The position numbers and the translations under genes were made by a program. Of a stretch of DNA of 36,456 bases, positions 1-36,456 are shown one piece after another (positions within the stretch are counted from its first letter, which is position 1; every line of letters begins with the position of its first letter). The notes under the pieces were generated by a model, which did not search any database, was not told where the DNA came from, and saw nothing but the letters and a program-made list of their open reading frames with translations. Source of the DNA: Zoogloea oleivorans (lineage in GTDB: Bacteria > Pseudomonadota > Gammaproteobacteria > Burkholderiales > Rhodocyclaceae); NCBI RefSeq assembly GCF_008107625.1, contig NZ_SDKK01000032.1:6469-42924 (forward strand). Reading direction: 5' to 3'.

Positions 1-82
1 GGTCGAGGTGCGGATTGCGGCGGTCGGCCTGGCGGGTGCCGGCGGCGGCGATGAGGGCGGCGAGGATGTCTTGCCGGGCCAT
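1..82 (-). CDS. eCIS baseplate gene, 5' end only (Pvc11/gpJ-like position)
   Basis: An ATG at 82-80 opens a frame that stays open to the window edge, giving 27 codons that begin MARQDILAALIAAAG. It follows the gp25-like gene by three bases and reads in the same direction. In PVC/Afp-type clusters the gp25 protein is followed by the large baseplate wedge protein (Pvc11, phage gp6/gpJ relative), so that identity is inferred from position. The visible residues are too few to confirm a family. Confidence 0.5.
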   Translation of the reverse strand, partial: MARQDILAALIAAAGTRQADRRNPHLD

Positions 83-85
83 GGT

Positions 86-511
86 TTATCCCCGGTGGGC
101 GGCGCGGGCGGCCTCGGTGGCTTCGCCCTGGTAGAAGGGAAAGACCAGGTTGAAGCGCGAGTTGGTGCTGCGCACCAGGTAGTCGAGGCGGATCGTCAGC
201 ACGCCTTCATTGAGGCGGCTGTCGTCGATGTCGAGGGCCTGCAGGCGGATGCGCGGCTCGTACACCAGCACGGTGGTGAGGATGCGGTCTTTGAGCACGC
301 TGCGCAGGGTGGTGCTGACGGGTTCGAACATCAGCTCGTGCATGTCGAGCCCGTACTTGGGCTGCAGAAAGCGCTCACCCGGCGCGGTGCCGAAGAGGAT
401 GCGCAGGCTGGCCTGGATGTCGGCTTCGTCTTCGGTCATGCGCACGCCGCCGCTGGCAAAGCTGGGCGGAAAGGACCAGCCGCGGCCGAGGAAGGAGGGG
501 GCGTCGCTCAT
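86..511 (-). CDS. gp25/GPW-family baseplate wedge protein of eCIS (Pvc9-like)
   Basis: This 141-aa protein matches the small gp25-like lysozyme-fold family that sits in the baseplate wedge of contractile tails and helps start sheath assembly. Family-like features are an N-terminal region ending in GGVRMTEDEADIQASLRILF, the stretch PGERFLQPKYGLDMHELMFE, and a C-terminal half with YEPRIRL and a strand-rich LDYLVRSTN segment. Length is normal for the family. The gene begins seven bases after the PAAR gene stop and is followed three bases later by the next baseplate gene, so it is part of one operon. In the PVC reference order as I recall it, gp25 precedes PAAR; here PAAR comes first. Confidence 0.88.
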   Translation of the reverse strand: MSDAPSFLGRGWSFPPSFASGGVRMTEDEADIQASLRILFGTAPGERFLQPKYGLDMHELMFEPVSTTLRSVLKDRILTTVLVYEPRIRLQALDIDDSRLNEGVLTIRLDYLVRSTNSRFNLVFPFYQGEATEAARAAHRG

Positions 512-518
512 GGCTGCA

Positions 519-791
519 TCATCCGATCAGTACGGTGGGCTCGCCGACGGCCGGGCTGGCGCCGCAGGCGCAGCTGTCGCCGACGCGCAGGGCCGGCACG
601 CCGCCGATCAGTACAGTGGCGCTGCCCATGATGAAGGGCGTGACCGGCGGATGAGGCGGCGGGATCACGCAGGAATGCATGTCGCCGAGCACGGCGGCGG
701 GCATGCCGCCGATGAGAACGGTGGGCACGCCAGGGCCGACGATGGTGCCGCCATGGACGCTCAGATCGGAAACGCGGGCTGCGCTGGGCAT
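519..791 (-). CDS. PAAR-type spike tip protein (Pvc10-like)
   Basis: A 90-aa protein of the PAAR/DUF4150-like class, which forms the sharp cone capping the trimeric spike and can carry cargo. Three repeats of a strand motif are visible: PTVLIGGMPAAVLGD near residues 23-37, ATVLIGGVPALRVGD near 58-72, and a final PTVLIG at the C-terminus. Histidine and cysteine residues (GDMHSC, DSCACG) are suitable for the metal site usually found at the tip. It starts 15 bases after the spike gene stop. There is no C-terminal extension, so it is a plain tip without a fused effector. Confidence 0.88.
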   Translation of the reverse strand: MPSAARVSDLSVHGGTIVGPGVPTVLIGGMPAAVLGDMHSCVIPPPHPPVTPFIMGSATVLIGGVPALRVGDSCACGASPAVGEPTVLIG

Positions 792-806
792 GCTGTCATC
801 CTTCGC

Positions 807-2570
807 TCAGTTGATCTGCACCAGTGAACCCTTCACCTTGGCGATGGCCGGGGTGCTGAGTTCGGCGCCGGCGCTGCCTTCGAGTTTGAGCGCCGCGCCG
901 GCCTTGATGTCGAGCCCGGCGCTGGTCTTGATCTCGCCGCTGCTGCCGATGTCGAGCTTGGTTTCGGTGCTGGTCTTGATGTGGAGGGCGGCGCCGCTTT
1001 CGATGGTGATGCCGGCGCTGTCGAGCTTGATGCTGTTGCCGTTCTTGTCTTTGAGCAGCACCGAGCCCTGGTCGTCGTCGAAGACCAGTTGCTGCTCGGC
1101 CGGGGTGGTGATGGTCAGGATCACCTTGTCGTCGTCGATGTGCAGCTTGATGCCGCTGCGGCTGACGAAGACCTTCTCGTGGTTGTCGTTGCTGGGCGTC
1201 AGCGTAGCCGGGTGGGCGCTGCTGTGGAGCATGCCGAGAATGACCGGGGCCCGCGGGTCGTCGTCGAAGAAGCCGACCACCACTTCGTCGCTGATCTCGG
1301 GGCGGATCATTACGCCCCGGTTGTTGCCGGCGTCGGCGCTGGCGACCCGTGCCCACACGCCGTCGCCGGCCGGGTCTACCAGCGGCAGGCGCACGCGCAC
1401 ACGGAATTCGTTGTCCGGGTCCTCGTTGTCGGTGACCACGCCGATCTGCAGGCCGTGGGCGGGGGCCAGCAGGCTGGTGGTGCGGCGAGCTTCGAGGCGT
1501 TCGCGGCGGGCCGGGTCTTCGGGCACACCGCCAAACTGCAGGTGGGTGCGCCAGCCCTGGCTGGGGTCCATCTCGTGGCGCACGGCGGTGAGCAGCACCT
1601 TGCCGTTGAAACGCTCGCCGACGCCGGCCAGCTCGATCACGTCACCGGGCAGTACCTGGCCGAGGCCGACGCACATGGCCCGCCCACTCACCTTGTCGAG
1701 GCGGGCGCGGGCGAAGCGGGCATCGGCGGTGGCGGTGGCTTCGCCGTCGGGGATCATCACGTGGCGCAGCTCGAGGGCATCGACGCCCATGGCCGAGGCG
1801 AGATCGTCCGGCGTGAGGTTGCCCGGGCCGCTGAAGGCGGGCGGGCTGGCGTCGAGGGTATGCACGGCCTGGTCGGCGGCGCTCCAGGTGAGGGTCTTGA
1901 CGGCCTGGGTCTGCTCACGGGCGTCGATCTCGGCGTCGAATTCGAGCAGCGTGGCGCCGAACTGCAGCGTGGCGACCGGCGACGCCGAGGCATCCGGCAG
2001 GCGGGTTTCGATGTCGGCGCCACGGGTGAAGACGAGCTGGCCGTTGGCCTGGGCGCGGGTGACGAGAAAGTCCCAGTCTGTGCAGTCGTACTGGACCAGG
2101 TGCTTGTGGCTGAAACTGGTGCTGGCGATGGTGGCATTGAGGCCGGCGTCGGAACACAGCTGGCTCATCACGTCGCTGTCGGTCTTGTCGAAATAGGTGG
2201 CGCCGTGGCGCTTGAGGCTCATTTTGGTAGCCGCGTGGCGGCATTCGATGAGCAGTTGCGGCGGGGCGCCTTCGCGCACCTTGAGGCGCTGGCGCACCAC
2301 CAGGCCCTTGAAAAGCAGGTCCGGGCTGGCTGCGCCGGCAAGGATCTCGACCTCGGCGCCGGGCACGAAGAGCGCATCGTTGCTGAGCAGGAAGTTACTG
2401 CTGGCGGCGTCGCCGTCGCGCCAGGCCAGCCGCGCGGTGGCGATGTGGTTGGCGGTGCTGAGCACGCTGACCGACATGAGCTGGTGGGTGCGCGGCACGG
2501 GGCTGCCGTTCACCTTCACGGTGAACTCCCGTTGTTCGGCATCGATGGGGAGCGTGCGCGGGGCGTTGAT
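807..2570 (-). CDS. VgrG/Pvc8-like trimeric spike protein; true start unclear
   Basis: This is the central spike of the injection particle, about 587 aa. The N-terminal part (FTVKVNGSPVP, ATARLAWRDGDA, LLFKGLVVRQRLKV) resembles the gp27-like domain of VgrG/Pvc8. A gp5-type OB fold follows (IGVVTDNEDPDNEFRVRVRL, VWARVAS, EVVVGFFDDDPRAPVILGML). The C-terminal 110 residues are short repeating strands (GNSIKLDSAGITIESGA, HIKTSTETKLDI) typical of a triangular beta-helix. No in-frame ATG, GTG or TTG lies at the expected start. The end given here is an in-frame ATC; the first in-frame GTG is at 2519. An ATG at 2575, overlapping the upstream stop as ATGA, is in a different frame and would need one extra base to join this one. 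Confidence 0.87.
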   Translation of the reverse strand: MNAPRTLPIDAEQREFTVKVNGSPVPRTHQLMSVSVLSTANHIATARLAWRDGDAASSNFLLSNDALFVPGAEVEILAGAASPDLLFKGLVVRQRLKVREGAPPQLLIECRHAATKMSLKRHGATYFDKTDSDVMSQLCSDAGLNATIASTSFSHKHLVQYDCTDWDFLVTRAQANGQLVFTRGADIETRLPDASASPVATLQFGATLLEFDAEIDAREQTQAVKTLTWSAADQAVHTLDASPPAFSGPGNLTPDDLASAMGVDALELRHVMIPDGEATATADARFARARLDKVSGRAMCVGLGQVLPGDVIELAGVGERFNGKVLLTAVRHEMDPSQGWRTHLQFGGVPEDPARRERLEARRTTSLLAPAHGLQIGVVTDNEDPDNEFRVRVRLPLVDPAGDGVWARVASADAGNNRGVMIRPEISDEVVVGFFDDDPRAPVILGMLHSSAHPATLTPSNDNHEKVFVSRSGIKLHIDDDKVILTITTPAEQQLVFDDDQGSVLLKDKNGNSIKLDSAGITIESGAALHIKTSTETKLDIGSSGEIKTSAGLDIKAGAALKLEGSAGAELSTPAIAKVKGSLVQIN

Positions 2571-2571
2571 T

Positions 2572-3240
2572 TCATTTCTCCAGCGGCGGGAACACGACGC
2601 GTGTGCCCGGCGGCAGGTGCCGGAAGCCGTCGAGGCCGTTGGCCCGGGCCACCTTGGGCGCGTAGTGGGGGTCGCCGTAGATCGCCGTGCACAGGGCGGC
2701 GAGGGTTTCGCCGGCATGCACGATGCGCACGTGGGTGAGGTCGGGGGACGAATCCTGGGCCAGCGCCACCCGGGTCTGGTCGTCGGAGGTGTCGGTGAAC
2801 ACGGCGGTGATGACCGCCCGCAGGGGCACGCCGCTGGGCTTGAAGAGCTTGTAGACGATGGATGCGCTCTTGAGCACGCAGCGCTTCACCTGGATGCGCC
2901 CCCACATCACCTTGAGGTAGTTGGGGCGGTGGATGTCACCGTTGTAGCCGGTGACGGTCTGGAAGGATTCGACCTTCTGCTGCACGTCGAGGGGCCGGCC
3001 GTTGGCGCCGGTGCCGTCGAGGAAGAAGACCAGGGTCAGATCGCCCGGCTTGACCTTCTTGAAGTCCATGCGGCTGCCGGTGCTGCCGGCGCCCTGGCCG
3101 CTGTCGTACTCCATCTCCCAGGCGAGGGTGATCTCGGCCGGATTGACGTAGGCCTCGAAGGTGTCGATGGGCGCGCCGCTGTAGTCCGGGGCCTTGAAGG
3201 CCTGGATCTTGAGGCGTTCGAGTTCGCCACGTTCGCTCAT
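2572..3240 (-). CDS. Pvc7-like CIS tube-initiator protein with C-terminal LysM
   Basis: This 222-aa protein fits the CIS tube protein family, which sits at the baseplate and links spike to tube (Pvc7 in PVC particles; gp53/gp54-like role). The N-terminal domain carries the family pattern EAYVNPAEITLAWEMEYDSG, then TLVFFLDGTG and HRPNYLKVMWG. The last 50 residues form a LysM-like module (VRIVHAGETLAALCTAIYGD, then LPPGTRVVFPP). Its ATG overlaps the stop of the DUF5908 gene in an ATGA arrangement at 3237-3240, implying translational coupling. Its own stop overlaps an out-of-frame ATG, discussed with the spike gene. Confidence 0.88.
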   Translation of the reverse strand: MSERGELERLKIQAFKAPDYSGAPIDTFEAYVNPAEITLAWEMEYDSGQGAGSTGSRMDFKKVKPGDLTLVFFLDGTGANGRPLDVQQKVESFQTVTGYNGDIHRPNYLKVMWGRIQVKRCVLKSASIVYKLFKPSGVPLRAVITAVFTDTSDDQTRVALAQDSSPDLTHVRIVHAGETLAALCTAIYGDPHYAPKVARANGLDGFRHLPPGTRVVFPPLEK

Positions 3241-3398
3241 GGCTCACGCTCCTGGCGCAGGATTTCGAGCACCTGGGCGACGCACTCGGCGATCAGGGCC
3301 TGCTTGTCGGCTTCCGGTGCCGGCGCGCTGGCCGCACCACCGGCCGCGGCGTTGCCGACTTCGACCGAGATGACGACTTCATCGACGATGATGGGCAT
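3237..3398 (-). CDS. DUF5908-family mini-protein (Pvc6-like)
   Basis: A 53-aa protein beginning MPIIVDEVVISVEVGN, with an Ala/Pro-rich middle and an acidic helical tail ending ALIAECVAQVLEILRQEREP. A very short protein with an 'MPI-x-I-x-E-V/L-x-I' opening between the second tube gene and the Pvc7-like gene is the hallmark of DUF5908/Pvc6. I choose the start at 3398 because the upstream in-frame sequence overlaps the tube gene. The stop overlaps the next ATG. Its exact role in the particle is not known to me. Confidence 0.8.
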   Translation of the reverse strand: MPIIVDEVVISVEVGNAAAGGAASAPAPEADKQALIAECVAQVLEILRQEREP

Positions 3399-3411
3399 GC
3401 GGGGCTCCGGG

Positions 3412-3855
3412 TTACGACTTGTCCACGGTGAAGTACTGGTAAGCCAGCTGCAGGGTCTCGACCACGTAGGCGTTGCTGCTGGCACTCAGGTCGCTCACCG
3501 CCCACTTCACCGGGTAGGCGCCGATCAGGTGCCAGGTCATCAGCGGTTCGTGCTTTTCGTTGAGCAGCTTCACGTCCACGTTCTTGGGGTGGATGTCGAG
3601 GTTCTCGATGCAGTCGCGGGTCCAGTCCCAGATCGCCGAGCTTTTCAGCAGGCCGCGCTTGAGCACCAGATCGGGGTACTTGGCCCGCTGGGGGTAGCGC
3701 TGGATGAAGCGGTTCTCGCCGCCTTCCGGCACTTCCTCGGCGGCCAGCTCGAAGGACAGCCCGCCCACGTCGGTAAAGCGGACGTCGTCATCGAGCGCGC
3801 GCGCGAGGCCGAGGACTTCCACCTTGAAGTGAAATCCGACGGGCGGGGTGTACAT
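3412..3855 (-). CDS. eCIS inner tube protein, second copy (gp19/Hcp-like)
   Basis: A 147-aa phage tail-tube (T4 gp19-like) family protein. Recognisable blocks are FHFKVEVLGL at the start, FTDVGGLSFEL, VLKRGLLKSS, WDWTRDCIENLD, DVKLLNEKHEPLMTWHLIGAYPVKW, and a C-terminal strand VVETLQLAYQYFTV. It is clearly paralogous to the first tube protein but diverged. In PVC particles a Pvc5-like copy near the baseplate side is distinct from the main tube Pvc1, which may be the division of labour here. It follows the first tube gene by 17 bases, and the DUF5908 gene starts 13 bases after it. Confidence 0.9.
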   Translation of the reverse strand: MYTPPVGFHFKVEVLGLARALDDDVRFTDVGGLSFELAAEEVPEGGENRFIQRYPQRAKYPDLVLKRGLLKSSAIWDWTRDCIENLDIHPKNVDVKLLNEKHEPLMTWHLIGAYPVKWAVSDLSASSNAYVVETLQLAYQYFTVDKS

Positions 3856-3872
3856 GACCGGGCCTCAGCGGC

Positions 3873-4307
3873 TCACTCGTTCTGCAACTCGAGCCCTTCG
3901 TGGGCCAGTTCGATGGACTCGATGGCCACCTCGTTGCCGCTGGCCTTGAGCTGCGGCCCCTCGACCTTGACCGGGAAGGCGTTGTGGATCTTCCATACCA
4001 TCACCGGCTCGTGGCTTTCGTTGAGCAGGCTGATGGTCAGGTCGCGGCGCTCGACGGTGTTGAGCTTGATGGTGGCGAGCCACTTGAAGAAGTCGTTGTC
4101 CGACTTGACGATGCCGCGCTTGAGGGTGACGTTGCTGAACTTGCGCAGCCCCGGCATCTTGATCGATGAATACTCGGGGAAGGAGCCGTCGCGGTACTCG
4201 ATGGCCTGGTTTTCCTGAGTCAGGCCGGTGACCTCGGAAAAGCCGATGCGGGAGCCGCCCCACTGGACGGTGAAGTGGAAGACGGGCAGGGGATACTGGG
4301 CAGGCAT
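3873..4307 (-). CDS. eCIS inner tube protein, first copy (gp19/Hcp-like)
   Basis: A 144-aa gp19-like tube protein with FHFTVQWGGSRIGFSEVTGL, VTLKRGIVKSDNDFFKWL, DLTISLLNESHEPVMVWKIHNAFPVKV and a terminal IESIELAHEGLEL. It should polymerise into the rigid hollow tube that the sheath drives into the target. An AAAGGAA ribosome site sits about seven bases before the ATG. It follows the sheath gene after a 71-base spacer that contains a GC-rich hairpin (4337-4370). This is the widest gap within the operon and probably tunes tube expression separately from the baseplate genes. Confidence 0.92.
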   Translation of the reverse strand: MPAQYPLPVFHFTVQWGGSRIGFSEVTGLTQENQAIEYRDGSFPEYSSIKMPGLRKFSNVTLKRGIVKSDNDFFKWLATIKLNTVERRDLTISLLNESHEPVMVWKIHNAFPVKVEGPQLKASGNEVAIESIELAHEGLELQNE

Positions 4308-4336
4308 GTCGATTCCTTTCGGTGTCTGGAAGCGGG

Positions 4337-4370
4337 CGGGCCGGGGCTACGGGCGTAGCGGCACGGCCCG
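4337..4370 (-). promoter_or_regulatory. Nested GC-rich hairpin between sheath and tube genes
   Basis: A seven-base outer stem (4337-4343 with 4364-4370) encloses a five-base inner stem (4346-4350 with 4355-4359) around a four-base loop. It lies eight bases past the sheath stop and 30 bases before the tube ATG. No T tract follows on the minus strand, so a complete terminator is unlikely. An mRNA-stabilising or processing element at a stoichiometry-sensitive junction is my inference. Confidence 0.55.
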
Positions 4371-4378
4371 GCGACGGG

Positions 4379-6334
4379 TCAGGATGTCTGCAGCTTGTGA
4401 TAGAACTTGAGGATGATGAATTCGGCCGGGCGAACCACTGCCATGCCGATTTCCACATACATGCGGCCTTCCAGAATGTCCTGGCTGCTCATGGTGGTGC
4501 CCAGCCCGCAGCGCACGAAGAAGGCGTCCTTGGTGGTCGAGCCGGCCAGCGCGCCTTCGCGCCACTTTTGGGTCAGGTAGCTTTCGATCATCCCGCGCAC
4601 CTTGACCCAGGTGTTGGCGTCGTTGGGCTCGAAGACCGCCCAGTAGGTGGATTTCTTGACCGATTCTTCGACCATGTTGAAGAAGCGCCGCACCGAGATG
4701 TAGCGCCATTCGTTGTCGTTGCCGGCCAGGGTGCGGGCGCCCCACACGAGGGTGCCCTTGCCGACGAAGGCGCGGATCGCATTGACCGACTTGCCGGCAG
4801 TGGCGTCCACGTTGAGGTTGTCGGTGTCGTCGCTGTCCAGCGCGTAGGTGGGGCCGATGACGCCGGTCAGGCTGACGTTGGCGGGGGATTTCCAGACGCC
4901 GCGCTGGCCGTCGACCAGTGCGTAGATGCCGGCGATGGCGCCGGACGGCGGGCAGGCGGTGAGGGTGCTGTTCACGCCGCGCACGATGTCGCGGTAGGTG
5001 CCGAAGCTTTCCAGCAGGTTGGCTTCGGCGTTGCTCTGGTAGGCCAGCGCGGCGGCGTCGATGTTGGCGAGGGCCGAGGACAGGCTGCCGAAAGCGCGTT
5101 GGATGGCCGCCAGCGCGGCGCCGAGGCGGGCCGCGTCGTCGGCGCCGCTGATGGCGGTGGTCGAGGCGGTGGGGGCGTCGTCGGTGAACAGGGTGTCCCA
5201 GTCGGCCAGCGCAAGGACGCCGACGGCCGGGTATTGCAGCGCGTAGGCGGCATCCAGCTTGCCGTCGAGTTCGCGTTCGACGGCGATCAGCCCGGACAGG
5301 GCGGGCAGGAAGGTGTTGGTGACGGCCCGCCCCACGTCGGCCCGCAGGCTGGGGTGGGTGAAGGCGCCGGCGCCGGCGGCCATGCCATCCACCAGTGGGG
5401 CGATCTCGTAGACGAAGGCGAACAGGGTCTGCAGGTGGGCCGCGTCGGGGCTGCCCTGGTAGGCCAGCACGGCGGTGCCGTAGGCGTCGGAAACCGGGGT
5501 GCCGGCGGCGCCGCTGACGGTGGCCCGGCGGGCCGGCAGGCCGGCAATGTCGGCCTGGGCCTGGTCGAGGCGCTGGATGAGGGTAATGATCGCCGCGTCG
5601 CCGGTGAGGGAGGCCAGGGTGACGGCGACGCCGCCCTTCCTCAGCTTGCCCTTGAGGTCGGCGTAACCGACGTTCTTGGGATAGTTGAGCTTGAGCCACG
5701 GGGCGTAGGCGGCGCCGTACTTGAGGCTGTTGATGCCGACCCGGTCGCGCATTTCGCCGACTACGGTGGTGTGGGCGGTCTTGTCGGTGGCCAGCCGGGT
5801 GTCGAGCACGGCCACCCGGTCGCCGAGCTTGCCGCACTGGTTGAGGGCGGCCATCTGCACGGCGGCGAGTTCGTCAGCGGTCAGGCCGGCGGCGTCGGGA
5901 AAGAGCAGGATGGTGGGTTCATCGACGGTGGCGACGCGCTTCAGGCCGGCGATCAACTGGTCCTTGTCGGTGCTGTCGCCGTGCTTGCCGACCGAGGTGA
6001 TCCAGGCCTTGCCGCCGCCGTTGTCGAAGAACAGGCGCAGGCTGTCGTAGAGGTACTTGGTGTTGGTGGCGGCCAGCGCGGCGCTCTGGAAGCGGTTACC
6101 GGCGTCGAGGGCCACGCTGTCGAGCTGCAGCGCCGGGGCGCCGCCGAAGAGGTTCTCGAATTCGAGCAGCGAGGTGATGCGCGTCGGGACGTTTTTCAGG
6201 TCGCCGTCGATGATGCGGCTGGCTTTGGCGGTGTAGCCGACGAAGGCCGGTACGGCGGTTTCCACTTCCGCGACCGAAGGCGGAAACACCGAAATTTCTT
6301 CGACATACACGTCGGGCGTGCGGTAAGTGGGCAT
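4379..6334 (-). CDS. eCIS contractile sheath protein, unusually large (651 aa)
   Basis: The N-terminus (MPTYRTPDVYVEEISVFPPS, then AVPAFVGYTA) and C-terminus (IEIG-like MYVEIGMAVVRPAEFIILKF) are those of PVC/Afp and phage tail sheath proteins. The core includes PTILLFPDAAGL (140-151), YGAAYAPWLKL (206-216) and the conserved PPSGAIAGIYALVDGQRGVW from residue 462. The sheath contracts and drives the tube through the target membrane. Between residues about 220 and 455 there is an Ala-rich segment far longer than the usual linker between those two motifs. A purine-rich GAGGAG lies about 11 bases before the ATG. Only one sheath gene is present in the window, whereas PVC carries three. Confidence 0.93.
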   Translation of the reverse strand: MPTYRTPDVYVEEISVFPPSVAEVETAVPAFVGYTAKASRIIDGDLKNVPTRITSLLEFENLFGGAPALQLDSVALDAGNRFQSAALAATNTKYLYDSLRLFFDNGGGKAWITSVGKHGDSTDKDQLIAGLKRVATVDEPTILLFPDAAGLTADELAAVQMAALNQCGKLGDRVAVLDTRLATDKTAHTTVVGEMRDRVGINSLKYGAAYAPWLKLNYPKNVGYADLKGKLRKGGVAVTLASLTGDAAIITLIQRLDQAQADIAGLPARRATVSGAAGTPVSDAYGTAVLAYQGSPDAAHLQTLFAFVYEIAPLVDGMAAGAGAFTHPSLRADVGRAVTNTFLPALSGLIAVERELDGKLDAAYALQYPAVGVLALADWDTLFTDDAPTASTTAISGADDAARLGAALAAIQRAFGSLSSALANIDAAALAYQSNAEANLLESFGTYRDIVRGVNSTLTACPPSGAIAGIYALVDGQRGVWKSPANVSLTGVIGPTYALDSDDTDNLNVDATAGKSVNAIRAFVGKGTLVWGARTLAGNDNEWRYISVRRFFNMVEESVKKSTYWAVFEPNDANTWVKVRGMIESYLTQKWREGALAGSTTKDAFFVRCGLGTTMSSQDILEGRMYVEIGMAVVRPAEFIILKFYHKLQTS

Positions 6335-6349
6335 GGTCGATTCGCTCCT

Positions 6350-7360
6350 CTAAGGCTTACTCAGGTGGACGATGAACTGGGCGTCACTGCGTTCGGCGCC
6401 GGGTTGCGGCAGGTTGCCGATGAGCACCTCGCCGTTGCGGTGCAGTTCGAACCCGTGCGGCCCCCGGGCGCGCCGGGCGATGGGGGTGGTGGCTTCGAAG
6501 AGCACGATTTTTCGGGTGCCGCCGGCGTCGAGCAGGGCTGGGGCCAGGCGGTCGGCGGCAAAGGGCGGCAACTGGCGGGTGAAGGCGACGGGCGTGCGGG
6601 CGTCGCTGGCGGCGCCCTTGTCGAGCACCTGGATGCTGTCGAAATCCGCATCGCTGGCCGGTTTGACGACCACGTAGTAGCGCAACCGGTCGCTGCGGGC
6701 GCTGAAGTGGAGGGTGAAGGCGCAGCCCGTGGCGACGTGGTCGGCGCTGGCGGTGAGGCTGAGCAGGCCCCACACCGGTGTGGCGGCGAGGGTCGGTTCG
6801 ATGAGGAGGTGACGGGGGGCGTTGAGCCCACCGGCGGCCGCTTCGCTGACGACAATTTCGCCGGGCTCGCTGGCGCCGCGAAAGGTCCATGAAGCGTCGG
6901 TGGCCCGGAGTTGGGCGCTGGTCAGCGGCGTGCCTGCCGGGGTGGCGATGTGCAGATCGAGGGGGCGGGCGGCGAGGCGCGGTGTGATCTGCGGTTGCGG
7001 GCCGCACAGTTCGACGCCGCGCGGGGCCGCGTCGAGGGCGTCGGGGCTGGCGGCGTTGGCGAATAGCGGCGTTTCGCCGGCGGCGAGGGCGAAGGGCGCG
7101 GTGTATTGGGTGAAGCAGCCGTCCCGCGGGGCGAGGCCGAAGAGCAGGCGGCGACCGGTGCATTCGCCGAGGGGCTCGCCATCGCTGTCGACACCGATCA
7201 GCACGTGCAGCACGCCGTCCCGCTCGCGGACCAGCGCACGCATGCCGGCCAGCGCGTCGCGGGTCGCCGCCGGCACGATGAAGGCCAGATCGTCGCAGGC
7301 ACCACCGCGGAAGTCGTGGCGCACGGCAACGGTCCACAGGGTGCGGTAGGCACTGATCAT
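6350..7360 (-). CDS. Unrecognised 336-aa protein encoded in the eCIS operon
   Basis: I do not recognise this family. The ATG at 7360 overlaps the stop of the DUF4255 gene (ATGA), and the product begins MISAYRTLWTVAVRHDFRGG. An upstream extension of the frame runs inside the neighbouring gene and is rejected. No signal peptide or membrane segment is visible. The N-terminal half (about 1-110) looks like a compact mixed fold. The C-terminal half, from about residue 165, is rich in alternating strands such as GLLSLTASADH, FTLHFSARSDRLRYYVVVKP and KIVLFEATTPIARR. It ends GERSDAQFIVHLSKP-like, 15 bases before the sheath gene. The position suggests a structural or assembly part of the particle, perhaps cap or baseplate, rather than a toxin. 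Confidence 0.72.
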   Translation of the reverse strand: MISAYRTLWTVAVRHDFRGGACDDLAFIVPAATRDALAGMRALVRERDGVLHVLIGVDSDGEPLGECTGRRLLFGLAPRDGCFTQYTAPFALAAGETPLFANAASPDALDAAPRGVELCGPQPQITPRLAARPLDLHIATPAGTPLTSAQLRATDASWTFRGASEPGEIVVSEAAAGGLNAPRHLLIEPTLAATPVWGLLSLTASADHVATGCAFTLHFSARSDRLRYYVVVKPASDADFDSIQVLDKGAASDARTPVAFTRQLPPFAADRLAPALLDAGGTRKIVLFEATTPIARRARGPHGFELHRNGEVLIGNLPQPGAERSDAQFIVHLSKP

Positions 7361-7926
7361 CGCTGGCCTGTCCGGGTGTGGATTTCGCGCACCGGTGCAC
7401 CGGTGCCGGAGGGCTCCTGATCCTGCAGGAAGAGCATGCGCACCCGATACACCACCGACGGCAGGTGCTTGGCGCCCAGGCAGGCCCACATCTGGTTGGC
7501 CTGCTCGGGGCCGTAATTGATCAGTTCCAGTGCCAGGCGGTCGACGCCGGCCGGCATGCCGGGGTGCTCGGCGGGGGTGAACAGCGGGTGCGACTGGAAG
7601 AAGGTGAGCAGCAGGGAAAGCAGGCGCAGGCCTTCGGTGTAGGTGGTGAAGCTGGCCGAGAAGAGGATGACGAGGTTGATCGCCAAGGGCGGCGGGAGCG
7701 CCACGTTGTGGCCGTTCACCAGGACTTGCTGGGGGATCTGGGTGCGGGCGTGGCGCTCTTCCTCGATCTGGAAGAGGGTCAGGCGCAGTGTATTTTGAGT
7801 GGCCACCCAGCTGCCCTTGTCATCCACCAGCGGCCCCAGCTCGATTTTGCCAAAGTCCGAGTCGAGGCGTCGTTGCAGATAGGCGTTGGCCTCGTCCGCC
7901 AAAAACTTGAGCGAAACGTCAATCAT
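7357..7926 (-). CDS. DUF4255 (Pvc16-like) tail-terminator/cap protein
   Basis: A 189-aa protein with the DUF4255 pattern: an early helix FLADEANAYLQRRL, then NTLRLTLFQIEEERHARTQ, PPLAINLVILFSAS, TYTEGLRLLSLLLTFFQSHPLF and a C-terminal LPSVVYRVRMLFLQDQ. DUF4255 proteins (Pvc16/Afp16) cap the tube and sheath and fix particle length. In PVC the gene is last, whereas here it is the first gene of the visible operon. I use the ATG at 7926; a TTG one codon upstream is possible. GGGGGAG lies just before the start. Confidence 0.87.
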   Translation of the reverse strand: MIDVSLKFLADEANAYLQRRLDSDFGKIELGPLVDDKGSWVATQNTLRLTLFQIEEERHARTQIPQQVLVNGHNVALPPPLAINLVILFSASFTTYTEGLRLLSLLLTFFQSHPLFTPAEHPGMPAGVDRLALELINYGPEQANQMWACLGAKHLPSVVYRVRMLFLQDQEPSGTGAPVREIHTRTGQR

Positions 7927-8101
7927 CAAGCTCCCCCTGCGTTTCGGTCACGGGGGATGAATCCCGCCTATGCCGAAAGCAATTTAAGCTTAGGCGCCGG
8001 TCGTGGGAGAGGCGATTAAAAACGCAATGCGTTTTGCGTCTTGAGGAGAGTTTCCTGCTATGAAGGAGGTCGTTTCACCCGGATGATTTGCCAGGATGCG
8101 C
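7927..8101 (-). promoter_or_regulatory. Leader region of the eCIS operon with a 17-base palindrome
   Basis: This 175-base gap between ruvC and the first eCIS gene must hold the operon promoter unless the genes are read through from ruvC. I see no convincing -35/-10 pair. The only clear structure is a perfect inverted repeat at 8019-8035 (AAAACGCA, one base, TGCGTTTT). It could be an operator for a control protein or a weak terminator for ruvC, because minus-strand Ts follow the second arm. Confidence 0.45.
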
Positions 8102-8656
8102 CTACAGGCTCAGGCGTCCGCCGCGCTTGCGCGTGCCAATGCCGGCCATGGCGGCCAGCCCGGTGCTGCCGTGGGCATGACAGATGGCGCAGGCGAGGGC
8201 GTCGGCGGCGTCCGACGAGGGGCTGCCTTCGAGCAGCAGGAGGCGCTGGACCATGTGGCTGACCTGCTCCTTGGCGGCCTTGCCGTGGCCGACCACGGCC
8301 TGCTTGACCTGCAGCGCGGTGTATTCGGCCACCGGCAGGTCGTGCGAGACGGCGCCGCAGATCGCTGCTCCGCGGGCCTGGCCGAGAAGCAGGGTGGATT
8401 GCGGGTTGACGTTCACGAAGACGATTTCCACCGCCACCTGGTCGGGCTTGTAGGTGGCGATGACTTCGCGCACCCCGTCGAGGATGATTTTGAGGCGTTG
8501 CGGCAGGCTGCCCTCGCCGGTCTTGATGCAGCCGCTGGCCACGTAGCGCAACTGGCTGCCGAGAGTGTCGATGAGGCCGAAACCGGTATTGCGCAGGCCT
8601 GGGTCGATGCCGAGGATGCGCGTGGCGACGGTGCTGGAGGCGGCGTTGAGTTTCAT
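8102..8656 (-). CDS. ruvC: Crossover junction endodeoxyribonuclease RuvC
   Basis: RuvC resolves Holliday junctions in recombination and repair, acting with the RuvAB branch migration motor. The 184-aa product has [18 protein letters not shown] with the first catalytic Asp at about residue 18, the acidic VAVEIVFVN strand, the central [14 protein letters not shown] helix, and the C-terminal [15 protein letters not shown] with the last acidic pair. I choose the ATG at 8656, which starts MKLNAAS; the upstream extension overlaps the transporter gene. It follows the transporter gene by seven bases. Neither ruvA nor ruvB follows; the eCIS operon does. Confidence 0.96.
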
Positions 8657-8663
8657 GGGCAGC

Positions 8664-9521
8664 TCACTTGCGGGCCAGCCATACGCCGAACACGGTGATG
8701 CCCATGCCGACCAGCGCCAGGCCGGTGAGGGTTTCGCCGAAGGCCGCCCAGGCGATGAGGGCGGTGGTGGGCGGGGTGAGGTAGAACAGGCTCGCCACAT
8801 TCACCGCGCTGCCGCCACGGATCAGCAGGTTGAGCAGGCTGATCGCCCCGACCGACAGCACCAGCACCAGCCACAGCAGGGCAAAGACGAACTGGCCGGT
8901 CCATTCGATGACCATCGTTTCGGTTTGCGCGGCGACGAGGGCGCTGAGGGCGAGGGTGGGCAGGAACTGGATCACCGAGCCGGTGCGCAGATCGAAGGCC
9001 GGGCAGAAGCGTTTCTGGTACAGGGTGCCGAGGGTGATGCCGAGCAGGGCCACGATGGCCGGGGTGAGCATGGCCGTGAGTTCCGGCGTGCTTGCCGCCG
9101 CGGCCACCTTGTGGGCCACCACCAGCCCGACGCCGCCAAAACCCAGCACCAGTCCGGCCCACTGGCGCGGCAAGACCCGCTCGCCCAGGATGGCACCGGC
9201 GCCCAGCGCGGTAAGCAGCGGCTGCAAACCGACCACCAGCGCCGTGATGCCGGCCGGCAAGCCGTGGCGAATGGCGGTGAACACCCCACCCAGGTAAACC
9301 GCGTGCACCAGCAGCCCGGTGACGCCAATGTGCAGCCACTGGCGCGGCTCCCGCGGCCACGGTGCGCGGGTGACCAGGGCGACGAGGCCCATCAGGCCGA
9401 TCACCAGCACGTAGCGGCTGCACAAAAAGGTCAGCGGCTCGGCGTAGGGCAGGCCGAACTTGGCACCGATGAAGCCGGTGCTCCACAGCAGTACGAAGAG
9501 AAAAGGGTAGAAACGGCTCAC
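8664..9521 (-). CDS. EamA/DMT-family inner membrane transporter
   Basis: A 285-aa protein of the drug/metabolite transporter superfamily with about ten hydrophobic segments in two related halves. The start [20 protein letters not shown] is the family hallmark, and [16 protein letters not shown] closes the first half. The substrate cannot be read from sequence; relatives export amino acids, metabolites or drugs. The start is a GTG at 9521, ten bases after the stop of the small-protein gene. The gene is followed by ruvC after seven bases, so the three are probably co-transcribed. Confidence 0.88.
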
Positions 9522-9531
9522 TGCGCGGGCT

Positions 9532-9765
9532 TTACTGGGGGCGATGCTTGCTGCGGTAGATGCGGGTGGCGACGGAAACGACGATCTGTACGTCCTGTGG
9601 GGGAATCGCCGGCAACTGCTCGCGTATGACGCGGTAGGCGAGGTGTTCGAGGGTCTGGCCGTTCCAGGCGTTGGCCGGATCGAAGAAGGGCTCGATGAGC
9701 ACATAGGCCTGGTCCACCAGCTCGCGGAGGCTGAGATTCTTGCGGCGTTCGGGGGGCGTGCTCAT
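9532..9765 (-). CDS. Conserved-looking 77-aa protein of unknown function
   Basis: The product begins MSTPPERRKNLSLRELVDQA and continues with AYVLIEPFFDPANAW and HLAYRVIREQLPAIPPQDVQ. It is soluble, mixed charge, with helical segments and no signal peptide. The ATG at 9765 is chosen because the upstream frame runs into low-complexity sequence of the divergent promoter region. It leads the operon with the EamA transporter and ruvC genes. I do not recognise a domain. Confidence 0.68.
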   Translation of the reverse strand: MSTPPERRKNLSLRELVDQAYVLIEPFFDPANAWNGQTLEHLAYRVIREQLPAIPPQDVQIVVSVATRIYRSKHRPQ

Positions 9766-9887
9766 GGACGTGCTCCTGGTTTGCAGATCGGAATGGCGGG
9801 CGGCTGGCCGGGGCACGGCCGCCGCGGCGGATAATACCCCACCCCCCTCGCCGGACGGCTTCTGGCGGAGCAACGAAAGGAATCCCC

Positions 9888-10367
9888 ATGCGCTACTGGC
9901 TGATGAAATCCGAACCTGCCGATGTGTCCATCGACGATCTGGCGGCCTTGCCAAACCAGACAGTGCCCTGGTACGGCGTGCGCAATTATCAGGCGCGAAA
10001 TTTCATGCGTGACGGCATGCAGGTGGGGGACGGGGTGCTGTTCTACCATTCCGGCTGCGCCGAGCCGGGTATTGCCGGCATTGCCCGGGTGGCCAGCACG
10101 GCTTACCCGGATGCGACCCAGTTCGATCCGGCGAGCTGCTACTTCGATGCCAAGGCCACGCCCGAGAGCCCGCGCTGGCTGCACGTGGACGTGCAGTTCG
10201 TGAGGAAGACGCGCCTTGTGGGTTTGCCCGAGTTGCGCAGCCAGCCGGAACTGGAGAACATGCGCGTCCTTGCCCGCGGCAACCGGCTTTCCATCACTCC
10301 GGTGGAACCGGCCGAGTGGCGCTTTATCGTTGGGCAACTGCTCGGCGCGACCGATCTGGTGAATTGA
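9888..10367 (+). CDS. EVE-domain (PUA-like) protein
   Basis: A 159-aa single-domain EVE protein, of the family related to thymocyte nuclear protein 1. EVE domains have a PUA-like fold and are thought to bind modified bases in DNA or RNA. Visible hallmarks are MRYWLMKSEPADVSIDDL at the N-terminus, WYGVRNYQARNFMRDGMQVGDGVLFYHS, and RWLHVDVQFVRKTRLVGLPELR. Length is typical. AAAGGAA lies about seven bases before the ATG. The TauE/SafE-type gene starts four bases after the stop, so the two form an operon. Confidence 0.93.
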   Translation: MRYWLMKSEPADVSIDDLAALPNQTVPWYGVRNYQARNFMRDGMQVGDGVLFYHSGCAEPGIAGIARVASTAYPDATQFDPASCYFDAKATPESPRWLHVDVQFVRKTRLVGLPELRSQPELENMRVLARGNRLSITPVEPAEWRFIVGQLLGATDLVN

Positions 10368-10371
10368 TCCG

Positions 10372-11181
10372 ATGAGTATCGAATGGCTGGTGGCCTATCT
10401 GGCCCTGGGGGCCTTTGTGGGCTTTTTTGCAGGACTGCTCGGCGTTGGCGGTGGCGGCATCATGGTGCCGATGCTGGCCACCCTGTTTGCGGCCCAGGGT
10501 TTTCCGCACGAGCATCTGGTGCATCTGGCGCTGGGCACCTCGATGGCGGCCATCGTGATGACCTCCATCTCCAGTTTGCGCGCCCATCACAAGCACGGCG
10601 CGGTGCGCTGGGACATCGTCAAGGGCGTCGCGCCCGGCGTGCTGGCGGGCACCTTCGGCGGCACCTTCATTGCGTCCCGGGTGCCGACCACGCCGCTGGC
10701 CATCTTCTTTGCCTGCTTCATGGCCTACGTGTCGATCCAGATGATCCTCAACGTGAAGCCCAAGCCGTCCCGCGAGCTGCCTGGTCCGGCCGGGCTGGCG
10801 GGGGTTGGCGCCGGCATCGGGGTGATTTCGGCGCTGGTGGCGATCGGTGGTGGCTCGCTGTCGGTGCCTTTCATGACCTGGTGCAACGTGAAGATGCAGA
10901 ACGCCATCGGCACCTCGGCCGCCATCGGCCTGCCGATTGCGCTGGCCGGAGCGCTGGGCTACCTGATCAACGGCTGGGGGACCGCCGGCCTGCCCGAATG
11001 GACGGTCGGCTTCGTGTACGTGCCGGCGCTGGTGCTGGTGAGTGTGGTGTCCACCTTCACCGCCCCGGTCGGCGCCCGTCTGGCTCACAAGCTGCCGGTG
11101 GCGGTGCTGAAGAAGATCTTCGCTGCGGTGCTGATCCTGCTGTCGCTGAAGATGCTGCACACAGTGCTGGGCGCTGCGTGA
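10372..11181 (+). CDS. TauE/SafE-family (TSUP) membrane permease
   Basis: A 269-aa integral membrane protein with about eight hydrophobic segments in two repeats. The glycine-rich signature GLLGVGGGGIMVPML near residues 21-35 and its counterpart ALVAIGGGSLSVPFMT in the second half define the family. Members export sulfite, sulfoacetate or other small anions, and some import; the substrate here is not readable. It is translated just after the EVE gene. Its stop is three bases from the converging hemerythrin stop, so transcripts from the two strands probably overlap. Confidence 0.9.
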   Translation: MSIEWLVAYLALGAFVGFFAGLLGVGGGGIMVPMLATLFAAQGFPHEHLVHLALGTSMAAIVMTSISSLRAHHKHGAVRWDIVKGVAPGVLAGTFGGTFIASRVPTTPLAIFFACFMAYVSIQMILNVKPKPSRELPGPAGLAGVGAGIGVISALVAIGGGSLSVPFMTWCNVKMQNAIGTSAAIGLPIALAGALGYLINGWGTAGLPEWTVGFVYVPALVLVSVVSTFTAPVGARLAHKLPVAVLKKIFAAVLILLSLKMLHTVLGAA

Positions 11182-11184
11182 ATT

Positions 11185-11646
11185 TCAGGTGAAGAAGCGG
11201 CGGAGGGCACGACCAAGCCAGCCGCCTTCCTGCTTTTCTTCCACCAGCGCCTTCATCTTGGGGCGAACGGTGGCCACGTAGGCGTGGTCGTCGTGGCGGA
11301 TGTGACTGAACAGCCAGCGGTGGAGCAGCGAGTGCAGTTCGTGGGAAATGTCCTCCCCGCGCTGCAGGCGTTCCTGGAAACCGGATACCCGGCGGACGAA
11401 GAGTTCGTGCACCTTCTTGTGGCCGCGGACGAATTCGTAGCCGGCGTCCTCCAGCAGGCACTCCTCGAATGCGAAATGGGATAGGGAGTATTCCACCAGG
11501 TCGTCTACCACGCTGACGATGGCTGCGCGGTCTGTGTGTTGTCGGGCGTCATCGAGCCGATTGATGAAATCCATGATCTGCTTGTGCTGATTGTCGATCT
11601 CGCCGATGCCGGTATCCAGGTCGGCGGACCAGGTCAGGTATGCCAT
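11185..11646 (-). CDS. Bacteriohemerythrin (single-domain O2-binding di-iron protein)
   Basis: A 153-aa cytoplasmic hemerythrin. The di-iron ligands are in the expected pattern: H21 in DNQHKQ, H57 and E61 in SHFAFEE, H76 and H80 in GHKKVH, and H115 with D120 in SHIRHDD. Single-domain bacteriohemerythrins bind oxygen reversibly and supply or sense it, often in microaerobic organisms. The N-terminus LTWSADLDTGIGEIDNQHK is the family norm. A basic tail (LGRALRRFF) follows the four-helix bundle. GAGG about six bases upstream supports the ATG at 11646. Confidence 0.95.
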   Translation of the reverse strand: MAYLTWSADLDTGIGEIDNQHKQIMDFINRLDDARQHTDRAAIVSVVDDLVEYSLSHFAFEECLLEDAGYEFVRGHKKVHELFVRRVSGFQERLQRGEDISHELHSLLHRWLFSHIRHDDHAYVATVRPKMKALVEEKQEGGWLGRALRRFFT

Positions 11647-11672
11647 ACGTGCCTCGTGTCGTGTGCCACCTG

Positions 11673-11718
11673 CAGAGAGAAAAGGCCGCCAGCTGCCCGG
11701 TGTGGGGCGCGGCGGCCT
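11673..11718 (-). terminator. Intrinsic terminator-like hairpin between enoyl-CoA hydratase and hemerythrin genes
   Basis: An eight-base GC stem (11711-11718 with 11683-11690, AGGCCGCC/GGCGGCCT) is followed on the minus strand by TTTTCTCTCT. It would end the transcript of the enoyl-CoA hydratase gene. It lies only about 30 bases before the hemerythrin ATG. If the hemerythrin promoter is upstream of it, the hairpin would be a leader attenuator instead. Confidence 0.55.
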
Positions 11719-11827
11719 GGGGCAGGTCGCGTGGGGAGGGAAGCGAATCGCACCTCTTTGGGTGCTGGCGGCATATGTTAAAAGATTGTGACCGCTTTGT
11801 CCCCCTGTTATGCCCTGAAATGGTGCA

Positions 11828-12610
11828 TCAGCGGCCTTTGAAAACCGGGGTGCGTTTGGTGAAGAAGGCGTCCAGCCCTTCCTTGTAGTCTTCGGTGGCG
11901 AGGAAGTCGAAAGCCTCGCGCTTTTCCTGACTACTGAGGGGCTGGCCGTTCATCAGGCGATGCACCCATTGTTTGTGCCAGCGCGCCACCAGGGGGGCGC
12001 CCTTGAGGATGCGGGCGGCGGTGGCGAGGGCTTCCTTTTCTACTTCCTCGTCGTCCACCACGCGGGTCAGGAGGCCCTTGGCGAGGGCTTCCCGGGCGGA
12101 CAGGATGCGTCCTTCGAGCAGGATTTCGAGCAGCACAGCCGGGCCGACGAGGCCGAGCAGACCGGCCATTTCCCCCGGATACATCGAAAACCCCAGCTTG
12201 TTGATCGGCGCGCCGAAGCGGCTCGATTCGCCGGCGATGCGCAGATCGCAGCAGCCGGCGATCTCCAGCCCGCCCCCGACGCAGGCGCCCTGGATCATCG
12301 CCACGGTGGGTACCGGACAGGCGCGCACCGCGTCGAGCGCAGCGGCCACCAGTTCCTCGTGATAGTGCAGGGCGTCATCCACAGTGGCGCGTACGGTAAG
12401 AAACTCCTCGATGTCGCCTCCCGCCGCGAAGGCCTTGTCGCCGGCGCCGCGCAGGACCACGCAGCGTATGTCTGGGTTGGCGTTGATGGCGCTCATGCGT
12501 GCCTGGAGGCCGCGCCACATGCCGGCATCGACGGCATTGAGCTTGTCCGGATTGGAGAGGGTCAGGGTGGCAATGCCATCGTCCTGAGCGAAAAGGATCT
12601 CACCGTGCAT
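11828..12610 (-). CDS. Enoyl-CoA hydratase/isomerase (crotonase) family protein
   Basis: A 260-aa crotonase-fold protein. The two oxyanion-hole regions are clear: GAGDKAFAAGGDIEEF (55-70) and GACVGGGLEIAGCCDLRI (108-125). E116 matches the first catalytic Glu of enoyl-CoA hydratase. The second catalytic Glu, normally in a QPEI-like motif, is replaced: the segment reads FGAPINKLGF with Ile136 at that place. Syn-hydratase activity is therefore doubtful, and an isomerase or other acyl-CoA reaction is more likely. I chose the ATG at 12610 (MHGEILFAQ). It is divergent from the DUF485-actP pair and separated from it by 238 bases. Confidence 0.9.
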   Translation of the reverse strand: MHGEILFAQDDGIATLTLSNPDKLNAVDAGMWRGLQARMSAINANPDIRCVVLRGAGDKAFAAGGDIEEFLTVRATVDDALHYHEELVAAALDAVRACPVPTVAMIQGACVGGGLEIAGCCDLRIAGESSRFGAPINKLGFSMYPGEMAGLLGLVGPAVLLEILLEGRILSAREALAKGLLTRVVDDEEVEKEALATAARILKGAPLVARWHKQWVHRLMNGQPLSSQEKREAFDFLATEDYKEGLDAFFTKRTPVFKGR

Positions 12611-12848
12611 GGGGCTGTTCCGTCTTGGCTGGTGGTGTGGCGGGTTGGGAATTGTGCGCCGCAAAAAACTCACCGTACGTTATAGTATGGAGTCTTCTAT
12701 ATGTTATATCATCCGTCCGGGCGTCGTAATGGCGCGGCCTCGCCCTGCCGGAAGCGTTAACCATAAAAACAGTTTTACCGATCGCCACATCAAAAAACCA
12801 ACAGGCAGATCGCGCCAAATCCACAGACTTTCTCTAGGGAGGGAAATC
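12611..12848. promoter_or_regulatory. Divergent control region of the enoyl-CoA hydratase and DUF485-actP genes
   Basis: This 238-base region holds an AT-rich core at about 12680-12711 with several TATA-like hexamers (TATAGT at 12681, TATATC at 12705, and TATAAC on the minus strand). It is flanked by GC-rich sequence. No good -35 partner at 17 bases was found for either strand, so activator-dependent or alternative-sigma promoters are possible. A GGGAGG ribosome site precedes the DUF485 ATG. Confidence 0.4.
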
Positions 12849-13184
12849 ATGTCGAGTACTTCTTCTCAGCGTGCGGTTTATGCACGCATACGGAACAACC
12901 CCCGTTTCACCGAACTGGTGGCCAAGCGTCAAGGCTTTGCAACCGTGTTGTCGATCATCGTCCTGACGATTTTCTACGGTTTCTTCATGGTTGTGGCGTT
13001 CAACCCGAAACTGATTGGCCAGCGCCTCTCAGAAAGCTCCTACGTCACCGTGGGGATCGCTGCCGAGCTGTTCATGTTCGTCTTCTTCTGGCTGCTCACC
13101 GCCTTTTACGTCAAGCGCGCCAATGGCGAGTTTGACGCAATGACCACCGACATCATCCGTGACGCCGCCAAGGAGGTGAAGTAA
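12849..13184 (+). CDS. DUF485 (YjcH-like) inner membrane protein
   Basis: A 111-aa protein with two transmembrane helices ([20 protein letters not shown] and [20 protein letters not shown]) joined by a short loop with the family's FNPKLIG motif. DUF485 proteins are encoded directly before acetate/solute symporters, as yjcH is before actP in Escherichia coli, and probably assist them. The stop codon overlaps the actP start (TAATG), with AAGGAGGTG in the last codons serving as the actP ribosome site. The start at 12849 is preferred over longer frames because GGGAGG precedes it. Confidence 0.93.
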
Positions 13185-14848
13185 TGCTTGCCCGTCTGAA
13201 CCTCGCGCTGCTGGCGCTTCTGACTCCGGCCTTGTCCTTCGCCGGTGATGCGATTTCCGCCACCGAGAAGCAGCCCCTCAACCTCGCCGCCATCGGCATG
13301 TTCGTGGTCTTCGTGTCGATGACCCTGGGCATCACCTACTGGGCTGCCGGCCGCACCAAGTCGACCGCCGACTTCTACACGGCCGGCGGCGGTATCACCG
13401 GCTTCCAGAACGGTCTGGCGATCGCCGGCGACTACATGTCGGCCGCCACCCTGCTGGGTCTGACCGCGCTGGTCTACACCAAGGGCGTCGATGGCTACAT
13501 CTACATGATTGCCTTCTTCGCCGGCTGGCCCATCATCCTGTTCCTGATGGCCGAACGCCTGCGCAACCTGGGCAAGTTCACCTTCGCCGACATCACCTCC
13601 TACCGCCTCAACCAGAACCGGGTGCGCACGATGGCGGCGGTGTCTTCGCTGACCGTGGTGTGTTTCTACCTGGTGGCGCAGATGGTTGGTGCCGGTCAGC
13701 TGATCAAGCTGCTGTTCGGTCTCGACTACAACATCGCCCTGTTCGTGGTTGGTGCGCTGATGATGGTGTACGTCACCTTTGGCGGCATGGTTGCCACCAC
13801 CTGGGTGCAGATCATCAAGGCCTGCATGCTGCTGGTGGGCGGCACGCTGGTGGCGATCCTGGCCATGTCCCAGTTCGACTTCAGTTTCGACAAGATGATG
13901 GGGCAGGCAGTTTCGCTGCACAGTCTGGGTGAGAAGCTGCTGTTCCCGGGCACCCTGCTGCCGGATCCGATCACCGCGCTGTCGCTGGGCCTTGGCCTGA
14001 TGTTCGGTACGGCTGGCCTGCCGCACATCCTGATGCGCTTCTTCACGGTGACCAACGCCAAGGAAGCCCGCAAGTCGGTGCTTTACGCATCCGGTTTCGT
14101 GGCCTACTTCTTTAACGTGATCCTGCTGATGGGCTTCGCTGCCATCATCATCGTCGGCCAGAACCCCGAGTTCTTCGAAGGTGGTCAGGTTGGCGGCAAG
14201 ATCATCGGCGGTGGCAACATGATCGCCATGCATCTGGCCAAGGCTGTGGGCGGCAACCTGCTGCTCGGCTTCCTGTCGGCGGTGGCTTTTGCGACCATCC
14301 TGGCTGTGGTGTCCGGTCTGGCGCTGGCCGGTGCGGCGGCCATCTCCCACGACATCTATGCCCGCGTGATCCGCAAGGGTCAGTCGACCGAGACCGAAGA
14401 GCTGCGCGTGTCGCGTTTTGCTTCCGTGGGCCTGGGCCTCGTGGCCATCGTTCTCGGCATCGCCTTCGAGAAGATGAACGTGGCGTTCATGGTGGCCCTG
14501 GCCTTCGGTATCGCTGCTTCCGCCAACTTCCCGGTGCTGATCCTGTCCATGTACTGGAAGGGTCTGACCACTCGTGGCGCCATTGTCGGCGGCTATTCGG
14601 GTCTGGTTGCTGCCGTGCTGCTGGTGGTGCTCTCCAAGTCCGTGTGGGTGACTGTGCTGGGTAACGCCCAGGCGATCTTCCCGTACGACCAGCCGGCCCT
14701 GTTCTCCATGCCGCTGGCCTTCCTGCTGACCTACATCTTCTCGAAGCTGGACAACAGCGCCGAGGGGAATGCCGAGCGCGCCATGTTCGACGATCAGTAC
14801 GTGCGTGCCCAGACCGGTTTTGGTGCTGCTGAAGCCAGCTCCCACTAA
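13184..14848 (+). CDS. actP: ActP-like sodium:acetate/monocarboxylate symporter (SSS family)
   Basis: A 554-aa sodium:solute symporter. The N-terminus has a signal-like segment [20 protein letters not shown], as in E. coli ActP, followed by about 13 membrane segments. Family landmarks are [30 protein letters not shown] (56-85 region), [11 protein letters not shown] and [15 protein letters not shown]. It takes up acetate and similar short acids such as propionate. That fits the downstream propionyl-CoA/methylmalonyl-CoA genes. It is translationally overlapped with the DUF485 gene. A strong bidirectional terminator follows. Confidence 0.94.
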
Positions 14849-14856
14849 TCCTGGAG

Positions 14857-14872
14857 GCGCCCGAAAGGGCGC
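14857..14872 (+). other. Short GAAA-tetraloop hairpin after actP
   Basis: A six-base GC stem (GCGCCC/GGGCGC) closed by a GAAA loop starts nine bases after the actP stop. It has no T tract and lies 15 bases before the main terminator. It probably protects the 3' end of the mRNA. Confidence 0.5.
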
Positions 14873-14886
14873 GTGGCTGGAATAAA

Positions 14887-14925
14887 AAACCCCCCGACCG
14901 GGCACTGGTCGGGGGGTTTGTTTTT
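14887..14925. terminator. Bidirectional intrinsic terminator between actP and gntR
   Basis: A perfect 13-base stem (14887-14899 with 14907-14919) around a seven-base loop carries a T-rich tail on both strands: TTTGTTTTT on plus and TTTTTTATT on minus. It separates the converging actP and GntR-regulator genes. Confidence 0.92.
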
Positions 14926-14952
14926 GTGGGTCGGACTTCAGTCCGACAGCCC
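14926..14952. repeat. REP-like palindromic element
   Basis: GTGG followed by a perfect seven-base stem (GTCGGAC, loop TTCA, GTCCGAC; 14930-14947) has the layout of repetitive extragenic palindromes: a short GT-rich foot and an imperfect or perfect stem in a 3' intergenic space. Only one copy with this stem is in the window, so its repeat nature is an inference from its form. Confidence 0.5.
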
Positions 14953-14976
14953 CGTGGGGGCGATGGCGAAAAATGC

Positions 14977-15699
14977 TCAGGCGGCGGATTCGCGCCGGGC
15001 AGCGATCTTGGCCAGGGCTCGACGTCCGCTGGAGATGTGTTCGCGCATGGCCTGTTCGGTGGCGGCCACGTCGCGGCGGCCGAGGGCTTCGAGAAGTATC
15101 CGGTGCTCGGCCAGCGACTGCTCGATGCGCCCGTCGATGAACAGGGAGTGATGGCGCGACAACTTGATGACCTTGCGCAGGTCGGTGATGGCCTGGGTCA
15201 GCCAGCGGTTGTCGGCAATCAGTTGTACTTCCTGGTGGAAGGCCTGGTTGGCCTCGAAGAAGCCGTCGATGTCGTTTTTGGCGGCGGCCTGTTCGAGGTC
15301 CTGGTGCAGGGCCTGCAGACGGGCGAGATCGGCTTCGGTGGCCTTGCGGGCGGTATCGGCGGCGCACTGTCCTTCGAGCAGGGCCATCACCGTGAAAATC
15401 TCGTCCAGGTCACGCTCGGATATTTCGGTGACATAACAGCCGCGGCGGGGCTTGAGGGTCACCAGGCCTTCGGAGGCAAGGACCTTCAGGGCCTCGCGCA
15501 GTGGCGTGCGGGAGATGCCGTACTGGCCAGCCAGGGCCTGTTCGTCTACCCAGGTGCCGGGGGGCAGTTCATGGGCAAAAATGCGCTGGCGCAGGCGTTC
15601 CGCGACTTCCTGGTAGAGGGCGAGAGGGGCGATCCGGCCTGCATTCATGAGTTTTGGGGACAAGGTTTCAAAAGTGAGGGATTCTGCTGTTGCATCCAT
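14977..15699 (-). CDS. GntR-family (FadR/FCD subgroup) transcriptional regulator
   Basis: A 240-aa regulator with an N-terminal winged helix (LYQEVAERLRQRIFAHELPPGTWVDEQALAGQYG, then ISRTPLREALKVLASEGLVTL) and a C-terminal all-helical FCD ligand domain. The FCD histidines that usually bind a metal are plausible in NQAFHQEV, and in RHHSL and AEHRILL. FCD-type members respond to small organic acids or acyl-CoAs. It is divergent from the methylmalonyl-CoA mutase operon, which it most likely controls. The ATG at 15699 lies inside a 12-base palindrome and has no ribosome site. An internal ATG at 15648 is the alternative start. Confidence 0.92.
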   Translation of the reverse strand: MDATAESLTFETLSPKLMNAGRIAPLALYQEVAERLRQRIFAHELPPGTWVDEQALAGQYGISRTPLREALKVLASEGLVTLKPRRGCYVTEISERDLDEIFTVMALLEGQCAADTARKATEADLARLQALHQDLEQAAAKNDIDGFFEANQAFHQEVQLIADNRWLTQAITDLRKVIKLSRHHSLFIDGRIEQSLAEHRILLEALGRRDVAATEQAMREHISSGRRALAKIAARRESAA

Positions 15700-15738
15700 A
15701 ATTATGGATAAAGTATTATCTGGAGGATAGCAAGTCAA
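15696..15738 (-). promoter_or_regulatory. gntR promoter with two palindromic operator candidates
   Basis: On the minus strand TTGACT (15738-15733) is a good -35, and TACTTT (15715-15710) lies 17 bases on as a weak -10. Two inverted repeats overlap this promoter and the start codon: GATAA-4-TTATC (15707-15720) and the perfect CCATAATTATGG (15696-15707). This is a natural autoregulatory arrangement, and the mRNA would be almost leaderless. Confidence 0.5.
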
Positions 15739-15844
15739 GTTCCTGCGCAGGATGTCACCCTTGTGTCGGTCAGGCGGCAACATAGTCGTCAGACCACAAA
15801 AAAATAGAGGGAGGGAGAAAACTGCCCTGCGCGGGGCACGACAG

Positions 15845-15871
15845 CCGGCCGTGACCAGAGGTCACGGCCGG
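15845..15871 (+). promoter_or_regulatory. Perfect 12-base inverted repeat upstream of methylmalonyl-CoA mutase
   Basis: CCGGCCGTGACC, three bases, then GGTCACGGCCGG forms a 12-base stem about 60 bases before the ATG of the mutase gene. No T tract follows. It may be a leader RNA hairpin or a dimer-protein operator in the DNA. No conserved cobalamin riboswitch box was found in the leader. Confidence 0.55.
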
Positions 15872-15931
15872 TACTGGCGTCACATATTACTAAAGGCCGC
15901 CCAGCGGCCCAGCTACGAGGGTAGAAAAGCC

Positions 15932-18094
15932 ATGGCGAACAATTCCGAACCGACCTTCCCCCAACCCGAACTTGGTGCCTGGAACAAGGCAGCCGCCAAG
16001 TCGGCTCCCGAAGGCGACATCGCCAAGCTGAACTGGGTGACGCCGGAGGGCATCACGGTCAAGCCGCTGTACACCGCCGCTGACCTGGACGGTCTCAAGT
16101 ACACCAATACGCTGCCGGGCTTCGAGCCCTTCCTGCGCGGCCCCCAGGCCACCATGTACGCCGCGCGTCCGTGGACCATCCGCCAGTACGCCGGTTTCTC
16201 GACCGCCGAAGCATCCAACGCTTTCTACCGCAAGGCGCTGGCCGCCGGCGGTCAGGGCGTCTCGGTGGCCTTCGATCTGGCCACCCACCGGGGCTACGAC
16301 TCCGACAATCCCCGCGTGGTCGGTGACGTCGGCAAGGCCGGCGTGGCCATCGACTCCGTCGAGGACATGAAGATCCTCTTCAACGAGATTCCCCTCGACA
16401 AGGTGTCGGTGTCCATGACCATGAACGGCGCCGTGCTGCCGATCCTGGCCGGCTACATCGTGGCTGCCGAAGAGCAGGGCGTTTCGCAGGACAAGCTGTC
16501 CGGGACCATCCAGAACGACATCCTCAAGGAGTTCATGGTCCGCAACACCTACATCTACCCGCCGACGCCGTCGATGAAGATCATCGCCGACATCTTCAAT
16601 TACACGTCGTCGCACATGCCGAAGTTCAACTCGATCTCGATCTCGGGTTACCACATCCAGGAAGCCGGCGCCAACCAGGCCATCGAGCTGGCCTTCACGC
16701 TGGCCGACGGTGTGGAATACGTGCGCACCGGCATCAAGTCGGGTATGGACGTCGACACCTTCGCCGGCCGCCTGTCCTTCTTCTGGGCGGTGGGCATGAA
16801 CTTCTACCTCGAGATCGCCAAGATGCGTGCCGCGCGCATGCTGTGGTGGCGCCTCATGAAGCAGTTCGAGCCGAAGAGCCAGAAGTCGATGATGCTGCGC
16901 ACCCATAGCCAGACTTCCGGCTGGTCGCTGACCGAGCAGGACCCGTACAACAACGTCGTGCGCACCACCATTGAAGCGATGGCGGCCGTGTTTGGCGGCA
17001 CCCAGTCCCTGCACACCAACGCGCTCGACGAAGCCATCGCGCTGCCCACCGAGTTCTCGGCGCGTATCGCCCGCAACACCCAGATCATCATCCAGGAAGA
17101 AACCCACATCACCAACGTGGTGGACCCGTGGGCCGGTTCCTACATGATGGAAAAGCTGACCCAGGACATGGCCGACACGGCCTGGGCCCTGATCGAAGAG
17201 ATCGAGGCCATGGGTGGCATGACCAAGGCGGTTGAATCCGGCTGGGCCAAGATGAAGGTCGAGGAGTGCGCCGCCGACAAGCAGGCCCGCATCGACTCCG
17301 GCAAGGACGTGATCGTCGGCGTCAACAAGTACAAGCTCGACAAGCAGGACCCGATCGACATCCTCGACATCGACAACCACGCCGTGCGTGAAGGTCAGGT
17401 CGAGCGTCTGGCCCGCATCCGTGCGCTGCGCGACCAGGCCGCCGTCGATGCCGCCCTGGCGGCTCTCACCGAATGTGCCAAGACCGGCGACGGCAACCTG
17501 CTCGACCTGGCCGTCAAGGCCGTCCGTCTGCGTGCCACCGTGGGTGAAATTTCCGACGCACTGGAAGTGGTCTTCGGCCGTTACCGCGCCAACCCGCAGG
17601 CCGTTACCGGCATCTACGGTGCCGTGGTAGAGGGCAACGAAGACTGGCAGGCGCTGAAGGCCGACATCGAGGCTTTCGTGGCCGAAGAAGGTCGCCGTCC
17701 GCGCATCATGATCGCCAAGCTGGGTCAGGACGGCCACGACCGTGGCTCCAAGGTGGTGGCTTCGGCCTTCGCCGACCTGGGCTTCGACATCGACATCGGC
17801 CCGCTCTTCCAGACCCCCGAAGAAGCCGCCCGTCACGCCGTCGAAAACGACGTGCATGCCGTGGGTTGCTCGAGCCTGGCCGCCGGCCACAAGACCCTCG
17901 TGCCGGCCATCATCAATGCGCTGAAGGACCAGGGCGCCGACGACATCATCACCTTCGTTGGTGGCGTGATTCCGGCCCAGGACTACGACGCGCTCTACGC
18001 TGCCGGCGCCAAGGGCATCTTCGGGCCCGGTACGCCGATCCAGACCTCGGCCCGTGAAGTGCTGAAGCAGATCCGCGCAGCCCGCAAGGCCTGA
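15932..18094 (+). CDS. scpA: Methylmalonyl-CoA mutase, single-chain B12 enzyme
   Basis: This 720-aa enzyme interconverts methylmalonyl-CoA and succinyl-CoA using adenosylcobalamin. The N-terminal TIM-barrel carries [36 protein letters not shown] and [14 protein letters not shown]. The C-terminal cobalamin domain has the DxHxxG motif, [10 protein letters not shown], with the axial histidine near residue 602, plus [13 protein letters not shown] and FVGGVIP. Length equals that of the homodimeric E. coli Sbm type. The start [15 protein letters not shown] is chosen over a longer frame that runs through the regulatory leader. It leads the mutase-meaB-pccB-pccA operon. Confidence 0.97.
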
Positions 18095-18113
18095 GCGGAC
18101 ACGTCGAGGACCC

Positions 18114-18137
18114 GCGCGCCGGCTCCGGTCGGCGCGC
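18114..18137 (+). other. Intercistronic hairpin between mutase and meaB genes
   Basis: An eight-base GC stem (GCGCGCCG/CGGCGCGC) with an eight-base loop lies within the 52-base gap, nine bases before the meaB ATG. It would mask the region where a ribosome site should be, and none is visible. It may lower meaB translation relative to the mutase. Confidence 0.5.
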
Positions 18138-18146
18138 ACGCCATTC

Positions 18147-19154
18147 ATGAGCCCCATGAACATGCCTGCTGAATTTCCGCAACGGGACGCTGCCGACCAG
18201 GCCCTGGTCGATGGCGTGCTCAAGCATCAGCTGCGCCCGCTCGCCAAGACGATCACGCTGATCGAATCCCAGCGGCCGGACCACAAGCAGCGCGCCCGCA
18301 GCGTGCTCGAAGGCCTCCTGCCGCACACCGGCCACTCCATGCGGGTCGGCATTTCCGGCGTGCCGGGCGTCGGCAAATCCACCTTCATCGAAGCCCTCGG
18401 GCTGCACCTCATCGGCCTTGGCCACAAGGTGGCGGTGCTGGCGGTGGATCCGTCGTCGAGCGTCACCGGTGGTTCCATCCTCGGCGACAAGACGCGCATG
18501 GAGCTGTTGTCCCAGCGCACCGAGGCCTATATCCGCCCGAGTCCGTCGGCGGGCAGCCTGGGTGGCGTGGCCGAGAAGACCCGTGAAGCGATGCTGGTCT
18601 GCGAGGCCGCCGGCTTCGACGTGATCATCATCGAGACGGTGGGCGTGGGCCAGTCGGAAATCGCCGTCGCCGGCATGACCGACATTTTCTGTCTGCTTCA
18701 GCTCCCCAATGCCGGTGACGATCTGCAGGCGATCAAGAAGGGGATCATGGAGATCGCCGACCTGATCGTCATCAACAAGGCCGACATCAATCCGCAGGCA
18801 GCCAACGTTGCCCGCTCGCAGATCAAGAGTGCGCTGGGCATGCTGCGCCATGCCTCGCCCAACTGGACACCGCCGGTGCTCATGCTTTCTGCCTTGCAGA
18901 AGCAGGGGATTGCCGAGTTCTGGAATACCATTACCGATTACCGCTCCATCATGCAGGGGAGCGGTGAGTTCGACGCCCGCCGTCGCCATCAGGCGCAGGC
19001 GTGGATGTGGGAATTGATCGACCAGGGCCTGCGGGCCCGGTTCGCAAGTCATGCCCGGGTAAAGCAGGATCTGCCCGGTTTGCAAGCGGCCGTAGAGGCC
19101 GGCCAGACGACGCCTTCGGCAGCCGCAGCGCGGCTGCTCGGCCATCTGGGCTAA
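18147..19154 (+). CDS. meaB: MeaB-type G3E GTPase, methylmalonyl-CoA mutase chaperone
   Basis: A 335-aa MeaB/ArgK family GTPase that loads adenosylcobalamin into methylmalonyl-CoA mutase and protects it from inactivation. The P-loop GVPGVGKSTF is at 71-80. The switch region VDPSSSVTGGSILGDKTRM, DVIIIETVGVGQSE and the base-specificity motif VINKAD are intact. The C-terminal dimerisation arm (WELIDQGLRARFASH) is present. It follows the mutase gene in the same operon, which is its usual partner. The first ATG has no clear ribosome site; ATGs at codons 4 and 6 are alternatives. Confidence 0.96.
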   Translation: MSPMNMPAEFPQRDAADQALVDGVLKHQLRPLAKTITLIESQRPDHKQRARSVLEGLLPHTGHSMRVGISGVPGVGKSTFIEALGLHLIGLGHKVAVLAVDPSSSVTGGSILGDKTRMELLSQRTEAYIRPSPSAGSLGGVAEKTREAMLVCEAAGFDVIIIETVGVGQSEIAVAGMTDIFCLLQLPNAGDDLQAIKKGIMEIADLIVINKADINPQAANVARSQIKSALGMLRHASPNWTPPVLMLSALQKQGIAEFWNTITDYRSIMQGSGEFDARRRHQAQAWMWELIDQGLRARFASHARVKQDLPGLQAAVEAGQTTPSAAAARLLGHLG

Positions 19155-19187
19155 AACACAATTCGTATCATTGACTGGAGGCTGTAC

Positions 19188-20723
<1,536 letters not shown>

Positions 20724-20743
20724 TTCGCTGAGGACGCCAAGAC

Positions 20744-22744
20744 ATGTTTACCAAGATCCTGATTGCAAACCGCGGCGAAATCGCCTGCCGCGTCATCAAG
20801 ACCGCCCGCAAGATGGGCATCAAGACCGTCGCCGTCTATTCCGAGGCCGACAAGGACGCCCTGCACGTGGACCTCGCCGACGAGGCCGTGTGCATCGGAC
20901 CGGCAGCCTCGAAAGAGTCCTACCTGGTCATGGACAAGATCATCGCCGCCTGCAAGCAGACCGGCGCCCAGGCGGTCCATCCGGGCTACGGCTTCCTGTC
21001 GGAGAACGCCGAGTTCTCCCGCCGCCTCGAAGAGGAAGGCATCAAGTTCATCGGGCCGAAGCATTACTCGGTCGGCAAGATGGGCGACAAGATCGAGTCC
21101 AAGAAGCTGGCGCTCGAAGCCAAGGTCAACACCATCCCCGGTTTCAACGAAGCGATTGCCGGCCCGGAACAGGCCGTTGAAATCGCCAAGGGTATCGGCT
21201 ACCCGGTGATGATCAAGGCGTCGGCTGGCGGTGGCGGCAAGGGCCTGCGCGTGGCCTTCAACGACCAGGAAGCCTTCGAAGGCTTCACCTCCTGCGTCAA
21301 TGAAGCCAAGAACGCCTTCAACGACGACCGCGTCTTCATCGAGAAGTACGTGCTGGAACCGCGCCACATCGAGATCCAGGTGCTCGGCGACTCCTTCGGC
21401 AACTACGTCTACCTGAACGAGCGTGATTGCTCCATCCAGCGCCGTCACCAGAAGGTCATCGAAGAGGCGCCGTCGCCCTTCGTCGATCCGGCGATGCGCA
21501 AGGCGATGGGCGAGCAGGCTGTGGCCCTGGCCCGTGCCGTGCAGTACGAATCGGCCGGTACGGTCGAGTTCGTCGTCGGTGCCGACAAGAGCTTCTACTT
21601 CCTGGAAATGAACACCCGCCTCCAGGTGGAACACCCGGTCACCGAACTGATCACCGGCGTCGACCTGGTCGAGCTGATGATCCGCGTCGCTGCCGGCGAA
21701 AAGCTGCCGCTGACCCAGGACGAAGTGCAGCTCAACGGCTGGTCCATGGAGTGCCGGATCAACGCCGAAGACCCGTTCCGCGGCTTCCTGCCTTCCACTG
21801 GTCGCTTGGTCAAGTTCCAGCCGCCGAAGGAAATCGACGGCCAGGTGCGCGTCGATACCGGCGTCTACGACGGCGGCGAGATCTCGATGTTCTACGACTC
21901 GATGATCGCCAAGCTGATCGTGCACGGTGCCACCCGCGAGCAGGCCATCTCGCGCATGCGTGATGCGCTGAACGGCTTCGTGATTCGCGGCATCTCGTCG
22001 AACATTCCGTTCCAGGCCGCGCTGATGCAGCACCCGCGCTTCCAGTCCGGCAACTTCAACACCGGCTTCATCGCCGAGGAATACCCGAAGGGCTTCGACG
22101 CCTCGATGGTGCCCCACGATGATCCGGCGCTGCTGGTTTCGGTGGCGGCCTACGTCTACCGTGCCTTCACCGACCGTTCTGCCTCGATCTCGGGCCAGCT
22201 GCAGGGCCATGAGCGCCTCGTCAGCGACAGCTGGATGGTTGTCCGCCTGAAGAAGGAAGGCAACGAGCATCACCCGGTGATCGCCAAGCCCATTCCCGGC
22301 GGTTATCACGTCGAGTACAAGGGCGAGACCTACGAGCTCAAGTCCGACTGGAAGCTCGGCGAGTCGCTGTTCAACGGCACCTGCAACGGTGAGCCTTTCA
22401 CGCTCCAGGTGGAGCGCCACAAGACCAAGTACAGCCTGTTCCACTGGGGCACCCGCGCCGACTTCATGGTGATGAGTGCGCGTGCCGCCGAACTGCTGGC
22501 GCTGATGCCCGAAAAGCTGCCGCCCGACCTCTCCAAGTTCCTGCTGTCCCCGATGCCGGGTCTGCTGCGCGAAGTGGCCGTGACGGTGGGTCAGGACGTG
22601 AAGGCCGGCGAGAAGCTGGCGGTCATCGAAGCGATGAAGATGGAAAACATCCTCAAGGCCGAGCAGGACTGCAAGGTCAAGAAGATCCTGGCCTCTGCCG
22701 GTGGCAGCCTGGCGGTGGACGAGGTCATCATCGAGTTCGAATAA
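20744..22744 (+). CDS. pccA: Propionyl-CoA carboxylase alpha (biotin carboxylase/BCCP) subunit
   Basis: A 666-aa subunit that carboxylates its own biotin with ATP and bicarbonate. The biotin carboxylase domain (about 1-450) begins MFTKILIANRGEIACRVIKT and has the ATP-grasp glycine loop KASAGGGGKGLRV and EMNTRLQVEHPVTE. The middle part corresponds to the BT linker domain that contacts PccB. The C-terminal biotinyl domain carries VIEAMKMENIL with the biotinylated Lys at about residue 632. The length and BT region fit PccA rather than a stand-alone AccC. The operon ends here with a strong terminator. Confidence 0.96.
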   Translation: MFTKILIANRGEIACRVIKTARKMGIKTVAVYSEADKDALHVDLADEAVCIGPAASKESYLVMDKIIAACKQTGAQAVHPGYGFLSENAEFSRRLEEEGIKFIGPKHYSVGKMGDKIESKKLALEAKVNTIPGFNEAIAGPEQAVEIAKGIGYPVMIKASAGGGGKGLRVAFNDQEAFEGFTSCVNEAKNAFNDDRVFIEKYVLEPRHIEIQVLGDSFGNYVYLNERDCSIQRRHQKVIEEAPSPFVDPAMRKAMGEQAVALARAVQYESAGTVEFVVGADKSFYFLEMNTRLQVEHPVTELITGVDLVELMIRVAAGEKLPLTQDEVQLNGWSMECRINAEDPFRGFLPSTGRLVKFQPPKEIDGQVRVDTGVYDGGEISMFYDSMIAKLIVHGATREQAISRMRDALNGFVIRGISSNIPFQAALMQHPRFQSGNFNTGFIAEEYPKGFDASMVPHDDPALLVSVAAYVYRAFTDRSASISGQLQGHERLVSDSWMVVRLKKEGNEHHPVIAKPIPGGYHVEYKGETYELKSDWKLGESLFNGTCNGEPFTLQVERHKTKYSLFHWGTRADFMVMSARAAELLALMPEKLPPDLSKFLLSPMPGLLREVAVTVGQDVKAGEKLAVIEAMKMENILKAEQDCKVKKILASAGGSLAVDEVIIEFE

Positions 22745-22848
22745 GCAATGCAAAGCGGTTGCACCGCGTCTCCCGGGCGGTGCAGCTGACAGATTTCATT
22801 CGATGGGGAGGGAGACTCGTCCTTGTGGCGGGTTCCTGTCGAGGGAGT

Positions 22849-22877
22849 GGGGCCGTCTTTGGACGGCCCCTTTTTTT
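22849..22877 (+). terminator. Intrinsic terminator of the mutase-meaB-pccB-pccA operon
   Basis: A perfect nine-base stem GGGGCCGTC/GACGGCCCC with loop TTTG is followed by seven Ts. A further seven-base hairpin at 22761-22783 (GCACCGC/GCGGTGC) lies just after the pccA stop and probably stabilises the 3' end. Confidence 0.93.
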
Positions 22878-22890
22878 ACTCCTGCGGTGC

Positions 22891-24153
22891 TCAGCCGTAG
22901 CGCCGGGCAGCCTCTACCGCGAGACCGGCGCCGATGCTGCCAAACAGGTCACCTTCGACGCTGCGTGCGTTCGGCAGTTCGGCGGAGATCCGTTCGCGCA
23001 ACTGCGGCACGCCGCTGGCGCCACCGGTGAAGTACAGGGTGTCCACCTGGTCGCGGGCAATGCCGGCCTGGTCGAGGAGGTTGCTGACTGTTGCCGCGAC
23101 CCGTTCCACCAGGCTGCGGGTGGCAAGCGTGAAGTCTTCGCGGGTGATGTCGTGGTGAAGCCCGGGTTCCAGGCGGTCGAGGTGCAGGCGCGTGCTGGCG
23201 TCGGTGGACAGGTCGATCTTGGCCTGTTCGACTTGCAGCGCCAGCCAGTGGCCTTCCCGCTGGCCGATGAGGCGGGCCAGACGGTCGAGCTCGCGGCGTG
23301 CGGCGGCGTCGCGGTAGATGCTCTGGAAGTCGGCGAAGGCCTGACGGGTGTAGGCGAAGTTGATGGTGTGCCAGGTGGCCAGATGGAAGAACAGGCCCGA
23401 CGGCACTTCGGCGCCGCTCTTCATCAGGCCCTTGTAGCCGAGCAGCGGCATCACGCATTCCAGGCTCAGGGCCCGGTCGAAATCGGTGCCACCCACGTGC
23501 AGGCCGGCGTTGCCAAGCAGGTCGTCGCGCCGGTCCAGGTGTTTGGCGCGCTCCGGCGACAGGCGCACGAGGGAGAAGTCAGCCGTGCCGCCGCCGATGT
23601 CGGCAATCAGCACCAGCTCTTCCCGGTCGAGGGAGGCTTCGTAGTGCAGCGCTGCGCCGATCGGTTCGAATTGGAAGCTCACGTCCTTGAAGCCGACCTG
23701 GCGGGCGATGGCTTCGAGGGTGTCCTGGGCGCGGCGGTCGGCGGCTTCGTTGTCATCCACGAAATGCACCGGGCGGCCGAACACGGCCTGCTCGAAGCTG
23801 CGCCCGGCCTGGGCTTCGGCGCGGCTCTTCAGCTCGCCGATGAAGCTTGCCAGCAGGTCGCGGAAGGGCAGCGCGCGGCCGCCGACCTCGGTGCTGCCGT
23901 CCATCAGGCTGCTGCCGAGCAGGCTCTTCAGGGCACGCATCAGGCGGCCTTCGTAGCCTTCGAGGTATTCCAGCAGCGCGTCGCGGCCGAAGTGGGTGCT
24001 TTCCTCGTCGGCGTTGAAGAAAATCGCCGAGGGCAGGGTTGGCTTGCCATCTTCCAGGGCTAGCAGGGTGGATTCGCCGGGGCGCAGCCAGCCGACGGTG
24101 GAATTGGACGTGCCGAAGTCGATGCCGCAGGCGCGGGCGGGGGTAAGGCTCAT
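22891..24153 (-). CDS. YegD-like truncated Hsp70 family protein
   Basis: A 420-aa actin-fold ATPase of the Hsp70/YegD type. ATP-binding motifs are CGIDFGTSNSTVGWLRPG (phosphate 1), VLIADIGGGTADFSLVRL (phosphate 2) and LYFTGGASGVPQLRERI (adenosine). There is no C-terminal substrate-binding domain, so the product is about two thirds of DnaK in length, which is normal for YegD. The cellular role of this group is not established. It stands alone, with its start about 180 bases from the FlgO-family gene and its stop next to the pccA terminator. Confidence 0.92.
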   Translation of the reverse strand: MSLTPARACGIDFGTSNSTVGWLRPGESTLLALEDGKPTLPSAIFFNADEESTHFGRDALLEYLEGYEGRLMRALKSLLGSSLMDGSTEVGGRALPFRDLLASFIGELKSRAEAQAGRSFEQAVFGRPVHFVDDNEAADRRAQDTLEAIARQVGFKDVSFQFEPIGAALHYEASLDREELVLIADIGGGTADFSLVRLSPERAKHLDRRDDLLGNAGLHVGGTDFDRALSLECVMPLLGYKGLMKSGAEVPSGLFFHLATWHTINFAYTRQAFADFQSIYRDAAARRELDRLARLIGQREGHWLALQVEQAKIDLSTDASTRLHLDRLEPGLHHDITREDFTLATRSLVERVAATVSNLLDQAGIARDQVDTLYFTGGASGVPQLRERISAELPNARSVEGDLFGSIGAGLAVEAARRYG

Positions 24154-24278
24154 GGGTGTTGCAGGGGATTGATTGGGGGGCGAATGCTACGCCGGATAGA
24201 GGCGTTTGCGGGCAAGTCTGTGGCGAGATTTGGACAAGGTTTTTTACCGGCCGGGCTACTGCGGCGGTGGAGCCAATG

Positions 24279-24312
24279 AACAGGGGGAACATCGCAGGAT
24301 GTTCCCCCTGTT
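24279..24312 (-). terminator. Perfect 15-base stem hairpin after the FlgO-family gene
   Basis: AACAGGGGGAACATC (24279-24293), a four-base loop, and its exact complement (24298-24312). It lies 22 bases past the stop of the FlgO-family gene. Only short T-runs follow on either strand, so it is a probable terminator with a weak tail or an mRNA-end stabiliser. Confidence 0.65.
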
Positions 24313-24334
24313 TGTGGCCCCGCAGAGGCCGCTC

Positions 24335-24916
24335 TTAACGTTTGCGGATCAGGCTGGCGATCTGCTTGTCCAGCGGCAGTGCGTAGTCGTAGGCTGCCAG
24401 GATGACGCTGGTGGCCGGGTTCACGATCTTCAGGTTCACATGCACGAGGGTGGCACTCTCGGCGTAGGTTCCGACGACCACCGCCTGCGCGTTGTGGGTG
24501 GATGCGACTTCCTTGATCTCGCGGGTGAGCAGGAACTCGCCCTCGTTGCGCTTCATGTAGACGCCGTTGCGGATCTTGAGCTCAAGGACGCTGTAGCCCA
24601 TTTGCGTCATGCGCGATGCGACTTGCTCGGAAATCAGGCGGCCGAGCGTCGAGGATTGCTCCAGTTGGTCGATATTGACCAGCGTGGCGACGACAAAAGG
24701 TGCGTTGTTGGCACTGGTGTTGGTTGCCGACGCGCTGCTGGAGGCTGGGTAGCGTTTGATCAATTCGGCAACGGCGTTGTAGTTGGCCGTATTGAATGAA
24801 TTGTTCAGTGCCTGCTCGTAGGTTGGCTCCGAGGCCAGCGGTGCCCTGGGTGCCGTTTCGCAAGCAGCCAGCAGCAGACTCGACGCAGCAAGCGCGGAAT
24901 AGATCAGCGGGCGCAT
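24335..24916 (-). CDS. FlgO-family outer membrane lipoprotein
   Basis: A 193-aa lipoprotein. The signal MRPLIYSALAASSLLLAAC gives a lipobox LAAC with Cys19 as the acylated residue. The body matches the FlgO family: PFVVATLVNIDQLEQSSTLGRLISEQVASRM, YSVLELKIRNGVYMKRNEGEFLLTREIKEVA and AQAVVVGTYAES. In Vibrio FlgO is an outer membrane protein linked to flagellar stability, but many members occur without flagellar genes, and none are near here. AAAGGA precedes the ATG at 24916. The gene overlaps the upstream lipoprotein gene by 13 bases, so the two are coupled. Confidence 0.88.
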   Translation of the reverse strand: MRPLIYSALAASSLLLAACETAPRAPLASEPTYEQALNNSFNTANYNAVAELIKRYPASSSASATNTSANNAPFVVATLVNIDQLEQSSTLGRLISEQVASRMTQMGYSVLELKIRNGVYMKRNEGEFLLTREIKEVASTHNAQAVVVGTYAESATLVHVNLKIVNPATSVILAAYDYALPLDKQIASLIRKR

Positions 24917-25662
24917 GTTTGAGTCCTTTCCCCGCAATCGCCCACCACCGAAATGTTGTGGGAGCGACTGGTTTGATTCCAGTACAGCTCGCGATCCTCG
25001 TCCACGGTGTAGTAGATGTTGGTGCGGCGGCTGACGAAGCGGGTGCCATCGGCAACCGCCGCGGTCAGCAGGATTTCAGAGCGGGGAACCGGTCCGGAGG
25101 CGTATTGGCCGCGGCCCAGGGCTTCCTGCGATAGCCAGCCGAAGCCTTCGAGCCCGGCTGCTGTCGCCAGCAGCTTGGCACCGGCCGAGATGCTGGCGGA
25201 AGACGAAATTTCTGCGGCGGCGACGGCACTGACGGCCCACAGGCCGGTGGCCACTGCGGTTACGTCGCCATAGTAATAGGTGCTTTGTGCCCGGTTGGGC
25301 TGGAAGCGATAGATGGCGTAGCGGACGTCGACGACCAGTGAGTTTCTGGCTTCGGTGCTGACGGGCAGACCCTGCGCCATCAGGGAGGTGATCAGCAGCT
25401 CGCGGAAGCCCTGGACGAAGGGTTGCTCGCCATCGGGGGTCGGCACGTAGACGGCCCGACCGTTCAGTTTGCCGTTCAGATCGCTGGCGAGCTGGCTGGC
25501 AAAGTGCTCGGCGATGTTTCGCCAGTGCTCGGCAGCCTGCAGCTTTTGCTGTTTGGTATTTTCAAAACGGGTCGGAGCTGGCACGTCCGCATAGCGCGGG
25601 GCGCAACCGACCACCATGCTGGCCAAAGCCAGCGCAAGCCCTGAAGTTGCAAGTTTATTCAC
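24904..25662 (-). CDS. Lipoprotein of unknown function coupled to the FlgO-family gene
   Basis: A 252-aa protein starting at a GTG (25662), with GAGAGGG about six bases upstream. The signal MNKLATSGLALALASMVVGC gives Cys20 as the lipid-bearing residue. The mature part has a helical stretch (AEHWRNIAEHFASQLASDL), a strand-rich block LVVDVRYAIYRFQPN, a small Ala/Ser-rich hydrophobic segment (AVATGLWAVSAVAAAEIS) and a second strand block ILLTAAVADGTRFVSRRTNIYY. I do not recognise a named family. The coupling to the FlgO-family gene suggests the two lipoproteins act together in the outer membrane. Confidence 0.75.
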   Translation of the reverse strand: MNKLATSGLALALASMVVGCAPRYADVPAPTRFENTKQQKLQAAEHWRNIAEHFASQLASDLNGKLNGRAVYVPTPDGEQPFVQGFRELLITSLMAQGLPVSTEARNSLVVDVRYAIYRFQPNRAQSTYYYGDVTAVATGLWAVSAVAAAEISSSASISAGAKLLATAAGLEGFGWLSQEALGRGQYASGPVPRSEILLTAAVADGTRFVSRRTNIYYTVDEDRELYWNQTSRSHNISVVGDCGERTQTCAR

Positions 25663-25674
25663 GACAACCCTCTC

Positions 25675-25701
25675 AAAACGCTCGCCCTGAAAGGGCGTTT
25701 T
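25675..25701 (-). promoter_or_regulatory. Alternative-pairing hairpin beside the lipoprotein ribosome site
   Basis: Two overlapping inverted repeats occupy this site: AAAACGC/GCGTTTT (25675-25681 with 25695-25701) and CGCCCT/AGGGCG (25683-25688 with 25692-25697, loop of three). They end a few bases before the GAGAGGG ribosome site of the lipoprotein gene. They could gate its translation. Confidence 0.45.
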
Positions 25702-25882
25702 GCACGGCAATCCTGCCGGTTGATTGATTACTGCGGCTTCGCCTGCGGGTGTTTTTATTCTGGCAGGGGAGCCAAAGCCTTTGATCGTGCGCGCGTCAAA
25801 ACGCACTTGAGCTTAACATCGGACGGACCCCGTATGTTATGCGAGTGCCGCTATTTGCGGGTTTTCCGACGGGTTTTTCGGT

Positions 25883-26233
25883 TCAGCTTTTCTTGAGCAG
25901 GGTGCCAAGCGCCGCGAACGGCGAATGGGTGGCGGCGCTGGCCGGGCTCTTGGCCGAGACGTTGCCCTGAGTGGCTTCAAGCTGGCGCTGGTGCTCGTTG
26001 TCGTGGCAGTACAGGCACAACAACTCCCAGTTGCTGCCGTCGGCCGGGTTGTTGTCGTGGTTGTGGTCGCGGTGGTGGACGGTGAGCTCACGCAGGTTGG
26101 CCGGGGTGAACTCGCGGGCGCAGCGGCCGCAGATCCACGGATAGATTTTGAGTGCCCTTTCGCGGTAGCCCTGGCCACGGGTTTCAGCGGCACGGCGGGC
26201 GTCGGCAACGAGGCGGTCGAGCTTCTCGGTCAT
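25883..26233 (-). CDS. HNH nuclease, YajD-like
   Basis: A 116-aa HNH-family protein. A CGRC pair near residues 35-38 and CLYCH further on are the zinc-binding cysteines. The catalytic segment is LTVHHRDHNHDNNPADGSNWELLCLYCHDNEH, written here in part; its HH and terminal NEH are the family signature. The C-terminal tail (about 85-116) is low complexity and ends LGTLLKKS. Its ATG overlaps the stop of the arginase-OAT fusion gene (ATGA), so it is probably translated by the same ribosomes. Its biological substrate is not known; YajD itself is uncharacterised. Confidence 0.9.
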   Translation of the reverse strand: MTEKLDRLVADARRAAETRGQGYRERALKIYPWICGRCAREFTPANLRELTVHHRDHNHDNNPADGSNWELLCLYCHDNEHQRQLEATQGNVSAKSPASAATHSPFAALGTLLKKS

Positions 26234-28359
26234 GGTTTGGCTCCGGAAAAACGGCTGGCAAGGTCGGTCAGCGCATCTTCGATGGTTTCGACAGCCCAGT
26301 CCAGTTCTGCCTTGGTGATGACCAGCGGTGGGGCGAAGCGCAGTACGCTTTCGTGGGTGTCCTTGGTCATCAGGCCGCGGGCGAGGAGGGCTTCGGCGGC
26401 GACGCGGGCGCCAACCCGTTGGGTGTCGAGTTCCATGCCGATCAGCAGGCCACGACCGCGCACCTCACGAATCAACGGGTTGTCGATGGCCTGCAGGCGG
26501 GCCAGAAAGTAGGTCCCCAGGGTTGCCGAGCGTTCGGCGAGCTTGTCGTCGGCGAGGACGCTCAGGGCTTCGGCGGCGACGGCGCTCGCCAGCGGGTTGC
26601 CGCCGAAGGTGGAGCCGTGGTCGCCCGGATGGAAAACCTGCATCACCGCTTCGTCGGCCAGGAAGGCCGATACGGGCAAAAGTCCGCCGCCGAGGGCCTT
26701 GCCGAGGATTACCCCATCGGGGCGCACGCCGTCGTGGTTGCAGGCCAGGATGTGGCCGGTGCGGCCGAGGCCGGTCTGCACTTCGTCGGCGATCAGCAGC
26801 ACGTTATGGGCGCGGCAGATCTCGGCGCAGCGGGCCAGCCAGCCGGCCGGCGGAATGTTGATGCCGCCTTCGCCCTGGATCGGTTCGAACAGGAAGGCTG
26901 CGGTGTTGGGCGTGATGGCGGCTTCCAGCGCGTCGGCGTCGCCGAAGGGAATGCTGCGGAAACCCGGCGGGAAGGGGCCGAAGCCGTCCCGGTACTGGGC
27001 TTCCGACGAGAAGCCGACGATGGTCGTCGAGCGGCCGTGGAAGTTGTTGTTGCAGACGATGATTTCGGCCTGTCCGTCGGTTACGCCCTTGATCTTGTAG
27101 GCCCACTTGCGGGCTGCCTTGATGGCTGTTTCGACGGCTTCCAGGCCGGTATTGACCGGCAGCGCCTGGTCGTAGCCGAGAAGGGCCGACAGGCGCTCGA
27201 GCATCAGCGGGAGGCGGTCGTTGGAGTACGCGCGGGAGGTCAGCGCAAGGCTGCCGGCTTGTTCCGTCAGGGCTTTCACGAGGCGCGGGTGGCTGTGGCC
27301 GAAGCTCACCGCCGAGTAGGCGCTCATCATGTCGAGGTAGCGCCGGCCCTCCACGTCCCACAGCCACACGCCTTCACCGCGGGTGAACACCACAGGCAGC
27401 GGCGCATAGTTGTGGGCGCCGTAGGCCTGTTCGCGGTCGCGCAACTGGGCCGTGGTGGGGCCGAGGGCGGCGGCGGCGAAGTCGGCCACCCAGCGGGCGC
27501 CGCTGCCGTCCTTGTCGCGCTCGGGCACGTATTCGACGACTTCGAAGCCGGCCAGGTCGGCGCAATTGCGCAGGCTGTGGAGGGCATCGGTGAGTTCCTG
27601 CGGGTCGAGGCCGTCGGGCACCAGGCAGGTGGTGCCGGGCAGCTTGGCGCAGTCGATGGCGTCCAGGTCGACCGATACGCCGAAGCCGGCGGTGCCGGTG
27701 CGGGCGATGCGCAGGGCATCGGCCAGCACGGCGGGCAGGCCGCGGGTTTTCACTTCGGGCATGAAGAAGATCTTCACGCCGAGCTTGTTGAGCAGCGTCA
27801 GCTCTTCGGGTTCCCACGAGCGGGCGCCGACGATGACTACATGGGCCGGGTCGAGGTGCGGGCCGGGCAGGCCGGTGAGGGTTTCGTCGCCGACCCCCAG
27901 CAGCGCGGCCATCGGCATGCCGTGGATGTTGCCGCTGTGGGTGGTGAGGGAGGTGTGGGCGTCGAGGTGGGCGTCGATCCAGATCAGGCCGAGCTTGCCC
28001 CGGGGCGCGAGGGCGCGGGCCACGCCGCGCCAGGTGCCGGCGCCGATGGCGTGGTCGCCGCCGAGGACGAGGGGAATGGCGCCTTCTTCGCAGACGCCGG
28101 CGACGGTATTGGCCAGGTCATGGAGCAGGGCGCTGACGGTGCCGAGCCGCTCGTTGAGAGGCGAATGGGGCGGCTTGGGGGCGGAAGGTTCGAGCAGGGC
28201 CTGCCAGTGGGCGGGGATGCCGAGCCGGCGCAGATGGGCTTCGAGGCCGAGGTTCTTGAGTGCGCGGGGGCCGCTGGCGGGTCCGAAGATGGGTGCGCCG
28301 AGGCAGGAGCCGACTCCGACGATATGGATCGGGCGGGATGGCGCGAACGGGGCAGGCAT
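26230..28359 (-). CDS. Arginase-ornithine aminotransferase fusion protein (709 aa)
   Basis: Two full enzymes lie in one frame. Residues about 10-300 are an arginase-fold ureohydrolase with all metal-site motifs: GGDH (His103), DAHLD (129-133) and SVDLDAID (Asp231, Asp233). Residues about 310-705 are a class III PLP aminotransferase closest to ornithine aminotransferase: DMMSAYSAVSFGHSHP, LPVNTGLEAVETA, FEPIQGEGG, LLIADEVQTGLGRTG, and ILGKALGGG with the PLP lysine at 554. The fusion would convert arginine to urea and ornithine, then to glutamate semialdehyde. Both catalytic sets look intact. AAGGAAG precedes the ATG. An HNH nuclease gene overlaps its stop. Substrate specificity of the first half (arginine against agmatine or guanidinobutyrate) is inferred from its partner domain. 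Confidence 0.92.
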   Translation of the reverse strand: MPAPFAPSRPIHIVGVGSCLGAPIFGPASGPRALKNLGLEAHLRRLGIPAHWQALLEPSAPKPPHSPLNERLGTVSALLHDLANTVAGVCEEGAIPLVLGGDHAIGAGTWRGVARALAPRGKLGLIWIDAHLDAHTSLTTHSGNIHGMPMAALLGVGDETLTGLPGPHLDPAHVVIVGARSWEPEELTLLNKLGVKIFFMPEVKTRGLPAVLADALRIARTGTAGFGVSVDLDAIDCAKLPGTTCLVPDGLDPQELTDALHSLRNCADLAGFEVVEYVPERDKDGSGARWVADFAAAALGPTTAQLRDREQAYGAHNYAPLPVVFTRGEGVWLWDVEGRRYLDMMSAYSAVSFGHSHPRLVKALTEQAGSLALTSRAYSNDRLPLMLERLSALLGYDQALPVNTGLEAVETAIKAARKWAYKIKGVTDGQAEIIVCNNNFHGRSTTIVGFSSEAQYRDGFGPFPPGFRSIPFGDADALEAAITPNTAAFLFEPIQGEGGINIPPAGWLARCAEICRAHNVLLIADEVQTGLGRTGHILACNHDGVRPDGVILGKALGGGLLPVSAFLADEAVMQVFHPGDHGSTFGGNPLASAVAAEALSVLADDKLAERSATLGTYFLARLQAIDNPLIREVRGRGLLIGMELDTQRVGARVAAEALLARGLMTKDTHESVLRFAPPLVITKAELDWAVETIEDALTDLASRFSGAKP

Positions 28360-28385
28360 GATCTTCCTTCGGATGCAGGTTGCAG

Positions 28386-28432
28386 GCGCCAGAGTGGCGC
28401 TGCTACGCCTGTTGGAGCGGCCGCAGCCGCTC
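28386..28432. repeat. Tandem hairpins, the second REP-like, between ubiB and the fusion gene
   Basis: The 78-base gap holds GCGCCA-GAG-TGGCGC (28386-28400) and GAGCGGC-CGCA-GCCGCTC (28415-28432), the latter preceded by GTTG. A GTnG foot followed by GAGCGGC...GCCGCTC closely resembles REP elements known from Pseudomonas and relatives. Neither hairpin has a T tract. Confidence 0.5.
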
Positions 28433-28437
28433 TTCGT

Positions 28438-29973
28438 TCAGTGCAGCCAGCGCCAGGCTTCGAGGGCGACGAGCGCGGCGAGGAGGGCGCCACCGGCTGC
28501 CAGCCAGCGCCCCTGGCGCTGGTTTTCGGCAGACAGGCGGAGGATGTCGGCGCGGGCCGTGTCGTCCCGCGGGTCGGACAGGGCCTGATGCACCAGGCGT
28601 GGCAACTGGGGCAGGGTGGCGGCCCAGGAGGGGGCTTCGTCCTTCATGTGACGCAGCAGCGCTCGCCAGCCCATCTGGTCGTTCATCCAGCGTTCGAGGA
28701 AGGGCTTGGCGGTTTTCCACAGGTCGAGGTCCGGGTCGAGCTGGCGCCCGAGGCCTTCGATGTTAAGCAGGGTTTTTTGCAGCAATACGAGTTGCGGCTG
28801 CACTTCCATCTCGAAGCGGCGGGCGGTCTGGAACAGGCGCAGCAGCGTCTTGCCGAAGGAGATGTCTTTCAGCGGGCGGTCGAAGATCGGCTCGCAGACG
28901 GCGCGGATGGCGCCTTCGAACTCGTCCACGCGGGTGTGGGCAGGCACCCAGCCGGCCTCGATGTGGGCCAGGGCGACGCGCCGGTAGTCGCGCTGGAAGA
29001 AGGCCAGGAAGTTGGTGGCCAGGTATTTTTTATCGGAATCGTTGAGGGTGCCGATGATGCCGAAGTCGAGAGCGATGTAGCGCCCGCGGGCGGGGCCGTC
29101 GGTGGCCACGAAGATGTTGCCCGGGTGCATGTCGGCGTGGAAGAAGCCGTCGCGGAAGACCTGCGTGAAGAAGATCTCGACGCCGGCCCGGGACAGGGCC
29201 TTGAGGTCGATGCCGTTGCTTTTGAGGGCATCCAGTTGTGAGATCGGGATGCCCTTCATGCGCTCCATCACCATCACGCCGGTGGTGCAGTAATCCCAGT
29301 GCACCTCGGGGACGACGAGCAGCTCGGAATCCTTGAAGTTGCGCCGCAGCTGCGAGCAGTTGGCGGCTTCGCGCATCAGGTCGAGTTCGTCGCGCAGATA
29401 TTTGGAAAACTCGGCGACGACTTCCCGCGGCTTGAGGCGGCGGCCTTCCGGCCACAGCTTTTCGAGCAGGATGGCGGCGGCGTCGAGGAGGGCCAGGTCA
29501 TGGGCGATGACCGGTGCAATGCCGGGGCGCAGGATTTTGACTGCCACTTCGGTGCCGTCCGGCAGCTCGGCGAAGTGCACCTGGGCGATGGAGGCGGAGG
29601 CGATCGGCTCGCGCTCGAAGCGGACGAAGACTTCGTCCACCGGCTTGCCGTAGGAGGCCTGCAACTGGGCGAGGGCTTCGGCGCTGGAGAAAGGCGGGAC
29701 ACGGTCCTGCAGCCGGGCCAGCTCTTCGGCGATGGCCGGCGGCAGCAGGTCGCGGCGGGTGGACAGCATCTGGCCGAACTTGACGAAGATCGGCCCGAGG
29801 GATTCGAGCGCCTGGCGCAGGCGGGCGCCGCTGGACTCGGTGTAGGTGCGGCGGAAGCGGGTGAGCCTGGCCAGCCAGGCCAGCCGACCGGACGGCTCGT
29901 TGGAGAGAATCATCTGGTCGAGGCCGTATTCCAGGCTGACGGAGATGATCTTGACGAGTCGGAAGAGGCGCAC
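28438..29973 (-). CDS. ubiB: UbiB, ABC1/COQ8-like atypical kinase for ubiquinone biosynthesis
   Basis: A 511-aa member of the UbiB/COQ8 family, an atypical kinase-like ATPase needed for ubiquinone synthesis at the inner membrane. The family KxGQ motif is seen as [16 protein letters not shown] (Lys65, Gln68). It continues with [34 protein letters not shown] (catalytic loop) and [12 protein letters not shown] (DFG). A C-terminal membrane anchor is present ([18 protein letters not shown]). The start is a GTG at 29973. It stands apart from ubiE and ubiJ, with which it is often clustered elsewhere. Confidence 0.95.
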
Positions 29974-30044
29974 GGCGGCAGGTGTGAAGGAAAACGCGGA
30001 TTGTGCCCGTAAAGCCGGGGCGCGGAAAGCTCGGGGCTGGGCGC

Positions 30045-30665
30045 TCAGGGCTTGCGGCGGGACGGTGGCGCCGGCTCGGGTTGCGTCGGCTGGCCGGGTT
30101 GCACCCGTTCGATCAGCCAGCGCACCGCAAAGTGGATTTCCTTCTTGATGGCAGCATCTTCCGCCGGGTTGCCGAAGTTCAGATTGACCAGACCCGTTTC
30201 ATCGATGGCGAAGGGGGGCAGGCGCCATTCCCGTTCGACCACGAACAGGTGATTGCCATCGCGAATCGCCTTGTGGGCAATGATGTAGCCGTAGGGGCGA
30301 TCGTCGAAGCGTCCGCAGTAGGCGGTCAGTGTGGCACCGGGCAGGCCGTCGCGTCCGGACGGCACCAGTCCGCTGGTGGTGAAGGCTGTGCAGTGAGCGC
30401 GCAGGCCGTCGGATACGTGGGCGAGATAGGTTTCCGGGTTGAGTTCCTGAGCCTGGAGGCGCTGCACCAGAATGCGGTCCCGGTAGTCTTCCGTGCCCTG
30501 TCCGCGGGGGATGTAATCCTCATGGCGGATGCCGTTGCCTTCGCGCAGATCGACAATCCGCCAGGAATGACCGGCAGGCAGTGGCACGGACCAGTGCAGG
30601 GTCGGTGGTTCGGCAACTGCCGAAGCCGCCGTCAGCAGGCCGGCAAGAAGGAGGGCAAGGCGCAT
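30045..30665 (-). CDS. Secreted periplasmic protein of unknown function
   Basis: A 206-aa protein with a cleavable signal peptide, [20 protein letters not shown]. The mature part has [20 protein letters not shown], a [22 protein letters not shown] segment, and exactly two cysteines in the mature chain (about 92 and 117), well placed for one disulfide. The C-terminus is Pro-rich and basic. I do not recognise the family. It is divergent from argS, with a 178-base control region between, and is followed by ubiB after 71 bases. Confidence 0.72.
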
Positions 30666-30729
30666 GGTGCGGAGCTCACGGTTTGGGGCGGTGGACTGCA
30701 GGGTGCGGCACAAGTATGAAAGATATGCC

Positions 30730-30816
30730 AACAGGCCTGTTTTTGCCATGTCCGGCGTACTTTGTTACGTGCAAGCTGCCCGCCCGCCCGCAGTTTTGCC
30801 CCCGCTTCGATATAAT
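30730..30816 (+). promoter_or_regulatory. argS promoter region: perfect -10 and an upstream palindrome
   Basis: TATAAT at 30811-30816 is a consensus -10, 28 bases before the argS ATG. The matching -35 position (about 30788-30793) is poor. AACAGGCCTGTT at 30730-30741 is a perfect 12-base palindrome between the divergent genes and may be an operator. It would lie about 70 bases before the -10. Confidence 0.55.
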
Positions 30817-30843
30817 CCTGTGCTTTTAGTCGCAGTATTTCCC

Positions 30844-32577
30844 ATGAGCGCCGATCAGAAAACCCAGCTTGCCGACCTCCTCCGTGCCGCCCTTCTCAGC
30901 GTGGCCCCTGAGCAGGCCGAAACCCCCATCAACCTGGAACGCCCGAAGCAGGCCGGTCACGGGGATTTTGCGAGCAACCTGGCGTTGCAGCTGGCCAAGC
31001 CCTTGAAGCGCAATCCGCGCGAGCTGGCTGCACTGCTGCTGGCCGAACTGCCGCCGTCCAGGCTGGTGGTCAAGGCCGAGGTGGCCGGTGCCGGCTTCAT
31101 CAACTTCACGCTGGCCTCCGACGCCAAGACAGGCGTTGTGCTTGATGTGCTCGGCAAGGGCGAGGCCTTTGGCCGCGGCGACAAGAGTGGCGTCAAGGTA
31201 CAGGTCGAATACGTCTCGGCCAACCCCACCGGCCCGCTCCACGTGGGTCACGGCCGTGGTGCGGCTTACGGCGCTTCGCTGGCCGATGTGCTCGAGTACG
31301 CCGGCTTCGAAGTGACCCGCGAGTACTACATCAACGATGCGGGCCGGCAGATGGACATCCTGGCGCTGTCCACCTGGCTGCGCTACCTGTCCGAATTCGG
31401 TATCGAGGTTCCCTTCCCGCCCAACGCCTATCAGGGCGACTACGTGAAGGACATGGGCCGGCAGATCAAGGAAGCCCACGGCGACCGCTTCGCCAGGGTG
31501 ACGGCCGCCAACGTGCTGCTGGATGCACCGGAGGGTGAAGAAGAGAAGGAAGCCCGCCTGGACGTGCTGATCGCCAATGCCAAGCGCCTGCTCGCCAGCG
31601 ATTACGCCTGGGTGCACGGCTTTGCGCTGACCGAACAGTTGGGTGATGGCCGCGAAGACCTCGAAGAGTTCGGCGTGACCTTCGACAAGTGGTTCTCCGA
31701 GCGCTCCCTGTTCGACTGCGGTCTGGTCGAAAAGGCCGTTGCCGAACTCGAAGCCCGTGGTCACATCTATGTGCAGAACGGCGCCAAGTGGTTCCGCTCC
31801 ACCACCTTCGGCGACGAAAAGGACCGTGTCGTGCAGCGCGACAACGGCCTGTACACCTACTTCGCCTCCGACATCGCCTACCACGCCAACAAGTACGAAC
31901 GTGGCTTCGACCGCATCGTCGACATCTGGGGTGCCGACCACCACGGCTACATCGCCCGTGTGAAGGGGGCTCTCGAAGCCCTCGGCCTGCCGCCCGAAAA
32001 GCTCGATGTGGCGCTGGTGCAGTTTGCGGTGCTGTACCGCAACGGCCAGAAGGCGGCCATGTCCACCCGTTCCGGCGAGTTCGTCACCCTGCGCGAATTG
32101 CGCAAGGAAGTGGGCAAGGACGCCTGCCGTTTCTTCTACGTGCTGCGCAAGGCCGACCAGCACCTGGACTTCGACCTCGACCTCGCCAAGAGCCAGAGCA
32201 ACGAGAACCCGGTGTATTACATCCAGTACGCCCACGCGCGCCTGTGCTCGGTGCTGGGCCAGTGGAACGGGGTCCTGTCCGATCTTGCCGATGCCGATCT
32301 CGGTCGCCTCGACAACGAGCGTGAGCTGGCCCTGTGCGCCCGCCTGACCGCCTTCCCGGAAGTTGTCCGGAGTGCTGCTGCCGAATACGCGCCGCACCAG
32401 ATCGCGTTCTACCTGAAAGATCTGGCCGGTGAGTTCCACAGCTACTACAACGCCGAACGCATGCTGGTGGAAGACGAAAGTCTCAAGCTCGCCCGTCTGG
32501 CGCTGGCGGCCGCTGTGCGCCAGGTGATCCGCAACGGCCTCCGGCTGCTCGGTGTTTCCGCTCCTGATTCGATGTAA
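30844..32577 (+). CDS. argS: Arginyl-tRNA synthetase
   Basis: A 577-aa class I synthetase that charges tRNA-Arg. The N-terminal Add1 domain includes ERPKQAGHGDFASNLALQLAK. The HIGH-type motif is ANPTGPLHVGHGRGA with HVGH at 133-136. ADHHGYIARVKGALEALG and the KMSKS-like QKAAMSTRSGEFVTLREL follow. The DALR anticodon-binding domain ends SYYNAERMLVE and RNGLRLLGVSAPDSM. The start MSADQKTQ is preferred over a longer upstream frame that crosses the promoter. It leads the argS-SPOR-dsbA block. Confidence 0.97.
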   Translation: MSADQKTQLADLLRAALLSVAPEQAETPINLERPKQAGHGDFASNLALQLAKPLKRNPRELAALLLAELPPSRLVVKAEVAGAGFINFTLASDAKTGVVLDVLGKGEAFGRGDKSGVKVQVEYVSANPTGPLHVGHGRGAAYGASLADVLEYAGFEVTREYYINDAGRQMDILALSTWLRYLSEFGIEVPFPPNAYQGDYVKDMGRQIKEAHGDRFARVTAANVLLDAPEGEEEKEARLDVLIANAKRLLASDYAWVHGFALTEQLGDGREDLEEFGVTFDKWFSERSLFDCGLVEKAVAELEARGHIYVQNGAKWFRSTTFGDEKDRVVQRDNGLYTYFASDIAYHANKYERGFDRIVDIWGADHHGYIARVKGALEALGLPPEKLDVALVQFAVLYRNGQKAAMSTRSGEFVTLRELRKEVGKDACRFFYVLRKADQHLDFDLDLAKSQSNENPVYYIQYAHARLCSVLGQWNGVLSDLADADLGRLDNERELALCARLTAFPEVVRSAAAEYAPHQIAFYLKDLAGEFHSYYNAERMLVEDESLKLARLALAAAVRQVIRNGLRLLGVSAPDSM

Positions 32578-32595
32578 TTCCGGACCCCGCCGTTC

Positions 32596-33348
32596 ATGAG
32601 CCGCGATCAAAAGCCACGCCTGCAGACCAAGACGCCCAAATCGGGTAGCCGGGGCAGTACCCTGGTCGGCATCTTTGTCGGCCTGATTCTCGGTGCCCTG
32701 GTGGCGGCGGGCATTGCCCTGTACTTCACCGCGTCGTCTCCGTTCCAGAAGCCGAAGCAGGAAGACCGGCCGCTGGCGCCGCCGCCCCGTCCACAGCCCA
32801 GCGAGCCCATCGCCCTGCCCGGCAAGGCCGGCGACAAGCCGCTCGAAAAGCCGCGCTTCGATTTCTATAACGTGTTGCCCAAGGGGACCGATGCGCTGCC
32901 CGCACCGAAGCCCGAGGAAAGCACCGAGATCGTCAAGCCGCCCAAGCCCGAGAAGGCCGACAAGCCGGAAAAGACGGAGAAATCCGACAAGCCCGAGGAT
33001 GCAGCAAAGGCTGACAAGGCCAGGGCCGAGGCCGAGCGCGCCAAGGCGGAAGCCGCTCTGTCGGGCAAGCCGCTGCCACCGGAAAAGTATTACCTCCAGG
33101 CTGGTGCTTTCGAGGATCCGTCCGAGGCTGACAACCTGAAGGCGCGTCTTGCGTTGATGGGAGTGGAGGCCAGCGTGCAGAAGGTGGAGTTGCCCGAGAA
33201 GGGGACGGTTCACCGGGTGCGTGTCGGCCCCTATCTGGGTCAGGACGAGATGAACAAGGCGCGTCAGCAATTGTCGTCAAGCGGCATCAATGCGGCTATC
33301 GTCAAGATCAAGCCCAAGGAACCAAAACCGGCTTCTGCCGCTCAATGA
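32596..33348 (+). CDS. SPOR-domain membrane protein, FtsN-like
   Basis: A 250-aa bitopic protein. Residues 1-20 are basic and cytoplasmic, followed by one membrane helix (LVGIFVGLILGALVAAGIAL). A long Pro/Lys/Glu/Ala-rich periplasmic linker covers about 50-165. A C-terminal SPOR domain (YYLQAGAFEDPSEADNLKAR, then VHRVRVGPYLGQDEMNKARQ) binds peptidoglycan stripped of stem peptides at the division site. This layout is that of FtsN and its relatives. It lies 18 bases after argS; an argS-SPOR order is common in Betaproteobacteria. Its stop overlaps a possible upstream start of the dsbA gene. Confidence 0.92.
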   Translation: MSRDQKPRLQTKTPKSGSRGSTLVGIFVGLILGALVAAGIALYFTASSPFQKPKQEDRPLAPPPRPQPSEPIALPGKAGDKPLEKPRFDFYNVLPKGTDALPAPKPEESTEIVKPPKPEKADKPEKTEKSDKPEDAAKADKARAEAERAKAEAALSGKPLPPEKYYLQAGAFEDPSEADNLKARLALMGVEASVQKVELPEKGTVHRVRVGPYLGQDEMNKARQQLSSSGINAAIVKIKPKEPKPASAAQ

Positions 33349-33377
33349 GTGCTTTGCCGATTCAAGGAGAAACCGTA

Positions 33378-34016
33378 ATGCAGCGTCGCGATGTCCTCAA
33401 ACAGCTTTCCGCCCTGGCCGCTCTTGGTGTAGTGGGCACGCCCGTGTGGGCTCAGGGGGGAGGCTTCGAGCTCGTTTCTCCGCCTCAGCCGACGGACGTC
33501 AAGGGCAAGGTCGAAGTTCTGGAGTTCTTCCATTACGGCTGCCCGCACTGCAAGGCGTTCGATCCCCTGCTTGAACTGTGGGTCAAGAAGCTCCCCGCGG
33601 ATGTGGTCTTTCGCCGGGTTCCGGCGACCTGGGGCAACCCCCAGCTGATTGGCCTGGCCAAGCTGCATCTGGTGCTGGATGCCATTGGCGAGCTGCCCCG
33701 TCTGCATGCTCAGGTCTTCGATGCCGTGCAGAACGACAAGCTGCCTCTTCAAGGCGAAGCGGCCGCTCTGGAGTGGGCCGTCAAGAAGGGTGTAGATGCC
33801 AAAAAGTTCACCGATGCCTATCGCTCCTTCAATGTGAGCGTGCAGTTGAAGCGTATCGAGGAAGTGGGGCGCAGCTACAAGATCCAGGGCGTCCCGACGC
33901 TGGCCGTGGATGGCAAGTACTTCACTTCGGGGACCATCGCCGGCACCCATGAGGCGGCCCTCAAGGCTGCCGACCAGCTGATCGTCAGGGCCCGCGGCGA
34001 GCAGGGTCGCAAGTAA
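33378..34016 (+). CDS. dsbA: DsbA-like periplasmic thiol:disulfide oxidoreductase
   Basis: A 212-aa thioredoxin-fold protein that introduces disulfides into exported proteins. The active site is FFHYGCPHCKAF with Cys55 and Cys58, and the cis-Pro loop is IQGVPTLAVDG. The signal begins MQRRDVLKQLSALAALG, whose RRDVLK resembles a twin-arginine motif. AAGGAGA lies eight bases before the ATG at 33378, which decides the start over an earlier ATG at 33345 that overlaps the SPOR gene stop. A helical insert separates the two thioredoxin halves as in DsbA. Confidence 0.93.
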   Translation: MQRRDVLKQLSALAALGVVGTPVWAQGGGFELVSPPQPTDVKGKVEVLEFFHYGCPHCKAFDPLLELWVKKLPADVVFRRVPATWGNPQLIGLAKLHLVLDAIGELPRLHAQVFDAVQNDKLPLQGEAAALEWAVKKGVDAKKFTDAYRSFNVSVQLKRIEEVGRSYKIQGVPTLAVDGKYFTSGTIAGTHEAALKAADQLIVRARGEQGRK

Positions 34017-34092
34017 CAAGTCTGCCGGTTGCGCTGCCCGTTCGGGTGGCGCAGCGTTCCTGTATTACCTCTTCGTTTTTCATCGTCTTCCC

Positions 34093-34860
34093 GTGACTCT
34101 CCGCGTCTTCATCACTGGTGCATCAAGCGGCATCGGTGCAGCCCTTGCACGCCACTATGCTGCTCGGGGGGTCACCCTCGGCCTGCTGGGCCGACGCGAA
34201 TCTGCCCTGCTCGAACTGGCCCGCAGCCTGCCCGGCGAGCACGTCATTTACTGCGTCGACGTGGCCGAGCCGGCCGCGCTGACTGAAGCCGCAGCCGACT
34301 TCATCGCCCGTTTTGGTGTGCCGGATGTTGTTATCGCGAATGCCGGGGTGTCGGCCGGCACGCTTACCGAGGAGGCCGACGATCTGGCCGCCTTCGACCG
34401 GGTGATGCGTACCAATGTGCTCGGTATGGTCGCCACCTTCCAGCCCTTCGTGGCGCCCATGCGCGCCCGTGGCAGTGGCCGGCTGGTGGGCATTGCGTCA
34501 GTGGCGGGCATCCGCGGCCTGCCCGGCGCCGGTGCTTACAGTGCCTCCAAGGCGGCGGTGATCGCCTATCTTGAAAGCCTGCGGGTCGAACTGCACGGCA
34601 GCGGCGTGAGGGTGGTCACCATCGCCCCCGGCTACATCGCCACGCCGATGACTGCGGTGAATACCTATCCGATGCCCTTCATGCTGCCGGTCGACGAAGC
34701 GGCCCGACGTTTCGTGAAGGCCATTGACGCAGGCATCGGCTACACGGTGATTCCCTGGCAGATGGGTGTAGTGGCCAAGCTACTGCGTCTATTGCCGAAC
34801 TTCCTTTTCGACCCGATCTTTGCGCGGGCCGGGCGCAAGCCGCGGGGCCTGCCGCTGTAG
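34093..34860 (+). CDS. Short-chain dehydrogenase/reductase (SDR)
   Basis: A 255-aa classical SDR with a Rossmann fold. The cofactor motif TGASSGIG is at 8-15, NAG is near 83-85, and the catalytic Ser136, Tyr149 and Lys153 are in place (GIASVAG, AYSASKAAV). The segment PGYIATPM is normal. LGRRESALLELAR, with basic residues after the second strand, suggests NADP preference. The C-terminus is hydrophobic and basic (VVAKLLRLLPNFLFDPIFARAGRK), perhaps for membrane contact. The substrate is unknown. The start is a GTG with no evident ribosome site, 76 bases after the dsbA gene. It converges on the exporter gene. Confidence 0.92.
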   Translation: MTLRVFITGASSGIGAALARHYAARGVTLGLLGRRESALLELARSLPGEHVIYCVDVAEPAALTEAAADFIARFGVPDVVIANAGVSAGTLTEEADDLAAFDRVMRTNVLGMVATFQPFVAPMRARGSGRLVGIASVAGIRGLPGAGAYSASKAAVIAYLESLRVELHGSGVRVVTIAPGYIATPMTAVNTYPMPFMLPVDEAARRFVKAIDAGIGYTVIPWQMGVVAKLLRLLPNFLFDPIFARAGRKPRGLPL

Positions 34861-34878
34861 GGCCGGCCCCGCATTCGC

Positions 34879-36432
34879 CTAGTGTGCCGCGTCGCCGCTG
34901 GCCGCTGCCGGCCGGCCGTGGGTCGGGCGGGTCATCCAGATGGTCGCCAGCAGCGCCAGAAACAGGCAACCCGACAGCCAGAACACATCATTCGCGGCCA
35001 GCGAGAAGGCCTGCACGGTAACCTGCCGTTCGAGTACGCCGAGGCTGCGGGCGAGATCGAAGCCCTGGCTTTGCAGCCCGTTGAGGGCATCACCGGCAAT
35101 CGGGTTGTAGACACTCACCTGGGCCGCCAGGTGTTCGTGGTGCAGGGCCGCCCGGCGCTCCCACAGGGTTGTCATCAGCGAAGCCCCGAAGGCGCCGAAG
35201 GTGATCCGCACGAAATTCGACACCCCCGAGGCTGACGGGATGCGCTCCATCGGCAGGCCCGACAGGGTGATCGACACCAGCGGAATGAAGAAGCAGGCCA
35301 TGGCGATGCCCTGGATGATCTGCGGAATGATGATGTTGGCCGGTGTGATGTCGGTGGAGTAGCCGGCACGCATGAAGGACACCAGCGCGAAGACCATGAA
35401 GGCCACCGTGGCGATGCGTCGCGGGTCGGTGCGCGGCAGGATCTTGCCGATCACCGGCGACAGCAGCAGGGCCAGGAAGCCGATCGGCGCGGTGACCAGC
35501 CCCGCCCAGGTGGCCGTGTAGCCCATGTACTGCTGCAGCCACAGGGGCATCACCACCACGTTGCCGAAGAACACGCCGTAGCCGGCGGCCAGCGCGATGA
35601 CCCCGAACAGGAAGTTGGGACGCGCGAAAAGCGTCAGATCCACCACCGGATGAGCGTCGGTCAGCTCCCACACGACGAACAAGGCAAAGCCGACAAAGGC
35701 CACCACGGCCAGCGCGATGATCTCGCCGGACTGGAACCAGTCCAGCTCCTTGCCCTTGTCGAGCATGATCTGCAGCGCCCCGACCCACACCACCAGCAGG
35801 AGCAGCCCGATCTTGTCGATGGGTAGTTTGCGGGTGGCCGACTCGCGTTCCTTCAGCAGTTGCCAGCTCATCCATGCCGCACCGAGGCCGACCGGGATGT
35901 TGATGTAGAAGATCCACGGCCACGACAGGTTGTCCGACAGCCAGCCGCCGAGGATCGGCCCCATCACCGGCGCCACCAGCGTCGTCATCGACCACATGGC
36001 CAGCGCCATGCCGGCCTTTTCCCGCGGGTAGGCCTGCAGCAGCAGGGATTGCGACAGGGGAATCATCGGTCCGGCCACCAGGCCCTGGAGCACCCGCGCG
36101 GCAATAAGCATTTCAAGGCTGCTGGCCAGGCCGCACAGCAGCGAGGCGATGACGAACAGCACCACCGAGGTGACGAACAGGCGCACCTGCCCGAAGCGCT
36201 GGCTGAGCCAGCCGGTCAGCGGCACGGCAATGGCGTTGGCGACGCCGAAGGAGGTGATCACCCAGGTGCCCTGGCCGGGGCTGACGCCCAGGTCGCCGGC
36301 GATGTTGGGGATGGACACGTTGGCGATGGTGGTGTCCAGCACGTTCATGAAAGTCGCCAGGGACAGGGCGACGGTGGCCAGCCGCCGCGCCCCCGGTTCG
36401 AGGGGCGGCAGGGGTGCGGGTGCGGCGCTCAT
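34879..36432 (-). CDS. DHA2-family (EmrB/QacA-type) multidrug MFS exporter
   Basis: A 517-aa major facilitator protein with 14 predicted membrane segments. DHA2 features are FMNVLDTTIANVSIPNIAGDLG (motif D1), the loop motif GWLSQRFGQVRLF, ARVLQGLVAGPMIPLSQSLL and APVMGPILGGWLSDNLSWPWIFYINIPVG (motif C). EmrB-type proteins work with an EmrA membrane-fusion protein and an outer membrane channel. The 21 bases upstream of the ATG could be the end of such a gene. Substrate is not readable. Confidence 0.94.
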   Translation of the reverse strand: MSAAPAPLPPLEPGARRLATVALSLATFMNVLDTTIANVSIPNIAGDLGVSPGQGTWVITSFGVANAIAVPLTGWLSQRFGQVRLFVTSVVLFVIASLLCGLASSLEMLIAARVLQGLVAGPMIPLSQSLLLQAYPREKAGMALAMWSMTTLVAPVMGPILGGWLSDNLSWPWIFYINIPVGLGAAWMSWQLLKERESATRKLPIDKIGLLLLVVWVGALQIMLDKGKELDWFQSGEIIALAVVAFVGFALFVVWELTDAHPVVDLTLFARPNFLFGVIALAAGYGVFFGNVVVMPLWLQQYMGYTATWAGLVTAPIGFLALLLSPVIGKILPRTDPRRIATVAFMVFALVSFMRAGYSTDITPANIIIPQIIQGIAMACFFIPLVSITLSGLPMERIPSASGVSNFVRITFGAFGASLMTTLWERRAALHHEHLAAQVSVYNPIAGDALNGLQSQGFDLARSLGVLERQVTVQAFSLAANDVFWLSGCLFLALLATIWMTRPTHGRPAAASGDAAH

Positions 36433-36435
36433 GGC

Positions 36436-36456
36436 TCAGGCCCGGGTGCGGCGCGG
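36436..36456 (-). CDS. Possible 3' end of an upstream gene (emrA position)
   Basis: On the minus strand a frame reads PRRTRA and stops at 36436, three bases before the exporter ATG. In EmrAB-type operons the membrane-fusion gene precedes the exporter with such tight spacing. Only six codons are visible, so this is a weak positional suggestion. Confidence 0.2.
   Translation of the reverse strand, partial: PRRTRA

Follow-up and report, generated by a model that had tools for sequence, protein, structure and literature searches.

One polypeptide with an arginase-family domain and an ornithine aminotransferase, conserved across Zoogloea

Arginase (RocF) and ornithine aminotransferase (RocD, here OAT) are usually separate proteins, as an earlier note on this locus stated and as the plasmid records we inspected bear out. 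These seven records, out of 31 plasmid records with one place covering at least 80% of the query, carry arginase and OAT as separate neighbouring open reading frames in 7/7 cases, including three that gave a single tblastn piece and yet hold two frames. Adjacent rocF and rocD genes are also annotated in records from Skermanella, Rhizobium and Parabacteroides. The protein described here is predicted to catalyse the same reactions with members of the same families (PF00491 and PF00202), but on one chain instead of two, and its arginase half is 31–33% identical to those RocF proteins and belongs to another clade (E183/H130, described below).

A second system for comparison is AgrE of cyanobacteria, described in PMC8262935 as a bifunctional arginine dihydrolase/ornithine cyclodeaminase. 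AgrE resembles the fusion as predicted in removing the guanidino group and then consuming ornithine on the same protein, but it is built from other families and gives ammonium, CO2 and proline rather than the predicted urea and glutamate semialdehyde (PMC8262935). Dihydrolase and cyclodeaminase domains of the AgrE type are absent from the fusion, in which Pfam finds only PF00491 and PF00202. The third comparison is with unfused arginases of the same clade and signature that lie beside an OAT gene in gammaproteobacterial, Legionellales and Parachlamydiales MAGs, in Ralstonia sp. SET104 and in others; such a gene pair, however, makes two proteins, and in Ralstonia SET104 (L142) and a Burkholderiaceae MAG (L138) the OAT gene comes first, unlike the order within the fusion. 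In the open-access literature on the fusion, its enzymes or Zoogloea, we found no arginase–OAT fusion described, although this covers open-licence papers only and is hence no proof. The fusion is conserved and real, with known parts in an arrangement of which that literature gave no description.

The fusion gene occupies 26230..28359 on the minus strand of the window, that is, of the whole 36,456-nucleotide stretch of Zoogloea oleivorans DNA that was analysed. It consists, as the earlier note had stated, of one uninterrupted frame of 709 codons plus a stop, with its ATG at 28359, its stop at 26230–26232 and no internal stops; a purine-rich gaaggaag read 5′ of the ATG (28363..28370, minus strand) is likely the ribosome-binding site. 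Scanning for promoters and terminators around the gene gave nothing useful. The domain search proposed in that note (Pfam, E 0.001) places an arginase family and a class-III aminotransferase on one chain: PF00491 at residues 13–297 (1e-49; 27469..28323, minus strand) and PF00202 at residues 313–697 (6e-123; 26269..27423, minus strand; the OAT domain, also TIGR01885), with no other domain in the 709-residue product. The motifs GGDH, DAHLD and SVDLDAID, claimed from the first reading, are all found in it. Reading 26230..28359 on the plus strand was rejected as giving only the mirror image of a GC-rich gene. An open frame of 1029 codons (26152–29241, plus strand) lies opposite the fusion and a portion of the gene upstream of it, and is probably a mirror effect of the high GC content.

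The Z. oleivorans genome (G000) holds one copy of the fusion, and the fusion was found in one open frame in 22/22 other Zoogloea genomes, at 76–94% identity, two of these copies (in G005 and G010) being truncated at contig ends. The closest relatives come from named Zoogloea loci, and the two halves of the G009 and G012 fusions match those of Z. ramigera and Z. dura exactly. In a sample of the order it is present in 12/399 genomes (own included), spread over 9 genera and 5 families, and G025 adds a tenth genus; the 35 fusions that we aligned comprise 23 from Zoogloea and others, 10 genera in all. In a sample of the phylum (398 genomes) it was found in its own genome only; the remaining matches listed (E 1e-110 or better) are OATs that stand alone or have a separate arginase next to them. 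A search for named loci with the arginase half, limited to the top 80 of at least 554 relatives and so no census, shows 14/80 to be fused: five from Zoogloea, two each from Aromatoleum and Azonexus, one each from Sterolibacterium and Oryzomicrobium, and three from less precisely named MAGs. The taxonomic survey that had been called for finds the fusion in all Zoogloea genomes sampled and in other genera of the order. An assembly or sequencing join is ruled out, since the fusion recurs across many genomes, including those of other genera. In Oryzomicrobium (L165, 4543–8022) the open frame that holds the fusion extends some 470 codons further upstream, which may indicate a longer protein or be due to chance.

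The C-terminal half has the features of an OAT. It scores 515 bits against the OAT equivalog TIGR01885 (cut-off 378.4) and 551.7 bits against the other OAT equivalog, NF003145, which is below that model's cut-off of 656; its best solved relative by sequence is Bacillus anthracis RocD (3ruy), with human OAT third in the list. Lys554 (26698..26700, minus strand), correctly named beforehand as the PLP lysine, aligns with human OAT Lys292. Together with it, Y318, Y348, F440, R443, E497, D525, Q528, G582, T584 and R674 are invariant in 35/35 aligned fusions; the human counterparts by alignment of Y318, Y348, F440, R443, E497, D525, Q528, K554, G582, T584 and R674 are, in this order, Y55, Y85, F177, R180, E235, D263, Q266, K292, G320, T322 and R413, among which we take Y55, Y85, F177, R180, E235, K292 and R413 to be the PLP lysine and the ornithine-site residues. 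A Foldseek search gave aminotransferases only among the 50 matches listed, and was uninformative on the arginase half. Some genomes with no match to the arginase family (G187, G352, G285, G056 and G373) have OATs 64–67% identical to the OAT half of the fusion (L053–L055, L033 and L057), whose role there may lie elsewhere than with ornithine from arginase.

The N-terminal half is clearly of the arginase family, with 169.9 bits against PF00491 (cut-off 22) and Bacillus caldovelox arginase (1cev, E 3e-41) as its best solved relative. Against the RocF equivalog TIGR01229, however, it reaches 170.4 bits where the cut-off is 227.6; six further clade members score 138.5–202.0 bits, all under the cut-off, in contrast to two classical RocF controls at 272.8 and 307 bits. 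The original proposal of an arginase fused to an OAT thus stands in that domains, residues, trees and neighbourhood place an arginase-family domain and an OAT on one chain, but the first half is not a standard RocF, by this score and by the His and Glu that replace Asn130 and Asp183. The catalytic residues are well preserved: the metal ligands H101, D124, H126, D128, D232 and D234 (human numbering) and Glu277 are kept in 125/125 compared sequences, the ligands also in 32/32 fused rows, while catalytic His141 is conserved in 124/125 and position 137 is Ser or Thr in 125/125. Ser137, His141, Glu186 and Glu277 are all four present in the window protein, and 32/32 fused rows have Ser or Thr, His, Glu and Glu at these places.

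The recognition residues of RocF, Asn130 and Asp183, are by contrast absent from the window protein. By alignment, His135 (27955..27957, minus strand) takes the place of Asn130 in the α-carboxylate loop, and Glu183 (27811..27813, minus strand) that of Asp183, the α-amino contact, whose charge it retains. Glu at this position is found in 78/78 clade members (32 fused and 46 unfused) against 0/47 sequences outside, and His at the Asn130 position in 75/78 against 1/47; in the fused rows the counts are 32/32 for Glu and 31/32 for His. The clade has a branch of length 1.16 with an SH-aLRT of 100 in a quick arginase tree, made from the same 125 arginase rows as the residue counts. Thus the Glu183/His130 signature marks an arginase clade, of which the seven members scanned are all below the RocF cut-off. 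In the Zoogloea rows the loop past the last metal ligand is changed as well, DP being absent and Cys standing at the place of Thr246. Besides the fusion, the Z. oleivorans genome encodes an unfused arginase that likewise belongs to the E183 clade (G000:C69:56372-57268; L004, L113) and is 42% identical to the first half of the fusion.

PMC9224512 and PMC5648838 describe the Asn130 loop of human arginase as holding the α-carboxylate and Asp183 as holding the α-amino group, and a 27-fold increase in Km is reported for Asp183 changed to Asn; according to PMC9224512, Asn130 changed to Asp lets the human enzyme accept agmatine besides arginine. Since this clade has His at the same place, one might suppose that the first half is agmatinase-like, or else a catalytically dead regulatory domain, with the OAT alone at work. 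We regard this as improbable, because the agmatinase model gives the arginase half 57 bits against a cut-off of 174.3, every fused row keeps the metal ligands and both halves are under purifying selection. The median pairwise dN/dS is 0.27 for the arginase half and 0.21 for the OAT half (78 pairs from 13 Zoogloea genes), with single arginase-half pairs of up to 0.56. Moreover, putrescine, the product of agmatine, has no α-carboxylate to offer to the conserved R443 of the OAT half, presumably the arginine that meets the α-carboxylate of the substrate. That it works like an arginase is the most plausible interpretation, given a partner domain that seems made for ornithine, the unfused clade genes adjoining OAT and the low agmatinase score; with the first half under the RocF cut-off and His and Glu at the two recognition positions, arginase is its most likely activity rather than an established one.

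In Zoogloea the genes run in the order UbiB-type gene, fusion, HNH nuclease, and neither neighbour is an arginine gene. The upstream ABC1 kinase of UbiB type (28438..29973, minus strand) is found at 20/23 Zoogloea loci and also in Aromatoleum, the three loci without it (L016, L021 and L029) being ones that end at contig edges; the downstream HNH endonuclease (25883..26233, minus strand) is found at 22/23 (not L028), and in the window its ATG overlaps the stop of the fusion (ATGA). A FlgO-family gene (PF17680; 24338–24937, minus strand) lies near the fusion. The neighbourhood survey used six probes and flanks that differ in length among loci. At the 21 non-Zoogloea fusion loci, a sodium/solute symporter-like gene lies beside the fusion in four (L030, L044, L126 and L127; the two scanned score 164–167 bits against TIGR00813, under its cut-off of 184), and gltD lies upstream in three (L048, L049 and L134), with gltB before gltD in G398 (L090). 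With gltD there, the breakdown of arginine would be tied to glutamate synthase. Outside Zoogloea, the gene after the fusion encodes a PrkA-type serine protein kinase in L030, L048, L049, L052 and L134; in L128 and L165 such a kinase gene comes after a dehydrogenase.

That dehydrogenase, an aldehyde dehydrogenase encoded immediately 3′ of the fusion and on its strand, is present at 6/21 non-Zoogloea loci (L031, L045, L046, L050, L128 and L165), and in L156 one lies divergently beside the fusion; it may be a glutamate-semialdehyde dehydrogenase. The four that were scanned nevertheless match best not the P5C (pyrroline-5-carboxylate) model but NF050084, the L-piperidine-6-carboxylate dehydrogenase of the lysine pathway (cut-off 730), three passing at 743, 763 and 743 bits and that of L128 falling below at 713. 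Such matches, along with the changed substrate-loop residues, are what one would expect if the substrate of the first half were a different guanidino amino acid, such as homoarginine, from which the pair made lysine and then piperidine-6-carboxylate. This is highly improbable in our judgement: the aminotransferase half scores above the cut-off of the OAT model TIGR01885 and keeps all 11 OAT residues checked, the Zoogloea gene has no such dehydrogenase as a neighbour, and dehydrogenases of the piperidine-6-carboxylate type can accept homologous semialdehydes as side substrates.

For arginine itself, 14 of the 35 fusion genomes were searched for other routes, and neither AstA (0/14) nor ArcA (0/14) was found in them. 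Matches over the cut-off of the P5C-dehydrogenase model TIGR01238 (PutA-type) are present in 11/14, as is urease in 11/14. The three genomes below the P5C cut-off (G057, G100 and G167; best 325–344 bits) all have a dehydrogenase adjoining the fusion, and G127 has both. With neither AstA nor ArcA there, the fusion, joined in some genomes (for example G000 and G371) by an unfused arginase of the clade, is the clearest arginine-breakdown route among those looked for.

How the two halves came together is suggested by their unfused relatives. In the tree, 9/46 unfused clade arginases have an OAT gene as neighbour; L154 makes a tenth, its OAT being truncated where the contig ends. The distance between the genes could be read in 7/8 loci with arginase followed by OAT (L151, L157, L168, L181, L185, L190 and L197; L154 has too little OAT), and, for the nearest candidate start, lies between an overlap of 44 nt and a gap of 16 nt. 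Such pairs would be the natural precursor: the fusion is probably the result of joining in frame an arginase gene and the nearly overlapping OAT gene that came next. The fused label needs six changes in the quick arginase tree, where starred branches alone force two, and two changes in the OAT tree (rows with more than 50% identity and more than 300 aligned residues); near-duplicates and cut rows (18 loci) were kept out of both trees, as were 23 copies fetched a second time over a wider span. These six and two changes could reflect several independent fusions, but one clade of fused rows is rejected in neither tree (p 0.175 for arginase; p 0.525 for OAT, as good as the free tree). The trees are compatible with one origin as well as with several. 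Two exceptions among the fused rows look like later losses of one half, which probably happened occasionally after fusion: L081 (1968–2837) is a lone arginase in the arginase tree, has close to it a UbiB-like stretch and a gene related to the symporter-like one of Aromatoleum, and would have lost the OAT half; L054 is a lone OAT in the OAT tree, in a genome (G352) without any PF00491 match, and would have lost the arginase half.

The junction itself comprises residues 277–313 (27421..27531, minus strand). Between Glu276 and Gly314 there are 37–40 residues in 35/35 aligned fusions. In 47 unfused clade arginases the tail past that Glu is 20–53 residues long (24–28 in 23 of them), and in 22 OATs adjoining an arginase the nearest in-frame Met lies 2–25 residues before the Gly position (11–16 in 15). 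Since the tail of an unfused arginase and the head of an unfused OAT together come to about the length of the junction, no linker has been added; the separate linker of 10–15 residues proposed earlier thus falls away, and a long flexible linker is likewise ruled out by this comparison. The AlphaFold model (pTM 0.66) has a helix at 286–299 and then one at 303–313 at the junction, and with block-mean pLDDT of 36–69 over residues 301–360 it is too unsure to place the two sites. The near-constant junction length is compatible with close packing and is no proof of a channel.

It is, in our estimate, slightly better than an even bet that both halves are active and that the fusion fixes only equal amounts and joint expression, with ornithine leaving freely; this is a narrower version of the bifunctional reading, and the two are not mutually exclusive. 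Nothing in these data points to a tunnel, the model being of low confidence at the junction and the OAT N-terminal region, and the apparent single losses in L081 and L054 also suit free release. On the other hand, a junction held to so narrow a range while the unfused tails vary so widely suggests a constrained geometry. Direct hand-over of ornithine (channelling) is a fair guess; as the earlier note proposed, it would commit arginine away from polyamine or citrulline routes.

Taken together, these data make it quite probable that the protein is a bifunctional arginase/OAT converting arginine into urea and glutamate semialdehyde. We infer both activities and the order of the steps as follows. 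The N-terminal Mn-dependent ureohydrolase would cleave L-arginine to urea and L-ornithine, and the C-terminal PLP enzyme would transfer the δ-amino group of ornithine to 2-oxoglutarate, yielding glutamate and glutamate-5-semialdehyde/P5C; P5C would then be oxidised to glutamate by a PutA-type or neighbouring aldehyde dehydrogenase. In favour are the conserved frame, the OAT residues and metal ligands, selection on both halves and the clade arginases adjoining OAT, as well as the downstream aldehyde dehydrogenases, the absence of AstA and ArcA, and the P5C-dehydrogenase and urease matches. Against it count the RocF score below cut-off, the two changed substrate-binding positions, the changed Zoogloea loop (no DP, Cys at Thr246), the second clade arginase in the window genome, the Zoogloea neighbours, the dehydrogenases that best match the piperidine-6-carboxylate model, and the six label changes in the arginase tree. 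Naming the fusion after one half alone would hide the other step.

Ornithine is a branch point of arginine, proline, polyamine and citrulline metabolism. A bolder and rather unlikely proposal is that the clade, by exchanging Asn130 for His and Asp183 for Glu, rebuilt its amino-acid-recognition loops, and that in Betaproteobacteria a linker-free union with OAT in a fixed geometry lets ornithine pass between sites in a mixed oligomer. As separate enzymes, arginase forms trimers or hexamers and OAT forms dimers. If this is true, the protein would be a self-contained machine from arginine to glutamate semialdehyde, with ornithine kept from the free cell pool. The fusion is a natural, genus-wide test of whether joining the maker of ornithine to its consumer can keep it from mixing, with the unfused sister genes as controls.
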